This document shows positions 1 through 64,000 of a stretch of 64,000 nucleotides of DNA, in pieces. Every line of letters starts with the position of its first letter. Position 1 is the first letter of the stretch. The notes under the pieces are model-generated. The model saw only the letters and a program-made list of their open reading frames with translations. It was not told the DNA's origin and ran no database searches. Source of the stretch: Treponema sp. Marseille-Q4130 (lineage in GTDB: Bacteria > Spirochaetota > Spirochaetia > Treponematales > Treponemataceae); assembly GCF_014334325.1 (NCBI RefSeq), contig NZ_JACSET010000006.1, forward strand, positions 97,459 to 161,458, given 5' to 3'. The translations under genes and the position numbers were made by a program.

Positions 1-416
1 CGGGTATTTTCAACTTCGCCGTCAATATAGCGCTCGCTTCTCTTTTCGTCGCTCGCATGAAAGGAGCGGGCATCGCGCTCGCCCTTTCGATCGCAAGTTT
101 TGCGAATACCGTTTTTTTATGCGCCGCTCTTCCGCGCTTGCGCTCCGTCGATACCAAAAAGATTATTAAATCGTCGGTATTATATGAATTGAAAATAATA
201 ATTTTTTCACTCGTCGCCGCTCTTCCCGTCTATATCGTGCGTCCGCGCCTCGTATCTTTTTTTGCAGGACACGGTCGCATCATTTCCGACGGAGGCGTCG
301 TCGCCGTTTCTACGCTCCTCTTCGCCGCCGTCGGCGTCGTCCTCCTTTTTTTCACGCGGGATGAAATCGCAAAACTCTGTGCGGAAAAATTCTTAAAGCG
401 ACGGCCGCCGCTTTAA
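1..416 (+). CDS. murJ: Lipid II flippase MurJ, C-terminal part (cut by window start)
   Basis: The reading frame is open from base 3 with no start in the window, so only the last 138 codons are present. The fragment has a segment of the type NFAVNIALAS, then MKGAGIALALSIASFANTVF, then two further hydrophobic stretches and a basic end (KFLKRRPPL). This is the pattern of the last transmembrane helices of the MviN/MurJ family, which flips lipid II across the inner membrane for peptidoglycan synthesis. The assignment rests on this C-terminal pattern only. A different MOP-superfamily flippase is possible but less likely. The next gene starts 31 bases downstream and has its own -10 element. Confidence 0.75.
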   Translation, partial: GIFNFAVNIALASLFVARMKGAGIALALSIASFANTVFLCAALPRLRSVDTKKIIKSSVLYELKIIIFSLVAALPVYIVRPRLVSFFAGHGRIISDGGVVAVSTLLFAAVGVVLLFFTRDEIAKLCAEKFLKRRPPL

Positions 417-434
417 GCGAGCGGCAAAATACGC

Positions 435-440
435 TATACT
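435..440 (+). promoter_or_regulatory. -10 element of the 448 gene, predicted leaderless start
   Basis: TATACT lies 7 bases before the ATG at 448 and no Shine-Dalgarno is visible. The TTTAAG at 412-417, 17 bases upstream, is a weak -35. Transcription would start at or next to the ATG. Confidence 0.5.
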
Positions 441-447
441 TACGCCT

Positions 448-921
448 ATGATTTCGCATTACCTGTGGATTTTTTTTATTGCAATGGTGCCGCTCATCGA
501 ACTGCGCGGCGCGATCCCCGTTTCGCAGGCATTTACGCCGCCCTTGCCGCTTTTGCAGTCATATATCGTCTGTATCGCAGGCAATATGCTCCCCGTGCCG
601 GTCATCTATCTCTTTGCGAGAAAATTTCTCGAGTGGGGTGCGGACAAAAAAATCATCGGAAATATCTGTACGTTTTTTCTTATAAAAGGAGAAAAGGCGG
701 GTAAAAAGCTTGAGGCAAAAGCGGGTCGGGGACTTTTTGTCGCGCTCATGCTCTTCGTCGGCATACCGCTTCCCGGCACCGGCGCATGGACGGGTACGCT
801 CGCTGCGAGCGTCCTCGATATGGATTTTAAAGAAACCGTACTCGCCGTTACGCTCGGAGTACTAATAGCGGGGCTCATCATGGCGCTCGTAAGCTTCGGC
901 GTGTTCGGCGTTATTCGGTAA
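448..921 (+). CDS. Small multidrug-export-type membrane protein (COG2426 family)
   Basis: A 157-residue inner-membrane protein. It opens with a hydrophobic helix leading to MVPLIELRGAIPVS, the signature of the COG2426 'putative small multidrug export' family. A loop of Lys-rich residues (about 62-90) and a glycine-rich segment with GIPLPGTGAW (about 105-115) follow, then two more helices. Family members are predicted membrane proteins with no firmly established substrate, so a transport role is only inferred. Length is normal for the family. The start is set by a -10 hexamer 7 bases upstream. No terminator is obvious before the next promoter. Confidence 0.8.
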   Translation: MISHYLWIFFIAMVPLIELRGAIPVSQAFTPPLPLLQSYIVCIAGNMLPVPVIYLFARKFLEWGADKKIIGNICTFFLIKGEKAGKKLEAKAGRGLFVALMLFVGIPLPGTGAWTGTLAASVLDMDFKETVLAVTLGVLIAGLIMALVSFGVFGVIR

Positions 922-971
922 GCGCATATCGATACCCGAAAACATACATTTTCGATATTTGCCCTAAAAAC

Positions 972-1015
972 ACTTGAAAAAAACAACTTGAAGAAACTTG
1001 AAGAAACTTGAAAAA
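972..1015 (+). repeat. Helically phased direct repeats upstream of a promoter
   Basis: The pentamer ACTTG occurs at 972, 986, 996 and 1006. The last three copies lie exactly 10 bases apart inside the repeat AAACTTGAAG. The array ends just before the -35 box at 1020. It could be a row of activator sites on one face of the helix, or a slippage-prone tract. Confidence 0.6.
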
Positions 1016-1019
1016 ACAA

Positions 1020-1048
1020 TTGGAAAATATAATAAAATATGTTATCAT
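1020..1048 (+). promoter_or_regulatory. Promoter of the FN3 lipoprotein operon
   Basis: TTGGAA at 1020-1025 and TATCAT at 1043-1048 are separated by 17 bases. The start codon at 1073 follows after a short leader with an AGAAGAG ribosome site. The phased repeats at 972-1015 abut it. Confidence 0.65.
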
Positions 1049-1072
1049 ATATAGATTTAGAAGAGAATCTAT

Positions 1073-4000
1073 ATGGCAATACAATTTAAGTCTTATTTGA
1101 AAATTTTGCTACTTGTTGCTTCGACCGGTATTTTTTTATCATGTACAGAACTCGTCACCGCACCGACAATGCAGGCAGACGGTTTGCTGCGCAGTGGAAC
1201 AAACGATACGATCGCAGCTCCGCAAAATCTTTCTGCAACACAGGGCGAAAAGCGCACCATCACACTGAGCTGGACGGAAGTACATAAAGCCGTGCGTTAC
1301 TATGTGTATGCCTCTCCGACGCCATTCGGTACTTTTCCGAAAGTCGGAGAAACATCCACACGTTTGTATACCTATGACGCTATGCCCGGCGTGACGCGGT
1401 ATTTTAAAGTAACGGCCGTATCCTACGCAGGTACGGAATCGAAACCGAGCTTAACTGTTTCCGGAACAACGCTCGCACAACCCGTCATCAACGATATACA
1501 GCAAACCGAAAATACTGACAGCGTAACGATCTCTTGGTATATGGAAAATACCGATGCCTATTGCGACGCACTGCAATATACGATTACGTGCCGAGGCAAT
1601 TCCGATGTTATACGGACGGAAACGATTGCGGGCGGAGCAAACGGAATATCCGCACCGACGTCGTATACGTTTACAAATCTGAAGCAAAATACAAAATACA
1701 AATACACGGTCGAAGCGTTTTTAAAAACCGCACAGGAAGCCGTTGAAACAAGCGATGCGGTCGATGCGGAAACGGCTGCTTCGTTAAAACCGAGCGCACC
1801 GGATAATATGCATGCGACGGGCGGCGTTCTTACAAATATGATTTCGCTGTCGTTTACGCTTCCTGAAAAAGCGAATGTCAAACAGACGACGGATATGGGT
1901 ACGGGCGGTCAACAGGCAATCTACAGCAAATATCCGCTGTATTTCAAAATCGCACGGCGTATCGCAGCCGGTGATACCGGCACGGAATATTCATGGATGC
2001 CGCTGGAAGAAAAAATTTATTATTCTCCGTCAGAGACAGATAAATGGACAAACACGGAACCGACTTCCCTTGAAGCATATAATGCGGCATATACGGAAGG
2101 TGCTACCGTCACGTATATCGATACATCGGATCTTGTGCGCGGCATAAAATACGAATATAAAATCCAATCGTATATCTATAAAAAAAATACGACGGCATCT
2201 TCATCATCTTCATTTGCGGTAGGTTGGGAAGCTGCCGTTCCGCTGTTCGAATTATCGAATATTACGTCCGTTCCCGATAACGAACCGCATCCGACAAAGA
2301 ACATCAAAACATCGGTGCGATTTAAAGCGGCTTGGACGTCGCACGATAAAGAAAGCGATTACGTATTTATCGTCAAAGAAGATCACAACGATATTGCCGA
2401 TAATTACAGCGGCTCAAAATATATGCTGTATGAATCCCTCGCAAGCCTAAACGACGCCGTGCTTACGTATGACACCCAAGATGCGGCAAGCACAAACTGC
2501 GGGTACTATACGTATACGATGTATATCGTTTCAAAAACTTTTCCTCACGGCGCCGATGAACTTGAAACCGCGGTACACAATGCGCTCGATTCCGCTCCGG
2601 CGCAAAGAAGCGCTCTTGTTACATCGGAAATCGATTTACCGAAAGCGTCTATCACAGTCGATGACGGATACAGGGACAAAGCGGTAATTTCATGGAATTA
2701 CGACAGCCAAACGGACTATACGCTTAAGCGCTATACCGCCGACAAAAACGGATACAAAATCGAAGGCACGCTCAAAGAAACCGATAACGCGGCACTCGGT
2801 ACAACGGGCAGCTACATCGATACCACGCTTGAAAACGGAAAAGCATATATCTATGTGCTGTGTGCAAAATACAAGACGGGCACGATTACCATTCTATCCG
2901 ATCCCACGACTGCGTATACGCTCGGCGTTCCCTTCGTAACGTTCGATGCCGATTCTCCGGCATACAGTGCGATCACGATTTCATGGAAACCGGTACAAAA
3001 AGCGGATATCTATACCGTCACGTTGACCTGCGGCAGTATAACGGTAACGGGCACGCTCGAAAAAAATACGACGGGGTCTTCATATACGGCGTCCGAACAC
3101 ACTTCGTATACGATAGGCGAAACCGGTCAAATCATCTACACGATCGGTAAACCTGCAGGATATGACGACGCACAGATTTCGGGAAAACCTTTTACCTGTA
3201 CGGTATCGGCTTCAAACAGTAAAGCCGCAGCAGCGTCGGCTCCGATACAAGTGCGTACGCTTGGGCCTGCCGAAACGAATGTAACGGCAACCCTTGCACA
3301 ATCCGCCGATCGAATCACAGCAACATGGAATACGGTGCAAGGTGCGGCAGGCTATTTCGTACTGCGCGACCGATGCGATATTTTAAATGACAAGATTCTT
3401 TCAAGCGACGTATATTTCGTACCGGCAACTCCGACCGGCAGTACAAATGAAATACAAGCGAATAAAGAAATCATCTCCGGTGCAAGCGCCGTCATAACCG
3501 GCAATACAATCACGCTGACCGACACCTATACGGCATCTCCGGCAACGGGTATGACCGTTTGGCAAGACAATCAGGATAAACTCGCGTGGGGATACCCGTA
3601 TCGCTATACCGTATTCCCCGCGAAAAGCGCAAACGATGCCTACGACGTTTCAGCCGTTTCGGAAAACGGAAAGCGTACACAGGTAACAATACGCGATGTC
3701 GTCTATCAAAACGTCGATAAGATTTTTGCTGCCGGTTCCACGCTCGGCTGCGGCTTTGCAGTCACCGCGACAAAATCCGAAAGCCCCGATTCCGTTACGA
3801 TTGTATGGCAAAAGCCGTACGGAATAACGACGCAGGAACCGAAACTGTGGCGAAAACGCATGACGGGAAGCGGGGCGCAATGGGAAAAAACGACGGAACT
3901 TGTCGATGCGCACGGCAACTTTGTCGTCGCTCCGACGGGAAACGAACGTACCGTTCCGTACGGCTATGCCGTCGTCTACAGCGACGAAGCGCCGCACGCC

Positions 4001-4993
4001 ACATACCTCACATCTCTTTCCGTTTCCGATCCGAAAAGTCCGTCGGAACCGCTCAACAAGGGCTATGCATTTGCGATCACGTGTACCGCGAATAACATAA
4101 AAAACGGTGCCGCAGCGGGATTCGGAGAACGGATCGGGTGGACGCTGTGGAATTACGACGAACGCGCTGTCGGACCCGATCAGGGAAAAACGTATGAGCT
4201 GTACATCAAAAACAGCGACTATAATGCGAACTGGAATAAAATCGCAACGGTTTCGCAAGACGGAAGCGTTACCCTGAACAATAAATCGGAGTACGCGGTG
4301 ACGATCACGCCGTCAAACGAAAGTTTGAGCATTATCCCCGTACTGACAAACGACACGCATTCGGGCTTGCTGCAAGTGCTGCGTGACTATAAGCATTATG
4401 CAAAGATGGAAATAACGCGGACTCTTTCGGACGGAACACACATCATCGCATCGTATTCGGACGGAGACCCGTTCGCATACCGTGAAATCACACCGAAAGA
4501 ATTCGCCCTCGTTTCGGCGCTGTCGCTCGCTACGGCGATGTACCGCGACATGGAAAATGAAACGACGCAGTTTCTCGAATACAGCAAAGAAGGCAAGTGG
4601 GGGACGAGAAGGATCTTTTATTTTAATAAAAATAAGGGGCCGTTTTTCCAAACGATATCGGGAACGCTGCGCTGTTATGCCAGCACTACCGGTCCCAAAA
4701 TGCCGAAAAAATACGGACACTACGACACAAATGATATGGGTGATATGCCAAGTTGGCTCGGCGGCAAAGTAGATCCCGACCCCTGTACGCTGACGCTCGC
4801 ATCGCAGAGCATATACACGGGCTCGGCGACGATTACGTCTATGGAGAACGAAGGCGGAAGCTATACCGTTAAATACCGTTCGGAAGAAAACGGTAAAAAT
4901 TTCAGAGAATTCGTTTCGTCGATATTCAGCTACGGCAACCTTACGTCTCCGGAAAACTATGATTGGTCTGCAACGGAAAATAAATGGAAATAA
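1073..4993 (+). CDS. Large lipoprotein with multiple fibronectin type III repeats
   Basis: A 1306-residue secreted protein. A lipoprotein signal peptide ends at a loose spirochaetal lipobox (FLSC, Cys about 24), so the protein should be lipid-anchored. The rest is a chain of fibronectin type III-like repeats. Recurring beta-strand pairs of the type 'ITLSWTEV...YYVYAS', 'VTISWYM', 'AVISWNYD', 'ITISWKPV', 'ITATWNTV' and 'VTIVWQKP' start near residues 48, 135, 241, 400, 520, 620, 725 and 880. The last 200 residues form a different beta-rich domain with a small C-terminal region shared in style with the next gene. It is the first gene of a four-gene operon, with the next start only 4 bases after its stop. 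A surface or adhesive role is inferred from architecture; no enzymatic motif is seen. Confidence 0.75.
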   Translation: MAIQFKSYLKILLLVASTGIFLSCTELVTAPTMQADGLLRSGTNDTIAAPQNLSATQGEKRTITLSWTEVHKAVRYYVYASPTPFGTFPKVGETSTRLYTYDAMPGVTRYFKVTAVSYAGTESKPSLTVSGTTLAQPVINDIQQTENTDSVTISWYMENTDAYCDALQYTITCRGNSDVIRTETIAGGANGISAPTSYTFTNLKQNTKYKYTVEAFLKTAQEAVETSDAVDAETAASLKPSAPDNMHATGGVLTNMISLSFTLPEKANVKQTTDMGTGGQQAIYSKYPLYFKIARRIAAGDTGTEYSWMPLEEKIYYSPSETDKWTNTEPTSLEAYNAAYTEGATVTYIDTSDLVRGIKYEYKIQSYIYKKNTTASSSSSFAVGWEAAVPLFELSNITSVPDNEPHPTKNIKTSVRFKAAWTSHDKESDYVFIVKEDHNDIADNYSGSKYMLYESLASLNDAVLTYDTQDAASTNCGYYTYTMYIVSKTFPHGADELETAVHNALDSAPAQRSALVTSEIDLPKASITVDDGYRDKAVISWNYDSQTDYTLKRYTADKNGYKIEGTLKETDNAALGTTGSYIDTTLENGKAYIYVLCAKYKTGTITILSDPTTAYTLGVPFVTFDADSPAYSAITISWKPVQKADIYTVTLTCGSITVTGTLEKNTTGSSYTASEHTSYTIGETGQIIYTIGKPAGYDDAQISGKPFTCTVSASNSKAAAASAPIQVRTLGPAETNVTATLAQSADRITATWNTVQGAAGYFVLRDRCDILNDKILSSDVYFVPATPTGSTNEIQANKEIISGASAVITGNTITLTDTYTASPATGMTVWQDNQDKLAWGYPYRYTVFPAKSANDAYDVSAVSENGKRTQVTIRDVVYQNVDKIFAAGSTLGCGFAVTATKSESPDSVTIVWQKPYGITTQEPKLWRKRMTGSGAQWEKTTELVDAHGNFVVAPTGNERTVPYGYAVVYSDEAPHATYLTSLSVSDPKSPSEPLNKGYAFAITCTANNIKNGAAAGFGERIGWTLWNYDERAVGPDQGKTYELYIKNSDYNANWNKIATVSQDGSVTLNNKSEYAVTITPSNESLSIIPVLTNDTHSGLLQVLRDYKHYAKMEITRTLSDGTHIIASYSDGDPFAYREITPKEFALVSALSLATAMYRDMENETTQFLEYSKEGKWGTRRIFYFNKNKGPFFQTISGTLRCYASTTGPKMPKKYGHYDTNDMGDMPSWLGGKVDPDPCTLTLASQSIYTGSATITSMENEGGSYTVKYRSEENGKNFREFVSSIFSYGNLTSPENYDWSATENKWK

Positions 4994-4997
4994 TACT

Positions 4998-7259
4998 ATG
5001 AAACATACGGTACCTGTTCGATTATATATTGTACTGGCCGCGCTTGCGTTCGGCTTTACGTCGTGTCATCAGTTTTTTCAAGGCAAAATAGACATGACGC
5101 AAAAGGACAGGAGCGCAGCGTTGACGGATATTTTATCGGATACCGAACCGATTACGCAGCTCGATAAACCGGCGCAGATTTTCGTTTCGCACGGCAAAAA
5201 CGCGGATGCGGTAAAGATTCACATAGCATGGAGCGCGGTAACGGGAGCGGCATCGTATCGGCTTGAACGAGCCGTTGTACAAGCAAAAGAAAACGGTACT
5301 TTTCCACTCCCTGATGAAAGCGAATTTGAAATCATCAAAGCGTCCGGAACGAACCCGATAACATCGAGTTATATAACGGGAACATCCTATACCGATGTCA
5401 TTCTCAATTCCGAAAGTGCAAAATATTCGGATAAAGAATATACCTACGGCTTCTTTTACCGTGTAAGCGCGGAAAATGCGTACAAAAAATACGATCCGAG
5501 CGCGTTTACCCAGTCTGCACAAGCCGGAACCTTGCTTGCACCGCCCCGCTCCCCTCGTGCGAGTCTCGGCGATTCGGAAAATTACATCATGTTGACATGG
5601 GAAAAAAGCGAGAGCATCTCATATTACAAGATCTACCGGAGCGAAAACCGAGACGGAACAAACAGTTTGTATCTCGATAGGGTTGCGGCAAATCAAAACC
5701 AATACAAAGATATGATTCCCCCTCCCCAACAGGGAAAAGAATATTTTTATACCGTTTACGCACAAAACGCAGCCGGAAATATAAGTGTGGCAAGCGCACC
5801 GGCACTCGGCTTTACACTCATGGCGGGTGCACCTTCGAAAATTCAAAACGTGCGCGTTACGGACGGTCGGGGCACTGCCGTAGATCACATCACCGTTACA
5901 TGGGATCCCTCAAGCGGTACCGATATCTCATACGCGGTATACCGCACGAGTTCCGTCGACAGCGCGTACTTACTGTGCAGCAACACCGTAACGCAGACAT
6001 CCTATACCGATACCCAATCGTTGAAGCCGAACGTGTACTACTATTATCAAGTGCAGGCTGTCAAAACGGTTGTCAACAGCGACGGAACGACGACTGTTAC
6101 AAAAGGGCCGTTTTCGGCATCGTCGCCGACGGATGCACAGCCCGCAGAAGCGTATCTGCTCAGTCCTCCTGCATCGCTCGAAGTGGCGAAAGTGCGCGGA
6201 TCGAATCCTGCAAAAGTACTGTTTAAATTTCCGGCAGCGCTCGGCTCGTCCGAGTGTCTTACCAATTCGCACATATATAACGATTACAATACCTATACGT
6301 ATCGCTTGTTCGGCGGCACGACGCCCGATACCGTCAGCACGGAAATATCGGTATCTATGCCGGCGGCGATAAACGGCTATTACGAAGTGGAAGCGGCTCC
6401 CGGCAGTCATAAATTCTTTACGGTCGTAACGGTAAACGGAACGCAACAAAGCGCAGCGAGCACGGTAGCGGCTCCCGCCCCTTACGAAGCAAAAGACGTA
6501 ACGGCGACACAGCATAAAGCCATACCGGGTCTTACCGACAGTGCCGCCGACGCAAACTCTTCCGGTGTCTATCCCGTACGGATCACGTGGAGTGCATCCG
6601 ATGAAGGAGCCGACGGCGGTTATTATATATATCGTTCGACACAAAAGACAAACGGCTTCAGGAGGATTACGGAAACGCCGGTAACGGAATTGTCTTATAT
6701 CGATAAAAACGATACGGCAAAGACGGGAACCTATTACTATTATAAAGTGCTCTCGCTCAACAGTCTGCTGCAAGGGATAAATTTTACGGAGGCGGCATGC
6801 GGATACGGTGCGCTCACCTATGATCAATATTTTAGGGAATACAACAAAACGATAAAACGTTCACACCAAAAGCTTACATTGATGCACAAATCAGGAACGA
6901 GCGCGCTCGGAAGTGAAACGGTACAGGGCGATATCGGAGGCGAAGTGCGATATAAGGCGGAAATGAGCGGTTTCGGTGCGCGCATAACGATGTACTACAA
7001 CGGCTACTGCGACTATTACATAAGCGGCAGTGTACAACTCGGCATTTATTTTACACTTACCGGAAATACGAACACAAGCGCAAACATGAGCGCCAACGGA
7101 AGCATGGACGGAACGGTCACCTGTACGGGTATGTATCCCGGTACGATCGTATACGACAATATCCAAATAAAAGGCGGCAATGCCGCCGGGGGCAATTACC
7201 TTGTAAAGCCTGAAGGGTTCCCTGCTGCAAACGTAAGCTATGCGATCGGCCTTGAATAA
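4998..7259 (+). CDS. Second FN3-repeat lipoprotein of the operon
   Basis: A 753-residue protein starting at the ATG at 4998. An in-frame ATG at 4959 would overlap the previous gene and hide the signal peptide. The signal peptide ends in FTSC (Cys about 23), a lipobox. About five fibronectin type III-like repeats follow, near residues 50, 183, 280, 390 and 500, with strand motifs such as KIHIAWSAV, IMLTWEKS, ITVTWDPS and VRITWSAS followed by 'YYIYRS'. The C-terminal 130 residues are rich in Gly, Thr and Tyr and look like a beta-sandwich. It sits 4 bases after the first FN3 gene and 19 bases before a small lipoprotein, so the genes are surely co-transcribed. Surface binding is inferred; the ligand is unknown. 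Confidence 0.75.
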   Translation: MKHTVPVRLYIVLAALAFGFTSCHQFFQGKIDMTQKDRSAALTDILSDTEPITQLDKPAQIFVSHGKNADAVKIHIAWSAVTGAASYRLERAVVQAKENGTFPLPDESEFEIIKASGTNPITSSYITGTSYTDVILNSESAKYSDKEYTYGFFYRVSAENAYKKYDPSAFTQSAQAGTLLAPPRSPRASLGDSENYIMLTWEKSESISYYKIYRSENRDGTNSLYLDRVAANQNQYKDMIPPPQQGKEYFYTVYAQNAAGNISVASAPALGFTLMAGAPSKIQNVRVTDGRGTAVDHITVTWDPSSGTDISYAVYRTSSVDSAYLLCSNTVTQTSYTDTQSLKPNVYYYYQVQAVKTVVNSDGTTTVTKGPFSASSPTDAQPAEAYLLSPPASLEVAKVRGSNPAKVLFKFPAALGSSECLTNSHIYNDYNTYTYRLFGGTTPDTVSTEISVSMPAAINGYYEVEAAPGSHKFFTVVTVNGTQQSAASTVAAPAPYEAKDVTATQHKAIPGLTDSAADANSSGVYPVRITWSASDEGADGGYYIYRSTQKTNGFRRITETPVTELSYIDKNDTAKTGTYYYYKVLSLNSLLQGINFTEAACGYGALTYDQYFREYNKTIKRSHQKLTLMHKSGTSALGSETVQGDIGGEVRYKAEMSGFGARITMYYNGYCDYYISGSVQLGIYFTLTGNTNTSANMSANGSMDGTVTCTGMYPGTIVYDNIQIKGGNAAGGNYLVKPEGFPAANVSYAIGLE

Positions 7260-7278
7260 TCACAAAGAGGTATAAAAA

Positions 7279-7629
7279 ATGAAACATTACAAAAAATTAT
7301 TATTTTTTTCGATTATCTGCTGCATCCTGTTTGTCATACTGTCGTGCTATACGCCTTCGCCGTTGTATGGAACATGGGCGGATAACAAAGGAAACAGAAT
7401 AACTTTTGTAAACGACGGATCGTATTCCGCATCGATTATCGACCAGACGGGACAAAAAACGCTGTATGAGGGGTCGTGGACGGTTCTCGATAACGTACTT
7501 ATTTTGACAAAAAATTCCGGCGGAACGATTGATACCGAATGGGATATTCGCGGCTCAATGTTGTATCTCAACTGGGTAGATAACAATAATGAAACCCAGG
7601 CATTGACGCTCTTTCATATTTCAAAATAG
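7279..7629 (+). CDS. Small lipoprotein, lipocalin-like beta domain
   Basis: A 116-residue protein with a classical signal peptide and lipobox VILSC (Cys about 23). The mature part starts with GTWADNKGNRITF and continues with alternating strands including GSWTVLDNVLIL. This is the layout of small 'extracellular fold' or lipocalin-like domains that bacteria attach to lipoproteins. A clear ribosome site (AAAGAGG) precedes the ATG. It lies between the second FN3 lipoprotein and the putative outer-membrane protein, 8 bases from the latter, so it belongs to the operon. The function is unknown. Confidence 0.7.
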   Translation: MKHYKKLLFFSIICCILFVILSCYTPSPLYGTWADNKGNRITFVNDGSYSASIIDQTGQKTLYEGSWTVLDNVLILTKNSGGTIDTEWDIRGSMLYLNWVDNNNETQALTLFHISK

Positions 7630-7636
7630 GAAAGCT

Positions 7637-8560
7637 ATGAAAAAATATTTATTTCTAATGATGATTATTCCGCTTTTATCGCTGTCTCCGCTTTTCTCTG
7701 CAGAACAAGCGGAGATACAGCAGGAGGATTCGGTCGAATTAAACCCGAAAACGAAATTTCCTGCGATCAAAGAAAAGCCGTTTATCGTTTTTAACGAAGG
7801 CGTAACGGTATCGCAGATAACGCGCCTCATAAAACAGGACAAGTACAACAGAAGCAATTTCGTATGGCAAAATTATCTTGTCGGATTGTATTGTGAAATG
7901 CAAACCGAAAATATAAAACCCGTTGACAGTCTGCTCCGTATAGCCGTGTATTACCCGTTCAAGCATACTTTCAACGGCATGGATCAAAAAGCGACTCAGC
8001 CGATTTTGTATGCATTCGATGTATACTACGGACCGTTTTTTCAAACGGATATGTGGAAATACGTCTATATCAATTTTTCATTCGGCCCGCATTTTTTATA
8101 TGAGCTGTCGGATGAATATCATCATATACAGCTCGGAGGCGCCGTCCTTCTCGGCTTGGAATTGCCTCTCTTAAAACGATGGACTGTCATCAATAACGGA
8201 CTCTTCGCCGTCGATTACGGTAATATCGGTTCAAACCGTGTAATCGCACCCTATGATTTTGTTTGGCAATATCAGCTTGAACTCGGCTGCAGGTACAGTA
8301 AACGAAAACAAAATAAATATACGTACATTCACAAACTCGATAAAAAAGCGGCAAGCACAGAAAAAGTGCAAGATCAGCAGGCGGAAAACGACGGCTCCCT
8401 CATGCAAAAAACGGATCAAGGGACATCGGAGCAAACAGAAAACGCATCGGAAAAAGATCCGAAACCCGAAAACGACGCGGTGCACTCAAATGATAACCTA
8501 CGGAAATCGGAAAATGTTGAAGCGCCGCATCCAGAAAGCTCCGAGCCTGCAATAGAATAA
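7637..8560 (+). CDS. Secreted, probably outer-membrane protein with charged tail
   Basis: A 307-residue protein with a cleavable signal peptide (cleavage after LFSA, about residue 22). Residues 60-215 show alternating aromatic and polar residues with many Tyr, Phe and Trp and short Gly turns (FDVYYGPFFQTD, YINFSFGPHFLYEL, AVLLGLELPLL). This is typical of transmembrane beta-strands, so a small barrel is plausible. The last 85 residues are Glu, Gln, Lys and Asn-rich and look disordered. I do not recognise the family. It is the last gene of the FN3 operon and may be the outer-membrane partner of the three lipoproteins. Confidence 0.6.
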   Translation: MKKYLFLMMIIPLLSLSPLFSAEQAEIQQEDSVELNPKTKFPAIKEKPFIVFNEGVTVSQITRLIKQDKYNRSNFVWQNYLVGLYCEMQTENIKPVDSLLRIAVYYPFKHTFNGMDQKATQPILYAFDVYYGPFFQTDMWKYVYINFSFGPHFLYELSDEYHHIQLGGAVLLGLELPLLKRWTVINNGLFAVDYGNIGSNRVIAPYDFVWQYQLELGCRYSKRKQNKYTYIHKLDKKAASTEKVQDQQAENDGSLMQKTDQGTSEQTENASEKDPKPENDAVHSNDNLRKSENVEAPHPESSEPAIE

Positions 8561-8712
8561 CGTGACAGACGTATTATCAATTTTCCGTTGAATAATTATA
8601 TTTTGAAAGTAATTTCCAAATAAGAGTATGCTTTCGGCGAGAACTTCGTTAGTTGCAATCAGATCGTTCGGTTTCGCATTACTGATAAGTTTGCCCTGCA
8701 AACTTACAGTTA

Positions 8713-8742
8713 AAAACGCCGCAGCCTTTCAGCGGCGCTTTT
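8713..8742 (+). terminator. Terminator of the FN3 operon
   Basis: CGCCGC and GCGGCG pair around a 9-base loop and are flanked by an A run on one side and a T run on the other. It could stop transcription from either direction between the convergent genes. Confidence 0.65.
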
Positions 8743-8855
8743 AAATCTTCCTTAAAATATGGCATTGCAGAAAATATCAATTTTCGAAAATGCCGCATTC
8801 GTGCGCAAAAGCGCACACGTACATCCGCGAGTTTTCTTTTGAAAACTCGAAGTTA

Positions 8856-8885
8856 AAAGCACCGCGCCATCTGTGCGGTGCTTTT
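8856..8885 (-). terminator. Terminator after the zinc-ribbon gene
   Basis: The 11-bp perfect stem AAAAGCACCGC/GCGGTGCTTTT starts 4 bases beyond the stop codon of the minus-strand gene at 8890. It ends the alpha operon on this side. Confidence 0.75.
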
Positions 8886-8889
8886 ACTT

Positions 8890-9141
8890 TCAACTTTCCG
8901 CAGGCGTTTCTGCAGGAGCAGCTTCCGCTGCAGGAGCGGCTGCAACCGGCTCTTTTGCCGGAGCTTCTCTGCGCGCTTTGTTTTTCATCGCCGCATTGCA
9001 GAATTTGCACACTTTCACTTTTTGTCCGTCGATTTCAACTTCATACAGAACTTTGATACCGGTTTTATGACAGACGGGGCACTCGTCTCTGCCGCGCGAC
9101 GGCAAAGAGCGCAAACCCGTTCCTCGATGATTTTTAGACAT
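8890..9141 (-). CDS. Small zinc-ribbon protein downstream of rplQ
   Basis: An 83-residue protein starting at MSKNHRGTGL. The core holds CPVC near residue 20 and CKFC about 25 residues later, separated by the strand pair KVLYEVEIDGQKVKV. This is a four-cysteine zinc ribbon. A basic segment follows, then a tail made almost only of Ala, Pro and Glu. A GGGAG ribosome site precedes the ATG. It follows rplQ after a 284-base gap filled by a structured leader RNA. The position next to ribosomal genes, the basic zinc ribbon and a tail like those on several ribosomal proteins nearby suggest a ribosome- or RNA-associated role, but that is inference. No named family is recognised. Confidence 0.7.
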   Translation of the reverse strand: MSKNHRGTGLRSLPSRGRDECPVCHKTGIKVLYEVEIDGQKVKVCKFCNAAMKNKARREAPAKEPVAAAPAAEAAPAETPAES

Positions 9142-9330
9142 ACATACTCCCATAAAAACTTTTGCAGGATGTTTCAACATCCGAAAAAGTTTTTAGTCGT
9201 GCGCGCGCCTCGCAACGAGCGCGTAGGCGCGAAGTTTCGAGCGGCGCACATGTCGAATAGTCGAGTTTGCAACGCAAACTCGAAATACGAAACAACGGCG
9301 ATATTTTAGACGGCGTTTCGTATCATCTCC
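9142..9330 (-). promoter_or_regulatory. Structured 5' leader RNA, copy 1
   Basis: This is the leader of the zinc-ribbon gene. On the minus strand it has P1 (ATACGAAAC/GTTTCGTAT, arms at 315-323 and 285-293 of the 9000s) closing the loop CCGTCTAAAATATCGCCGT. Next comes P2 (CGAGTTTGC/GCAAACTCG, 9261-9283, here with a 3-base loop), a GC-rich P3, and P4 (AAAACTTTT/AAAAGTTTT with an inner GGATGT/ACATCC stem, 9154-9195). The Shine-Dalgarno GGGAG and the ATG follow at once. The same order of helices recurs at 42069-42390 and 57320-57545. Confidence 0.8.
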
Positions 9331-9359
9331 CATAACGTTTACGGAAAACGTCGGTTTTC

Positions 9360-9420
9360 ATAAACGCTTTAAGGCACTGTCCGAAAAGTAAGCGGCTTTT
9401 AAGACAGTCCCCCTTTTTAT
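9360..9420. terminator. Terminator-like inverted repeat after rplQ
   Basis: ACTGTC and GACAGT, about 25 bases apart, form a hairpin between rplQ and the zinc-ribbon leader. On the plus strand the second arm is followed by CCCCC and a T run. The arm with CTGTCC followed by GAAAAGTAA resembles that of the large inverted repeat at 58842-59019. Confidence 0.45.
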
Positions 9421-9425
9421 CGATA

Positions 9426-9932
9426 TTATTTTTTCGAGTCGGCTTTATCGGTTTTTGCCGATTTTTTTGTGCCGTCCGATTTCTTTTCCGTGCTCTTTTT
9501 TTCGCCCGCGTTCTTTTTCTCCGCCGACTTCGCCGCTTTTTTTTCGGCTTTTTCCTCTTCGCTCGACGTATCGAGTTTATAATCGACGAGTTCGAGTATG
9601 ACGACATCGGCGGCATCGCCGCAGCGGAAACCGAGTTTTAAAATACGCGTATAACCGCCGGCGCGTTCTTTCATGCGCGGTCCGATCTCCGTAAAAAGCT
9701 TATTCAAGATTTTTTCATCGGAAATAAACTTTGCCGCCTCTCGGCGATTGTGCACGGAATCCTCTTTTGCGCGCGTAATCAGTTTTTCCGCAGATCTGCG
9801 CACTTCTTTCGCTTTCGACTGCGTCGTCGTAATGCGTTCGAATCGAAAAAGAGACGTTACCATATTCCGCGACATAGCTCTGCGATGTGCAGGCGTTCGT
9901 GAAAGCGGATTAAATCCCATCTTATGATTCAT
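9426..9932 (-). CDS. rplQ: Ribosomal protein L17 (bL17) with long Lys/Ala tail
   Basis: A 168-residue large-subunit protein that lines the peptide exit region. The N-terminal pattern [24 protein letters not shown] and the later [23 protein letters not shown] are those of L17. Typical L17 is about 120 residues. Here about 45 extra residues of Lys, Ala, Glu and Ser form a low-complexity tail. The start at 9932 overlaps the rpoA stop by 11 bases (a second ATG lies 4 codons further), with AAGGAAG as ribosome site, so translation is probably coupled to rpoA. Confidence 0.95.
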
Positions 9933-10971
9933 CTGTTTCTTCCTTCTTAGTGATATTCAAATTCTTCAGATGACTGTAATCGGTCATGCCGAGCGACAAA
10001 CCCCATTCCTGAAGCTTTTCTACAATTTCCGTGAGACTCTTTTTGCCGAAGTTGCGCGTCTTCGTAATATCGTCTTCCGTCTTTTTCGTCAGCTCGCCGA
10101 TCGTGCGGATATTCGCATTTTTCAAGCAGTTCGACGAACGCACCGAAAGCTCAAGCTCGTCGACGGGAGTGTTGAGGATTTCGCGGATCCGCTTATCGCC
10201 CTCATCGCCGTCATCCCCTCCGGAAAGCGCAGTATCGTCAAAATTGATAAAAATTCTAAAATGCTCTTCGGCGATTTTAGCCGCTTCGGCGAGCGCGTCT
10301 TCGGGAGAAATCGTTCCGTCCGTCCAGATTTCGAGCACGAGCTTGTCGTAATCGTTTCTCTGTCCGACGCGGCACGGTTCGATCGCATATTTTACTTTGA
10401 CGATCGGCGTAAAGATCGCATCCATCGGGATCGTACCGACGATTTCGATATAATGTTCGTTTACTTCGGCAGGAACATAGCCTCTGCCCAAATCGACTTG
10501 GATTTCGATATCGACTCGCGCGCCGTCCGTCATCGTAAAGATGAGCGCGTCTTTCGTCATGATTTCAAGTTCGCCCTCTTTGGCAAAGTCGTCGCTTTTG
10601 ACCGTGCCGGGCCCTTTGAACTCATACAAAATCGTATCTTGCTCCGTATCGCCGGGCAATCGCAAACGCATCTGTTTTAAGCTGTTGATAACTTCCAACG
10701 TGTCTTCCGCGATATTCGGAATCGCTTCGAATTCGCTTGAAATGACATGAGGAACACCTTCGGCATCGTACGACGTAATCCTAACGGAAGTAACCGCATA
10801 GCCCTGAATCGAAGAGAGCAGGACGCGCCGGAGCGTATTGCCGATCGTCGTCCCGAATCCCGTTTCAAACGGGTACGCCGTAAACTTTCCGTAATTCGGA
10901 TTCGTTTCGAGCGGGGTGTAAGTAATGCCTTTCGGTTTTTTAAAACCTTTGAGCAGATTTTTGCGAGCCAT
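9922..10971 (-). CDS. rpoA: RNA polymerase alpha subunit
   Basis: A 349-residue protein. The N-terminal domain, which dimerises and starts polymerase assembly, shows [28 protein letters not shown]. The C-terminal domain, which contacts UP elements and activators, shows [21 protein letters not shown] and [19 protein letters not shown]. An acidic linker ([10 protein letters not shown], about residue 250) joins them. Length is slightly above the usual 320-330 because of this linker. It lies between rpsK and rplQ. rpsD, which often precedes rpoA in other bacteria, is absent, as in known treponemes. Confidence 0.97.
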
Positions 10972-10980
10972 CTGAACTCC

Positions 10981-11361
10981 TTACATACTGCGTGTTTTGC
11001 GCGGGCGGCATCCGTTATGGGGAATCGGCGTAACGTCGGAAATCGATTTTACTTTAAGTCCCATGTTGCCGATGGAGCGGATCGCGTTTTCACGTCCCAT
11101 TCCCGGTCCCTTGACATACACGTGGACTTCGCGCAAGCCGTAGCTCGCGGCTTTTTGAATAGCGGATTCCGCAACCGACTGCGCGGCAAACGGAGTCGAT
11201 TTTTTCGCTCCGCGGAAGCCGAGCCCGCCGGAAGACGCCCATGCAATCGTATTGCCCTGCAAGTCGGTAATCGTAACGATCGTATTATTGAATGTAGCTT
11301 GAATGTATACGTTGCCTTCGTATACGCTCTTTTTTTCTTTTCGCTTTTTAACCGTAGCCAT
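10981..11361 (-). CDS. rpsK: Ribosomal protein S11 (uS11)
   Basis: A 126-residue small-subunit platform protein. The start MATVKKRK is chosen over an in-frame start 57 bases upstream because GGGAG lies just before it and family length fits. Diagnostic segments are [27 protein letters not shown] and the C-terminal [13 protein letters not shown]. It is separated from rpsM by 110 bases holding a terminator-like hairpin, and is followed 9 bases later by rpoA. Confidence 0.97.
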
Positions 11362-11371
11362 TGTATCTCCC

Positions 11372-11393
11372 AAAAACGCCGCATCGGACGGCG
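11372..11393 (-). terminator. Terminator-like hairpin between rpsM and rpsK
   Basis: On the minus strand CGCCG, a 7-base loop and CGGCG are followed directly by five T and then by the rpsK ribosome site. It could act as an attenuator inside the operon. Confidence 0.5.
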
Positions 11394-11471
11394 CCGTATC
11401 TTTTGCCGCAAAACGCATCCGCTCCTTTTACGCCGCAAATACACGGACGGAGCGGGTATGCACAAAACCGC

Positions 11472-11840
11472 TTACGCCTTTTTCTTGTTGGCGACCGTCT
11501 TCTTTTTACCTTTGCGCGTGCGCGCATTCGTGCGCGTGCGCTGTCCGCGTACCGGAAGACCGCGTCTGTGGCGCAGCCCGCGATAGCAGCCGATATCCAT
11601 AAGGCGCTTTAAGTTCAAACCGATTTCCGTGCGGAGGCGGCCTTCGACTTTGTAATTTTTGTCGATCGCTTCGCGCACGCGGGCAAGCTCTTCTTCCGTA
11701 AGGTCGTTTGCCAATTTTTGCGGATCTACTTTAGCTTTTTCGCAGATATCGCGCGCCGCGGGGCGGCCGATACCGTAAATATACGTCAACGCAATGCTTA
11801 TGTGTTTGTTCGGGATATCCACACCCTCAATTCGAGCCAT
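11472..11840 (-). CDS. rpsM: Ribosomal protein S13 (uS13)
   Basis: A 122-residue protein of the 30S head that contacts tRNA and the 50S subunit. It begins [13 protein letters not shown] and contains [13 protein letters not shown] and the basic end [20 protein letters not shown]. Length and motifs are standard. It starts 11 bases after rpmJ and belongs to the secY-rpmJ-rpsM-rpsK series. Confidence 0.97.
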
Positions 11841-11851
11841 ACAGTTTCTCC

Positions 11852-11965
11852 TTAGCCCTGTCTCTGCTTATGCTTCGGGTTCGTGCAAATGATGCGGATG
11901 ATGCCGCCCCGTTTGATAACCTTGCAATTTGCACAGATCGGTTTTACACTGGTTCGTACTTTCAT
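11852..11965 (-). CDS. rpmJ: Ribosomal protein L36 (bL36), zinc type
   Basis: A 37-residue protein read directly from the sequence: it starts [11 protein letters not shown] and ends KHKQRQG. It carries the zinc ligands C..C (ICANC), a third Cys (IICTN) and a His near the end, so it is the C+ form. It binds 23S rRNA near the peptidyl-transferase end of helix 89. It sits between secY (38 bases) and rpsM (11 bases), the usual place. Confidence 0.95.
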
Positions 11966-12003
11966 ACTGTTCTCCCATGCAATGTTTCCGCTATACGCAA
12001 AGC

Positions 12004-13338
12004 CTAGAGGCTCCGCGACCTGATTCTGCCCTTCGTCGTCAATCCGTCGTGATGGTGCATTTTGAGAAGGGCTTCAACCTGACTCATCGTATCCAAATCA
12101 ACACCGACCATAATGATCAACGACGTTCCGCCCATCAACATTGCGATGGACTGCGGAAATTTGAAAATCGTTTGAATAAAGGTCGGCAATATCGCGATAA
12201 CGCACAAAAAGATCGCGCCGGGCAATATGAGCCGATTCAATATCCGCTGCAGATATTCTTCCGTTTTATCCGTCCGCACGCCGGGAATGGAGCCTCCGTT
12301 TTCCCTGATGTTTTTTGCAATTTCCGTGGGGTTCAGCGTTACCTGAGTGTAGAAGTATGCAAAAAAGACGATGAGGATGACGAGCAGAATATTATACGAT
12401 ACTCCGTTCGGCGTGAGGAACGACGCGAGGCGCGCCACCCACCGTGCGGAATTCTGATTGCTTCCGAACATTTGAATAAGCTGGATCGGGAACGTCAAAA
12501 GCGAAGACGCGAAAATGAGCGGGATGACGTTCGACGGATTGATCTTAAACGGGATATACGTGTTTTGTCCGCCGTACATTTTCCGTCCGACGACGCGCTT
12601 GGCATAGTGTACGGGTATTTTCCGTTCGCCCGACTCTTCGTATACGACGAGCGCGATGATACCGATAAACATGACAAGCACGATGATCGCAAACACAAAC
12701 TGTACGTCGCCTGCAACGATTTTCCGGCCGAGTTCCACGACCGCGCTCGGAAGACGCGCAACGATACCCGCAAAGATCATCATCGAAATGCCGTTGCCGA
12801 TACCGCGCGACGTAATTTGGTCTCCGAGCCAAATCGTCACCATGGAGCCTGTCGTAACCGTTATCATCGCAAGCATACGGAACGCGATCCTGTTTTCAAT
12901 AACGATTGAATTCGGAATGCTCGACGCGTAAACCGTCACCGCATAAGACTGGAGCAGGCACACGAAAATCGTGCCGACCCGCGTCCACATCGCGATTTTA
13001 CGCTGACCGCCGTCTTCTTCGGCGACGCGCTTCAACGACGGAAAGATGATCACCGCAAGCTGCATGATGATCTGCGTCGAAATATACGGCATAACGCCGA
13101 GCATGAAAATAGAAAAATTCGAAAAAGCGCCGCCGACGAAAAAGTCCATATAACTCGCAAACGCGTTTTTGTTTTGGCGTGCGAGCTCATCAAAGTAGGA
13201 CAGGAGCACGTTCGCGTCGATACCCGGTATCGTCAGGACGCTTCCCATGCGGAAAACGGCCAAAATCAACAGGGTAAAGAGCAGACGGCTGCGGAGCTCT
13301 TTGATTTTAAACATATTCACGATAGAATTGCCTGCCAT
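12004..13338 (-). CDS. secY: Protein translocase channel SecY
   Basis: A 444-residue integral membrane protein with ten hydrophobic helices, the channel of the SecYEG complex. Segments such as [38 protein letters not shown] and [21 protein letters not shown] are SecY signatures. It follows rplO after 15 bases and precedes rpmJ, the normal place at the end of the spc operon. Confidence 0.97.
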
Positions 13339-13353
13339 GACGTAAACTCCGCG

Positions 13354-13908
13354 TTATTTTTTCTTGTCGCCGGCAGGTTTTGCCGCCGCTTCTTTTTTCG
13401 CGTCTCGCACTTTCGCGTACGCCGCATTCCGCTCTTTTCTGTTTTGTCCGACGGCTGCCTGAACTGTCCCACCCGCCTTTTCGATCTTCTCTTTTGCGGA
13501 CGCGGAAATCTTATCGACCGTTACCGAAAGCTTTTTCGTTACGTCTCCGTCGCCGAGAATTTTGATCTTCGCATTGCGCTTCGACGGAATGAGTCCCTTC
13601 GCAACGAGGGAAGCGCGGTCGACGGTTTCTCCGTCTGCGAACTTCGCTTCGAGATCCGAAACGTTGAAATAGAGCACGTCTTCTTTAAAACGCGCGTTCG
13701 AAAATCCGCGCTGCGCGACACGGCGGAAAAGCGGCATCTGACCGCCTTCGAATCCGATGTAGGGATTACCGCCACCCGAACGCGATTGCTGACCTTTATT
13801 GCCTTTTCCCGCCGTCGTTCCGAGTCCCGATGAGGAACCGCGTCCGACGCGCTTGGGCTTTTTATTTGCGCCTTCCGGTGCGTGAAGTACGGGATTGTAA
13901 TCCGACAT
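13354..13908 (-). CDS. rplO: Ribosomal protein L15 (uL15)
   Basis: A 184-residue protein. The start MSDYNPVLHAPEGA overlaps the rpmD stop by one base (TAATG). Motifs are KRVGRGSSSGLGTTAGKGNKGQQSRSGG and PYIGFEGGQMPLFRRVAQRGF. The C-terminal 40 residues are Ala- and Lys-rich (KKEAAAKPAGDKKK) and exceed the usual 145-150 residues. Translation is probably coupled to rpmD. Confidence 0.96.
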   Translation of the reverse strand: MSDYNPVLHAPEGANKKPKRVGRGSSSGLGTTAGKGNKGQQSRSGGGNPYIGFEGGQMPLFRRVAQRGFSNARFKEDVLYFNVSDLEAKFADGETVDRASLVAKGLIPSKRNAKIKILGDGDVTKKLSVTVDKISASAKEKIEKAGGTVQAAVGQNRKERNAAYAKVRDAKKEAAAKPAGDKKK

Positions 13909-14093
13909 TATTTCGCCTCCTCGACTGCAAGAAGGTGAGAACATCTTGCAATCATTCCGCGAATTGAAGCGTTATCGTCGTGCACGACCGACGAATTGAG
14001 TTTCCCCAGACCGAGCGAGCGCACGGTCGCTTTTACATCCGACTTCTGTCTGATCGTGCTTTTTTTAAGCGTAATCTTGAGTTTACCTGCCAT
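13908..14093 (-). CDS. rpmD: Ribosomal protein L30 (uL30)
   Basis: A 61-residue protein with the L30 pattern KITLKKSTIRQKSDVKATVRSLGLGK and a conserved end MIARCSHLLAVEE. It starts 3 bases after rpsE and overlaps rplO by one base. Confidence 0.95.
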   Translation of the reverse strand: MAGKLKITLKKSTIRQKSDVKATVRSLGLGKLNSSVVHDDNASIRGMIARCSHLLAVEEAK

Positions 14094-14096
14094 AGA

Positions 14097-14732
14097 TTAA
14101 CCCCACAACTCGTCGAGCGTTTTGCCCCTGCCCGCAGCGATGGCCTTTGCATTGAACAAGTGTTCGATCGCATTGAACGTCGCGCGCACGACATTGACGG
14201 AAGCGCTCGCGCCGAGCGATTTTGAAATGATATCCGTCGCTCCCGCCGCGTCCATAATCGCGCGAACCGCCCCTCCGGCAATGATGCCGGTACCCGGACA
14301 GGCCGGTTTGATAAGCACTTCGGAGCTTTTATATTTGCCGATCATCTCATGCGGAATCGTTCCGTTTTTTACCGGCACGACGATGAGATTCCGCTTTGCG
14401 CGGTCGATACTCTTTTTGATGGCTTCGGTTACGTCGTTCGCCTTTCCGAACCCGTAGCCGACGCGTCCTTTTTTATCGCCGACGACCGTGAGCGCCGCAA
14501 ATGAAAAGCGGCGACCGCCCTTTACGACTTTTGCCGTACGATTCAGCATGACGAGCTTTTCGACGAATTCTTTGTCTTCTTCGCTTCTGCGCTCGCCGCG
14601 GTCTCTGCCCCTGCCCCGCCTCTCTCGTCCGCCTTCGCGGGCGTTTTCTCTGGAAGCTTCCGCGCGGGGCGTATCCTTCGGATCGGGTGCAGCTTTAACT
14701 TCTTTTACTTCTTTATTTTCCTGCTCTGCCAT
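14097..14732 (-). CDS. rpsE: Ribosomal protein S5 (uS5) with charged N-terminal extension
   Basis: A 211-residue decoding-site protein. The start MAEQENK follows GGGAG; an upstream in-frame start at 14780 would overlap rplR. The S5 core begins near residue 52 (EFVEKLVMLNRTAKVVKGGRRFSF) and includes GKANDVTEAIKKSIDRAK and the C-terminal AIEHLFNAKAIAAGRGK. The first 50 residues are made of Glu, Arg, Asp, Gly and Ala and are absent from the usual 165-residue protein. This is one of several low-complexity extensions on ribosomal proteins here. Confidence 0.95.
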   Translation of the reverse strand: MAEQENKEVKEVKAAPDPKDTPRAEASRENAREGGRERRGRGRDRGERRSEEDKEFVEKLVMLNRTAKVVKGGRRFSFAALTVVGDKKGRVGYGFGKANDVTEAIKKSIDRAKRNLIVVPVKNGTIPHEMIGKYKSSEVLIKPACPGTGIIAGGAVRAIMDAAGATDIISKSLGASASVNVVRATFNAIEHLFNAKAIAAGRGKTLDELWG

Positions 14733-14742
14733 ACATACTCCC

Positions 14743-15105
14743 TTAGAATACGATCCCCGCTTTGCGGGCTCCGTCGGCAAGTGCTTTGACGACGCCGTGA
14801 TAGAGATAACCGTTGCGGTCGAACACGACAGTCGTAATCTGTTTATCTTTCAAACGCGCGCCGAGCGCTTCGCCGAGCTTTGCGGCATCGGCAACGGTCG
14901 GTTTCAAATTCGCAAATTCCTTTTCGAGCGTCGAAATACATGCGAGCGTTTTGCCTGCATCGTCGTCGACGATCTGCACCGACAGATTTTTATTGCTCCG
15001 CGTCACCGTCATGCGGGGGCGGGAAGCCGTGCCCGATACCGTTTTACGGATGTGAAATTTTCTGTGCAGACGGCGTCTGTTTTTATCGTCCATCTTTTTA
15101 ATCAT
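14743..15105 (-). CDS. rplR: Ribosomal protein L18 (uL18)
   Basis: A 120-residue protein that binds 5S rRNA. Motifs are [41 protein letters not shown] and the end [23 protein letters not shown]. The start could be the first Met (15105) or the Met four codons later. It lies 11 bases after rplF. Confidence 0.95.
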
Positions 15106-15116
15106 AACACTTCACC

Positions 15117-15656
15117 TTATTTTACGCCGGTTTTGCCGACTTTGCGTCTGATGACTTCGGTTTCATAGCGGATACCTTTGCCCTTATAGGGTTCGGGCTT
15201 GCGCAAACTGCGGATCTCCGCGCAAAACTGACCGACTTGCTGTTTGCTGATACCCGATACCGTAACTTTGCCGTTCGCATCGGCCGCAACCGTAAGTCCG
15301 TCGGGGATCAGCGCGATAAAATCGTTCGAATAGCCGAGGTTCATCACCAGTTCTTTGCCTTTGACTTCGGCACGAAAACCGACGCCCGTGATGATGAGCG
15401 ATTTCGAAAAACCGGCCGTTACTCCGATCACCATATCTTTGATAAGGCTGCGGTACAAACCGTGATCCGCATTCGCCTGCTTCGAAGCGTTGTTCGGAGT
15501 AACGTGAATGTTTCCGTCTTCAAACGAAACTTTGACATTTTTTCCGTAGTGCTGATGCAGCTCGCCTTTCGGCCCCTTTACGGAAATCGAATCGGGGTTT
15601 ACCGTTACCGTGACGCCCGCCGGAACAGCGACGGGAAGTTTACCGAGTTTTGACAT
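15117..15656 (-). CDS. rplF: Ribosomal protein L6 (uL6)
   Basis: A 179-residue protein near the sarcin-ricin loop. It has the two-domain L6 pattern: SKLGKLPVAVPAGVTVTV with SVKGPKGEL at the front, and the C-terminal signature EPYKGKGIRYETEVIRRKVGKTGVK. Length is standard. It lies between rpsH and rplR. Confidence 0.97.
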   Translation of the reverse strand: MSKLGKLPVAVPAGVTVTVNPDSISVKGPKGELHQHYGKNVKVSFEDGNIHVTPNNASKQANADHGLYRSLIKDMVIGVTAGFSKSLIITGVGFRAEVKGKELVMNLGYSNDFIALIPDGLTVAADANGKVTVSGISKQQVGQFCAEIRSLRKPEPYKGKGIRYETEVIRRKVGKTGVK

Positions 15657-15668
15657 AGCTTTCTCCCC

Positions 15669-16067
15669 TTACCATACCGTACAGATCAATTCACCGCCGA
15701 CCATCTTTTCGGTCGCCTTTTTTCCGGTCGTCACGCCCGTCGACGTCGAAACGATGAGCGTTCCGTAGCCGTTGTACACGCGCGGCAAATCTTTAAAACC
15801 CGAATACACGCGGCGTCCGGGCGTCGAAATCTTTTTCATCCCGTGAATGACCGAATTGTTTTGACCGTCGTATTTCAAAAAGATGCGGATGATGTTTTTT
15901 CCGTCTTCCTGAACCTTTTTAAAGTTTTTGATATACCCTTCGGTTTTCAAAATCTTGACGATTTCCAGCTTCAGCTTCGAAGTCGGAACGTCGACTTTTT
16001 CGTGGCGGACAGCAACCGCATTCCGAACCTTGGTGAGCATATCTGCAACCGGATCTGATGCACTCAT
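15669..16067 (-). CDS. rpsH: Ribosomal protein S8 (uS8)
   Basis: A 132-residue protein that organises the central domain of 16S rRNA. Motifs are [24 protein letters not shown] and the end [23 protein letters not shown]. Length is standard. In well-studied bacteria S8 represses the spc operon by binding its mRNA; no equivalent site was identified here. Confidence 0.97.
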
Positions 16068-16082
16068 TTTACACTCCTGCCG

Positions 16083-16268
16083 CTACCAACTCGATTTCGT
16101 GACGCCCGGAAGCAGGCCTTCACTTGCCAATTTACGGAAGCACAAACGGCACATTTTAAATTTCCGTAAATATCCACGCGGACGCCCGCAAATCTGACAG
16201 CGGTTGTATTCCCGTGTCGGATATTTTTGCTTGCGGGCAGCTTTAATAACCATCGATTTTTTAGCCAT
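16083..16268 (-). CDS. rpsN: Ribosomal protein S14 (uS14), short zinc type
   Basis: A 61-residue protein. It is the C+ form, with CQICGRPRG and CRLCFRKLA giving the four zinc ligands. The zinc-free long form of about 100 residues is not seen in the window. It sits between rplE and rpsH. Confidence 0.97.
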
Positions 16269-16278
16269 AGGTCCTCAC

Positions 16279-16830
16279 TTATTTCCGGAACGGCATATTG
16301 AACTTGGCAAGCAAAGCGCGGGCTTCGTTGTCCGTCTTTGCACTCGTTACGATCGCGATATTCATGCCGGAGATCCGCGCGATTTTATCGAAATCGATTT
16401 CCGGAAAAATAATCTGTTCCGTAATGCCGAGAGAAAAATTCCCGTGTCCGTCAAATCCCGTCGATTTGATGCCGCGGAAATCCTTTACGCGCGGAAGCGC
16501 AACGTTGACAAGGCGGTCCAAAAATTCATACATCATTGTTCCGCGCAGCGTTACCCGTGCGCCCACTTCATTGCCCTCACGAAGTTTGAAATTGGCTATG
16601 CTTTTGCGAGCCTTTGTCTTGACCGCGTGCTGTCCCGTAATCTGAGCCAGATCTTCGACAGCGGCATCAAGAAGTTTCTTGTTGGTGAGAGCTTCGCCCA
16701 CGCCCATGCTCACGACAATCTTTTTGATTGCGGGAACCTGCATCGGCGTCGTATAGCCGAACTCTTTTATGAGAGCGGGAGCGATAGTTTCCTTGTAGAC
16801 TTTCTTAAGCCGAGGTACGTAATTGTCCAT
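16279..16830 (-). CDS. rplE: Ribosomal protein L5 (uL5)
   Basis: A 183-residue 5S-rRNA-binding protein. The start [14 protein letters not shown] overlaps the rplX stop by one base. Motifs are [46 protein letters not shown] and [21 protein letters not shown]. Length and position are standard. Confidence 0.97.
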
Positions 16831-17147
16831 TACAGTGTTTCTCCACATTTACGGCAGACACGAACTTTTTTATCGCCGTCAATTTTATAACCGATCTTTA
16901 CCGGGCGTCCGCATTTTTTGCACACGACGCCGACGTTCGAAATGTGCAGCGGCGCTTCGACTTCAACGATGCCGCCCTGATCCTGCTGGCTTCTCCGCTT
17001 CATCGCTTTTTTCACGATATTGACGCCGGAGACGATCACTTTGTCTTTTTTCGGAATGATGCGCACGACCGAGCCGCGTTTTCCCTTATCTTTGCCGGCA
17101 AGCACTTCTACGTTGTCGTTCTTTTTAATTTTGAATTTCTTCTGCAT
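16830..17147 (-). CDS. rplX: Ribosomal protein L24 (uL24), cysteine-containing form
   Basis: A 105-residue assembly-initiator protein with the KOW motif ([34 protein letters not shown]). Its C-terminal part carries two CxxC pairs (VVCKKCGRP and VCRKCGETL), so it should bind zinc. Such an end occurs in some bacteria, but not in E. coli. It overlaps rplE by one base. Confidence 0.96.
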
Positions 17148-17159
17148 ACGAAATGCTCC

Positions 17160-17528
17160 TTACAATACTTCCGGCGCAAGCGAAACGATTTTCATAAAAT
17201 CCATATCGCGCAGTTCGCGGGCGACCGGTCCGAACACGCGTTTGCCTTTCGGATTTTTATTGTCGTCGACGATGACGCACGCGTTGTCGTCGAAACGGAT
17301 ATAGGTTCCGTCCGGACGGCGGTATTCTTTGGACTGGCGCACGATAACGGCTTTTTCGACCGCACCCTTTTTGATCGTCGACGTCGGGATCGCGTCTTTG
17401 ACGGCTACGACGATGATGTCGCCGATGCCGGCATAGCGACGATGCGTGCCGCCGAGAACCTTAATACACTGAACCATTTTTGCACCGGAGTTATCCGCAA
17501 CGGTAAGCATGGACTGCATTTGAATCAT
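17160..17528 (-). CDS. rplN: Ribosomal protein L14 (uL14)
   Basis: A 122-residue protein with the highly conserved patterns [51 protein letters not shown] and [24 protein letters not shown]. Length is exactly standard. It lies between rpsQ and rplX. Confidence 0.98.
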
Positions 17529-17543
17529 ACTGTTGCTCCTGCG

Positions 17544-17819
17544 TTATTTTGCACGTTCGATAATTTCGACAAGCCGCCAGCGCTTGTGCCGGCTGAGCGG
17601 TCTGCACTCCACGATGCGCACGGTGTCTCCGATATGAGCGTCGTTTTTTTCATCGTGAGCCATATACTTCTTTGTCCGTTTAACGTATTTTTTATAAAGC
17701 CTGTCCATCTTCCTTGTCGTAACGGAAACGACGATCGATTTTTCCATTTTATCGCTCGTCACGAGACCGACAAACGAATGGTGATTCGGCTTTTTTACCT
17801 GAACAGTCTGCTCTTCCAC
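17544..17819 (-). CDS. rpsQ: Ribosomal protein S17 (uS17)
   Basis: A 91-residue primary 16S-binding protein. Motifs are [37 protein letters not shown] and [23 protein letters not shown]. It starts 10 bases after rpmC. Confidence 0.97.
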
Positions 17820-17829
17820 GGTTCAGCTC

Positions 17830-18054
17830 CTATTTGTTTGCTTCGGCAGATTTTTGCGCCGCAGGGCTTTTCTGCCGGATGAACGTATTTAAGCGGGCGA
17901 TTTCGCGGCGCATCGTACGTTTTTGAAGCGGATTATCTACATGGGAGATTACCATCTTAAAACGTAAATCCATGTATTCTTTTTTCATCTTGTCGCGTTT
18001 TGCAACGAGTTCTTCATAAGACAGTTCTTTATCTTTGATATTTTTATCGGCCAT
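17830..18054 (-). CDS. rpmC: Ribosomal protein L29 (uL29)
   Basis: A 74-residue helical protein at the exit-tunnel rim. The pattern LSYEELVAKRDKMKKEYMDLRFKM and the later RREIARLNTFIRQK identify it. The Ala-, Ser- and Lys-rich end adds a few residues. It follows rplP after 12 bases. Confidence 0.95.
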   Translation of the reverse strand: MADKNIKDKELSYEELVAKRDKMKKEYMDLRFKMVISHVDNPLQKRTMRREIARLNTFIRQKSPAAQKSAEANK

Positions 18055-18066
18055 CTTATCCTCCCG

Positions 18067-18486
18067 TTACGCCGTAACCGGCTTGTACGCGATTTTCGTC
18101 AAAATAGGCAGTTTGCTTTGCGCAAGTTCGAGCGCGCGGTGAGCCTGCTTTACGTCGACACCGCCGATTTCGAATAAAATCATACCCGGCTTGATAACCG
18201 CAGCCCAGAATTCGGGCGCACCTTTTCCCTTACCCATGCGGACTTCAGCCGGCTTTTTTGAAATAGGCTTGTCGGGGAATACGCGGATCCACACTTTACC
18301 TTTGCGGCTGAGTTCGCGGTTGATCGCGACACGGCACGCTTCGATAACCGTCGCTTTGAGCCACGTCGGCTCGGTCGCGACGAGCGCTATGTCGCCGAAA
18401 TCTATATGATTGTTGCGCGTTGCGTTTCCTTTTTCTCTACCGCGCTGCACTTTACGGTGCAATACTCTTTTCGGACTGAGCGGCAT
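18067..18486 (-). CDS. rplP: Ribosomal protein L16 (uL16)
   Basis: A 139-residue protein at the A-site of the 50S subunit. Motifs are [63 protein letters not shown] and the ILFEIGGV end. Length is standard. It starts 3 bases after rpsC. Confidence 0.98.
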
Positions 18487-18489
18487 ACC

Positions 18490-19215
18490 TTAACTCCTTG
18501 CCTGTTTTTCGGACTGCGCCGGAGCGCGTTCGCGGCGGCCTTTGCGCACAAGCTGGCCGGCATCTTCGTTCTGTTCGACGCCGTAATTCATACCGTTGTA
18601 CACCCAAACTTTGACACCGATTTTGCCGTACGTCGTCTGCGCTTCATACGTGCCGTAGTCGATATCGGCTCTCAGCGTGTGAAGCGGGACGCGTCCTTCT
18701 TTGTGCTCTTCGGTACGCTTCATGTCCGCGCCTCCGAGACGACCGGCGAGACGGATCTTGATGCCCTGAGCGCCGGCGCGTACCGCGTTGTTGATCGCCT
18801 GCTTTAAAGCCCTGCGGTACGAACCGTGACCTGCAAGCTGGCGGCCGACGTTTTCGGCTATAAGCCTCGCGTTCAAATCGGCACGCTTGATCTCTTTGAT
18901 TTTGATCTGCACCTTTTTCGGTTCAAGCTGCTTTTGAATCTGCGCGCTGATCGTTTCGATCGTTGCACCTTTGACGCCGATGATGACACCGGGACGCGCC
19001 GTATGGATCACGATCGTCACACGCTGCGGATGGCGGATGATTTCGACTTCCGCAATGTCGGCGTTTTTGCATTCCGGAAGATTTGCAATCATCTTGCGGA
19101 TTTTCAAATCTTCGAGGACGAGACCCGCATATTCGCGGGGATCCGCATACCAGCGAGACTGCCATGTTTTGTTTACGCCGAGGCGCAAACCGATAGGATT
19201 AACTTTCTGACCCAC
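18490..19215 (-). CDS. rpsC: Ribosomal protein S3 (uS3), GTG start
   Basis: A 241-residue mRNA-entry protein. I place the start at the GTG at 19215, which gives the family N-terminus [13 protein letters not shown], one base after the rplV stop. The longer frame beginning at 19239 would run into rplV. The KH domain motif is [14 protein letters not shown], and the C-terminal half has [25 protein letters not shown]. The last 20 residues form a Lys-, Arg-, Gln- and Ala-rich tail. Confidence 0.96.
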
Positions 19216-19216
19216 T

Positions 19217-19573
19217 TTATTTTCCCGCCTTTTCGTCAACGACGACAGTAATATGACACATACGCTTTAAAAGCTGATCTGCGCGGCCACGTGCTCGGAA
19301 CCAAATCCGCTTGAGCCGCGGGCCTTCGTCGATTTTGATTTCTTTGACGTACAGCATATCTTCATCAAGCTTGCTGTTCGCGTTGAGCGCGTTCGACACG
19401 GCCGACTTGAGCGTTTTGCCGATGAGGCGCGCGCCTTTTTGCGGCATGTTTTCAAGAATGACCGCAGCTTCGGAACAGCGCTTTTGATTTATCACACGGG
19501 CGACGGGACGAACCTTCGTCGGCGATGCGAAAAGAAATTTCGATACAGCTCTATATCCTTTGTTTTCAGCCAT
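19217..19573 (-). CDS. rplV: Ribosomal protein L22 (uL22)
   Basis: A 118-residue protein that lines the exit tunnel. The start ATG ([10 protein letters not shown]) has AAAGGTGG at a good distance. Motifs are [15 protein letters not shown] and the end [18 protein letters not shown]. The tunnel hairpin is of normal length. Confidence 0.97.
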
Positions 19574-19584
19574 AGTTTCCACCT

Positions 19585-19902
19585 TTATTTAGCGGCAGGC
19601 GCAGGAGCCGCCTTCGGTGCGGCCGCCTTTGCAGCGGACTTATCGGATCCGCCGTGCGCGCGGAACACGCGGGTAGGAGAAAATTCTCCGAGCTTATGCC
19701 CGACGAGGTTTTCCGTGATATACACGGGAATCCACGACTTGCCGTTGTACACGGAAATCGTATTTCCGACCATTTCAGGGATGATCGTCGAACAGCGGGA
19801 ATAGGTCTTTATCATCTTCCTGTCCGATTCTTTGTTCATCGCCTGCACTTTTTTATAGAGGCTCTTTTCGACGAAAGGGCCTTTTTTAACCGATCTTGAC
19901 AC
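19585..19902 (-). CDS. rpsS: Ribosomal protein S19 (uS19), GTG start and Ala/Pro/Lys tail
   Basis: A 105-residue 30S head protein. The start is a GTG at 19902 behind a strong GGAGGAG site, giving [19 protein letters not shown]. Further motifs are [20 protein letters not shown] and [18 protein letters not shown]. The final 20 residues ([17 protein letters not shown] type) are an extension over the usual 90 residues. Confidence 0.96.
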
Positions 19903-19919
19903 TGTCAGCTCCTCCGCAC

Positions 19920-20744
19920 TTACTTCTTACGGCGCGAAATAATAAATTTGCTCGACGTCTTCCGCTTATTGCGGGTTTTATAGCCTTTGCACGGCTGTCC
20001 CCACGGAGTAACGGGATTGCGTCCCTTTCCGGCGCCTTCACCGCCGCCGAGCGGGTGATCGACAGGGTTCATCGCCATACCGCGAACCGTCGGGCGGACG
20101 CCCATCCAGCGTCTGCGGCCTGCTTTGCCGAGCCGCACATTCATGTGATCTTCGTTTCCGACAACGCCGACCGTCGCATAGCACTTACTGTTGATTCTGC
20201 GCATTTCGCTCGACGGCAAGCGGATAATGACGTACTCGCCTTCATTGCCGGCGATCATCGCGCTCGTACCCGCCGAACGCGCGAGCTGTCCGCCGCGGCC
20301 GAGCTGCAGTTCGATATTGTGCACCGTAAAACCGACGGGAATGAGACCGAGCGGCAGTGCGTTACCGACCGTCGGAGAGGCGTTTTCGCCGGCCATAATC
20401 TTCTGTCCGACCTGCAAACCCTTCGGCGCGATGATATAGCGCTTGTCGCCGTCGGCATAATACACGAGCGCGATATTTGCGCTGCGGTTCGGATCGTATT
20501 CGATCGTCTTTACCGTACCGGGAATACCGTGTTTATTGCGTTTAAAATCGATGTCTCGATACTTCCGTTTGTGCCCGCCGCCCTGATGGCGCACGGAAAT
20601 CCGTCCGCCGCCTCCGCGGCCCGCATGAGACACCATACCTGACGTAAGTGTTTTTTCGGGTTTCTTTGCCGTCAAGTGATCTCGCACCAAGTCCACGCGT
20701 CCGCGCGTACCCGGCGTTATCGGCTTAAATATCTTAAGAGCCAT
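19920..20744 (-). CDS. rplB: Ribosomal protein L2 (uL2)
   Basis: A 274-residue protein needed for subunit joining and peptidyl transfer. Motifs are [42 protein letters not shown] and the catalytic-region signature [23 protein letters not shown]. Length is standard. It lies between rplW and rpsS. Confidence 0.98.
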
Positions 20745-20771
20745 TGTAAATCCCCTTAATCCTTAAAAAGC

Positions 20772-21056
20772 TCACACGCCTTCAAACACCTGGATCTTTT
20801 CACCAGGAGCGACGCGCACAATCGCTTTTTTATACGAAGCGGTCATACCGGGAATACCCCGAGTACGCCGCATCTTTCCGCCAATATTCATCGTCGTGCA
20901 GCCGATAACCTTTACATTAAAGAGCTTTCGAACGGCGTCTTTGATCTGTATTTTGCTCGCATCTTTGTGAACGATGAAAACGTATTTATCCTGCTCACGC
21001 AGCATATTCGCCTTTTCCGAAATAACCGGCCTGATAAGAATATCCGTGATATCCAT
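20772..21056 (-). CDS. rplW: Ribosomal protein L23 (uL23)
   Basis: A 94-residue exit-tunnel protein that docks SRP and trigger factor. Motifs are ILIRPVISEKANMLREQDKYVFIVHKDASKIQIKDAV and KKAIVRVAPGEKI. Its start overlaps the rplD stop by one base, so translation is coupled. Confidence 0.97.
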   Translation of the reverse strand: MDITDILIRPVISEKANMLREQDKYVFIVHKDASKIQIKDAVRKLFNVKVIGCTTMNIGGKMRRTRGIPGMTASYKKAIVRVAPGEKIQVFEGV

Positions 21057-21697
21057 TATTCAGCCTCCTTTTCTTTCGCCGCGTAGAACGAAGAAAGATT
21101 TTTTACCGCGCTTTCAAGGGCGATGATCTTCCGCCCGTAAAACAGGGCGTGCGCGCTCAAGCGGTTGTACGACAAAAACTGCAGCGACGGGATATTGCGT
21201 GCGGCCTGTTTGATTTTCGCATCGTCATCTTTCAGAATAAGCACCGTGCGCTCGCCTTTGGTAAAGTTGTCGAGAATCTTTACCAGATCTTTCGTTTTGC
21301 CGCTGTCGATCGTAAAATCTTCGACGACGGTAAAGCGGTCGCTCTGCGCCTGCATACTCAAAATCGATTTCATCGCCAGGCGTTTTTCTTTTTTCGGTAT
21401 CGCATAGCTGAAATCGCGCGGTTTCGGTCCGAAAATCGTACCGCCGCCTGCAAGGAGCGGAGATTTTTTATCACCTCGGCGGGCGTGTCCCGTACCCTTT
21501 TGTTTATACGGCTTCGCATTGCTGCCGTGCACTTCGGAACGACCTTTTGTACAAGCGGTTCCGACGCGCCTGTTTGCCAATTCATTCGTGACGGCATAGT
21601 AAATGACGTCTTCATTTACCGGAAGACCGAATACGGCGTCGTCAAGCGAAATCGTACGCAGCTCTTTACCGTCGACCGAAAAGACTTTCTTTTCCAT
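21056..21697 (-). CDS. rplD: Ribosomal protein L4 (uL4)
   Basis: A 213-residue protein. Motifs are RVGTACTKGRSEVHGSNAKPYKQKGTGHARRGDKKSPLLAGGGTIFGPKPRD (the tunnel loop region) and a Rossmann-like C-terminal half. In E. coli L4 represses the S10 operon; whether it does here is unknown, but the long rpsJ-rplC gap is a possible target. It lies 19 bases after rplC. Confidence 0.97.
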   Translation of the reverse strand: MEKKVFSVDGKELRTISLDDAVFGLPVNEDVIYYAVTNELANRRVGTACTKGRSEVHGSNAKPYKQKGTGHARRGDKKSPLLAGGGTIFGPKPRDFSYAIPKKEKRLAMKSILSMQAQSDRFTVVEDFTIDSGKTKDLVKILDNFTKGERTVLILKDDDAKIKQAARNIPSLQFLSYNRLSAHALFYGRKIIALESAVKNLSSFYAAKEKEAE

Positions 21698-21716
21698 AAT
21701 GAGTCACCTTCCGTCG

Positions 21717-22337
21717 TTATTTTTTTACCGCGGACTTGACGATCAGCGTGCAGTCTTTATTCCCGGGGACGGCCCCGCGAACCATAATCACTTTCAGATC
21801 CGCATCGGTTTTGACGATCTGCAGATTTTGAATCGTAACCTTTTTAAAACCCATGCGACCGGGCATTTTAATATTCTTGAACGTATGACCCGGAGTCGTC
21901 GACTGTCCGGTGCCGCCGGCTTCGCGGTGAAATTTCGAACCGTGAGAAGCGCGTCCGCCGTGAAAGCCCCAGCGTTTCATAACGCCCTGAAAGCCCTTAC
22001 CCTTCGACGTCGACGTAACGTCGAGAAAGCGGATACCGTCGAACAGTTCCATGCCGATTTGATCGCCGACTTTCACTTCTTTTTCGAAATCGCGGAATTC
22101 TTTCAATGTCCGCTTCGGCGCAATGTTTTCCGCAAATTGATTTTTATACGCTTTCGTCACTCTCGATTCTTTTACATCGTCAATTCCGAGGACGACGGCA
22201 TCGTAGCCGTTGCGCTCTTTTGTTCTCGTAGCGATGACGGTATTGGGATCGATGCGGATCACGGTTACCGGGATAAGGTTTCCGCTTTCATCGAATACCT
22301 GCGTCATCCCCACTTTTTTTGCAATCAGACCTTTCAT
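21717..22337 (-). CDS. rplC: Ribosomal protein L3 (uL3)
   Basis: A 206-residue protein. The start MKGLIAKKVGMTQVFDE is preceded by CAGGAG. The frame is open for 100 further bases upstream, but family length and the ribosome site argue against using them. The central loop KRWGFHGGRASHGSKFHREAGGTGQSTTPGHTFKNIKMPGRMG is diagnostic. It is separated from rpsJ by 150 bases, the widest gap in the rpsJ-to-rplX block. Confidence 0.97.
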   Translation of the reverse strand: MKGLIAKKVGMTQVFDESGNLIPVTVIRIDPNTVIATRTKERNGYDAVVLGIDDVKESRVTKAYKNQFAENIAPKRTLKEFRDFEKEVKVGDQIGMELFDGIRFLDVTSTSKGKGFQGVMKRWGFHGGRASHGSKFHREAGGTGQSTTPGHTFKNIKMPGRMGFKKVTIQNLQIVKTDADLKVIMVRGAVPGNKDCTLIVKSAVKK

Positions 22338-22490
22338 TCTGATACTCCTGTAAAATTTGCAAAACCTGCGCGGCATTCCGTGCCGGCTTTGCCGTAAAAC
22401 GTTTGCCTGAAAGCGCGGACGCTTCGGCTCGGCCGTCATCCCGGATCCTCGGGAGCGTACCGTATACAGCGGATTTCCGAACGGAAATCA
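22338..22490 (-). promoter_or_regulatory. Structured gap between rpsJ and rplC
   Basis: This is 150 bases without a gene inside an otherwise tightly packed operon. A perfect 7-bp hairpin with a four-base loop (GATTTCC/GGAAATC, 22472-22489) covers the rpsJ stop codon. A GC-rich stretch with partial inverted repeats follows. It may be an attenuator or processing site. Confidence 0.4.
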
Positions 22491-22796
22491 CTGTTTTACT
22501 TTTACTTCAACACCGGCAGGCAGTTCCAGCTTCATAAGCGAGTCCATCACGTCCGAAGTCGGATTCAATATGTCGATAAGGCGTTTGTGCGTGCGCATCT
22601 CAAACTGTTCGCGCGATTTTTTATTCACGTGCGGCGAACGGAGCACCGTTATCTTATTGATCTTTGTCGGAAGCGGAATCGGCCCAGAAACTTGAGCACC
22701 CGCTTTCTGAACAGTCTGCACGATGGCTTTTGCACTCTGATCGATCACTTCCACATCGTACGCATGGAGCGTGACGCGAATCTTACCACTTGCCAT
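22488..22796 (-). CDS. rpsJ: Ribosomal protein S10 (uS10)
   Basis: A 102-residue protein that also acts as the NusE transcription factor. Motifs are [61 protein letters not shown] and a VEVKVKQ end. It lies 54 bases after tuf and heads the ribosomal series. Confidence 0.98.
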
Positions 22797-22850
22797 TATT
22801 CCTCCAATCGATGCGAACGGCGCTGCAAAGAGCGCCGCCCGTTTCGAAAA

Positions 22851-24047
22851 CTACTCGATAATCTTCGTAACCTGTCCCGATGCGATCGTGTGACCGCCTT
22901 CGCGGATAGCAAGCTTCAGACCTTCATCCATAGCGATCGGATGGATGAGTTCGCCGATGATCTTGACATTGTCGCCCGGCTTTACCATCTGAACGTTCGC
23001 TTCGAGTTCGATCGTTCCGGTGATATCCGTCGTGCGGAAATAGAACTGCGGGCGATAGCCGGAGAAGAACGGTTTTTTGCGGCCGCCTTCGGCTTCCGTA
23101 AGGACGTAGATCTGCGCTTCGAATTTCGTGTGCGGGTGGATGGAACCCGGCTTTGCAAGGACCTGACCGCGCTCGACGTCTTTCTTTTCGATACCGCGGA
23201 GGAGGATACCGACATTGTCGCCGGCCATACCCTGATCGAGGGTCTTTTGGAACATTTCGATACCCGTAACCGTCGACTTCTGCGTCGGGCGGATACCGAC
23301 GATTTCAACTTCGTCGTTCATATTGACGACACCGCGTTCGATACGACCCGTTACAACCGTACCGCGTCCGGTGATCGTAAAGATATCTTCGAGCGGCATG
23401 AGGAAGGGCTTGTCTTCGTCGCGAACGGGATCGTCGAACCACGTATCCATAGCCGTGAGCAGCTCTTCGATGCACTTCGTGTTTTCGGGATCTTCGGGCT
23501 GATTCAAGGCTTTAAATGCCGAACCTTTGATGATCGGCGTATCGGCGGAAAAGCCGTATTTTGCAATCGTGTCCTTGACATCTTCGACCGCCATTTCGGT
23601 CATATCGGCAGCTTCAGCGGCATCGAACTGATCGCATTTATTGAGGAAAACGATGATCTTCGGAACGCCGACCTGACGGGCAAGCAGCAAGTGCTCTTTC
23701 GTCTGGGGCATACAGCCGTCCGGAGCGGAAACGACGAGGATGGAACCGTCCATCTGTGCCGCACCGGTGATCATGTTTTTGATATAGTCGGCGTGTCCCG
23801 GACAGTCGATGTGCGCATAGTGGCGCTTATCGGACTGGTACTCAAGGTGACGGGTATTGATTGTGATACCGCGGGCCTTTTCTTCAGGAGCATTGTCGAT
23901 TTCGTCATACTTGAGCGCGTGGTCACCGAATTTTCTTGCACAATATTGGGTGATAGCAGCCGACAGCGTAGTCTTACCATGGTCTACGTGACCGATGGTT
24001 CCAACGTTCATGTGGGGTTTAGTTCTGACGAACTTTTCCTTTGCCAT
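22851..24047 (-). CDS. tuf: Elongation factor Tu
   Basis: A 398-residue GTPase that delivers aminoacyl-tRNA to the ribosome. The start [12 protein letters not shown] has AAGGAG at a good distance. GTPase motifs are GHVDHGKTT (P-loop, about residue 18), [12 protein letters not shown] (switch I), DCPGHADY (G3), NKCDQFD (G4) and GSAFKAL (G5). Domains II and III follow with standard length. NKCDQFD and [16 protein letters not shown] are the kind of variants seen in treponemal EF-Tu. It is the first gene of the operon driven by the promoter near 24500. Confidence 0.98.
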
Positions 24048-24497
24048 GATTTTCTCCTTGCCGGATTTCCTAGTCCGACATTGCATAATGGTATGTGTTG
24101 CACTTTAAGCCAGAACGGGACAATTTCCAACAGAAAACGCCGCATTCGCATACACATTGTTATTTTTGAGAATGATATGATGAACGTAATTTGACGGACA
24201 AGAATTTGTATTCATACGAAATGTTCCATACTTTCGGAACATTCTTGGCCGACACCACCGATCATCATCAAACTCGCTTTGACAACTGGTTTGGCATCTT
24301 CGAGCCTCAGTCCGTTAGGACCGGTCAAAACCCCGAAATGCTTCTATAATAAACTTCCGTTGCCGACGGCAGCAGAATCCGCACTCAGGGCCGTATCCGC
24401 CTGAAAACCGAAATCGGTTGACTTTACAGGGATACCGGAGCTCGCTCCGATCGACTCTCAAAGAACCCTTTTACGCGCAAAAATGACGCGTTCTGTA
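24048..24497 (-). promoter_or_regulatory. Long leader of the tuf/S10 operon
   Basis: About 440 bases separate the predicted transcription start from tuf. On the minus strand there is a three-way-junction-like fold closed by TTTGAC/GTCAAA (24278-24329) with arms GTCC/GGAC and GGC/GCC. A perfect 8-bp hairpin AATGTTCC/GGAACATT lies further on (about 24220-24245). One minus-strand frame is open from 24215 to 24457 except for one TAG at 24344-24346, but it has no good start. This could be a regulatory leader or the remains of a gene. Confidence 0.45.
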
Positions 24498-24526
24498 GTT
24501 ATACAGTATTTGCAAAAAAGATGCAA
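24498..24526 (-). promoter_or_regulatory. Promoter of the tuf/S10 operon
   Basis: On the minus strand TTGCAT (24526-24521) and TATAAC (24503-24498) are 17 bases apart, in the gap after the HD-domain gene. No better promoter lies closer to tuf. Confidence 0.6.
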
Positions 24527-24601
24527 GAGGGAAACGAAAAAATTCCAAATTGTTGACAATATCGAGAAAAAATACTTTTTCATGTTGAAGATCCGGAAAA
24601 G

Positions 24602-25228
24602 CTATCCCTGCCGCATGTCTTTTTTTCGATCGATATAGCCGCTTTCTTCGAGGTAGCGACGGCGGGAGATAATGAGACCGATGAGTTCCTGATACATATT
24701 GTAGTCGACTTCGAGCGCGATCGGCAAAATAAAAAATTCGGTTTCGTCGCAGTACCGCTCGATAAACGCGGGATCGGTGACGAAGCCGAGACTTATCATA
24801 TTGCTGATCCTGTCGGCGCATTTTAATATTTTCGCTTTTTGGCTTCCGCTTTGGATGATGGTACGAAGGTAATCGCTTTTCGGCTCTCCTTCTTTTCGCG
24901 TCACTTCGAGGACGAGCTTGTATACTTTCCGCCCGTCTTCGTCGATATCGATTATCAAATTCGGATCGAAGCCGGGCACGTCTTCAATGACGTCGTGGAT
25001 GCACGACGCTTTCAAAAGCACCGCGTCGATATAGCCGTAGTCGATGAGTATGCTCATCGTGTCGAGCTGATGGCGGAACATATTGCCGCCGGCATGGCGG
25101 GCTTTGCCGATGAGTACCGTCGCAAGCTGCATGTACGGCGCGAGATAGATGTTTTTCAGCTGGAGCATGGATTTGTTGTCCATTCTACCCGAGCGGTCGA
25201 CGTGCATTTTGTACTTCAATCGTTTCAT
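24602..25228 (-). CDS. HD-domain hydrolase of the RelA/SpoT type
   Basis: A 208-residue soluble protein with no other domain. The HD motif set is visible: FRHQLDT (His, about residue 53), CIHDVIED (His-Asp, about residue 80) and later KILKCADRISN (Asp). This arrangement is that of the (p)ppGpp hydrolase half of RelA/SpoT proteins. Stand-alone hydrolases of this size exist, but the substrate here is not proven. It starts 12 bases after the valS stop and should be co-transcribed with it, a suggestive link between tRNA charging and alarmone removal. Confidence 0.65.
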   Translation of the reverse strand: MKRLKYKMHVDRSGRMDNKSMLQLKNIYLAPYMQLATVLIGKARHAGGNMFRHQLDTMSILIDYGYIDAVLLKASCIHDVIEDVPGFDPNLIIDIDEDGRKVYKLVLEVTRKEGEPKSDYLRTIIQSGSQKAKILKCADRISNMISLGFVTDPAFIERYCDETEFFILPIALEVDYNMYQELIGLIISRRRYLEESGYIDRKKDMRQG

Positions 25229-25240
25229 CGGCTCCGCCTC

Positions 25241-28006
25241 TTACAAGCTTTGCATATACGACGCAAGTTTTTCTATGCGGCGCCTGTTTTCTTCGAGCTT
25301 CGCCTTTTCCGCTTCGACGAGTTCTTTCGCAGCGTGCTCCGCGAATTTGCCCGAAAGCTTCGCTTCCGAACGGGCGGCGATCGCTTCGGCTTCGGCTTTT
25401 TCTTTTTGGAAGCGAGAGGCGAGCTGCGTTTTGTCGATGCTTTCGTCTATGAGTAAAAAGGCTTCGGCCCCCGGTACGACGGTACCGATCGAAGAGGCGG
25501 GCTTTTCGGCGACAAAATCGATGTGCGCGATTCCCGCAAGCAGCATGATGATGTCGGATTTTTCAGCACAGACTTCCGCAGCGCTGCCCTTTTCGATCAT
25601 AAGCGCAAGGCGTATCTTCGAAGCGGGGTCGATGCCGCACTCGGCGCGGAGCGCGCGAACGCCTTTTATGAGTTCGCGAAGCACATTGAAACGCCGCGTC
25701 ACGCTTTCATCGACGCGAGCATCGCTTGCTTCGGGAAAGGGAGCAGCGATGAGCATACCGTCGTATGTGCTCGTCGAAAGGATTTTATTCGCACCTGCGA
25801 GTTTTCTATTTTTAACAATTTCGGCAAGCGGAAGTTTTGCGTAGATCTCTTCGGTCACAAAGGGGAGGAAGGGATGGAGGAGGCGGATATTCTCTTCGAG
25901 CACGTTGAGCAAAACCGAAACCGCTCTGTCTTTTTCCGCATCGCTTCCGTTTTTAAATGAAAGCTTTGTCGCTTCCACGTACCAGTCGCAGTATTCGTTC
26001 CAAAAATATTCGTAGAGCGAAGAAGCCGCATCGTTGTAGCGGTAGCTTTCAAGCGCTTCGCGCTCCGCTCGCACGCACTTGTCGAGCTCCGTGTAAATCC
26101 ACCTGTCGAGTTCGGTTAAATCTTCGTCGCGCACCGGAACGAGATTCCGCCCTTCGAGATTTCCGAGTATATAGCGGCTCGCGTTCCACACTTTGTTCGC
26201 AAAACGGCTTCCGAGCTTAAACGATTCCCTGTCGATTAAAACGTCCTGCCCCTGCGCGCACATAAAGCCGAGCGTAAATTTGAACGCGTCGCTTCCGTAC
26301 ATATCGACGATCTCAAGCGGGTCGATTCCGTTGCCGAGCGACTTGCTCATCTTTCGGCCCTGCCTGTCGCGCACGAGCCCGTGAATGTAGATGTCGTGAA
26401 ACGGCGCTTTGCCCGTAAATTCGATGCCCGCCATAATCATGCGGCTCACCCAAAAGAAGATGATGTCGTAGGCGGTGACGAGCGCGCTCGTCGGGTAAAA
26501 CTTTGCCGAATCGTCGGTCTCCTCCGGCCAGCCGAGCGTGCTGAACGGCCACAGCCATGAAGAAAACCACGTGTCGAGTACGTCGGGATCCTGTTCGAGT
26601 TCGGTCGACGAACACTTCGGACAGACGTGCACGTCTTCGCGCGAAACGATCGTCTCCCCGCATTTTTTGCAATACCACACCGGAATACGGTGCCCCCACC
26701 ACAGCTGACGGCTGATGCACCAGTCGCGGATATTTTCGAGCCATACTTTATACGTGTTTTCCCATTTGCGCGGGAAAAATTCGATATCGCCGTTTTTCCA
26801 CGCACGAAGCGCTTTTTGTGCAAGCGGCTGCATTTTGACAAACCACTGATCGCTTAAATACGGTTCGACGACGGTATTGCAGCGATAGCAATGTCCGACC
26901 GCGTGCGTAATCTTTTCTTCACCCTTGAATAAATTTTGCGCTTTCAAATCTTCGATGATCAGAGCCCGCGCTTTTGCACAGGAAAGCCCGCGGTATCGTT
27001 CGGGGCAGTTATCGTTCAGCGTACCGTCGGGATTCAATATATTGATAATGTCGAGATCGTTTCGCTTTCCGACCAGCCAGTCGTTCGGATCGTGCGCCGG
27101 CGTAATCTTTACCATACCGGTGCCGAAGTCTTTATCGACATACGCGTCGGCGATGAGCGGAATGACGCGGTCGGTACACGGCAGTTTTAATTTTTTTCCG
27201 ACGATACCCTTATAGCGCTCGTCGGAAGGATTTACGGCGACGGCCGTATCGCCGAGCAGCGTTTCAGGCCGCGTCGTCGCTATTTCGATTTTCGTCGAAC
27301 CGTCGGGTGCGGGTCCGTCGGCGTATTCGTAATAGATGTGATACATCGCACCGGCCGTATCCGTGTGTTCGACTTCGTCATCCGCAAGCGCGGTACCGCA
27401 GCGGGGACACCAGTTGACAAGATAATGTCCGCGATAGATGAGTCCGCGTTCATAAAGCGTTACGAACACGTCGCGCACCGCGCGAGAAAGTCCTTCGTCC
27501 ATCGTAAAGCGCTCGCGATCCCAATCGGTGCTGTTGCCGAGCTTCCGCTGCTGTTTGACGATCGTCGCATGGTGGTCGTCTTTTACCGCCCATGTGCGCT
27601 CGAGAAATTTTTCGCGGCCTATGTCGCCGCGCGATTTGCCTTCTTTTTTCAGCGCGCGTTCGACGACGTTTTGCGTCGCGATACCCGCGTGATCGGTGCC
27701 CGTCACCCACAACGTGTTGTCGCCTTTCATACGGTGATAGCGCACGACGATGTCCTGCAGCGTATTGTTCAGCCCGTGCCCGACGTGCAAAACACCGGTC
27801 ACGTTCGGAGGAGGAATGACGACTGAAAACGTCGCGGCTTTTATCTCGTCGGGAGATTTGCCCGCCGTACGTTTTTCGTATTCGGCGTGAACGGGAGAGG
27901 CGGGATCGGACGCGGGTTTAAACCAATTGCCCTCTTCCCATGCTTTGTATATGCGGTCTTCAAAATCTTTCGGGTTATACGCTTTTTCAAGCTCTATCGC
28001 TTTCAT
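25241..28006 (-). CDS. valS: Valyl-tRNA synthetase
   Basis: A 921-residue class I synthetase that charges tRNA-Val. The HIGH-type motif is PPPNVTGVLHVGHGLNNTLQD (about residue 45) and the KMSKS motif is GRKMSKSLGNGIDP (about residue 555). Between them is the editing domain with TTRPETLLGDTAVAVNP. A Cys4 cluster (CKKC...CPKC, near residue 445) lies in the catalytic region. The C-terminal 70 residues are the coiled-coil arm typical of ValRS. Start and length are standard. The promoter lies only 8 bases upstream of the ATG. Confidence 0.97.
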   Translation of the reverse strand: MKAIELEKAYNPKDFEDRIYKAWEEGNWFKPASDPASPVHAEYEKRTAGKSPDEIKAATFSVVIPPPNVTGVLHVGHGLNNTLQDIVVRYHRMKGDNTLWVTGTDHAGIATQNVVERALKKEGKSRGDIGREKFLERTWAVKDDHHATIVKQQRKLGNSTDWDRERFTMDEGLSRAVRDVFVTLYERGLIYRGHYLVNWCPRCGTALADDEVEHTDTAGAMYHIYYEYADGPAPDGSTKIEIATTRPETLLGDTAVAVNPSDERYKGIVGKKLKLPCTDRVIPLIADAYVDKDFGTGMVKITPAHDPNDWLVGKRNDLDIINILNPDGTLNDNCPERYRGLSCAKARALIIEDLKAQNLFKGEEKITHAVGHCYRCNTVVEPYLSDQWFVKMQPLAQKALRAWKNGDIEFFPRKWENTYKVWLENIRDWCISRQLWWGHRIPVWYCKKCGETIVSREDVHVCPKCSSTELEQDPDVLDTWFSSWLWPFSTLGWPEETDDSAKFYPTSALVTAYDIIFFWVSRMIMAGIEFTGKAPFHDIYIHGLVRDRQGRKMSKSLGNGIDPLEIVDMYGSDAFKFTLGFMCAQGQDVLIDRESFKLGSRFANKVWNASRYILGNLEGRNLVPVRDEDLTELDRWIYTELDKCVRAEREALESYRYNDAASSLYEYFWNEYCDWYVEATKLSFKNGSDAEKDRAVSVLLNVLEENIRLLHPFLPFVTEEIYAKLPLAEIVKNRKLAGANKILSTSTYDGMLIAAPFPEASDARVDESVTRRFNVLRELIKGVRALRAECGIDPASKIRLALMIEKGSAAEVCAEKSDIIMLLAGIAHIDFVAEKPASSIGTVVPGAEAFLLIDESIDKTQLASRFQKEKAEAEAIAARSEAKLSGKFAEHAAKELVEAEKAKLEENRRRIEKLASYMQSL

Positions 28007-28014
28007 AAAAAAGC

Positions 28015-28043
28015 ATTATCGCACATAATGCAAAAATAATCAA
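28015..28043 (-). promoter_or_regulatory. valS promoter, predicted near-leaderless
   Basis: On the minus strand TTGATT (28043-28038), 17 bases, then GATAAT (28020-28015), then 8 bases to the ATG. No Shine-Dalgarno fits between them. Confidence 0.55.
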
Positions 28044-28187
28044 ACAAAATAAAACTCCGATAATAAAATCATTGTACATAATATACACCGAATAAGTCGA
28101 TAACGCTTACAACTCCGTCGATCGACTTCGGCATTGCGGATAAGAATCGCTAAAGGTGAGTTTTTAGAAATATCTTCGTGTAGTTTT

Positions 28188-28502
28188 CTACATCTGAGAA
28201 ATAGGGCAATTATTGAGCCTTGCCCAGCGTATTACATTATTCAGTCTCGCCTGATAGCCTTTTCCCGCTTGTTTTAGCCATGCAAGATTATCATTGTCAA
28301 TTTTTGTGTGAATGTCCGTCTTAGGCATTTTCAAAGATTGAATATAATAAAAGCCGCCGTTTGCAGTCGGTTTACTCGGCGGTATATCCGAAAAGTCTAT
28401 TTCGCTGTCAGGTGTTTTATCCATCTCTTCAAGGATTGCCCGTTCTTTATCCGTCAGCGGTGGAAAATCAATAACCTTGTATTCTCTTTGCATTTTCTTC
28501 AT
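28188..28502 (-). CDS. brnA: BrnA-type antitoxin
   Basis: A 104-residue protein. The middle has IDFSDIPP and the C-terminal half holds the ribbon-helix-helix-like segment HTKIDNDNLAWLKQAGKGYQARLNNVIRWA, the BrnA (DUF4415) pattern. BrnA normally binds and inhibits the ribonuclease BrnT and represses the operon. Here its ATG overlaps the stop of a BrnT that is cut to 52 codons, so the partner is probably not functional. It may be a leftover or an anti-addiction antitoxin. The gene is AT-richer than its neighbours, consistent with transfer. Confidence 0.7.
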   Translation of the reverse strand: MKKMQREYKVIDFPPLTDKERAILEEMDKTPDSEIDFSDIPPSKPTANGGFYYIQSLKMPKTDIHTKIDNDNLAWLKQAGKGYQARLNNVIRWARLNNCPISQM

Positions 28503-28657
28503 ACAGTAAGCAACGGATCATTGAATATACGGCTTGCAAATTCAAAACTAAGCCCCTTATGCTTTATTTTATTGTATTCATTCTTTGCCGTATCCCATAC
28601 AAAAGTATCAAGATAGACAAAATCCGTATTCCGTTCCACATCTTTATAGTACATCAT
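28499..28657 (-). pseudogene. brnT: Truncated BrnT toxin
   Basis: A 52-codon frame: it starts MMYYKDVERN and contains FVWDTAKNEYNKIKHKGLSFEFASRIFNDPLL. This matches the first half of BrnT ('WDE.KN..N..KHGISFEEA..vF.DP'). BrnT is usually about 90 residues, and its catalytic basic residues lie in the missing second half. The stop codon overlaps the brnA ATG (ATGA), so the deletion joined the toxin start directly to the antitoxin. Confidence 0.65.
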
Positions 28658-28755
28658 ATATGTACATAAATCAATAGAAATTTATGGCTATACCGTTATA
28701 TCCGTTCTCGATACGTCCGACGCGCTGCTCGATGCGCATACAAACGGCCGATATC

Positions 28756-29403
28756 CTACTTCCGCTCCATACGAGAAAGGAGCGCGTCGAGCTTTTCGCC
28801 GTATTTTTTATCGGACGCCCACGTCCCTGCAAGCTCGAAAACCGTCGGTGCTTTGCCGCGCGGAGAGACGAATTTAGCGCGCTTATCGACGACGGGATTG
28901 ACGAGTTCGTCGGTATCTCCGTAGGCATTCAAATGCTGGATATGCGCGCGCACGCCGAGCAGTATCGTCGGAAAACGGTCGGGAGCCGCTCCGCTTCCGG
29001 TCGCCCCGAGTCCGCAGTAATTGTGCATGTCTTCGGTAACCGCTCCGCCGAATTTCAAAAATCCCGTTTCGAGGCACATCTGCGCGAAGGCGACGTCGGA
29101 ATTTATCCCTTCGTCGTGTGCTTCCGAAATATAACACTGCGCAATATAGAGGGCATCCTCTTTGCGTATCGCGGGGTTATGAGAGCGTAAAAACGATGCG
29201 AGTTCCGTCGCTGAAAAAACACCTTCGCCCGTAAGGCTTCGCGATGCTGCAGGTTTTTCAAACGAAAGCGTCGCACACGAAACGAAAATCGCAGCACAGG
29301 CACACGGCAGTGCGATGCGGCGAAATAAAGTCGATTTCGGCGGACGCCCTCCGTTTTTTTCGGCCTTTTTTATTCCCGACAGTATTTTTTCCAATCTTGT
29401 CAT
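28756..29403 (-). CDS. Glucosaminidase-domain lipoprotein (GH73-like)
   Basis: A 215-residue protein if it starts at MTRLEKIL. The frame is open further upstream, but only the 29403 start places the hydrophobic stretch and lipobox (IFVSC) in a plausible signal region, although a 40-residue basic N-terminus precedes it. The C-terminal half has FAQMCLETGFLKFGGAVTEDMHNYCGLGATG, the pattern of Glucosaminidase (PF01832), with the Glu of LETGFL as the probable acid. It should cleave the glycan strand of peptidoglycan at the cell envelope. No ribosome site is clear, so the start is uncertain. It is divergent from radC. Confidence 0.7.
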   Translation of the reverse strand: MTRLEKILSGIKKAEKNGGRPPKSTLFRRIALPCACAAIFVSCATLSFEKPAASRSLTGEGVFSATELASFLRSHNPAIRKEDALYIAQCYISEAHDEGINSDVAFAQMCLETGFLKFGGAVTEDMHNYCGLGATGSGAAPDRFPTILLGVRAHIQHLNAYGDTDELVNPVVDKRAKFVSPRGKAPTVFELAGTWASDKKYGEKLDALLSRMERK

Positions 29404-29612
29404 ATCGATATTTTCGGCACCGCGTCCCTTCTTCGTGAGCGTCCCGATACAAACGGCAGCGATGAGTCCGACATACGAATACCGCGCAAACGAGGGCGGT
29501 AAAACTCCGATGCGCGCATACCGCGCACGTGCATACGAACAAACGCACAATTTTATCGTAAAAACTTCGAGCAAAAACTCCGAAATCGCAACATTTTTTC
29601 GATTATTAAGTG

Positions 29613-30281
29613 ATGAACTATCAGCAAAACGCAAAACCGGACGTACGCGAACAGGTTTTAAAACACGGATTTTCATATCCGAGCGATGAGGAACTTGTCA
29701 TGCTCATACTCGGAAGCGGCACAAAAAAATCGCCCGTGCGCCGCCTCGCGCGCAGCGTCGTCGAAGCGCTGTACGAATCGAACGACAAAAACATCGTGCC
29801 GGATCTTTTGGCGATCAAAGGCATGGGAACGGGAAAAAGCCTCGCCGTAGCGGCCGCGATCGAACTCGGACGCAGACGAAACGCGCACCTGCATTCGGTC
29901 ATCACGCAGCCGAAAGATGTCGTGCCCTTTGTGAAAAATTATTCGGTGATGCCGAAAGAGCATTTTCTGTGCATAACGCTCAACGGCGGACACGAAATCA
30001 TAAAGATACGCGTCGTAAGCGTCGGTACGATCAATCGAACGATCGTCCATCCGCGAGAAATCTTTTCGGAAGCGCTCGTCGAAAATGCAGCGGCGATGAT
30101 CGTATGCCACAATCATCCGTCGGGCAGCTGCGCACCGAGCAGAGAAGATATCGAAACGACGAAGACGCTCATAGAAGCGTCGAAAATCATCGGCATCACG
30201 CTGCTCGACCACATCATCCTCGACCGTGATTCGTATTTCAGTTTTCTCGAACACGATCTGCTCTTTACGCCCGTAGAATAA
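29613..30281 (+). CDS. radC: RadC-family JAB/MPN protein
   Basis: A 222-residue protein. The N-terminal part has a helix-hairpin-helix-like region (LLAIKGMGTGKSLAVAAAIELGRR). The C-terminal JAB domain carries the metal motif ICHNHPSGSCAPSREDIE (His-x-His...Asp, about residue 155-168) and a Glu earlier (MPKEHFL). RadC was named for a repair phenotype that was later disputed; its true role is unknown. A GTG codon lies directly before the chosen ATG. Confidence 0.9.
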   Translation: MNYQQNAKPDVREQVLKHGFSYPSDEELVMLILGSGTKKSPVRRLARSVVEALYESNDKNIVPDLLAIKGMGTGKSLAVAAAIELGRRRNAHLHSVITQPKDVVPFVKNYSVMPKEHFLCITLNGGHEIIKIRVVSVGTINRTIVHPREIFSEALVENAAAMIVCHNHPSGSCAPSREDIETTKTLIEASKIIGITLLDHIILDRDSYFSFLEHDLLFTPVE

Positions 30282-30372
30282 CGACCGAGCGCATTCAGCG
30301 GCTGCGATAAAGCGTGCGATTAATCCGAATACGGCACGGCTTCTACCGGCGCCGGAATTCGGCATCTTCGAT

Positions 30373-30401
30373 TTGACGCATCGCTTTTAAATCGATATCA
30401 T
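30373..30401 (+). promoter_or_regulatory. Promoter of the HtrA-like gene, predicted leaderless
   Basis: TTGACG (30373-30378) and TATCAT (30396-30401) are 17 bases apart. The ATG is 7 bases after the -10 element and no ribosome site precedes it. Confidence 0.65.
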
Positions 30402-30408
30402 TATCGAT

Positions 30409-31656
30409 ATGAAGCTTTATTCGAAAACGCAATTCATACGTGCAATCGCCGCGGCAGTCGTAATCACCGCAGCGACAGCGGTTTTTATCGATAGAAACAT
30501 CGGCTCATTTGCGTCGTTCGCGGGCATCGGGGAAGCTGCGGTGCAGCCTGCCGAAACGCAGCGCGATTTTGAAAATCAAAAGGCCGCCGAAAGCTATCCG
30601 GTTTTCGAACAAAGCGCCGCCCTCCCGCTGCGTCCCGTTGCGGATGCATCCCGTTTTACGGAAGACGAACAGCAGAATATCAACGTCTACGACCGGTGCG
30701 CCGAATCGGTCGTAAACATAAGCACGAAGATCGCCGGCGTAAACTGGTTTCTCGAACCGATAGTCGAAGACGGCGGAACCGGCAGCGGCTCCATCATCGA
30801 CAAGCGCGGATACATCGTCACTAACGTGCACGTCATTCAAAATGCATCGGAAATCTACGTGTCGCTTTCAGACGGCACACAGTACGAAGCGGAGATCGTC
30901 GGACAGGACAGCGAAAGCGATTTGGCGGTTATTAAATTCACGCCGCCTGCAGGTACGGTTTTAAAAACGATTTCATTCGGAGATTCGAGCAAAGTCAAAA
31001 TCGGACAAAAAGTCATCGCGATCGGAAACCCGTTCGGACTCGACCGTACGATGACGACGGGAATCGTTTCGGGACTCGCCCGTCCCGTGCGGAACAACAA
31101 CAACAGGATCATCCGCAACATGATTCAAACCGATGCCGCAATCAATCCGGGAAATTCGGGCGGTCCGCTTTTGGATACTGCAGGGCGCATGGTCGGTATC
31201 AACACGATGATCGTATCGTCTTCGGGAAGCTCTGCCGGCGTCGGCTTTGCGATCCCTGCGGAAACCGCGGTGCGCGTCGTTTCCGATTTGATACGTTACG
31301 GGCGCGTAAACCGCGGCATCGTGCAGATGTCGATCGTACAGCTGAACCGGACGATCGTACAGTACGCGGGTCTCGACGTATCGGCGGGCGTACTCGTTTC
31401 GGAAGTGACGAAAAACGGAAACGCGGACAACGCCGGTATACGAGGCGGCACGCAGCGGGCAAACTACGGCCGCTCGATAATCTTCCTCGGCGGCGACATC
31501 GTAACGAAGATCGACGACATCGCGATAGCCTCCCTCGCCGATTATTTTTCCGCGCTCGAAGACAAGCGTCCCGGAGATACGGTTTCGATGACGATCCGCC
31601 GCAATCGCAGAGATTTGACGATAAACGTAACGCTCGCTCCGCCGCAGCAAAATTAA
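30409..31656 (+). CDS. Trypsin-like serine protease of the HtrA/DegP family
   Basis: A 415-residue envelope protease. A single N-terminal membrane segment (about residues 10-27) anchors or exports it. The catalytic triad is visible: His in YIVTNVHVIQ, Asp in SESDLAVIKF and Ser in NPGNSGGPLLD. One PDZ domain follows (about residues 295-410, with GVLVSEVTKNGNADNAGIRGG and GGDIVTKIDDIAI). HtrA proteases degrade or refold misfolded periplasmic proteins. It is a single gene followed by a palindromic repeat that could terminate it. Confidence 0.92.
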   Translation: MKLYSKTQFIRAIAAAVVITAATAVFIDRNIGSFASFAGIGEAAVQPAETQRDFENQKAAESYPVFEQSAALPLRPVADASRFTEDEQQNINVYDRCAESVVNISTKIAGVNWFLEPIVEDGGTGSGSIIDKRGYIVTNVHVIQNASEIYVSLSDGTQYEAEIVGQDSESDLAVIKFTPPAGTVLKTISFGDSSKVKIGQKVIAIGNPFGLDRTMTTGIVSGLARPVRNNNNRIIRNMIQTDAAINPGNSGGPLLDTAGRMVGINTMIVSSSGSSAGVGFAIPAETAVRVVSDLIRYGRVNRGIVQMSIVQLNRTIVQYAGLDVSAGVLVSEVTKNGNADNAGIRGGTQRANYGRSIIFLGGDIVTKIDDIAIASLADYFSALEDKRPGDTVSMTIRRNRRDLTINVTLAPPQQN

Positions 31657-31660
31657 TCAC

Positions 31661-31706
31661 CCCCCCCGACGCAAGCGTCGGGGTATTAAACCCTCCGCAC
31701 GAATAA
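31661..31706. repeat. REP-like palindrome, copy A
   Basis: A perfect palindrome CCCCGACGC/GCGTCGGGG (31664-31683) is followed by TATTAAACCCTCCGCACGAA. The same unit occurs at 34661-34725 and, inverted and split, at 58861-58986. It lies directly after the HtrA-like gene and may help terminate it. Confidence 0.7.
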
Positions 31707-31746
31707 TTTGAACGGCGGGTTTTGAAAGCATATCGGCTGATTGATT

Positions 31747-32172
31747 TTACCGAATCCAATCTTCGATTTTCAGCATACTGATTTTACAGAGTGCCGCGAA
31801 ATCCCGCTCATTGTGTGTTACGAGGATCATATTGTTTGCTACGGCTGTCGCCGCAATCTGCGTATCCGCATAAGAGCTCGGCGTACCCGCCGCATCGCAG
31901 CGCGCCAAAAGTTCTCCGCAAATGCCGGCGGCAAGCGCATCGTAGGGAATGACATCCATATTTGATCTGAGGTTTTCAATCGCATCTGCAACGATGTGTC
32001 GCCTCTTGCCTTCGGGCATTTTTTCCAATCCGTATATTAATTCCTGCCAAACGACGGCGGGGATCGCACAGCGTGTTTCGTTTGCGTAGTACCGTTCCAA
32101 TATATGTTCATTAGGAATTTTCTTTGCAAATTCGGAAATAACATTCGTATCCAATAAGTATATCGCTTTCAT
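31747..32172 (-). CDS. vapC: VapC-type PIN-domain toxin
   Basis: A 141-residue PIN-domain ribonuclease. The acidic catalytic residues are seen in LLDTNVISE (Asp, about residue 7), WQELIYG (Glu, about residue 42) and YADTQIAATA (Asp, about residue 102). Such toxins cleave tRNA or rRNA when not held by the antitoxin. The start overlaps the antitoxin stop by 4 bases (ATGA). The pair looks intact. Confidence 0.85.
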   Translation of the reverse strand: MKAIYLLDTNVISEFAKKIPNEHILERYYANETRCAIPAVVWQELIYGLEKMPEGKRRHIVADAIENLRSNMDVIPYDALAAGICGELLARCDAAGTPSSYADTQIAATAVANNMILVTHNERDFAALCKISMLKIEDWIR

Positions 32173-32447
32173 TTTTCCGACCAAAGTTTTTGAGCTTTCT
32201 TAGGATCAGGCATCTCTCGCGATCTGACATAGGGCAAGCCCTCATCGAGCAAGCTGTCCTCGTGAGCTTTTCTCCATTCGGAAAGCCAATTTTGCCGCCG
32301 AATATGTCGTTCACGGTATGCTTCATAGCTGATGATGACGGCCACCGGCTTATCGCGGCGGGTAAGCTCGACGCTTTCCCCCGCTTCCGCCATCTTTATG
32401 AGAGCTGAAAAATTGTTTCTCGCATCGTAGATCGACGATCTGCACAT
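32169..32447 (-). CDS. vapB: Phd/YefM-type antitoxin paired with VapC
   Basis: A 92-residue protein. The first half, YDARNNFSALIKMAEAGESVELTRRDKPVAVIISYEAY, is the Phd/YefM DNA-binding fold; the second half should wrap the PIN toxin. I use the ATG at 32447; a GTG lies two codons upstream at 32453. The promoter has near-perfect boxes and ends 6 bases before the ATG, so the message should be leaderless. Antitoxins of this type usually repress their own promoter. Confidence 0.8.
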   Translation of the reverse strand: MCRSSIYDARNNFSALIKMAEAGESVELTRRDKPVAVIISYEAYRERHIRRQNWLSEWRKAHEDSLLDEGLPYVRSREMPDPKKAQKLWSEK

Positions 32448-32453
32448 ACGCAC

Positions 32454-32482
32454 AGTATACGGCGATCCTGGCTATTTGTCAA
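32454..32482 (-). promoter_or_regulatory. Promoter of the VapBC-type pair
   Basis: On the minus strand TTGACA (32482-32477), 17 bases, TATACT (32459-32454), then 6 bases to the ATG. This is the best consensus promoter in the window. Confidence 0.75.
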
Positions 32483-32580
32483 TAAAATTGGCTATATCGA
32501 TTTACCATACTGCCGACCGGCACTTTATCAACTTTTTAAATAGAGCTCGGAAAATCGATTTCCCCGAAAGGCAGACCCTT

Positions 32581-32609
32581 TTGCCTTTTACCGCACGGTA
32601 CGGTATATT
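32581..32609 (+). promoter_or_regulatory. uvrB promoter, predicted leaderless
   Basis: TTGCCT (32581-32586), 17 bases, TATATT (32604-32609), then 6 bases to the ATG. There is no ribosome site and no LexA-like palindrome that I can recognise. Confidence 0.65.
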
Positions 32610-32615
32610 TACGGT

Positions 32616-34613
32616 ATGCGCAAATTTCACGTAGTGTCTCCGTACGAACCGGCGGGCGACCAAAAACAGGCGATCGACGCGCTCGCCGAAGGTTTTTTAC
32701 GCGGCGACAAGTACCAGACGCTCAAAGGCGTAACCGGAAGCGGCAAAACTTTTACGATGGCGAAAATCATCGAACGAGTGCAGCGTCCGACGCTCATCAT
32801 CAGCCACAATAAAACTCTTTCGGCGCAGCTGTATCGCGAGTTTAAAAGTTTTTTCCCCGACAACGCCGTCGAATATTTCGTTTCGTACTACGATTACTAT
32901 CAGCCGGAAGCATACGTGCCCGCACGGGATTTGTATATAGAAAAAGACGCGTCGATAAACGATGAAATCGACCGGATGCGCTTGGCTGCGACGTACAGCC
33001 TTATGGAGCGGCGCGACGTCGTCGTCGTTGCAACGGTGTCGTGCATCTACGGCCTCGGTATGCCGGACTTATACAAAGAGATGCGCGTACACATCGAAAA
33101 GGGAGAATCGCGCACTACACATACGATCGCAGAAGAACTTATCGCGCTGCAGTACAAGCGCAACGACGCCGTATTGGAGCGGGGCAATTTCAGAATCCGC
33201 GGCGACGTCATGGAAATCTTTCCGGCATACATGGAAACGGACGAAGCGTATAAAATCGAATTCGATTGGGATGAAGTCGCAAAGATAAAACGCTTCAACG
33301 TGATGACGGGAAAGACGATCGAAGATTTGGACGAAACGGTCATCTATCCCGCACGTCACTTTGTCGTACCGCACGAACTGCTTGTCGCCGCAACTGAGCG
33401 CATACAAAGGGAACTCGACGCTCGCCTCGCCGAACTTGAAGCGCAAAAAAAGCCGCTCGAATACGAACGCCTCAAAACGCGCACGACGTACGATATCGAA
33501 ATGATGAAAGAGATGGGCTACTGTCCGGGCATCGAAAACTATTCCGCACCGATCACGGGACGAAAAACGGGAGAGCCGCCTGCGACGCTCCTCCACTATT
33601 TTCCCGATGATTTTTTGTGCATGCTCGACGAAGCGCACGTCACCGTCCCGCAGCTCGGCGCGATGTACGAAGGAGATCGGAGCCGAAAACAAAACCTCGT
33701 CGATTTCGGTTTCCGCCTGCCGAGCGCGCTCGATAATCGCCCGCTCAAGTTTGCCGAATTTTCCGCAAAGCTCAACCAAGTCATCTACGTGAGCGCAACA
33801 CCGCGAAAAGAAGAAGTAAAACAGAGCACACAAGTCGTCGAACAGCTCATCAGACCCACCGGCCTCCTCGACCCGATCGTCGAAGTGCGGCCGAGCGAAG
33901 GTCAGATGGAAGACATCTACAACGAAATCAAAAAGCGCATTGCAAAAAACGAACGCAGCCTCGTTCTGACGCTGACAAAAAAGATGGCAGAAGATCTGAC
34001 CGATTATCTGCTCGGTCTTTCGCTCAAAGTAAAATACATCCACTCCGAAGTCGAAACCTTCGAGCGCGTCGAATTATTAAAAGGGCTGCGTGCGGGAGAG
34101 TTCGACGTGCTCATCGGCATCAACCTTTTGCGCGAAGGGATCGATTTGCCGGAAGTGTCGTTTATCGCGATCCTCGATGCGGATAAAATCGGATTTTTGA
34201 GATCGGCGACGAGCTTGATCCAAATCATCGGTCGGGCGGCGCGGAATGCGGATGGAACCGTCGTCATGTATGCGGACAGGATGAGCGATGCGATGCAGGA
34301 AGCGGTAAACGAAACGAAACACCGGCGCGAAATTCAGGAAGCGTACAACAAAGAACACGGCATTACGCCGAAAACGATCGCAAAAGCGGTCGAAGATATT
34401 TTAGTGCACGAAGAAAAAGAAGCCGAAGAAACGGCGGCCGTCGAACTGGCCGTCCTCAAAAAAAGCGCGAACCTCTTTGTGCCTTCGCAGCGCAAAAAGC
34501 TTATCGCCGCTCTGAAAAAAGAAATGGCGGAAGCCGCCGACCGTCTCGAATACGAAAAGGCCGCCGTCATCCGCGATCAAATACGCGATATCGAAAATCA
34601 ATACGGAACATAA
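32616..34613 (+). CDS. uvrB: Excinuclease ABC subunit B
   Basis: A 665-residue helicase-like protein that verifies DNA damage and recruits UvrC. Walker A is GVTGSGKTFTMA (about residue 40). The beta-hairpin region is YYDYYQPEAYVPARDLYIEKD. The DEAH-type box is LDEAHVTVPQ, and the C-terminal helicase motifs include GINLLREGIDLPEVSF and LIQIIGRAARN. The UVR domain at the end (LIAALKKEMAEAADRLEYEKAA) binds UvrC. Length is standard. Confidence 0.98.
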   Translation: MRKFHVVSPYEPAGDQKQAIDALAEGFLRGDKYQTLKGVTGSGKTFTMAKIIERVQRPTLIISHNKTLSAQLYREFKSFFPDNAVEYFVSYYDYYQPEAYVPARDLYIEKDASINDEIDRMRLAATYSLMERRDVVVVATVSCIYGLGMPDLYKEMRVHIEKGESRTTHTIAEELIALQYKRNDAVLERGNFRIRGDVMEIFPAYMETDEAYKIEFDWDEVAKIKRFNVMTGKTIEDLDETVIYPARHFVVPHELLVAATERIQRELDARLAELEAQKKPLEYERLKTRTTYDIEMMKEMGYCPGIENYSAPITGRKTGEPPATLLHYFPDDFLCMLDEAHVTVPQLGAMYEGDRSRKQNLVDFGFRLPSALDNRPLKFAEFSAKLNQVIYVSATPRKEEVKQSTQVVEQLIRPTGLLDPIVEVRPSEGQMEDIYNEIKKRIAKNERSLVLTLTKKMAEDLTDYLLGLSLKVKYIHSEVETFERVELLKGLRAGEFDVLIGINLLREGIDLPEVSFIAILDADKIGFLRSATSLIQIIGRAARNADGTVVMYADRMSDAMQEAVNETKHRREIQEAYNKEHGITPKTIAKAVEDILVHEEKEAEETAAVELAVLKKSANLFVPSQRKKLIAALKKEMAEAADRLEYEKAAVIRDQIRDIENQYGT

Positions 34614-34660
34614 AAAAAAACGCCGAACGCGAATCGATCGGCAGCAATTTTAATCAACGA

Positions 34661-34725
34661 CCCCGACGCAACCTCGCAGCGAAACTTCAAGCGGCGTCGG
34701 AGTATTACACCCTCCGCACGAATAA
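34661..34725. repeat. REP-like palindrome, copy B
   Basis: CCCCGACGC at 34661-34669 and GCGTCGG at 34694-34700 pair across 24 bases, followed by AGTATTACACCCTCCGCACGAATAA, almost as in copy A. It fills the gap between uvrB and the convergent bacteriohemerythrin gene. Confidence 0.65.
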
Positions 34726-34766
34726 AAAAGTCCGAAACGGAAACGGCCGCGTTCCGCTGCGCTTTG

Positions 34767-35189
34767 CTATTGTTCCAATTTTTGCGAAACGAATTTACCC
34801 CAAATGCGGTCGGCGCGCGCGATGTGCATCAAAACCCAGTTTACGATAAAAGAATAAAATTTGAGCGCATCATCCTGAGTACCGCCGTCGAGTTTGCGGA
34901 CCTGTATTTCGACTTCCCGCACAAACGCGTCATGCGCAACCTTATGCGTACTCGTCGCGGGATAACCGTATTTTGCCATAAATTTTTCTTCTTCGGTAAA
35001 GTGGTAAACGGTGTAATCGGTCAATGATTTAAGCACTTTCGACATCTTCAGTTTATAATCTTCGGGAGATCCTTCCACTGCATCATAGAGCTCGTTTGCA
35101 ATAGCGAGCAGCCGCTTATGTTGACCGTCTATCTCCGGTATATTCAAAAGATAGGAATCGTCCCACTGAACCTTTGCAACCTTTTCCAT
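34767..35189 (-). CDS. Bacteriohemerythrin
   Basis: A 140-residue single-domain O2-binding protein with a di-iron site. Ligand motifs are IDGQHKRLLAIANEL (His), YHFTEEEKFMAKYGYP (His...Glu), HKVAHDAFVREV (His..His) and VLMHIARADR (His...Asp). Length is standard for free bacterial hemerythrins, thought to carry or buffer oxygen in microaerophiles and anaerobes. A GGGAG site precedes the ATG. Confidence 0.92.
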   Translation of the reverse strand: MEKVAKVQWDDSYLLNIPEIDGQHKRLLAIANELYDAVEGSPEDYKLKMSKVLKSLTDYTVYHFTEEEKFMAKYGYPATSTHKVAHDAFVREVEIQVRKLDGGTQDDALKFYSFIVNWVLMHIARADRIWGKFVSQKLEQ

Positions 35190-35392
35190 AACATACTCCC
35201 ATATTCTTTTTGTACGAAGCGTACGCTTTCAAAACATTGTATCCGCACAAAAAAATTATTAATTTCAATATCTTTTAAGACCGCACTCACCGTAAGCAAA
35301 GCGACTCCGGCGAAGATGAGCCGATAATGACAACTCCATGACCGGCTTTTATCATAACTGCATTTTCAAATCATGTCAAATATGTTTGCATA

Positions 35393-36304
35393 TCAACTAT
35401 ATTCGTTTACGATGTCGCATACGGCAGTAAAATATGCCCTGCCGAAGAGATTCAAATGATTTACTATATGATAAAGATTGTACAAATCGCGCCGCTCTTT
35501 CCAGCCGGCTTCAAGAGCATAGGCTTCGTTATACGCGTCGTAAAATATGCGCGGAAACCCGCCGAAAAGTTCAGTCATCGCGATATCCGCTTCCCGATTT
35601 CCGCAATAGCATGCGGGATCGATAAGAACGGCTTTGCCGCCGGAAGCGCACATAAGGTTTCCGCTCCACAAGTCGCCGTGCAAAAGAGAAGGAGCTTCCG
35701 GCTCTGCGATAAAGTTTTCCATGCGTTCGAGCAGTTTAATAATTTTTCCGTTCATCGCCGTATCGAAATACCCGGAAGCTTTTTTAAACTGAGGCGCGAG
35801 GCGGCATTCACGAAAAAAATCGACCCACGAATCGGACGGCGCATTTATCTGTTCGGCCGCTCCGATAAAATTGTTTTCAATAAAACCGAATTTTTTACCG
35901 GAAGAAAAAGAAGCGCAGTCCGCCCGGTGCATAGCTGCAAGAGAGCGGGCGAACGTTTTCCAATACGCATCGTCTTTTTCACCGGGATCGATATAGTCGA
36001 GGAGTAAAAAGGAATAGCCTACATGCTCTCCGTCGTCCGTACCCGCGCCCAAAACGTGCGGAACGGCGATCGTCCCCGTCGATGCGATCGCAAAAAGACC
36101 TGCCGCTTCGGCGCTAAAAAAAGCGGCGTTTTCTTTTGCGTTCGCTTTCATAAAAATACGCTTACCGTCTGAAAGGATGAGCGCGTACGCTTTGTTTATG
36201 TCGCCGCCTGAAAGCCGATCGGTGTGCGAAATCGAAATGCCGTGCCCGAAGATATCCGTGAGCGCGTGCGCGAGCGACGTATACTGTAAAAACGCTTCGG
36301 CCAT
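35393..36304 (-). CDS. Ketosamine-3-kinase (fructosamine kinase family)
   Basis: A 303-residue protein-kinase-fold enzyme. Motifs are the Gly loop GGDINKAYAL, the Lys in RIFMKAN, the catalytic HGDLWSGNLMC and the DPA of VLIDPACYCGNREADIAM. The family phosphorylates sugar-lysine adducts so that glycated proteins break down (deglycation). The -10 TATACT ends 6 bases before the ATG and there is no ribosome site. The gene shares its upstream region with the divergent nrdD. Confidence 0.9.
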   Translation of the reverse strand: MAEAFLQYTSLAHALTDIFGHGISISHTDRLSGGDINKAYALILSDGKRIFMKANAKENAAFFSAEAAGLFAIASTGTIAVPHVLGAGTDDGEHVGYSFLLLDYIDPGEKDDAYWKTFARSLAAMHRADCASFSSGKKFGFIENNFIGAAEQINAPSDSWVDFFRECRLAPQFKKASGYFDTAMNGKIIKLLERMENFIAEPEAPSLLHGDLWSGNLMCASGGKAVLIDPACYCGNREADIAMTELFGGFPRIFYDAYNEAYALEAGWKERRDLYNLYHIVNHLNLFGRAYFTAVCDIVNEYS

Positions 36305-36310
36305 AGCTCG

Positions 36311-36316
36311 AGTATA
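36311..36316 (-). promoter_or_regulatory. -10 element of the ketosamine-3-kinase gene
   Basis: TATACT on the minus strand with 6 bases to the ATG. The -35 region (TATTAA) is poor. It is another predicted leaderless start. Confidence 0.45.
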
Positions 36317-36374
36317 GCAAAAATCGATTTTTTTTAATATATGTGCTGTTTTTTATATTTCGCTTGACTAAAAA

Positions 36375-36419
36375 CGCTATATCTGGTAGTTTTATTATCA
36401 ACGGGCGCTATATATAGCG
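36375..36419 (+). promoter_or_regulatory. Two tandem NrdR boxes before nrdD
   Basis: CGCTATATCTGGTA (36375-36388) and the perfect palindrome CGCTATATATAGCG (36406-36419) start 31 bases apart, three helical turns. Paired boxes of this form and spacing are the known sites of the repressor NrdR. A possible -35 (TTGACT, 36364) with a poor -10 (TAGTTT, 36387-36392) overlaps the first box. Confidence 0.8.
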
Positions 36420-36486
36420 CTAAAATTATATCGATATTAATTTTATATCGATTTCACCGAAAATATCAGGAAAATAAGGGGAATAT

Positions 36487-38649
36487 ATGAAAATCATAAA
36501 GCGAAGCGGTGCGGAAGTTCCGTTCGACCGATCGAAGATAACGGTTGCGATTTCAAAAGCAAACGAACAGGTGCCGGAAACCGAGCGCCTCACGCAAGCG
36601 CAGATCGATTCCGTCGCCGACGACATCGAAATCGAATGTGCGAGAGGCGGGCACGCGCTCGACGTCGAAACGATTCAGGACCGCGTCGAAAACGGTATCA
36701 TGAGGTGCGGCGCATACAATGTTGCGAAAACCTATATCACGTACCGCTACCGCCATGCGCTCATGAGAAAAGCGAACACGACGGACGCGCAGATTTTAAG
36801 CTTGCTCGACGAAAACAACGAAGAAGTCAAACAGGAAAACTCAAATAAAAATCCGACAGTCGTCAGCGTCCAGCGCGACTATATGGCCGGAGAAGTGAGC
36901 AAAGACATCACGAGGCGATTTTTGCTCGACGAAGATATCGCAAAAGCGCACGCCGAAGGCATCATCCACTTTCACGACGCCGACTATTTTGCGCAGCACA
37001 TGCATAACTGCGATCTCGTCAATCTCGAAGACATGCTGCAAAACGGCACGGTCATCAGCAATACGAAAATCGACCGGCCGCATTCGTTTTCAACTGCGTG
37101 CAATATCGCGACGCAAATCATCGCTCAAGTTGCAAGCTGTCAGTACGGCGGCCAGAGCATTTCGCTTGCACACCTCGCGCCCTTTGTAGACGTGAGCCGC
37201 AAAAAAATCGAAAAAGAAACGAAAGAGATGATCGCAACGACGAAGCTTTCCGTAACGGATGAGCAATTTTCATACATCGTCGAAAACCGCCTGCGCGATG
37301 AAATAAAGCGGGGCGTGCAAACGATTCAATACCAAGTGATTACGCTGATGACGACGAACGGACAGGCGCCCTTCGTCACGGTCTTTATGTATTTGAACGA
37401 AGCGAAAAGCGCGCAGGAAAAATCGGATTTGGCGCTCATCATCGAAGAAACGCTCAAGCAGCGCTATCAGGGCGTCAAAAACGAAGCTGGTGCGTGGATC
37501 ACGCCCGCCTTCCCGAAACTCATTTACGTGCTCGAAGACGACAACGTCGAGCGTAATTCGAAATATTATTATCTCACCGAGCTTGCGGCGAAGTGTTCGG
37601 CCAGGCGTCTCGTGCCCGATTATATTTCCGAAAAGAAAATGCTCGAACTCAAAGAGGGCAACTGCTATCCGTGCATGGGCTGCCGCTCTTTTCTCACGGT
37701 TTATCGCGACGAAAACGGCAAGCCGAAATTCTACGGCCGCTTTAACCAAGGCGTGGTTACGCTGAACCTCGTCGACGTCGCCTGCTCTTCGGGCGGCGAT
37801 ACGGAAAAATTTTGGCGCATTATGGACGAACGGCTTGAGTTGTGCCGCCGCGCGCTCATGATCCGCCACAAGAGGCTTCTCGGAACGAAAAGCGATGCGG
37901 CTCCGATTCTGTGGCAAAACGGAGCGATCGCGCGCCTGGCAAAGGGTGAAAAAATCGATAAGCTTTTGTTCGACGGCTATTCGACGATTTCGCTCGGATA
38001 CGCGGGACTCTGCGAATGCGTGCGCTATATGACAGGAAAATCGCACACCGATCCCGAAGCGACGCCCTTTGCACTGGAAATCATGCACCGCTTAAACGAC
38101 GCGTGCGCCGAATGGAAAAAAGAAACGACGATCGCCTTTTCGCTGTACGGCACGCCGCTTGAAAGCACGACGTATAAATTCGCCAAGTGTTTAAAACAGC
38201 GCTTCGGCATCATCCCCGGCGTTACCGATAAAAACTATATCACCAACAGCTACCACGTGCACGTCACCGAGCCGATAGACGCGTTTGCAAAACTGACATT
38301 CGAATCGCAGTTCCAAGAGCTTTCTCCCGGAGGTGCGGTCAGCTATGTCGAAGTGCCGAACATGGAAAATAATATGGAAGCGGTTATGACGCTTTTAAAA
38401 CATATCTACAACAATATCATGTACGCCGAACTCAATACGAAAAGCGATTTTTGCCAAAGCTGCGGCTTTACCGGCGAAATTCATATCGCTTCCGATACCG
38501 ACGGCAAGCTCGTGTGGGAATGCCCTGCCTGCGGCAACCGCGATCAGGCGAAGATGAACGTAGCGCGCCGTACCTGCGGCTATATCGGCACGCAGTACTG
38601 GAATCAGGGACGCACGCAGGAAATAAAAGAGCGCGTGCTGCACTTATAA
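36487..38649 (+). CDS. nrdD: Anaerobic (class III) ribonucleotide reductase
   Basis: A 720-residue glycyl-radical enzyme that reduces ribonucleotides to deoxyribonucleotides without oxygen. The N-terminal 95 residues are an ATP-cone allosteric domain (KIIKRSGAEVPFDRSKITVAI). The zinc site near the end is CQSCGF and CPACGN. The glycyl radical loop is RRTCGYIGTQ (about residue 700). A strong AAGGGG site precedes the ATG. nrdG overlaps by one base. NrdR boxes lie upstream. The class III type fits an anaerobe. Confidence 0.97.
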   Translation: MKIIKRSGAEVPFDRSKITVAISKANEQVPETERLTQAQIDSVADDIEIECARGGHALDVETIQDRVENGIMRCGAYNVAKTYITYRYRHALMRKANTTDAQILSLLDENNEEVKQENSNKNPTVVSVQRDYMAGEVSKDITRRFLLDEDIAKAHAEGIIHFHDADYFAQHMHNCDLVNLEDMLQNGTVISNTKIDRPHSFSTACNIATQIIAQVASCQYGGQSISLAHLAPFVDVSRKKIEKETKEMIATTKLSVTDEQFSYIVENRLRDEIKRGVQTIQYQVITLMTTNGQAPFVTVFMYLNEAKSAQEKSDLALIIEETLKQRYQGVKNEAGAWITPAFPKLIYVLEDDNVERNSKYYYLTELAAKCSARRLVPDYISEKKMLELKEGNCYPCMGCRSFLTVYRDENGKPKFYGRFNQGVVTLNLVDVACSSGGDTEKFWRIMDERLELCRRALMIRHKRLLGTKSDAAPILWQNGAIARLAKGEKIDKLLFDGYSTISLGYAGLCECVRYMTGKSHTDPEATPFALEIMHRLNDACAEWKKETTIAFSLYGTPLESTTYKFAKCLKQRFGIIPGVTDKNYITNSYHVHVTEPIDAFAKLTFESQFQELSPGGAVSYVEVPNMENNMEAVMTLLKHIYNNIMYAELNTKSDFCQSCGFTGEIHIASDTDGKLVWECPACGNRDQAKMNVARRTCGYIGTQYWNQGRTQEIKERVLHL

Positions 38650-39143
38650 TGTACTACGGCGCCATAAAAAAAACGGATGTGACCGACGGAGAAGGAGTAC
38701 GCGTTTCGCTCTTCGTCTCCGGCTGCCGCAACTGCTGCAAGGGATGCTTTCAAAAAGAAACATGGGATTTCCTCTACGGCAAGGAATTTACAAAGGAAAC
38801 CGAAGATGAAATCCTCTGCGCCCTCGAACCCGATTATATCGCGGGTCTTACCGTGCTCGGAGGAGAGCCCTTCGAAGAAGAAAACCAGCGGGATATCCTC
38901 CCCTTTTTGCGCCGCGTCAAAAAAGCCTTTCCGCACAAAACGATATGGTGCTACACGGGCTACGTGTATGAAGCGGATTTGCTTTCCGGCGGACGGAAAC
39001 ACTGCGAAGCGACGGACGAAATGCTCTCCCTCATCGACGTGCTCATCGACGGACCTTTTATCGAAGAAGAGCGGGACATAACGCTCGCGTTCCGAGGCTC
39101 ACGGAACCAGCGCATCCTGTATTTGAAAAACCGCAGCGAGTAA
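38649..39143 (+). CDS. nrdG: Anaerobic ribonucleotide reductase activase
   Basis: A 164-residue radical-SAM enzyme that puts the glycyl radical on NrdD. The start MYYGAIKKTDVTDGEGVRVSLF is set by the TAATG overlap with nrdD; an upstream in-frame extension would read through the nrdD end. The [4Fe-4S] motif CX3CX2C lies in SGCRNCCKGCFQKETW (about residue 29-36). The SAM-binding GGE is VLGGEPFEEEN. Length is standard. Confidence 0.96.
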   Translation: MYYGAIKKTDVTDGEGVRVSLFVSGCRNCCKGCFQKETWDFLYGKEFTKETEDEILCALEPDYIAGLTVLGGEPFEEENQRDILPFLRRVKKAFPHKTIWCYTGYVYEADLLSGGRKHCEATDEMLSLIDVLIDGPFIEEERDITLAFRGSRNQRILYLKNRSE

Positions 39144-39224
39144 ATTGCCGTCCGCATATTTTTAGGCCGAATGTCGCGTTTTTCAAAATGCGTTGTTTTT
39201 CCAACGTATTCATTCTTTAAAAAG

Positions 39225-39255
39225 CGGTATAATTTAACAAGATTGAATTATACCG
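39225..39255. repeat. Operator-like inverted repeat before the Fe-S gene
   Basis: A perfect 10-bp inverted repeat, CGGTATAATT and AATTATACCG, with 11 bases between. Each arm contains a TATAAT or its complement, so it may overlap the promoter of the gene at 39317. Confidence 0.5.
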
Positions 39256-39316
39256 ATAAAACAACGTTCGCTCAAAAACGCTTGTTAATTAACACGGAAA
39301 CTTTTACGGAAAAATT

Positions 39317-40144
39317 ATGAAACGGCAAATCATTCATATCGATCGGGAAAAATGTAACGGCTGCGGCGCCTGCGTGACCGCATGTCATGAAGGCGCTATC
39401 GCCATGGTAGACGGAAAAGCGCAGCTCATCCGCGACGATTACTGCGACGGCATGGGAGACTGTCTCCCCGAATGCCCGACGGGGGCTATCACTTTTGAAG
39501 AGAGGGAAGCTGCAGCCTACGATGAAAAAGCGGTCGAACTTCACAAAGCCTCTCGCGCCGCCCTTCACGCGCGGCAGAGCGAGCGCAGCCCTGCAGGAAG
39601 CTTTCATCGCTCAGGAGGCTGTCCCGGATCCGCTTTGCGCACCTTCGATCGCAGCGCCGCATCTCCCCTGCATGAGCACCGTCCGACTGCCTGTCCGGGT
39701 TCCGCACTCCGAGCGTTTGATCGGGAAAGCGCCGACGCTTCGCCCTCCCCTGCTTTTCAAGCGATGCACGTCCTCTCATCGCAGCTTCGGCAGTGGCCGG
39801 TGCAGATCAAACTCGCCCCGCTCCGCGCTCCGTATTTCGACGGCGCGCATCTTTTGATCGCGGCGGACTGTACCGCTTACGCATACGGAAATTTTCACAA
39901 CGATTTTATCAAAGGTAAAACGACGCTCATCGGCTGTCCGAAACTCGACGAAGGCGACTACACGGAAAAGCTCGCTGCGATTATCGGCGAAAACGATATC
40001 AAAAGCCTCACCGTCGTCCGCATGGAAGTGCCCTGCTGCGGCGGCATCGAAAACGCTGCGGTAAACGCGTTGAAAGCGAGCGGAAAATTTATTCCGTGGC
40101 GGGTCGTCACCGTTTCATGCGACGGCCGTATTTTGGACGAATAA
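39317..40144 (+). CDS. 4Fe-4S binding protein with duplicated middle segment
   Basis: A 275-residue protein. The N-terminal 65 residues are a two-cluster ferredoxin domain: CNGCGACVTAC and CDGMGDCLPECP. The middle (about 85-145) is Ser-, Arg- and Ala-rich and carries the unit CPGSALR.FDR twice, 30 residues apart. The C-terminal half (about 150-275) has DGAHLLIAADCTAYAYG, GCPKLDEGDY and VPCCGGIENA, a cysteine-containing domain seen in a family of small anaerobe ferredoxin-like proteins whose job is unknown to me. Oxidoreduction is inferred. Confidence 0.75.
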   Translation: MKRQIIHIDREKCNGCGACVTACHEGAIAMVDGKAQLIRDDYCDGMGDCLPECPTGAITFEEREAAAYDEKAVELHKASRAALHARQSERSPAGSFHRSGGCPGSALRTFDRSAASPLHEHRPTACPGSALRAFDRESADASPSPAFQAMHVLSSQLRQWPVQIKLAPLRAPYFDGAHLLIAADCTAYAYGNFHNDFIKGKTTLIGCPKLDEGDYTEKLAAIIGENDIKSLTVVRMEVPCCGGIENAAVNALKASGKFIPWRVVTVSCDGRILDE

Positions 40145-40161
40145 AAATAAGTGCGGTGTTA

Positions 40162-40190
40162 TTGCGGAACTTGAGCGATAAAAGTATGAT
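40162..40190 (+). promoter_or_regulatory. Promoter of the DUF488 gene
   Basis: TTGCGG (40162-40167), 17 bases, TATGAT (40185-40190), then 9 bases to the ATG at 40200. It leaves a leader of at most a few bases. Confidence 0.6.
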
Positions 40191-40199
40191 ATGGTAACT

Positions 40200-40568
40200 A
40201 TGAAAGGAAAATTGCTTATCAAAAGAGTATATCTTCCCGCATCGGACGATGACGGAGAGCGCTGTCTCGTAGACCGCCTGTGGCCGCGAGGATTAAAAAA
40301 GGAAAACGTCGCCATCGACGGTTGGCTCAAAGACATCGCACCGTCGAACGAAATTCGAAAAGATTTCAATCACGAACCGGAAAAATTTCCGATGTTTCGT
40401 GCCGCATACAAAAAAGAACTTTCAAAAAACGAGGAAGCAAAACAATTTGCAGCCGAATGCGCCGAAAAGCTCAAAACGAAAAATGTAACGCTCCTCTACG
40501 GCGCCAAGGATGCCGAACACAATAACGCCGTCGTGCTCCGCGATTGGATTTTACAAAAGATAGGATAG
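40200..40568 (+). CDS. DUF488 family protein (YeaO-like)
   Basis: A 122-residue protein with the family patterns IKRVYLPASDDDGERCLVDRLWPRGL, APSNEIRKDFNHEPEKFPMFRAAYKKEL and VTLLYGAKDAEHNNAVVLRDWI. The biochemical role of the family is not established. I prefer the ATG at 40200 over the one at 40191 because the latter directly abuts the -10 element. A strong bidirectional terminator follows. Confidence 0.85.
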   Translation: MKGKLLIKRVYLPASDDDGERCLVDRLWPRGLKKENVAIDGWLKDIAPSNEIRKDFNHEPEKFPMFRAAYKKELSKNEEAKQFAAECAEKLKTKNVTLLYGAKDAEHNNAVVLRDWILQKIG

Positions 40569-40589
40569 CGGTTCCCTAAAATCAATGAG

Positions 40590-40676
40590 CACCGCTAAAG
40601 CGTAATCGATTGTTAGCGGTGCCCGGATTGTGCAATAAGACGGGAGAGCGCTGCTTTGCGCTTCTCCCGTTTTTTA
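40590..40676. terminator. Double hairpin terminator between convergent genes
   Basis: GCACCGCTAA pairs with TTAGCGGTGC (about 40590-40622). A second stem, GGGAGAGCGC with GCGCTTCTCCC (40642-40670), runs into a T run on the plus strand. It separates the DUF488 gene from the permease. Confidence 0.75.
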
Positions 40677-42068
40677 TCAGTGCAGGAAAAGAGACAGAAT
40701 GAATATTTCAACGACGCCTGCGATACCGAGTACGAGCGTACCGAGTGTCTGCGTCCTATAACCGCGCTCGGGCGACATCGCGCCGAAGTTCGTGACGACC
40801 CAAAAATACGAATCGTTCGCGTGACTTACGGTCATGGCACCGGCGCCGATCGCCATACACGCGAGAGCCGCCCGCACCGGAGAATCGAGACCGAGTACCG
40901 GAAGCAGCGGAGCGATGATGCCCGCCGAAGTTACGAGCGCGACGGTCGAAGAGCCTTGAGCCGTTTTCAAAATCGCCGAGAGTATAAACGGGAAGAGGAT
41001 GCCCATCGTCTGGAGCACCGTCGCGTGCATTTTGATATAGTTCACCATATCGGAAGACGCGATAACTTTTCCGAGAACGCCGCCGGCAGCCGTGATAAAC
41101 AGGATCGGACCGGTCACTTTGAGCGTTTCTTCGACGATAGCGTAAAAATCCTTTATTTTATCGGCGAGCTTGAGCTGGAGCACTGCAAAGGCGGTACCCA
41201 CGCCGAGCGCGATAACCGGAGTTCCGAGAAATTTAACAACATCGATTCCGAAGCCTTGCATCTTTGCCATCGAGACAACGGATGACGCCGCCATGAGGAG
41301 AACGGGAACGACTATCGGCGCGAGCGCATTAAAGCCGTTCGGAAGTTTTTTAAATTCGGCGACGAGCTGTTCGTAGCTTTTCGTCACCTGTCCCGCATCG
41401 GCTTCATCATCCGCGCGTACGCGGGCACCGATGTATTTTGCAAAAAAATAACCTGCGATGAGCGGCAAAATAGAACAGAGCGCGCCCATGCCCATAACGA
41501 GCAAAAGGTTATCGCCGATACCGAGCGTATTCGCAGCGGCGATCGGGCCCGGCGTCGGCGGGATAAATACGTGCGAAATATACAAACCGAACGAAAGCCC
41601 CGTCGTCATTGCGACGGAAGAAGCGGCGGTTCTGTTGACGAGCGCTTTGCGGATGGGGTTTAAGATAACGAAACCCGAGTCGCAGAATACGGGAATGGAA
41701 ACAACCCAACCCATGAGCTCTATGGCGAGAACGGGATGATTTTTCCCGACGAGATGAATGATCATATCGGCGAGTTTCAAAGCAGCGCCTGTTTTTTCGA
41801 GTATCGAACCGATGAGCGCACCGAGGATGATGACGATACCGATGCTCGTAAACGTGCCGGCAAAGCCCGCTCCGATGACGTTTGCAAGTCCCTGCACCGT
41901 TTTTCCGTCGGCGGTTTTCACGTTGACGAGCGGAATGCCGGCGATCAAGCCGAGCAGCAGTGAAATGCACATGATCGAAATAAAGGGGTGAATTTTAAAT
42001 TTTGAGATCGCAAACACCATGACGATGATCGCAATGACAAAAACAAAAATAAACGGTAAGCCTGTCAT
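40677..42068 (-). CDS. GntP-family permease
   Basis: A 463-residue inner-membrane transporter with about 12 hydrophobic helices. Family patterns are IGIVIILGALIGSILEKTGAA, VFCDSGFVILNPI, ISHVFIPPTPGPIAAA and AQGSSTVALVTSAGIIAPL. GntP members import gluconate or related sugar acids with protons; the substrate here cannot be told. The start MTGLPFIF follows GGGAGG. No catabolic genes adjoin it. It carries the longest copy of the repeated leader RNA upstream, which suggests post-transcriptional control. Confidence 0.9.
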   Translation of the reverse strand: MTGLPFIFVFVIAIIVMVFAISKFKIHPFISIMCISLLLGLIAGIPLVNVKTADGKTVQGLANVIGAGFAGTFTSIGIVIILGALIGSILEKTGAALKLADMIIHLVGKNHPVLAIELMGWVVSIPVFCDSGFVILNPIRKALVNRTAASSVAMTTGLSFGLYISHVFIPPTPGPIAAANTLGIGDNLLLVMGMGALCSILPLIAGYFFAKYIGARVRADDEADAGQVTKSYEQLVAEFKKLPNGFNALAPIVVPVLLMAASSVVSMAKMQGFGIDVVKFLGTPVIALGVGTAFAVLQLKLADKIKDFYAIVEETLKVTGPILFITAAGGVLGKVIASSDMVNYIKMHATVLQTMGILFPFILSAILKTAQGSSTVALVTSAGIIAPLLPVLGLDSPVRAALACMAIGAGAMTVSHANDSYFWVVTNFGAMSPERGYRTQTLGTLVLGIAGVVEIFILSLFLH

Positions 42069-42390
42069 ATATAATGACCTCCCATAAAAACTTTTGCAGG
42101 AAATAGCAATTTCCGAAAAAGTTTTTAGCCGTGCGCGTGCGCGCACACGTTCAATAGTCGAGTTTGCAAAATAAAGCGTATCGTATTCATGCGATTTTTA
42201 TCGAAACGGCACGTATACACGTCTTCTGCAAACATCCGCGCAAACTCGAGATAAGAACGCTGCGATTTCGAGCAATGCGCAGAAATCGCGAGTGTCTCCC
42301 ATATATAGAAAAACGCTTCAGCGTTTTTCGTCTCCGGACTTTAGTGTCGGCGATATTTCAGACGACACTTTTTATCATGCCTCCTTTTTT
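42069..42390 (-). promoter_or_regulatory. Structured 5' leader RNA, copy 2
   Basis: This is the permease leader. On the minus strand it has P1 (AGTGTCG/CGACACT, 42343-42369) closing the loop TCTGAAATATCG and a 90-base insertion with its own hairpin (AAAACGC/GCGTTTT, near 42310-42328). Next come P2 (TCGAGTTTGC/GCAAACTCGA, arms 42240-42249 and 42158-42167) and P4 (42086-42126, inner GGAAAT/ATTTCC), then GGGAGG and the ATG. The 72 bases inside P2 differ from copy 3 at only 4 positions by eye. Confidence 0.8.
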
Positions 42391-42395
42391 TGTCA

Positions 42396-42401
42396 ATTAT
42401 A
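42396..42401 (-). promoter_or_regulatory. -10 element of the permease leader
   Basis: TATAAT on the minus strand, about 7 bases before the AAAAGGAGG that begins the conserved leader. No good -35 is seen. It implies that the RNA element starts at the 5' end of the transcript. Confidence 0.45.
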
Positions 42402-42497
42402 GTAGCACGGGTCTTTCATTTTTGCAAGATTTTTTTTACGGAATGTCCATATCGAAGTTGTACGGGATAAGAACGATACGCGCACACGTCTGAAACA

Positions 42498-42518
42498 AAA
42501 AGCGATGCCGCAGCTTTT
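42498..42518 (-). terminator. Terminator after tRNA-Arg
   Basis: AAAAGC and GCTTTT pair around a 9-base loop with a further T after the stem on the minus strand. It lies 14 bases beyond the tRNA 3' end. Confidence 0.6.
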
Positions 42519-42531
42519 GTGCGCCTCAGAT

Positions 42532-42605
42532 TGACGCATGGCGGACTCGAACCGCCTACCTACTGCTTAGAAGGCAGTTGCTCTATCCAGATGAGCTAAA
42601 GCGCC
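42532..42605 (-). tRNA. tRNA-Arg (anticodon TCT)
   Basis: A 74-base cloverleaf on the minus strand. The D stem is GCTC/GAGC. The anticodon stem is ACTGC/GCAGT with loop CTTCTAA, so the anticodon is TCT (reads AGA). The T stem is GGCGG/CCGCC with TTCGAGT. The acceptor GGCGCTT pairs with ATGCGTC except for a T-T mismatch at 6-67 and a G-T at 2-71. Discriminator A; CCA is not encoded. Confidence 0.9.
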
Positions 42606-42717
42606 GTAAGGCTTATACTACAGTAAACGCGGGATTCTTGCAAGTTCAAGATATCGATTTTTGAGACAGCTCTTTCATTTTTCGGTATAATCAATCGGAT
42701 CATGAAGAGGAATTTCT

Positions 42718-43503
42718 ATGACGCAAAATGAACGGCGCATTTTTTTAATCGAATATCTTTTAAAGGAAAATCCCGGCTATCACGATGTACAGATACCGGA
42801 CGATGAGAATGAACAAAAACGCCTGCTCCGCTCCCTCATGAATGTCCGTCCGCCCGAGCCTGCAAGCGAAGGATTTTTGCGCATACAGGACGAGTATTTA
42901 CAGGAAGCAGGTCGAGAGCGCGGCATTACCGACTTTGCCGATTTAAGACCGGTTACCGGACAAGGCGGCGGGAATATGTACCTCTGGCAAGGGGACATCA
43001 CGACGCTCAAAGTAGACGCGATTGTAAACGCGGCAAACAGCGGCATGACCGGATGCTGGCAGCCCTGCCACGCATGCATCGACAACTGCATCCACACATT
43101 CTCAGGCATTCAGCTGCGCGCCGTGTGCGCCGACATTATGCAAAAACAGGGGCACGAAGAGCCGACGGGAAGCGCAAAAATCACTCCTGCATTCAATTTG
43201 CCGTGCAAGTATGTGATCCATACCGTAGGGCCTATCGTGCAGGGGCGATTGCAAAAAAAACACGAAGAGCAGCTCGCGTCCTGCTACCGTTCCTGCCTTG
43301 AGCTTGCCGAGCAACATAAAGTGCGGAGTATCGCTTTTTGCTGCATTTCCACCGGGGTCTTTATGTTTCCGAATGAAAGAGCGGCGGAAATTGCGGCGGA
43401 AACCGTCCGAAAATACTTCGAGCAAACCGAAAGCGGGATGAAAGTTGTTTTTGACGTATTCAACGACGAAGATTTTGCAATTTACAGCGAAATTTTATCA
43501 TAA
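42718..43503 (+). CDS. Zinc-containing macrodomain protein (protein-ADP-ribose hydrolase type)
   Basis: A 261-residue protein. After an N-terminal helical part, the macrodomain starts near residue 88 (MYLWQGDITTLKVDAIVNAANSGMTGCW). The segment QPCHACIDNCIHTFSGIQLR supplies the Cys/His residues of the Zn-type macrodomains. IHTVGPIV and CCISTGVFMFPNERAAEIA are the remaining ADP-ribose-binding loops. Characterised members remove ADP-ribose from acidic residues and often sit with a sirtuin (SirTM), a lipoyl-carrier protein and a ligase. None of these is in the window. A GAGG site and an upstream TATAAT are present. Confidence 0.85.
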   Translation: MTQNERRIFLIEYLLKENPGYHDVQIPDDENEQKRLLRSLMNVRPPEPASEGFLRIQDEYLQEAGRERGITDFADLRPVTGQGGGNMYLWQGDITTLKVDAIVNAANSGMTGCWQPCHACIDNCIHTFSGIQLRAVCADIMQKQGHEEPTGSAKITPAFNLPCKYVIHTVGPIVQGRLQKKHEEQLASCYRSCLELAEQHKVRSIAFCCISTGVFMFPNERAAEIAAETVRKYFEQTESGMKVVFDVFNDEDFAIYSEILS

Positions 43504-43770
43504 GTAGATGCGGAATTCAGAAAAGGAGCACAAATCGCCCTGAAAAAGATTCGCGACCGGAAAATTGAACTTGTAATTCTTCAGGCGCGAAGCCCCTCTT
43601 GCGGTGTAAATATGATATATGACGGCTCTTTTTCAGGAAAACTGATTTCGGGACAAGGAGTTTTTGCAAAACTTCTTAAAGAAAACAATATTAATGTGAT
43701 AGATGTTGGAAAATTATCACATGTGAGCAGGCGGCATTTTAAGGATGTTTACAAAAAAAATTATGAATAG
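43504..43770 (+). pseudogene. C-terminal fragment of a DUF523/TudS-type protein
   Basis: The frame continues directly and in phase after the macrodomain stop codon for 88 codons, with no start. It contains LVILQARSPSCGVNMIYDGSFSGKLISGQGVFAKLLKENNINV. This matches the second half of the DUF523 family (SPSCG, IYDG.F.G) that includes thiouracil desulfurases. The N-terminal half with its other cysteines is missing. The junction exactly at the stop codon suggests a deletion or fusion event. Confidence 0.65.
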
Positions 43771-43779
43771 AGAAAAGAA

Positions 43780-44428
43780 TGGAAAATCAGACCTCTAAGC
43801 AAAACCGAAACTATTTTTTAATCTCAGTGATGTTCCTTATCGGTATTTTGTATATATGGGGATTCGGATTGGATTTTTATATTTCGGCCTCAAACTGCAG
43901 TTTACAAATTCCTTGCAGGAAACCGTAAATCAACATCGTACTCTACTGATGATTATAGATGAATTGCTTATGCTTTCAACTATCCTTTGCGGAAGCAGTT
44001 TTTATAATGTGCGCAAGGTATATTCTCAAAATAAAAATATACTGATCGGATTTTTAACGACAAGCTTTATACTAATGTTAACAGCATGGCTGCTGATAAT
44101 GTTTGAAACCGGAAGACTTGTATATCCTGTCAACGGTCTGCCTGTTGTTACGGGTGACACGCTCCGAACGACTTTAGCCGAAATTTACGCCGCTTGGCAT
44201 TTATGCGATATCTTGCCGGGACTGTTTATAATTTTCTGGTCGGGATTATTATCCCATTCTCTTTAGAAATACAGCGGGATAACGATTGGACTATTGCAAA
44301 TGATCTGTACTTATTTCGGACAAAGCATAAAGCCGATCCCTTTGTTCATTGCTATTATATTATCAACAATTTGGCTTTTAAAACAAAGTATTTCAATCGT
44401 TAACGATCTTAGAGAGAAAAATTTATGA
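43780..44428 (+). pseudogene. Decayed membrane protein
   Basis: A start MENQTSKQNRNYFLISVMFL (43780) runs in frame 1 for about 35 codons. The hydrophobic sequence then continues in another frame from about 43880 (LQETVNQHRTLLMIIDELLMLS) to an in-frame TAG at 44264-44266, and further to 44428. Joined, it would be a protein of about 215 residues with four or five membrane helices. The family is not recognised. At least one frameshift and one stop codon break it. Confidence 0.5.
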
Positions 44429-44500
44429 CAGAAAAAAAGATTAATTCACGCAGAGGGAGCTTTTATTAAGCAAACCCGCAGGATACGGTATAGCCGCCGT

Positions 44501-44866
44501 TTACTTCAGCGTAATTCCCTTGCCCTCTAAATTTTTGACGCACTCAAGATGATAGCGTTCATCGTGTTCGGCGTACACGGGCTTTCGTACTTCAACGACC
44601 TCCAAGTTGTCGTACGGCGGGCATGTTTTACCGCGGTAGTTTTTATCCAACCACTCGGGACTCACTTTGTAGCCTCGCCGCTGCATCTCTTCCATAACGA
44701 GCCGGTGGTACCGATAGAGCAAATACGGTGAATAGTTAAACACATAGTTGACCGTTGCGTGCGGCCTGCCCCAGCCGTTTCCGCGCAGGGCACAGCACTC
44801 CCTATGTTGCCCCAACAACTGCTGACGCGGGAGTTTGTTGATCATATCTTGATGCCAAAGTCTCAT
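44501..44866 (-). CDS. Pyrimidine dimer DNA glycosylase/endonuclease V family protein
   Basis: A 121-residue protein. The start MRLWHQDMINKLPRQQLLGQHRECCALRGNGWG and the middle YLLYRYHRLVMEEMQRRGY are the TIGR02328-type pattern of small bacterial relatives of T4 endonuclease V. Its start lies 65 bases inside the DUF1722 gene, so translation is probably coupled. A diverged copy of its last 42 codons lies at 46826-46985. Confidence 0.75.
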   Translation of the reverse strand: MRLWHQDMINKLPRQQLLGQHRECCALRGNGWGRPHATVNYVFNYSPYLLYRYHRLVMEEMQRRGYKVSPEWLDKNYRGKTCPPYDNLEVVEVRKPVYAEHDERYHLECVKNLEGKGITLK

Positions 44867-45254
44867 CTTGTTCTCCGAATAATAGATGCGATTGCTGCAA
44901 ATAGTTGTTAGGGTAGACTGCAAAGAGCTTGCGAACAGCGCCCAACAAAATTTCCTGTTCCGACTGACCGCTGCGATATTGCTCCAAACAATACATAAAC
45001 TCCGCCTTTTCATCCCGAGTAGCCTGCTTCTTAAAATATCCCCAGATATGCTGAAACGCGTTGCAGACTTGTCCTCGATTCTCCGGTAAAGTGCGCGCCT
45101 GATCAATGAGAGTCAACACATGCCGCACTTGTGCATTCTCCCGCTTTAAATACTCGCGAATCTCGTTATAAATAGTGCCGGACTTGCTGAGAACGAGATA
45201 CTTATGTGCTGCCCAAAGTTTCTGACATTCTTTTAATTGATTTGATTCTCTCAT
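44802..45254 (-). CDS. DUF1722 domain protein
   Basis: A 150-residue protein. The pattern LWAAHKYLVLSKSGTIYNEI and HIWGYFKKQATRDEKAEFMYCLEQYRSGQ is that of DUF1722, the YbgA-like domain that in other bacteria is often fused to DUF523 or sits near photolyase genes. That link fits the neighbouring dimer glycosylase and the DUF523 fragment at 43504. It overlaps the glycosylase gene by 65 bases. The function is unproven, but a UV-damage context is likely. Confidence 0.75.
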   Translation of the reverse strand: MRESNQLKECQKLWAAHKYLVLSKSGTIYNEIREYLKRENAQVRHVLTLIDQARTLPENRGQVCNAFQHIWGYFKKQATRDEKAEFMYCLEQYRSGQSEQEILLGAVRKLFAVYPNNYLQQSHLLFGEQDETLASRYDQQTPASAVVGAT

Positions 45255-45493
45255 ACCGTTTCTTTAAATCTCGAACAAATTCGCCCAAGGTCAATTTTTC
45301 GAGATGCCCTATCACTTATTCGAAAACCCCTAAAAATATTTTTTAATTGACCCAACGATTATACAAAAAAATATAAGTATTGAGAATATAGGCAATCCGA
45401 CGTTGATCTGCCGACTGATAGAAAATGTATCGTAAAACCGATATACTATTTATAAATAAGAAGAGATAAAAATTTGCATAACGGAGATATAAA

Positions 45494-45640
45494 ATGCAAA
45501 CAGTACAGACGGAAATCGGCAGAGTATATGCGGATAAGGAGAAGTAAGAGTGTCCCTTGCTTATCTTGATCAGCAGGCAACTTTAACTTGGATTCATAAT
45601 AATATCAACTCATTCGGCGGATTTCAGCGACGCAAATGCT
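45494..45640 (+). pseudogene. Carboxylesterase remnant
   Basis: A start MQTVQTEIGRVYADKEK with a GGAG site (45494-45547) stops after 17 codons. From 45551 another frame reads VSLAYLDQQATLTWIHNNINSFGG. This corresponds to the type-B carboxylesterase block 'GLLDQQ.AL.WV..NI..FGG'. Both pieces fit the two ends of the N-terminal region of one esterase with the middle deleted. Confidence 0.5.
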
Positions 45641-45853
45641 TTGGAAAATCTTTTTGTGCTGATCCGCATCCGGGCAAAATTCGTTGCGGATATTGAAATT
45701 CATTCGGAAACGGAAAATCTGAAAATCCGCGACATTACATTTGAAACCTTGGAATTTTCCGGTAAAGTTTCAAACTGCTTTTTTACAAATACCGGCGGCC
45801 ACACCGAACTTGATACCGATTTGAATCTTCAAGCATGCCGGAGGAGGAGCCGA
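45641..45853 (+). other. Open frame of unknown origin before the acetyltransferase
   Basis: The frame of the acetyltransferase stays open upstream for about 80 codons (ENLFVLIRIRAKFVADIEIHSETENLKIRD...). It looks protein-like but has no ribosome site and no family I recognise. It is probably a gene fragment left by deletion. Confidence 0.3.
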
Positions 45854-46414
45854 ATGATTTTGGAAACAAAAAGATTGACGCTTCGTCCGTGGAGGGAATC
45901 GGATGCAAAAGATCTCTTCCGATACGCAAGTCATCCCGACGTGGGGCCGACAGCCGGATGGGCTGTCCATACGAGTGTTGAAAACAGCAGAACCGTCATC
46001 AGTAATATCCTCTCCGTACCGGAGTCATACGCGGTCGTACTCAAAGAGACGGGACAGCCTGTAGGCAGTGTCGCCTTAATGATCGGCAAGTTAAGCAATA
46101 TCGGCCTTCCCGATACGGAAGGTGAAATAGGGTTTTGGATCGGCGTACCGTATTGGGGACAAGGACTTATTCCGGAGGCGGTTCGCGAGCTGATGCTGCA
46201 CGGCTTCGAAGATTTGAAACTCGAAAAACTGTGGTGCGGATATTTTGACGGAAACGATAAATCGAAACGGGCGCAGGAAAAATGCGGCTTCCGATATCAT
46301 CATACGAAAGAAAACGTTCCCTGTGCTTTAAAAGGGATTCTGCGGACGACGCACTTTACCTGCATATCGAAAGAAGCGTGGTTGTTACAGGATCATGGTA
46401 AGTGCGTATGGTAA
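45854..46414 (+). CDS. GNAT acetyltransferase (RimJ/RimL type)
   Basis: A 186-residue enzyme. The start MILETKRLTLRPWRESDAKDLF has a strong GGAGGAG site. The acetyl-CoA region reads IGFWIGVPYWGQGLIPEAVRELM, and the C-terminal strand is NDKSKRAQEKCGFRYH. The family acetylates N-termini of ribosomal proteins or small amines; the substrate here is unknown. It overlaps the next acetyltransferase gene by 7 bases. Confidence 0.85.
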   Translation: MILETKRLTLRPWRESDAKDLFRYASHPDVGPTAGWAVHTSVENSRTVISNILSVPESYAVVLKETGQPVGSVALMIGKLSNIGLPDTEGEIGFWIGVPYWGQGLIPEAVRELMLHGFEDLKLEKLWCGYFDGNDKSKRAQEKCGFRYHHTKENVPCALKGILRTTHFTCISKEAWLLQDHGKCVW

Positions 46415-46845
46415 GAGAAGCGGTTAAAGAAGATTTACATGAATTATTGGGTTTGTATCTGTTTTTACATGAAACCGATATTCCGGAAAACTCGAAGCAT
46501 TTGGAAAATACATGGAAAACGATTATTGAAGATGAGAACCATCATATTATTGTCAACGAAATAAACGGCAAAATAATTTCATCCTGCGTGTGTGTTATCA
46601 TTCCGAATTTAACAAGAAACATACGCCCGTATGCGTTTATTGAAAACGTAGTTACTCATACGGATTTTCGCGGCAAAGGGTACGCAAGCGAATGTTTGAA
46701 TTATGCCAAAGCGATTGCAATAAAAAATAACTGCTATAAGATGATGCTTTTAACCGGCACAAAAAATAAAAATACATTGAACGTCTATAGAAACGCAGGG
46801 TACAACAGTGAAGATAAAACCGCATTTATACAATGGCTTGAGTAA
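46408..46845 (+). CDS. GNAT acetyltransferase
   Basis: A 145-residue protein starting MVREAVKEDLHELLGLY at the ATG that overlaps the previous stop. Acetyl-CoA binding is shown by IENVVTHTDFRGKGYASECLNYA and the end is NTLNVYRNAGY. Base composition is AT-rich relative to the core genes. The substrate is unknown. Confidence 0.85.
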   Translation: MVREAVKEDLHELLGLYLFLHETDIPENSKHLENTWKTIIEDENHHIIVNEINGKIISSCVCVIIPNLTRNIRPYAFIENVVTHTDFRGKGYASECLNYAKAIAIKNNCYKMMLLTGTKNKNTLNVYRNAGYNSEDKTAFIQWLE

Positions 46846-46985
46846 TACGCTCTATTTTAATTCCCTTGCCTTCTAAATTTTTGACGCACGCAAGATAATA
46901 GCGTTCATCGTGTTCGGCGTACACGGGTTTCCCCACTTCAACGGTCTCTAAGTTGGCATACGGCGGACATGTTTTGCTCGATAAT
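46826..46985 (-). pseudogene. Fragment of a second pyrimidine dimer glycosylase gene
   Basis: The minus strand reads KTCPPYANLETVEVGKPVYAE and continues to KNLEGKGIKIE. It parallels the last 42 residues of the gene at 44501 with several substitutions but no frame change in this part. Upstream the match ends within a few codons after a one-base deletion. It is a diverged paralogue fragment, not a recent copy. Confidence 0.7.
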
Positions 46986-47298
46986 CTTTCGTATTATGTG
47001 TTCGATACATTTTCGATTTTATCAAATAAACGATATACAATATAAAAAAAGCCGCCGTATAAATCGGCAAACATCTCTTTTTCAGATATATTGAAGAGTC
47101 GGTATAAAATTGATAAATTTTCATCAGCACCGAACCCTGATACGGTCCGTTCATCGCTATGAAAACCATTTGCATTATTGTCAATAACAAGCAAATTAAA
47201 AACGCATTCCTTGCATAGATGCAATTTTTTTTTGCCTTTTGTCTTTTTCTGCGGATACTTTGCCGCTTTGCGGAGGAGCTTTTATCGTGATCGTCCAT
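46948..47298 (-). CDS. Small two-helix membrane protein, C-terminus fused to a gene fragment
   Basis: A 116-residue frame. It begins with a Lys- and Arg-rich region, then has two hydrophobic helices (about 32-50 and 80-96). The last 12 residues are read out of frame from the glycosylase fragment, so the original end is probably lost. It is AT-rich and of unknown family. It may not be functional. Confidence 0.4.
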   Translation of the reverse strand: MDDHDKSSSAKRQSIRRKRQKAKKNCIYARNAFLICLLLTIMQMVFIAMNGPYQGSVLMKIYQFYTDSSIYLKKRCLPIYTAAFFILYIVYLIKSKMYRTHNTKDYRAKHVRRMPT

Positions 47299-47464
47299 TC
47301 GTTTTTTCTCCCCGCTTTGCGGAACATAGGCTCTCAGTGTGAACCGTTACCAAAGAATTAATTATTAATATTACAGAAATAATTTTCAATGTTTTTTCAA
47401 GCATATTGTTTCTGCATATTGTTCCTACATTTTCCCCCACCTCGCGCATCCATTGCCCTAACCG

Positions 47465-48493
47465 CTATCGCCTCCGCACCTGTTCCAATCCGCGCTTGAA
47501 CTGAGGAATGCGCGCCGAAGCTGTAGTGTTGAGCGGACTCGTATCACCGCGCTGCAAAAAATGATAGGCGACGCCTGCGATCATCGCGCCGTTGTCGCCG
47601 CAGAGTTTAAGCGGCGGAAATATGCACGTGATGTCGCGCCTCTCGGCGAGGAGCGCGCGCAAGTGCGAATTGGCGGCGACTCCTCCGCCTGCGACGACGG
47701 TCGTAAGACCCGTGTCTTCCACCGCACGGAAAAGGCGCGATGTGAGCGTACGGCACGCAACATCCTGAAACGACGCGCACATATTTTCCGTCGTCGGCTC
47801 GAAGCCTTCGTTCAAAAAGAGATCGCGCTGATGGATGACGGCGGTTTTCAATCCGCTGAACGAAACGTCGTAGCGGTGTTCGCTTTCGTCGAGTTTGGGA
47901 ACGGGAAAGGAAAATGCGCGCGCATCTCCCTCTTTCGAAAGTTTATCGATAATGACGCCGCCGGGATAGCCGAGGTCGTAAAACTTGGCGACCTTATCGA
48001 AAGCTTCGCCGACCGAATCGTCGACTGTCGTACCGAGCACTTCGATATCGTCGAATCCGTGTACTTTGCAGATGATGCTGTGACCGCCTGAAACGAGAAG
48101 ACCGAGATACGGGTAGGCGATATCGTTTGCGAGGTGCGCCGCGTAGAGGTGACCGAGCATGTGGTTGACCGCGATAAAGGGTTTTCCCGCCGCCCATGCG
48201 AGCGTTTTGCCGTAAGTCAAACCGACGAGGAGAGAGCCCATCAACCCCGGACGGTTCGTCGCAGAAACCGCATCGATGTCGCCGAGCGAAAGGCCGGCTT
48301 CTTTGAACGCCTGCTTTACGACGGGCAAAATCCATTCGGCGTGCTTTCTGCTCGCGATTTCGGGGACGACGCCTTTGTATATTTCGTGAAACGGGATCTG
48401 CGTCGCAACGACGTTGCTTAAAATAACGCGGCCGTCTTCGACGATCGCCGCCGCCGTTTCATCGCATGAAGATTCGATACCGAGAACTTTCAT
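47465..48493 (-). CDS. tsaD: tRNA N6-threonylcarbamoyladenosine transferase TsaD
   Basis: A 342-residue ASKHA-fold enzyme that, with TsaB and TsaE, makes t6A37 in ANN-decoding tRNAs. It begins VLGIESSCDETAAAIV. The metal-binding His pair is in KPFIAVNHMLGHLYAAH, and the nucleotide part has GLLVSGGHS and VVAGGGVAANSHLR. Length is standard. A GGAG site precedes the ATG. TsaB and TsaE are not in the window. Confidence 0.96.
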   Translation of the reverse strand: MKVLGIESSCDETAAAIVEDGRVILSNVVATQIPFHEIYKGVVPEIASRKHAEWILPVVKQAFKEAGLSLGDIDAVSATNRPGLMGSLLVGLTYGKTLAWAAGKPFIAVNHMLGHLYAAHLANDIAYPYLGLLVSGGHSIICKVHGFDDIEVLGTTVDDSVGEAFDKVAKFYDLGYPGGVIIDKLSKEGDARAFSFPVPKLDESEHRYDVSFSGLKTAVIHQRDLFLNEGFEPTTENMCASFQDVACRTLTSRLFRAVEDTGLTTVVAGGGVAANSHLRALLAERRDITCIFPPLKLCGDNGAMIAGVAYHFLQRGDTSPLNTTASARIPQFKRGLEQVRRR

Positions 48494-48553
48494 AGCTTCT
48501 CCAAAAGATTATCAATCGGCAATTTCAAGAAATCGCGATTTTTTAAATCATTC

Positions 48554-48573
48554 AAATTATTAATTAATAATTT
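48554..48573. repeat. AT-only perfect palindrome
   Basis: A 20-base palindrome AAATTATTAA/TTAATAATTT lies in the gap between tsaD and the deacetylase gene. Similar AT-only stretches lie near 47357 and 63262. Confidence 0.5.
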
Positions 48574-48642
48574 AATAAATTATCAATATACCGCATTGCA
48601 AACGCCACACGACCGCAGACCGATAAAAACACGACCGCACAA

Positions 48643-49998
48643 CTACGGGCGGATAAGCGCGCCGGAATTGCTCACCGTCGTAAACGCATATCCCTTGTTT
48701 TTCAGTACGGGGTAAAATTCGATCAATATGCCCGGCAAAATATCCGCCGACCATATATGCCCTATCATGATCGCAGCGCCGTTCGCATTCGCAATGCCGA
48801 TGCCGCGCATGAGTTCGCGGATGATTTTTTCGCGGTCTTTGGTATTGTCGAGAAACACGTTCCGCGAATAGTAGGGTATACCGAGCGCCATAGCCGCCTG
48901 CGGTACGCGCGTTTGACTCGTCGTTCGCGAATCGAGAAAAAAGACGCCGCTCTCCTTTGCCGCAATCATCGCAGCTCCGATTTTCATTTCGTCTTCGCTG
49001 ATGAGAGAGCCTTCATGATTATTGATTCCGGCGACAGGCCCGATTTCGGCGATATTTTCTTTTATAAGCGCTTCGATCGAAGACGTCTGCATATCCGCCG
49101 TAACCGCGCCGGGACCGGGATTGACGTTCAAGTTTACCGCCTGCATGGGCTGGTGCAGCATCACTTCGTTGCCCGACGCGCGCACTTTGTCGGCGCACGC
49201 TTTCGAATGCGCGAGCTTCGGCAAAACGGACACGGTGATCGGAAAGGGGAGCGAAATGAATTTTTCAAGCTGCGAAAGGCTTTGACCCGCATCGTCGAAT
49301 ACGAAAACGAGCTTCGCGCCGTTTACCGCCTGCGGAATGTCGGGAAGAGGCGAGGCAGGTACTGCGGGAGACAGGGGCACGGAAGACGACGGCTTTACCG
49401 ACGAAAGCGGTTTTACGGATGGGGGATTTGCCGGCTGCCCCTTGGGCGAGGAAGACGAGGGCTTTGCGCTGCCGGAGGATTTATTGTCCGCGCTTCGGCG
49501 AATCTGCGCTTCAGGTACGCGCTCCCCCTCGGTTGAAGCTCCCGCTGCTGCATTTTTTTTCGGCACATCGCTCGATTGCGTTTCCCGCCCTGAGCTTTGC
49601 CGCACGTCGAGATTTTTTGCACTTTGTACGGCGTCGGAGCTCTCAACTTTTCGGCTCGACGAAGAGCGCGAACTTTGCTGCGGATCCTTCGAACTTTGCA
49701 GATCGGCATTTTGCCGACTCTCCGCTCGGCCCGACGCATCACCTGCACTGTCCGCGTTTTGTGAGGCGATCTGATTTTCGACGGCGGTGTTTTTCGGATT
49801 CCGTCCCGAATTGACGATGAGGACTGCAAAGCACAAAGCGACGATTACGACGCACAGGATCGCCGTCTGCACGGAGGAAAATACGATTTTATGTTTTTTG
49901 TCCGCTCTCCGCCCCGATGCGGGTTTTATCCGCGTTGACGGTTTTGCGGAAGATCGAGAAGCTGTTTTCCGCCCGCGCGTGCGTCCGTTTTGTGCCAT
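48643..49998 (-). CDS. Divergent polysaccharide deacetylase with Ser/Pro-rich linker
   Basis: A 451-residue protein. The N-terminus is basic; one membrane helix lies near residues 43-62. Residues 65-225 are Ser-, Gln-, Asp- and Pro-rich and look like a disordered spacer. The C-terminal 220 residues match the divergent polysaccharide deacetylase family (PF04748): KLVFVFDDAGQSLSQLEKF, GNEVMLHQPM, GINNHEGS and IMIGHIWSADIL. A role in periplasmic or envelope glycan trimming is likely; the substrate is unknown. The -10 TAGAAT is 7 bases before the ATG, another predicted leaderless start. Confidence 0.85.
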   Translation of the reverse strand: MAQNGRTRGRKTASRSSAKPSTRIKPASGRRADKKHKIVFSSVQTAILCVVIVALCFAVLIVNSGRNPKNTAVENQIASQNADSAGDASGRAESRQNADLQSSKDPQQSSRSSSSRKVESSDAVQSAKNLDVRQSSGRETQSSDVPKKNAAAGASTEGERVPEAQIRRSADNKSSGSAKPSSSSPKGQPANPPSVKPLSSVKPSSSVPLSPAVPASPLPDIPQAVNGAKLVFVFDDAGQSLSQLEKFISLPFPITVSVLPKLAHSKACADKVRASGNEVMLHQPMQAVNLNVNPGPGAVTADMQTSSIEALIKENIAEIGPVAGINNHEGSLISEDEMKIGAAMIAAKESGVFFLDSRTTSQTRVPQAAMALGIPYYSRNVFLDNTKDREKIIRELMRGIGIANANGAAIMIGHIWSADILPGILIEFYPVLKNKGYAFTTVSNSGALIRP

Positions 49999-50005
49999 AA
50001 GGCGT

Positions 50006-50034
50006 ATTCTATCACGGATCGCAGATTTTGAAAA
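50006..50034 (-). promoter_or_regulatory. Promoter of the deacetylase gene
   Basis: On the minus strand TTTTCA (50034-50029), 17 bases, TAGAAT (50011-50006), then 7 bases to the ATG. No Shine-Dalgarno is present. Confidence 0.5.
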
Positions 50035-50169
50035 CGGCGATGATCCCGGTCGAAGAATCGATCAAAAAAAGTTTTCCGCTACTGTCGCACAGTACTATGA
50101 ATAAAACGCAAAATTCCGTCCGGCTGTGCGATAGCTGTGCGGCAACGTCGATCGCTTACCGCCTCCTCC

Positions 50170-50222
50170 CCACGAATAAAAAAAGCCGCCGCAAAGCACC
50201 CGTATCGCTCTGCAGCGGCTAT
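50170..50222 (-). terminator. Terminator of the sigma-factor gene
   Basis: On the minus strand AGCCGC and GCGGCT enclose about 25 bases and are followed by seven T. It is placed 40 bases after the sigma-factor stop. Confidence 0.7.
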
Positions 50223-50259
50223 CACTCTCTCTTTCTCCGATGTTCTCTATGCGGTATGG

Positions 50260-51102
50260 TTATGCCGTCAGCGTCTCCTCTTCCGCTTCACCGAAAGCGC
50301 TCGCGTTTTCTTTTATAAAACGCAGGGCGCGTATTTCGGCTTTGCGTACGGTTTCCGAAGATACGCCGAGCAGCTCGCTCGTTTCAAATAATGTCCGCTG
50401 TCCCATGCCGTCGAAATCGTAACGGCAGCACATGACGCTGCCCTCTTCTTTCGGGAGCGTATCGATGAACGCGCGGACTTCCTGTTTTAATATCCTGCCG
50501 ATCGCAGTCTCCTCGGGTCCCGCGCTCGTATCGGGTATACTATGGCCAAAAGCGGCTTCGTCGTATTCGCCGGACGGAGCGTCGAGGCTTATGACGTTCC
50601 ACGGCATGACGGCGATATCGCGCACGGCTTTTTCTTCGACGTTCAAAACGCGTGCAATGTCGGCATCGGACGGCGCAAAACCGTTTTTTGAAAAAAGCTC
50701 CGAGCGCGCTTCGTTTACTTTTCGAAGCAAATCGATTTTATTATCGGGGATATAGATATCCGTCGATTTTGTGTGCACGTAGCGCTGCATATATTGCAGA
50801 ATCCACGGGTACGCGTACGTCGAAAAACGCGTATGAAACGAAGTTTTGAATTTGGAAAGGGCGGTCATCAAGCCGATATTGCCTTCCTGTATCAAATCCA
50901 TAAAGGGCGTATGCGAATCCGCAAAGCGTCCGGCAATGCTGATGACGAGGCGCAGGTTCGAATTGATAAAACGCTTTCGCGCGTCTTCGTCGCCTGCGGC
51001 AATCTTTTCCAACAGCGCTTTTTCTTCTTCCGCCGTAAGCAGGGGGTAGTTTTTGATTTCATTGAGATACAGAGCATAAACAGTATCAGTTTGTTTTTTC
51101 AT
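50260..51102 (-). CDS. RNA polymerase sigma-70 family factor
   Basis: A 280-residue sigma factor of the RpoD-like group without region 1.1. Region 1.2 is YALYLNEIKNYPLLTAEEE; region 2 has NLRLVISIAGRFADSHTPFMDLIQEGNIGLMTALSKF and FSTYAYPWILQYMQRYV; region 3 is near residues 120-175. Region 4 ends in FETSELLGVSSETVRKAEIRALRFI. A short factor of this kind is an alternative sigma, perhaps stress- or envelope-related. The leader ends in TTTTTATGGGAG, the same end as the repeated leader RNA, but the other helices are absent. Confidence 0.85.
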   Translation of the reverse strand: MKKQTDTVYALYLNEIKNYPLLTAEEEKALLEKIAAGDEDARKRFINSNLRLVISIAGRFADSHTPFMDLIQEGNIGLMTALSKFKTSFHTRFSTYAYPWILQYMQRYVHTKSTDIYIPDNKIDLLRKVNEARSELFSKNGFAPSDADIARVLNVEEKAVRDIAVMPWNVISLDAPSGEYDEAAFGHSIPDTSAGPEETAIGRILKQEVRAFIDTLPKEEGSVMCCRYDFDGMGQRTLFETSELLGVSSETVRKAEIRALRFIKENASAFGEAEEETLTA

Positions 51103-51441
51103 ACATGTGCTCCCATAAAAACCCGTTCATATCACCGAGCGGCCGCCCCTTCCCGACCGTCGGTATTCGCCTCTCTCCGATATGGTTTATCAAAAGCCGA
51201 ACTCTCGATTATTTATTTGCAAATATCATGCCAAGTAATTTATTTTTTCGATATTTGATAATATGTTTAATTCTTTATAATACAATAAATTAAATACCGG
51301 CAATAAAGAAAACGATATTTTTCGATGAAAACAAAATAAGACACTGTATACTTTTTTATACTACGGCAATGTGCGGTAGGCTCAAGCTGTCTACTTTTGT
51401 GCACAGTAAAAGGCGCGTACCGGGCAGACCGAGCCACGCTC
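51103..51441. other. Divergent region between the sigma factor and thrH
   Basis: No gene is seen here. It holds the sigma-factor leader, an AT-rich stretch (51190-51340) and no hairpin of note apart from a GC-rich one near 51135-51165. Confidence 0.4.
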
Positions 51442-51470
51442 TTTCACAAAATAATCTTATGCGGTATAAT
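51442..51470 (+). promoter_or_regulatory. thrH promoter, predicted leaderless
   Basis: TTTCAC (51442-51447), 17 bases, a perfect TATAAT (51465-51470), then 6 bases to the ATG. There is no ribosome site. Confidence 0.6.
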
Positions 51471-51476
51471 CATCGT

Positions 51477-52082
51477 ATGTTTATCACTTGTCTTGACCTT
51501 GAAGGCGTGCTCGTCCCCGAAATATGGATCGCGTTCAGCGAAGCGACCGGCATTCCCGAACTGCGGCGCACAACGCGCGACGAACCGAACTACGATACGC
51601 TCATGCGCTACCGGATCGATATCCTCGACAAACACAATCTCGGTTTGAACGAAATCCGCGAAACGATTAAAAAAATCGACCCGATGCCCGGTGCAAAAGA
51701 TTTTCTCGACAAACTGCGTTCGTTTACGCAAGTGCTCATCTTGAGCGATACTTTCGAACAGTTTGCCGCTCCGCTTATGGAAAAGCTCGGTCGTCCGACG
51801 ATTTTCTGCAATACGCTGGAATACGACGCAAGCGGAAAGATCACCGGTTACAAAATGCGCTGCCCCGAAAGCAAACTCGCAACGGTAAAAGCGCTGCAGT
51901 CTGTCGGTTTCGAAACGATCGCGGCGGGAGATTCGTTTAACGACCTCGCGATGATCAAGGCTTCCAAAGCGGGATTTTTATTCAAATCGACGGAGCAGAT
52001 TATTAAGGATAATCCTTCTCTGCCGGCATACACCGAATACTCGGAGCTCCTCGCAGGCATTAAAAACGCGATGGGGCGCTGA
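51477..52082 (+). CDS. thrH: Phosphoserine phosphatase/homoserine phosphotransferase ThrH
   Basis: A 201-residue HAD-family enzyme. The nucleophile motif is varied to CLDLEGVLVPE (the second Asp replaced by Glu), which is typical of ThrH. Later motifs are VLILSDTFEQFA (Ser of motif II) and AAGDSFNDLAMI (motif IV). ThrH can dephosphorylate phosphoserine and move the phosphate to homoserine. The start is fixed by the promoter 6 bases upstream; the frame is open for 36 more codons, but those contain the promoter. Confidence 0.9.
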   Translation: MFITCLDLEGVLVPEIWIAFSEATGIPELRRTTRDEPNYDTLMRYRIDILDKHNLGLNEIRETIKKIDPMPGAKDFLDKLRSFTQVLILSDTFEQFAAPLMEKLGRPTIFCNTLEYDASGKITGYKMRCPESKLATVKALQSVGFETIAAGDSFNDLAMIKASKAGFLFKSTEQIIKDNPSLPAYTEYSELLAGIKNAMGR

Positions 52083-52087
52083 CGGTT

Positions 52088-54193
52088 TTAAACCGTGAAT
52101 ACGCGGCGCAATTTTTTATTAAAGCGCTCCGTGTCGTCTTTCAGCATCGTTAAAAAGTCATCTCTGTCTATCGTGCCGAGTACCGCGTCCATCTCTTCGC
52201 GGTTCCGGTACGTCATTTTTCGGTAGTAATCGGTATAATCCTTTTCACGCGACGACACCGACAATGCGTACATATCGTCGGAAACGGCGGCGACGCTTTC
52301 GACGAGGTTGCGGTACTGCTCCGCGCTGCATCGCTCAAAGGGAACGCCGTAGATGCATTCCAAAAGATAGAGCGCATAGCGCGTTTTGTCGGCGAGGTAG
52401 GAAGCCGCACACGCATCGTAAAAGGCGTGCACTTTTTCCCAACTCGCGATTTCCCCGCGCTTTACTTTTTCACGCAGCTCATCGATTTTTTCGAGCGGGA
52501 TAATCTGTCCGCCCGCGTTGAGCCACCCGGTGTACAGCGGATGCCGCGCGATTTCCGCAAGGACGGCAGGCGAAACGGATGCGATGCCGTTTTCATCGCA
52601 GTATTCGATTATCGTTTTCGCGGAAAAATATTTAATAATTTTTCGGTATTGGTGATACGCATACGCCGGCCGAAATACCGTCGCGCCGTATCTTTTCTGG
52701 CACTGCGCGTCGGAAAGGGTAAAATCGGCGTCGGGATTTTTTTCAAAAAACGCTTTCGCTTCCGCGAGCCGTTCTTTCGCCGTCAAACGGACGATGCGGT
52801 CGAGCGCCGTCATAATCTCCTGCATCGTATCGGGAGCAAAGGGATCCGTTTCGATGTGCTGCACCGGCACGACCCGCTTATCGCGTTTTTTGAATTTGTA
52901 ACGGTTTCGAACGAGGGCAAACATATCGTACATAAACCACCACGCCGGAAAAATGCGTATGCTCCGATCGCCGTTTTCCCCGAGCGCAACGAGCGAAAAC
53001 GGATACGGGATATCGAGCTCGTATTGGTATGAGCCTTTTGCGATGAGGACGAACGACGCGAATCGGCTGTTGTGTTTAAAATCGCTCGAAAGAGAAGGCC
53101 AAAATCCGCGCGAAGCGATGAGCTCGCCGTCGGGACTGCGCGAATTGTGATTGCTGCCGATCGTCGCGCCCGATGCGATATTCGATTGTCCCATGATAGT
53201 CGATGCGATGAGGAAAGACGAATTGTGATGCTGCTCGTGAAACGGAAATATCAAATTATTAAGAATCTCGCAGCACGACACGGTCGAATTGTCTCCGAGC
53301 ACCGAATTCAAAAGCCGCGCGCCGTATTTGAGCTGGCAGTTTTTGCCGATGACAAAGCGTACCGCAACCGCCTGATAAAAAACGCGGCTTCCGTATCCCA
53401 TGATGCCGTTTACCATTTCGACGCCTTCGCCGATCTGCGACGGCTCCGCCTCCGAAGAGAGCACTGTGATGTTTTTCAATTTGAATGCGCCTTTGATGTA
53501 CGCGCATTCTCCGATTTCCGCATCTTTTAAAAGCGTCGTATTTTTTATGACGGCATTATTTTTAATAATTCCGTGTGTCGCCTCGTCGCGGGACGAGCCC
53601 TGTTCCGTGAGCGCGACAAATCGCTTCATAAGAGAAGTGTCTTCACGATAGCGCGACCACAGATACGCATCGGCGGTAATCATGCTTTTAAACGGAAGCA
53701 CTTCTCTGCCGCCGTTTTCGTTTGCGACTCCGATCCATATACGGTTTTCTTCAGGCTCACCTTTTTTTAAAATCCCTTCGCCGAATTTCGAATGCGGCGT
53801 ACAGCTCATCTCCTGTATATTGAACAGCATGACGTTTTTTCCGAGCCGATAATTTTCAAAATATGCGACGTTCCGGATCGCATTGTCGTCGCCCGTCACG
53901 GCGTTTATTAATTTTGAATTATAGATACCCTCTTCAAGTTCGAGGTCGTGATACTTAAGCATTGCGCGCCTGAGCTTTCCCAAAACGATAAAACCGGAAA
54001 ACGACGAATCGCGTATGAGAGAGGCATCGAAACATTCGGCATCAACGTAAAAATTTTGCCACGAAGAATCGTCCGACGTGTTATGATTTTTTTCGAGCGC
54101 TTCGATTTCTTCTTTCGTAAGACCCCGCTTTCCCGCCGTAAGCTCGGACGGAACGGAGAACGATCGCTTATCCGTATACGTTACCTGCACCAT
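52088..54193 (-). CDS. DUF4954 family protein with left-handed beta-helix
   Basis: A 701-residue cytosolic protein. Residues about 215-330 show hexapeptide-like repeats (AVIKNTTLLKDAEIGECAYIKGAF..., VIGKNCQLKYGARLLNSVLGDNSTVSCC), the left-handed beta-helix found in sugar-nucleotide acyl- and nucleotidyltransferases. The C-terminal half is helical. DUF4954 occurs in Bacteroidota and spirochaetes; no activity is known. The order of a beta-helix and a helical arm suggests a sugar-nucleotide-related enzyme, but this is inference. It is convergent with thrH (5 bases) and divergent from the M16 gene. Confidence 0.8.
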   Translation of the reverse strand: MVQVTYTDKRSFSVPSELTAGKRGLTKEEIEALEKNHNTSDDSSWQNFYVDAECFDASLIRDSSFSGFIVLGKLRRAMLKYHDLELEEGIYNSKLINAVTGDDNAIRNVAYFENYRLGKNVMLFNIQEMSCTPHSKFGEGILKKGEPEENRIWIGVANENGGREVLPFKSMITADAYLWSRYREDTSLMKRFVALTEQGSSRDEATHGIIKNNAVIKNTTLLKDAEIGECAYIKGAFKLKNITVLSSEAEPSQIGEGVEMVNGIMGYGSRVFYQAVAVRFVIGKNCQLKYGARLLNSVLGDNSTVSCCEILNNLIFPFHEQHHNSSFLIASTIMGQSNIASGATIGSNHNSRSPDGELIASRGFWPSLSSDFKHNSRFASFVLIAKGSYQYELDIPYPFSLVALGENGDRSIRIFPAWWFMYDMFALVRNRYKFKKRDKRVVPVQHIETDPFAPDTMQEIMTALDRIVRLTAKERLAEAKAFFEKNPDADFTLSDAQCQKRYGATVFRPAYAYHQYRKIIKYFSAKTIIEYCDENGIASVSPAVLAEIARHPLYTGWLNAGGQIIPLEKIDELREKVKRGEIASWEKVHAFYDACAASYLADKTRYALYLLECIYGVPFERCSAEQYRNLVESVAAVSDDMYALSVSSREKDYTDYYRKMTYRNREEMDAVLGTIDRDDFLTMLKDDTERFNKKLRRVFTV

Positions 54194-54262
54194 AATTGTT
54201 TTTATTGTATATATGTAGACGGCGCTTTGTCAAACCGTACACGGCACGTATCCCGACTATCC

Positions 54263-54291
54263 GTGTCAAAAAATATATTTTACGCTATACT
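54263..54291 (+). promoter_or_regulatory. Promoter of the M16-like gene, predicted leaderless
   Basis: GTGTCA (54263-54268), 17 bases, TATACT (54286-54291), then 6 bases to the ATG. Confidence 0.6.
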
Positions 54292-54297
54292 GCTTTC

Positions 54298-57162
54298 ATG
54301 ACGTTTCGACGAATATTGCGCGCGCAGATTTATACTTTGCTCTTTGCTGTTTGCGTTTTTTCGGCTTTAGGCGATGAAGCAGGCATCCTCCGGGGCTTTG
54401 CCGAATACACGCTCCAAAACGGTATGCAAGTGTTCGTACTCGAGGACTTCGCCGCCGCCCCGATCAGAATCGAATACGCGGTAAAGGCGGGCACAAGAGA
54501 GCAGACGCCGAAAACGGCGGGATTTTTTCCGCTCTATACGCGGCTCTTTGCGGAAGCGGGCAAAGCTTCGTATCCCGAACAGGCGGACGATTGGATCCCC
54601 GACTCGGCAAAGATTTCATGCGATGCGGATGCGGCGCGCTGCGTCGTGACGATCGCGCCGGCGGAAATCGAAAAAGCGCTTTCCGAACTTGCGTACTGCG
54701 CGTTTTCCCCGGCGTTCAGCGATGCGAACATAGCGGCGCAGTTTACCGCGCTCAAAAGCGAAGTGATGAATTATTCGCTCAGCTCTGCGGGATTTATCAA
54801 CGCAAGCATAGACGCGCGCATCTATGCTGCAGCCCCGTGGAAACGGGATTCGGGAGTTTATCCCGCGCTGTTTACGAAAACACCGCTCGCAGGTGTCCGT
54901 TCGATTCTCATGCATATAGCCCGATCTTACTATGTGCCGCAGAACAGCGCGCTCTTTATAAGCGGCGGCATACGAAAAGAAGCGGCGCTCAAAGCCGCGG
55001 AAAAGACATTCGGCGCATGGCCTGGAAGCGCCGCCCTTCCCTCACAGACAAAAACCGCTTCCGAAACCGCCGCGCACAAAACACAAAAGCGGAAATTCGT
55101 CATCAGCGACCCGCTCTTTTCATCCGACTTGACGCAGATCGTCGTGCAGTATACATCCCTTTCGGCGGCACAGGCAGATATGGCGGCACAAGCGTTCAAC
55201 TTTCGCTCATCGTCGTTCAAATCGGCCGTACTGTCGCGCAAAGAACTCGGTATCCGTTCGTCAGATTATATCGATGCCGCCTCAACGCATAAAAACGGAG
55301 AAGTGCGGCTCGTCTTTCAATCGCTCTTCGAAAAATCGAAAACGTCTCCCGACAAACAGGCTGCCGCCTTTATCGCGTGCGTAAAAGATGCCCCTCGTTC
55401 TTTATCGAGCGCGGAACTCATGCGCGCACAGCAAAACCTCGCAGCCGAATATCGAATGCGCTTCGGTAATGCGGCATCCCTTATGAACGCGCTTTCCGAA
55501 CAGTGGGCGTCCGATCGTACGGGGCAAAAAACGGAACCGCTCGTTTCGCAAATTTTCGGCGTTTGCGAAGATATCATCAATTTCGACGCCGCGGCATTCG
55601 AAGCCGACTATGCGAGCGAAGAGCCGTTCGTGTTCGTGCTCGTCAACAGCAGCGTCTACAAACGCTTTGCAAAAGCTTTTGCACATGCCGGCTATGAATC
55701 GGTAACGCAAAAAAACGGATCGTGGTACACGCAGGAATTGTACAAAAACATAACGAGCGAAAACATCGCCGAAGAAAAAGCGTCCGCTTTCTCCGACGAC
55801 GTTTCGGCCGCGGCGTTTTACCGGGCGAAAAACCGTACGGCCTTTTCGTCGTTTACGCTCGCAAACGGCATCCCCGTCGTATGCAAACAAAACGCGTCTT
55901 CGCCGTCCGCCCTCGTCATGCTTTCCGTAAGCGGCGGAGAACTCGGTTCCGCATCGAACCCGGGCTTTTTTTCGCTCCTCATCTATGCGCTCGCCGACAA
56001 TATCCAAAAAGAAATCGATACGCAAAGAGCGCTCGGCACGATCGACGGCACGCCTTCCGTCCGAGCGGAAATCGGTTTAACGAGCGGAACGATTTCGGTC
56101 GAAAGCTTCGCCGACGATATGAGCGTCATCATGCCGTGCATATCGCGCGCGCTCATTTACGGCGACATACGGCCCGCCCAAGCGGACGGACTTGTGTACA
56201 ACGCGCGCTCGCAAAAGCGCCTGCGCGACGGAAATACCGCTCATCAATTATACAGCCGCGCCGTCGCCGAACTCTTTCCCGGTACACCGTACGCCGCGGT
56301 ATTCGACAACAACAGCGACATCCTCGAACGCACGCAGTATGCCGATGTACTCGCCTCTTATCCGTCGCTCCTCGACGCAAGCCGCTACACGATCATCATT
56401 GCAGGCCGCTTCGACCCCCTCATCATACGCGATGCGCTCTCATCTTCTCTCGGTATGCTCGCCCCGCAGACGCCGCGCGAAAAAGCGAAGACTGCAGTCT
56501 CCACCCCCGTCTTTCCGAGCGACGAAAAAGGGAAGCGGATTTCCGTAGCACTTCGCCATCTTTTTTTGACCGACACGCCGGCAAAAGATGCGGGTCCCCG
56601 CCCCGAAACGCTCGTTCCGACAAAGGATTTTTCCGATCCCGTGCAGTATTGGCTTCCGTCTCCGACCGACGCGAGAGAGCGCACCGTATTCAATGCACTC
56701 CTTTCGGCGCTTCGAAACCGCCTTCGAAAAAGCGCCGCCTCTCTCTCAGCGGATATCGCCGTGCATACGGACGGAGCGACACATGCGATGCAGGCGGCCG
56801 TCATCACTTTTACCCATGCCGGGCGTACCGATGCAATCGATAAATGCTACGCCGAAACAATCGCAGCGTTCGACAGGGAACTCGAAGACGATGCGACCTT
56901 TACGCGCGTTAAAGCGGAGATGCAAAACATCCGGGTGCTGGAAGAGCTTTCGCCTACGCAGACAAACCGCGGAACGGCGCTTCTCATGCATGAAGGACTC
57001 GAAGCGGCGGAATGCGGAGACGCGCTCACCGACGCGCAAACCTATCTCGCCTCCTACGAAATCATCGACGATCTTTCGCGCGAAGAAGCCTGCGCCGTTT
57101 TCAAAGCGTACTTTCCGGCACCCGCGCCGCTCAGGCTTTATTCGAAAGATTCGAAGCGGTAA
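54298..57162 (+). CDS. M16-like (insulinase-fold) protein lacking the zinc motif
   Basis: A 954-residue exported protein (signal peptide about residues 1-23, ending FSALG). It has two repeated M16 halves: LQNGMQVFVLEDFAAAPIRIEYAVKAGTRE (about residue 38) and LANGIPVVCKQNASSPSALVMLSVSGGELGS (about residue 520). In active M16 peptidases the first half carries HXXEH; here the aligned segment AGFFPLYTRLFAEAG has no His-Glu-His. The protein is therefore probably not a peptidase by itself. It may be a binding partner, like the inactive subunits of mitochondrial processing peptidase. No active partner gene adjoins it. Confidence 0.75.
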   Translation: MTFRRILRAQIYTLLFAVCVFSALGDEAGILRGFAEYTLQNGMQVFVLEDFAAAPIRIEYAVKAGTREQTPKTAGFFPLYTRLFAEAGKASYPEQADDWIPDSAKISCDADAARCVVTIAPAEIEKALSELAYCAFSPAFSDANIAAQFTALKSEVMNYSLSSAGFINASIDARIYAAAPWKRDSGVYPALFTKTPLAGVRSILMHIARSYYVPQNSALFISGGIRKEAALKAAEKTFGAWPGSAALPSQTKTASETAAHKTQKRKFVISDPLFSSDLTQIVVQYTSLSAAQADMAAQAFNFRSSSFKSAVLSRKELGIRSSDYIDAASTHKNGEVRLVFQSLFEKSKTSPDKQAAAFIACVKDAPRSLSSAELMRAQQNLAAEYRMRFGNAASLMNALSEQWASDRTGQKTEPLVSQIFGVCEDIINFDAAAFEADYASEEPFVFVLVNSSVYKRFAKAFAHAGYESVTQKNGSWYTQELYKNITSENIAEEKASAFSDDVSAAAFYRAKNRTAFSSFTLANGIPVVCKQNASSPSALVMLSVSGGELGSASNPGFFSLLIYALADNIQKEIDTQRALGTIDGTPSVRAEIGLTSGTISVESFADDMSVIMPCISRALIYGDIRPAQADGLVYNARSQKRLRDGNTAHQLYSRAVAELFPGTPYAAVFDNNSDILERTQYADVLASYPSLLDASRYTIIIAGRFDPLIIRDALSSSLGMLAPQTPREKAKTAVSTPVFPSDEKGKRISVALRHLFLTDTPAKDAGPRPETLVPTKDFSDPVQYWLPSPTDARERTVFNALLSALRNRLRKSAASLSADIAVHTDGATHAMQAAVITFTHAGRTDAIDKCYAETIAAFDRELEDDATFTRVKAEMQNIRVLEELSPTQTNRGTALLMHEGLEAAECGDALTDAQTYLASYEIIDDLSREEACAVFKAYFPAPAPLRLYSKDSKR

Positions 57163-57319
57163 GCCGATGACTGCGCGTGATTGACACGGCATTTGATTTT
57201 GAATACAGTAAATTTATCAATGTTATCTGCTATGGATATCGTACGACAGAACAACGTAAAACCTCATTGTACTATCCCCAAAATTACACTTTTTCCGTCT
57301 TTAATATTCTTCACACAAC

Positions 57320-57545
57320 AAGGAGGTACGATAAAAAGCGCCGTCTGAAATATCGCCGTCGCTTTTTATCTCGAGTTTGCTTGGATGTTTGCAGAAGACG
57401 TGTATACGTGGCGTTTCGATAAGAATCGCATGAATACGATACGCTTTATTTTGCAAACTCGACTATTGAACGTGTGCGCTCACGCGCACGGCTAAAACTT
57501 TTTCGGAAATTGATATTTCCTGCAAAAGTTTTTATGGGAGTTAAC
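57320..57545 (+). promoter_or_regulatory. Structured 5' leader RNA, copy 3
   Basis: This is the clearest copy. P1 is GATAAAAAGCG (57330-57340) with CGCTTTTTATC (57360-57370), closing CCGTCTGAAATATCGCCGT. P2 is TCGAGTTTGC (57371-57380) with GCAAACTCGA (57453-57462). P3 is GTGCGC/GCGCAC (57474-57489). P4 is AAAACTTTT/AAAAGTTTT with inner GGAAAT/ATTTCC (57494-57532). GGGAG (57536-57540) and the ATG at 57546 follow. A TAATAT at 57302 may be the -10 element. Confidence 0.85.
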
Positions 57546-58805
57546 ATGAAGAGATCGATCATCGTCGCAGCGCTCGTCGCTGCAGTCGTCGGAACCGCGG
57601 CTTTTGCCAACGGTGTTGAAAACAAAACGAATATGAATCCCGGATACTTGCGAAATCCGAGCCGCAATGCGGAAACGAAGCGCCCCGAAGCGGTGTTTTA
57701 CAATATCGCGGGTACGGGCTTTTTGGAAGACGGCCTGTACTTCGATGCAGGCAATCAATTCGTATTTAAAAAATACACGAACTCGTTTCCGAAAAACGCA
57801 CTTCCTCCTGCTATCGTGGACGAAAAGGATTTCAGTGATACGACGACCGTGTGGCTCTACCCGAACGCCGACATCGTATACAAGCGCGGCCCCTTTGCCG
57901 TGTTCGGAAATTTCGGCATCTACGCCGGCGGCGGAAAACTTTCGTACAAAGACGGTACGACCGTAACAGCCGGTGCACTTGCAAGAAATCCCCCTCTTAT
58001 CGCCGCCGCACAAAATCATTCGGTAGAGCTTTCGTCCATGACCTACGGAGAGCAGGTCGGATTTACGTACTGCCTGAAAAATTTTATCTCTTTTTCCGGC
58101 GCGCTGCGCCTGCTCCAGGCGACGCAATCGATGGAGTTAAAGAGCGATAATGCGGTTTTTGTCGGTGTTAACGGCGGAAACAAAGTGAGCTACGATGCAA
58201 GCGCGTTCGGCGTCGGCGGCGTGTTCGGCATCGACGTGCGCCCCTTCCCCGCCCTCACGCTTTCGACGCAGTTTCAGCTTCATTCCGATATGAAATATGA
58301 AGTAAAGAACGCCAAGGGAAATATAGGAGCCGGACTCGGTATCGCGGACGGTGAAACGTTCCACACCGATTTGCCTGCGGTGCTGAACATGGGAGCGGGC
58401 TATCAAGTGCTGAAACCGCTGTACGTATCCGCAAGCTTCAACTACTACTTCAACTCGTTCGCACAGCTCAATTCCGTACTCAGCAAAAAATTCGGCAAAT
58501 CCGACTACAGCGATTCGTGGGAATTGGCGGCGGGAGCGGACTACGACATCAACGATAAAGTGACGGCGAGTTTGGGATTGTCCTACGGCAACCAGGGGAC
58601 AAAGAAAACGGTAAACAACGCATTCAGCCCCGTTTTGGACAACATCGCGATCGGTACCGGCGTCGAATATCGGCCTATCGATAACCTCACGCTCACGCTC
58701 GGCCTCTTGTACATACAGTATTTTAAGCAGGATTATGGAGCCAGTGAACTCAACAAGCAGATCTTTATGACGAGCATCGGTGCAACCTACCGGCTCCCCA
58801 TATAA
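57546..58805 (+). CDS. OmpP1/FadL-like outer-membrane protein
   Basis: A 419-residue protein with a signal peptide (cleavage about AFAN, residue 21). The N-terminal part has NPGYLRNPSRNAET and AVFYNIAGTGFLEDGLYFDAGNQFVF, matching the treponemal FadL-like family ('hatch' region followed by barrel strands). The remainder alternates amphipathic strands and ends in the aromatic-poor but barrel-like TSIGATYRLPI. Such proteins form pores for hydrophobic molecules in the outer membrane. It is a single gene with the repeated leader RNA, so its amount may be set by that RNA. Confidence 0.85.
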   Translation: MKRSIIVAALVAAVVGTAAFANGVENKTNMNPGYLRNPSRNAETKRPEAVFYNIAGTGFLEDGLYFDAGNQFVFKKYTNSFPKNALPPAIVDEKDFSDTTTVWLYPNADIVYKRGPFAVFGNFGIYAGGGKLSYKDGTTVTAGALARNPPLIAAAQNHSVELSSMTYGEQVGFTYCLKNFISFSGALRLLQATQSMELKSDNAVFVGVNGGNKVSYDASAFGVGGVFGIDVRPFPALTLSTQFQLHSDMKYEVKNAKGNIGAGLGIADGETFHTDLPAVLNMGAGYQVLKPLYVSASFNYYFNSFAQLNSVLSKKFGKSDYSDSWELAAGADYDINDKVTASLGLSYGNQGTKKTVNNAFSPVLDNIAIGTGVEYRPIDNLTLTLGLLYIQYFKQDYGASELNKQIFMTSIGATYRLPI

Positions 58806-58841
58806 GTTTTTTAATCATCGGTACGCAAAACCGTTGCAAAA

Positions 58842-59019
58842 GGGGCTGTCCCGAAAGTAATTCGTGCGGAGGGTTTAATACCCCGACGCTTGCGTCGTAA
58901 CAAAGGGTATTAAAGCCGACTGCAACCACCTTATGAGAACATACAGTGCGAAACGTTGAGCACTGTACCCGACGCTTGCGTCGGGGTTGTTGATTGAAAA
59001 CTTCACAAAGGACAGCCCC
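58842..59019. terminator. Large inverted repeat enclosing REP-like copy C
   Basis: GGGGCTGTCC (58842-58851) and GGACAGCCCC (59010-59019) are perfect complements 158 bases apart and are followed by a T run on the plus strand. Inside lies the REP-like unit twice. It separates the FadL-like gene from the convergent peptidase gene. Confidence 0.65.
58861..58986. repeat. REP-like palindrome, copy C (split)
   Basis: TTCGTGCGGAGGGTTTAATA then CCCCGACGC/GCGTCG (58861-58897), about 70 other bases, and a second palindrome CCCGACGC/GCGTCGGGG (58968-58986). It is inverted relative to copies A and B. Confidence 0.65.
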
Positions 59020-59054
59020 TTATTTTTTATTCACGGATCGCATCTTCGCGCCGT

Positions 59055-60284
59055 TTAGGCGCCGAACAAAAATGCGAGCGTCTGTGCGTCGGAAACGATA
59101 TTGTCGAGGATGCAGTATTCGTCGGGTTGATGAGCCATGTCGTCTAGCGTGCTCCATACGGCGGCGTTGTAGCCGAGCTCCCGGAGCGGAGCCGCGACGG
59201 TGCCTCCTCCGATGCCGATCGTCCGAGCGGTTTTTCCGTGCACCGCTTTGAGCGCTTCGGAAAGCTTTTGCACGACGGGAGCGTCGACGGGAGTTGCCGG
59301 CGATTCGCCTGCCTGCGGCATCGTATATTCGATTTTTACACCGTATTTTTTTTCTATCGCTTTGCAACGCTTATCGACTTCAGCGTACACTTCTTTGAGC
59401 GTATAGCACGGGATGATCCTGCAGTCCATGCAGAACACGTCTTCTCCCGGAATGATATTGATGCCGGCTACGTTTTGCATCCTCATCGTCGGCTCGAACG
59501 TCGAACAGTCGGGCGTAAAAAGCGGATCGCGCTTGTCGAACACGTCTTTCATATCGTGGAGCGAAAGCGCGAGGGCATCGGAGGCAAGGCAGGCGTTGCA
59601 TCCGGTGTCGGGACGCGAACCGTGCGTCTGTTTTCCCGTTACGCGGAAGCGGAGCCATAAAATATTTTTTTCGGCAACTTCGATCGTTTCGCCCTTTGCG
59701 TCTCCGCCGTCGGGAATGACGATGATGTCTTCTTTACGGAAAAGTTTATGCGCTTTTAATAAATATTTTATGCCGTATTCGCTGCCCACTTCTTCGTCGG
59801 CCATAAATAAAAGTTTGACCGTGTGTTCGGGGACAATGCCGCACTTCATATACGCGAGGGCTGCAAAGACGCCGGACGTGAGTCCCTGCTGATTGTCTTC
59901 GACGCCGCGCCCGTAGAGCTTGCCGTCTTTTTCGACGACTTTCCACGGATCGGAATGCCACAGCGATTTTTCGCCGACGGGCACGACATCCAAGTGCGCC
60001 ATAACCCACACCGAAAAATCGTCCGATTTGCCGGGAAGGGTCACGACGGCGTTCGGACGTATGCCGCTTGCAACGCGCGGATCGCTCGCGTCGTAGCGTT
60101 CGATATTCGTAAAACCCTGTTCGCGGAGCCACGCGATAAGCGCTTCGCATTTTTCGATTTCACCCTGCCCGCCGTTTTCCGGAGCGAGGGCGGGATGGCT
60201 CGTCAAAAGCGTTTCGAGCGCGACGATATCGCGTTTCGAAGATGCGATATAATCGAAGAGTTTTTGTTTCGTATCTTTATCCAT
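59055..60284 (-). CDS. M20-family metallopeptidase (dipeptidase type)
   Basis: A 409-residue cytosolic enzyme. The start MDKDTKQKLFDYI has AGGTG upstream. Metal ligands are visible in VMAHLDVVPVG (His), YGRGVEDNQQG (Asp), LLFMADEEVGSE (Glu-Glu) and VIPDGGD (Asp). The lid domain is central (about 185-300). Family members hydrolyse dipeptides or amino-acid conjugates with two zinc ions; the exact substrate is unknown. Confidence 0.88.
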   Translation of the reverse strand: MDKDTKQKLFDYIASSKRDIVALETLLTSHPALAPENGGQGEIEKCEALIAWLREQGFTNIERYDASDPRVASGIRPNAVVTLPGKSDDFSVWVMAHLDVVPVGEKSLWHSDPWKVVEKDGKLYGRGVEDNQQGLTSGVFAALAYMKCGIVPEHTVKLLFMADEEVGSEYGIKYLLKAHKLFRKEDIIVIPDGGDAKGETIEVAEKNILWLRFRVTGKQTHGSRPDTGCNACLASDALALSLHDMKDVFDKRDPLFTPDCSTFEPTMRMQNVAGINIIPGEDVFCMDCRIIPCYTLKEVYAEVDKRCKAIEKKYGVKIEYTMPQAGESPATPVDAPVVQKLSEALKAVHGKTARTIGIGGGTVAAPLRELGYNAAVWSTLDDMAHQPDEYCILDNIVSDAQTLAFLFGA

Positions 60285-60307
60285 TTTTTTCACCTCACAG
60301 CGCAATA

Positions 60308-61285
60308 CTATTGTGCATTGTATTTTTGATACGCGTTCCACGTCGTGCGGACGAGCGTATCCGTATCGGAATACTCCGCTTTCCAGCCGAGCTTTTCGTA
60401 CGCATATTTGCTCGTCGCAACGAGGGACGCGGGATCTCCTGCGCGGCGCGCGACATAGTCGGCGGGGATCGGGCGTCCTGTGATACGCCGCGCGGCGTCG
60501 ACCATTTCCGTCACCGTCGTGCCTTTTTCGCTTCCGAGATTTACCGAAATGCTTTCGTCGTGCTCTGCTATGTATTCGAGCGCTTTTACGTGTGCGGCGG
60601 CCAAATCGCTTACGTGCACGTAATCGCGGATACAGGTTCCGTCGCGCGTATCGTAATCGCTGCCGAATATTTTGAGCTTTTCGCGCATACCGCAGGCGAC
60701 TTCCATGATCACCGGCAAAAGGTTTGCGGGATTTTGTTCGAGGCCCGAGAGTTCTCCGTCGACGTCGTAGCCTGCGGCGTTAAAATAGCGGAGCGCTGCA
60801 AAACGCAAGCCTCGCAGTTTTTCGTACCATGCCATAAACTCTTCGATCGAAAGCTTCGTATAGCCGTAATAATTTTCGGGATGCTTCGGATGGCTTTCGT
60901 CAATCGGAAGATACTGCGGCTCTCCGAATACGGCTGCGGACGACGAAAACACCATGCGCTTGCATCCGTGAGAAACGGCGGCGTTCAAGATATTGAGCGT
61001 ACCGTTGATATTGTTAATAGAATATTTTTCGGGAGCGATCATCGATTCGCCTGCCGCTTTGAAAGCCGCCAAGTGTATAAAGGCGTCAAAGCCTTTTGCA
61101 AAGGCCGCGTCCAAATCACCCGGGATCAAAATCGTCCCGTATATGAATCCGTTTTCTTTAAAAAGATTTTGCCGCAGTCCGCTCGAAAGATTGTCGAAAA
61201 CGGTCACGCGATGATTTTTCTTCATCAATTCTTTAACGACGTGGCTGCCGATATACCCTGCGCCGCCGATTACCAACACGTTCAT
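60308..61285 (-). CDS. galE: UDP-glucose 4-epimerase
   Basis: A 325-residue short-chain dehydrogenase-type enzyme that interconverts UDP-glucose and UDP-galactose. The NAD-binding motif is VIGGAGYIGSHV. The catalytic Ser and Tyr-Lys pair lie in VFSSSAAVFGEP and YYGYTKLSIEEFM. Later patterns are ALRYFNAAGYDVDG and RDYVHVSDLAAAHV. A GGAGG site precedes the ATG. It starts upstream of and 23 bases before the M20 gene, so the two may be co-transcribed. Confidence 0.93.
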   Translation of the reverse strand: MNVLVIGGAGYIGSHVVKELMKKNHRVTVFDNLSSGLRQNLFKENGFIYGTILIPGDLDAAFAKGFDAFIHLAAFKAAGESMIAPEKYSINNINGTLNILNAAVSHGCKRMVFSSSAAVFGEPQYLPIDESHPKHPENYYGYTKLSIEEFMAWYEKLRGLRFAALRYFNAAGYDVDGELSGLEQNPANLLPVIMEVACGMREKLKIFGSDYDTRDGTCIRDYVHVSDLAAAHVKALEYIAEHDESISVNLGSEKGTTVTEMVDAARRITGRPIPADYVARRAGDPASLVATSKYAYEKLGWKAEYSDTDTLVRTTWNAYQKYNAQ

Positions 61286-61422
61286 GTATGCCTCCGCTAC
61301 GGCGGTAAGTATAGCGCATTTTCAGCGCAGCTGCCATAGTCCATCCGCACGCTGATTGTTCGGCTCGGCGATATGCGATCGATTTATCTGCTTTTTTTAT
61401 ATATCGATAAAAGTTGCTGTAG

Positions 61423-61860
61423 TTATTGCACGGAGCTTTCGCTTCCGACGAGGCACATCCATTCGGCTTCCGCAGCCAAAACGTCGCCGACATAGGCCTT
61501 GCCCGACTGCTTTACCATGTGCGGTGAAACGCGCAGATTCGTGATTTCCATGCGCACCGTATCGCCGGGACGCACTTGATTTCGAAACTTTACTTTATCG
61601 ACCGTAGCGAGAAAAAACAAACTGCTTTCCTGAAATTTCTTTTGAAAGCTGAGCGCCGCTCCTCCCGCCTGCGCCATCGTTTCAACGAGGATAACGCCGG
61701 GCACGACGGGATACTGCGGAAAATGTCCTTTAAAAAAGAAATCGTCGTCGGTAAATTTTCGCGTGCTTACGCTGCCGTTTTCATCGCACGAAAGTATTTC
61801 GTCGACAAATAAAAACGGCTTTCGGTGCGGTAAAAGAGAAGCGATATCGTTCGTAACCAT
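61423..61860 (-). CDS. fabZ: 3-hydroxyacyl-ACP dehydratase FabZ
   Basis: A 145-residue hot-dog-fold enzyme of type II fatty-acid synthesis. Diagnostic patterns are LLPHRKPFLFVDEIL, the catalytic His in FKGHFPQYPVVPGVILVETMAQ, and VKFRNQVRPGD. It comes 122 bases after fabF, a wider gap than usual in an operon but in the same direction. Confidence 0.95.
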   Translation of the reverse strand: MVTNDIASLLPHRKPFLFVDEILSCDENGSVSTRKFTDDDFFFKGHFPQYPVVPGVILVETMAQAGGAALSFQKKFQESSLFFLATVDKVKFRNQVRPGDTVRMEITNLRVSPHMVKQSGKAYVGDVLAAEAEWMCLVGSESSVQ

Positions 61861-61982
61861 AAGTCCCCCCTAATGCGTTTGCAGGCTGAATATCGAGTTT
61901 GAAAACATTAATTTTAACGCCGTGCTTTCGGCGTTATTGTTCGTTTTCAAACCCTCCATTCAGTTTTACAAAAAGGAAAATA

Positions 61983-63233
61983 TTAAATTCTTTTCAGTAC
62001 GATAACGCCGTTGTGTCCGCCGAAACCGAAGGTCGAACTCATGGCGCAGTCGACTTTGCATTCGATGCCTTTGTTCGGCGTATAATTCAAATCGCAGCCG
62101 CCTTCGACATCCTGTTCGTCGAGATTGATCGTCGGAGGGATAAAACCTTCTTCGATCGCTTTGATCGCAAACATCGCTTCGATTGCACCTGTAGCTCCGA
62201 GGCAGTGTCCGGTCATGCTCTTCGTCGACGATATGTGCAGCTTTTTCGCGTTTTCTTCGCCGAACGCGATCTTCAGCATCTGCGTTTCACAAGGGTCGTT
62301 CTTTTTCGTCGCCGTTCCGTGCGCGTTGTAATACTGCACTTCTTCCGGCTTTACGCCCGCGTCTTTAAGCGCTTCCGTCATAGCGGCCGCACCCCAAACG
62401 CCGTCGGGGTTCGGAGCGGTCAAGTGATAACCGTCGCTCGTTCCGCCGTAGCCTGCGAGTTCGGCGTATATCTTCGCTCCGCGTTTTTTCGCATGTTCGT
62501 ATTCTTCGAGCACGAATACCGCGCTGCCTTCACCCATGACAAAGCCTTCGCGCTTTTTGTCGAAGGGGCGGCTCGCCGCTGCGGGATTGTCCGCAAAGGA
62601 AGTCGAAAGCGCGTGGAGCACTTCAAAACCCGCGATGCCGAATCCGTTGATCGTACTCTCGGCTCCGCCGGCCAGACAAATATCGCGCCTGCCGCCTCTG
62701 ATAAAATCGAGTGCATCGCCGAGCGCGTCCGAACCGCTCGCGCATGCGGTCGTCACCGTGTGTGCCGGCCCGTGAATGCCGAAGGCCATGGAAATATTGC
62801 CGCATGCTTCGTTCGGAATCAGTTCGGGAATCGTCATAGGCGGCAGACGGTGCTGCGGACTCTGCGAATATTTGATACAGCAATCTTCGTTCACTTCGAA
62901 GCCGCCGATACCGACGCCCATAAAGATCGCAGCGTCTTTGATAACATCGCTGTTCGCTTCGATAGACGCATCGTCGAGCGCCATCTTTGCCGCGGCAACC
63001 GCATACTGCGAAAAGCGCGCCATCTTGCGCGCCGCTTCGGGATTCATATACTTGGTCGCGTCGAAGTTTTTCACTTCGCCCGCATAGCGCGCTTTAAATG
63101 TACTCGCATCGAAATGCGTGATGAGAGCAACTCCGCTTTTACCCGCTTTTGCCGCAGCCCACGTTTCCGCAACCGAATTTCCGATCGGGGTAACAGCTCC
63201 CATACCCGTTATAACAACACGCCTCTTTTCCAT
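61983..63233 (-). CDS. fabF: 3-oxoacyl-ACP synthase II FabF
   Basis: A 416-residue condensing enzyme that extends acyl-ACP. The Cys-His-His set is visible: TVTTACASGSDALG (Cys, about residue 163), YNAHGTATKKND (His, about residue 305) and KSMTGHCLGATG (His, about residue 340). Start MEKRRVVITGMGAVTPIG and length are standard. fabG lies upstream on the same strand. Confidence 0.97.
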   Translation of the reverse strand: MEKRRVVITGMGAVTPIGNSVAETWAAAKAGKSGVALITHFDASTFKARYAGEVKNFDATKYMNPEAARKMARFSQYAVAAAKMALDDASIEANSDVIKDAAIFMGVGIGGFEVNEDCCIKYSQSPQHRLPPMTIPELIPNEACGNISMAFGIHGPAHTVTTACASGSDALGDALDFIRGGRRDICLAGGAESTINGFGIAGFEVLHALSTSFADNPAAASRPFDKKREGFVMGEGSAVFVLEEYEHAKKRGAKIYAELAGYGGTSDGYHLTAPNPDGVWGAAAMTEALKDAGVKPEEVQYYNAHGTATKKNDPCETQMLKIAFGEENAKKLHISSTKSMTGHCLGATGAIEAMFAIKAIEEGFIPPTINLDEQDVEGGCDLNYTPNKGIECKVDCAMSSTFGFGGHNGVIVLKRI

Positions 63234-63287
63234 AACCGCAAACTCCTGTTTATTCCGTTATAAAATTAATAATTAATAATATGAGCT

Positions 63288-64000
63288 TTATGCGCCCATG
63301 CCGCCGTCTACGCCGAGCACTTGGGCCGTAACGTATGCCGACAGATCGCTTGCCAAAAACAGCACCGCGTTCGCAACGTCTTCGGTTTGCCCCGCGCGTT
63401 TGAGCGGAATCTGAGCGACCCACGCTTCGCGCGCTTTTTCATTCACCGCCTTTGTCATGTCCGTTTCGATATAGCCGGGCGCTACGGCGTTTACGCGTAC
63501 GCCGCGGGAACCGACTTCTTTTGCAAGGCTTTTCGTATAGCCGATGAGACCCGCTTTGCTCGCGCTGTAGTTGACCTGCCCCGCCCCGCCGTGTATGCCG
63601 ACGATACTCGACATATTGATTATCGAACCGGATTTTTTGTGAATCATATCGTTTGAAACGATCTGCGTTGCAACGAATACTGCAGTGAGATTGACGTCGA
63701 GAACTTTTTGCCAATCTTCGATTTTCATGCGGAACGAAAGACCGTCCTTCGTGATGCCCGCGTTATTGACGAGCACGTCAAATCCCCCTGAAGCCGAAAG
63801 CGCTTCTTTAACGACTTCCGAAAGGCGGGCGGCATCTCCCGCATCGGCAGAGATTTCGTGAAAAGCCGTACCCTGCGATGAGGCGAACCGTTCCAGCTCC
63901 GATTTCGCTTCCGACGGATGCGAGCAGAGACCCCACACTTCCGCGCCTTCGCGCAAAAAAGTTTCTACGATCTTTCGACCGATGCCGCGGCTCGATCCGG
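63288..64000 (-). CDS. fabG: 3-oxoacyl-ACP reductase FabG (start outside the window)
   Basis: At least 236 codons of a short-chain dehydrogenase. The frame is open to the window edge. The last bases read GSSRGIGRKIVETFLREGAEV, the end of the NADP-binding TGxxxGIG motif. NNAG is in VLVNNAGITKDGL; the catalytic Ser, Tyr and Lys are in NMSSIVGIHGG and YSASKAGLIGYTK. The end GVDGGMGA is typical of FabG. With fabF and fabZ it forms a fatty-acid synthesis cluster. Confidence 0.95.
   Translation of the reverse strand, partial: GSSRGIGRKIVETFLREGAEVWGLCSHPSEAKSELERFASSQGTAFHEISADAGDAARLSEVVKEALSASGGFDVLVNNAGITKDGLSFRMKIEDWQKVLDVNLTAVFVATQIVSNDMIHKKSGSIINMSSIVGIHGGAGQVNYSASKAGLIGYTKSLAKEVGSRGVRVNAVAPGYIETDMTKAVNEKAREAWVAQIPLKRAGQTEDVANAVLFLASDLSAYVTAQVLGVDGGMGA

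Follow-up and report, generated by a model that had tools for sequence, protein, structure and literature searches.

A structured, probably mobile element at the Shine-Dalgarno sequences of Treponema genes, with the Rfam families TD-1 and TD-2 as its likely parts

Two RNA families held in Rfam, TD-1 (RF03155; type Cis-reg) and TD-2 (RF03162; type Gene; sRNA), both of clan CL00124, are the closest described relatives of the element reported here. The founding description of TD-1, reportedly the 2017 paper on '224 candidate structured RNAs', may already have noticed repeats; our literature searches found nothing that names TD-1 as mobile or recasts TD-1 and TD-2. Among mobile DNAs, the REP/RAYT and IS200/IS605-derived elements have hairpin ends beside a GGAG- or GTAG-like tetramer, and the BOX and RUP repeats of pneumococci are modular, structured and present in many copies near genes. 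We know of no precise Shine-Dalgarno (SD) target or SD duplication for BOX or RUP. The element shares with TD-1 the helices P2 to P4 and the SD-proximal end, and differs in being read here as mobile, whereas TD-1 is classed as cis-regulatory; TD-2 covers P1 and P2 of the element, but its strand is always opposite to that of TD-1 in the 17 loci where both match. With the REP/RAYT and IS200/IS605-derived palindromes it has in common hairpin ends by a GGAG/GTAG-like tetramer, directionality and a non-autonomous character, and with BOX and RUP the many structured, modular copies near genes. Unlike REP/RAYT and IS200/IS605-derived elements, it has no tracking Y1 enzyme, has a duplicated target and conserves four helices.

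The window, by which we mean the whole stretch of 64,000 nucleotides that was analysed, had been the subject of a sequence-only reading, which described a three-copy, structured leader, likely a new cis-regulatory element, before three unrelated genes. Re-reading of the sequence bears out the three copies in their places, in sense and followed by GGGAG and a start codon, and all three have the same order of helices: P1 with its loop CGTCTRAAATATCGCCG, then P2, P3 and P4 (Table 1). Absent from that reading is the SD at the start of each copy. The left edges run AAGGAGG-TAC-GATAAAAAGCG before the FadL-like gene, AAGGAGG-CAT-GATAAAAAG before the GntP permease and ATGGGAG-AT-GATACGAAAC before the small CxxC protein. 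Two of the gene identities hold, FadL-like and GntP both having Pfam matches; the third, a zinc ribbon, gave no match in a Pfam search, and the label therefore rests on CxxC pairs seen by eye. The fold of the FadL leader has a z-score of -3.43 against shuffles, 1 of 200 of which was equally good, and P2 of this copy is placed by the family alignment because a single-sequence fold pairs the region differently. Around the same copy, no intrinsic terminator or sigma-70 promoter patterns were found. The small CxxC protein gene has element copies on both flanks, one before it and two in tandem behind its stop.

Table 1. Features of the element copies and adjoining genes in the window (window positions).
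Feature	Position	Strand	Evidence
5' (old) SD GGAGG, left edge of FadL copy	57322..57326	+	sequence
P1 hairpin of FadL copy, GATAAAAAGCG / CGCTTTTTATC	57330..57370	+	sequence, fold, family covariation
P1 loop CGTCTGAAATATCGCCG, near-invariant	57342..57358	+	21 exact genome copies vs 0 of reversed pattern
P2, CGAGTTTGC / GCAAACTCG, with long variable insert	57372..57461	+	sequence, family alignment
P3 hairpin, GTGTGCGC..GCGCAC	57472..57489	+	sequence, fold
P4 terminal hairpin, AAAACTTTTTC GGAAAT TGAT ATTTCC TGCAAAAGTTTTTAT, right end of element	57494..57535	+	sequence, fold
Rfam TD-1 match of FadL copy, 52.2 bits (gathering 64.5)	57364..57539	+	relaxed-threshold Rfam search
3' SD GGGAG of FadL-like gene	57536..57540	+	sequence, flank test
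FadL-like outer membrane protein gene	57546..58802	+	PF03349, 2.1e-15
GntP-leader copy, SD to SD, P1 enlarged by an insert of ~90 bases	42078..42384	-	sequence
GntP permease gene	40680..42068	-	PF02447, 3.5e-81
Copy before small CxxC protein, SD to SD, P1 GATACGAAAC/GTTTCGTAT	9147..9331	-	sequence
B-type copy, P1-P2 part, just behind stop of CxxC gene	8820..8887	-	model R1, E=3.5e-6
Second, weaker copy in tandem, probably decayed	8676..8746	-	model R1, E=4.5e-4

Comparison of the copies confirms an ordered, RNA-like element whose fold is real, and the compensatory changes that had been claimed for it are present. Among 38 copies, 12 of the 13 P1 pairs show changes on both sides, and the covariation score of P1-P2 is 0.397 against 0.105 for shuffled and at most 0.128 for slid controls, over which the structure has an advantage in that it was taken from the same sequences. 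The count covers P1 and P2, the pairs of P3 and P4 having been aligned only, and the outer P2 stem says little on covariation because it is nearly invariant across the family. The inner P4 stem occurs in the window genome as GGAAAT/ATTTCC, GGAAGT/ACTTCC, GAAAGT/ACTTTC, GGATGT/ACATCC and GGATAT/ATATCC, and 9 of 28 copies from this genome depart from a simple P4-stem rule. Stems are shared among the copies within a species, from which we infer that selection on a mobile lineage keeps the fold; the pairing of P1 and P4 in variant forms from copy to copy could in addition reflect selection at each gene, beyond lineage alone. Pairing of the P1 loop with the TATT joiner that follows P2, as a pseudoknot, was rejected (complementarity 4.92 against 4.86 shuffled, with 194 of 500 shuffles as high, in a test where the joiners of L155 and L068 were cut at the wrong place), as was an upstream reading frame from the left SD (ATG ATA AAA .. 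GTC TGA), which some copies show on visual inspection but which is not conserved, many having ACG at that place.

The P1 loop, already described as almost invariant, is 17 bases long and is found 21 times without mismatch in the 2.79 Mb genome, or 34 times with up to one mismatch, and the reversed-pattern control gave none in either case. The figure of three copies proved too low: a covariance model of the 5' half (P1-P2) has, at E<=0.01, at least 72 matches in the window genome and at least 43 in genome G110, both of which are lower bounds because only part of the candidates was scored (150 of 1983 and 150 of 1509, with rough E-values), and two extra copies lie within the window itself. Many copies in the window genome are closely similar to one another, and head-to-tail tandem arrays occur with near-constant periods of 165 and 174 bases; such arrays were seen at L301 (G000:C1:29027-29573), L154, L231 and L233. 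Stretches of the window genome are 90-97% identical to T. socranskii loci, from which we judge it to be a close relative of that species, within the Treponemataceae. TD-1 is present in 62 of 145 genomes of this family (32 above the cut-off) and, when genomes were drawn from the whole order, in 42 of 194, all 42 of them Treponemataceae; both surveys used strict filters that lose weak matches. Among the genomes searched, the element is confined to Treponemataceae.

The sequence-only reading knew of no riboswitch with this loop and proposed a covariance model and a search of genomes and Rfam, which yielded more copies as well as overlap with the two known families. At gathering thresholds, the Rfam search gave nothing in the leaders and only a tRNA in the window. 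At relaxed thresholds, the FadL copy aligns with the full TD-1 model (positions 1-120, covering P2, P3 and P4) at E=5.7e-8, with a score below gathering, and other copies, for example L018, L040 and L152, reach the gathering score. Because the TD-1 model starts on the 3' strand of P1, neither the left SD nor the P1 hairpin with its loop is included in it. TD-2 aligns with the P1-P2 part in reverse orientation: it was found at 17 of 20 TD-1 loci with E<=0.01 (14 above gathering), in all 17 overlapping TD-1 but on the other strand; no match lies on the element's own strand, and that of the FadL copy is weak (E=0.66). With TD-2 antisense to the 5' part and TD-1 equal to the 3' part, Rfam holds one element as two families. 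To judge from these alignments, a single element contributes its 3' part to TD-1 and the antisense of its 5' part to TD-2, and the claim of novelty is retained only in that most of P1, with the loop, is missing from the TD-1 model and that the window copies score below gathering. Candidate RNAs of Treponema that lie upstream of ribosomal protein genes are also named in PMC8040213.

The assertion that this is no mobile repeat is contradicted by orthologous empty sites and by the high copy number. We compared 18 filled sites (17 loci and GntP) with relatives, and at 12 of them (GntP, L003, L005, L007, L013, L014, L022, L028, L037, L148, L153 and L156) at least one relative has a clean, uninterrupted leader; the GntP site is empty in both T. 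socranskii subsp. paredis and subsp. socranskii. The insertion point lies exactly at the native SD, and a second SD precedes the start codon. Upstream identity in 18 filled-empty pairs is 32-40 of 40 bases and downstream identity 49-60 of 60. At L153, for example, the relative reads CTACAGGAGTTTTTATGGCACGG and the window genome CTACAGGAGATACGATAAAAAG...AAAAGTTTTTATAGGAGTTTTTATGGCACGG. The FadL site had no match in three relatives; in sister copies, the 12 empty-site comparisons show the SD at this left edge to be the native one. The six other sites (L015, L034, L085, L091, L092 and L151) have diverged leaders or other copies and no clean empty site. A copy is also found in one relative at L254, L255 and L272, and the copy before the small CxxC protein recurs in T. 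socranskii subsp. paredis (L029); copies common to one relative are what insertions of different ages would produce. The uninterrupted leaders at 12 of 18 sites and the insertion at the native SD argue for mobility, and a match to a mobile element is what the sequence-only reading had itself named as counting against its view.

A target site duplication accompanies these insertions and is of variable length. The duplicated SD core measures 4-9 bases in the 12 empty-site comparisons, and across 64 copies the longest common word of left and right SD averages 5.61 bases, against a mean of 4.78 and a maximum of 5.22 in 2000 shuffles. At least six bases are common to both SDs in 29 of the 64 copies (16.4 on average and at most 27 in shuffles); the remaining 35 have five or fewer, and three have only three, so the length of the duplication is not fixed. 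Unusual SDs recur on both sides (GAGAGG at L007, GGAGGAT at L013 and TAGAGGT at L182), which argues that the core on both sides derives from the target. The tandem arrays suggest that direct repeats may exchange sequence, which could account for part of the matching. Solo or 5'-truncated right ends, like TGCAAAAGTTTTTATGGGAG, were also seen before genes (L160-L173 and L266), with a matching left SD in L160 and L164; these are deletion derivatives or footprints.

For the location of copies, we distinguish A-type copies, at SDs, from B-type copies, with GAAGG/GAACG/TAAAG-like targets and P1 stems such as GTTTAAAAGCG and TTTAAATTGAA. In all, 106 copies were placed, some of them mutually orthologous and one (L155) in both the A-type and the TD-1 set. 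Each of the 43 A-type copies examined is in sense and at an SD, 41 being followed within 30 bases by the start of an ORF of 50 codons or more and the other two by another copy; for the window genome alone, 26 of 28 lie just before an ORF start and the other two just before another copy. Among TD-1-derived copies, 41 of 63 precede such an ORF start, and an ORF start on the opposite strand is found at the left end in 8 of the 106. Of the 43 GGAG words that lie outside ORFs within the window, only 13 are SD-like; set against the more generous fraction of 22/52, 43 of 43 A-type copies give a binomial p of 9e-17, for copies that are partly dependent and of which only 28 come from the window genome. 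A pattern search for B-type copies in this genome, with a pattern that was too strict, returned none. By rule, 43 of the 72 covariance-model matches could be placed: 8 at SDs, 13 in tandem and 22 single and off SDs. In 12 of these 22, the stop of an upstream sense ORF (at least 60 codons) lies within 12 bases of the start of the copy, against a baseline of 10% for a stop within a 24-base span. The stop is 5-11 bases before the copy in seven and inside the element's first bases in five, and these five may just as well have inserted within a reading frame. This pattern is suggestive of a gene-end preference of the B-type. Two B-like copies with ATGAAC on both sides (L192 and L227) seem on visual inspection to be inside the end of an ORF, so that insertions are not always outside genes.

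Taken together, we consider it likely that this is a non-autonomous, structured, SD-targeting mobile element, about 140-350 bases long, of which TD-1 and TD-2 are parts. Insertion, its site and orientation, the matching of the two SDs, the tandem arrays and the covariation can be read from sequence comparison; the steps that follow go further. The transferable unit would be the ordered set of four hairpins, P1 with its conserved loop, P2, P3 and P4. The A-type would insert in sense immediately behind a gene's purine-rich SD, leaving the SD core on both sides, and insertion would be tolerated with an SD kept before the start codon; the B-type would use its GAAGG/GAACG/TAAAG-like targets, often at gene ends. 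Copies of the A-type in the window genome are 137-352 bases long and thus too short for a gene. Because of this, and because inverted ends are rare and Y1 does not track the element, the enzyme would be supplied in trans, and it may recognise the folded ends, P1 after the target and P4 before the target copy. Selection on mobility would then maintain the fold, and effects on host translation would probably be secondary. Our searches found no mobilising enzyme, and no autonomous copy was seen among the copies examined.

Sense orientation, SD position, covariation, the fold score of the FadL leader and the Rfam type Cis-reg of TD-1 are all what one would expect of a dedicated cis-regulatory leader, either a riboswitch or protein-binding. 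We nevertheless regard such a leader as quite unlikely, and as proposed by the sequence-only reading it is not supported: orthologous leaders of close relatives are without the element at 12 of 18 sites, B-type copies lie away from gene starts, no terminator or promoter pattern stands near the FadL copy, and the downstream genes are, as had been said, unrelated. The 20 downstream proteins tested in the window genome have no common function and make up no one-pathway or one-ligand set or regulon; they include triosephosphate isomerase, class II aldolase, class V aminotransferase, xanthine/uracil permease, a DisA-type domain, Hsp20, TatD, RelB and a flagellar rod protein, with 3 of the 20 without a family. 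Predicted SD accessibility at 12 sites was 0.40 when empty and 0.59 when filled (p=0.18), and masking or unmasking of the SD was rejected for want of a consistent change. Truncated relics and solo 3' ends would also suit ancient leaders that were lost repeatedly, with no present DNA mobility, but this is highly improbable given that the loop at L005, L148 and L156 is absent from all three relatives, at least one of which has an undivided SD there with well-aligned flanks, and that copies in the window genome are often closely similar.

The layout GRRG-hairpin...hairpin-GRRG on one strand and the directional insertion are both features of single-strand Y1 elements (IS200/IS605 or RAYT/REP-like), with end hairpins on one strand and insertion 3' of GGAG. 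An element of this kind is nonetheless unlikely. Y1_Tnp is found in 12 of 62 TD-1 genomes and in 25 of 83 genomes without TD-1 (a tally combining two surveys that apparently draw the same 145 genomes); it is absent from T. socranskii subsp. paredis, subsp. socranskii and T. parvum, all of which carry the element, and the window genome has one partial match (L180, G000:C12:13986-14192; positions 52-121 of 121). A Y1 transposase as mobiliser is therefore unsupported, its presence not tracking the element. Moreover, two additional internal hairpins are conserved, and the tetramer on the right varies with the target, unlike in IS605, where the element itself supplies the right end. An ordinary MITE of a DDE transposase, with a target duplication of 5-9 bases, would account for the target-like duplication and for a slight similarity of the inverted ends (7.56 of 12 against 7.05 shuffled, with 300 of 300 shuffles lower). 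Only 3 of 36 copies have inverted ends with at least 10/12 identity, however, the A-type is always in sense (43 examined) and P1 is free to change in sequence while its pairing is kept; a MITE is accordingly very unlikely. We think it unlikely, too, that this is a new mobile class that targets the translation boundary (the SD in the A-type, the stop region in the B-type), choosing its target at the RNA level or in an anti-SD-like manner, with the whole four-helix fold as the mobile unit; its gene-end half is weakened by the placement of B-type copies by rule.

On the preferred reading, that of a non-autonomous mobile element, two catalogued RNA families, one cis-regulatory and one sRNA, would be recast as overlapping parts of one mobile element on opposite strands. 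Covariation together with an upstream position can then mislead, since a fold may persist through selection on mobility. The gene is still translatable because the right-hand SD stands before the start codon, and a second SD could in this way let a parasite occupy a leader at its most sensitive point while the gene escapes silencing. Regulation of host genes by the element is possible, and Treponema leaders annotated as TD-1 merit re-examination.

Several smaller observations concern the parts of the element. The 17-base loop word also occurs in 21 viral contigs, where chance occurrence is expected in collections that large, and at non-Treponema loci among the matches listed, where a word of this length is likewise expected by chance. 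At L008 (G000:C12:4938-4954) the exact loop stands without P1 or the remaining element shortly before an SD-like GGAGG, and is either a relic or serves another purpose there. A long A-type variant carries an extra ~90 bases within the 3' strand of P1 (window ~42342-42256, minus strand; also L001, L010, L012 and L017). This stretch holds a hairpin followed by TTTTAT or TATATAT and (G/C)GGAG, is present in 10 of the 28 A-type copies of the window genome by a simple rule, and looks like a nested module. An insert of ~60-70 bases in the P4 loop (TTGATTCG..GCAGAAC..GAGCC..GGCTC) was seen at L010, L012, L150 and L248-L250, in the window genome and the g34 genomes.
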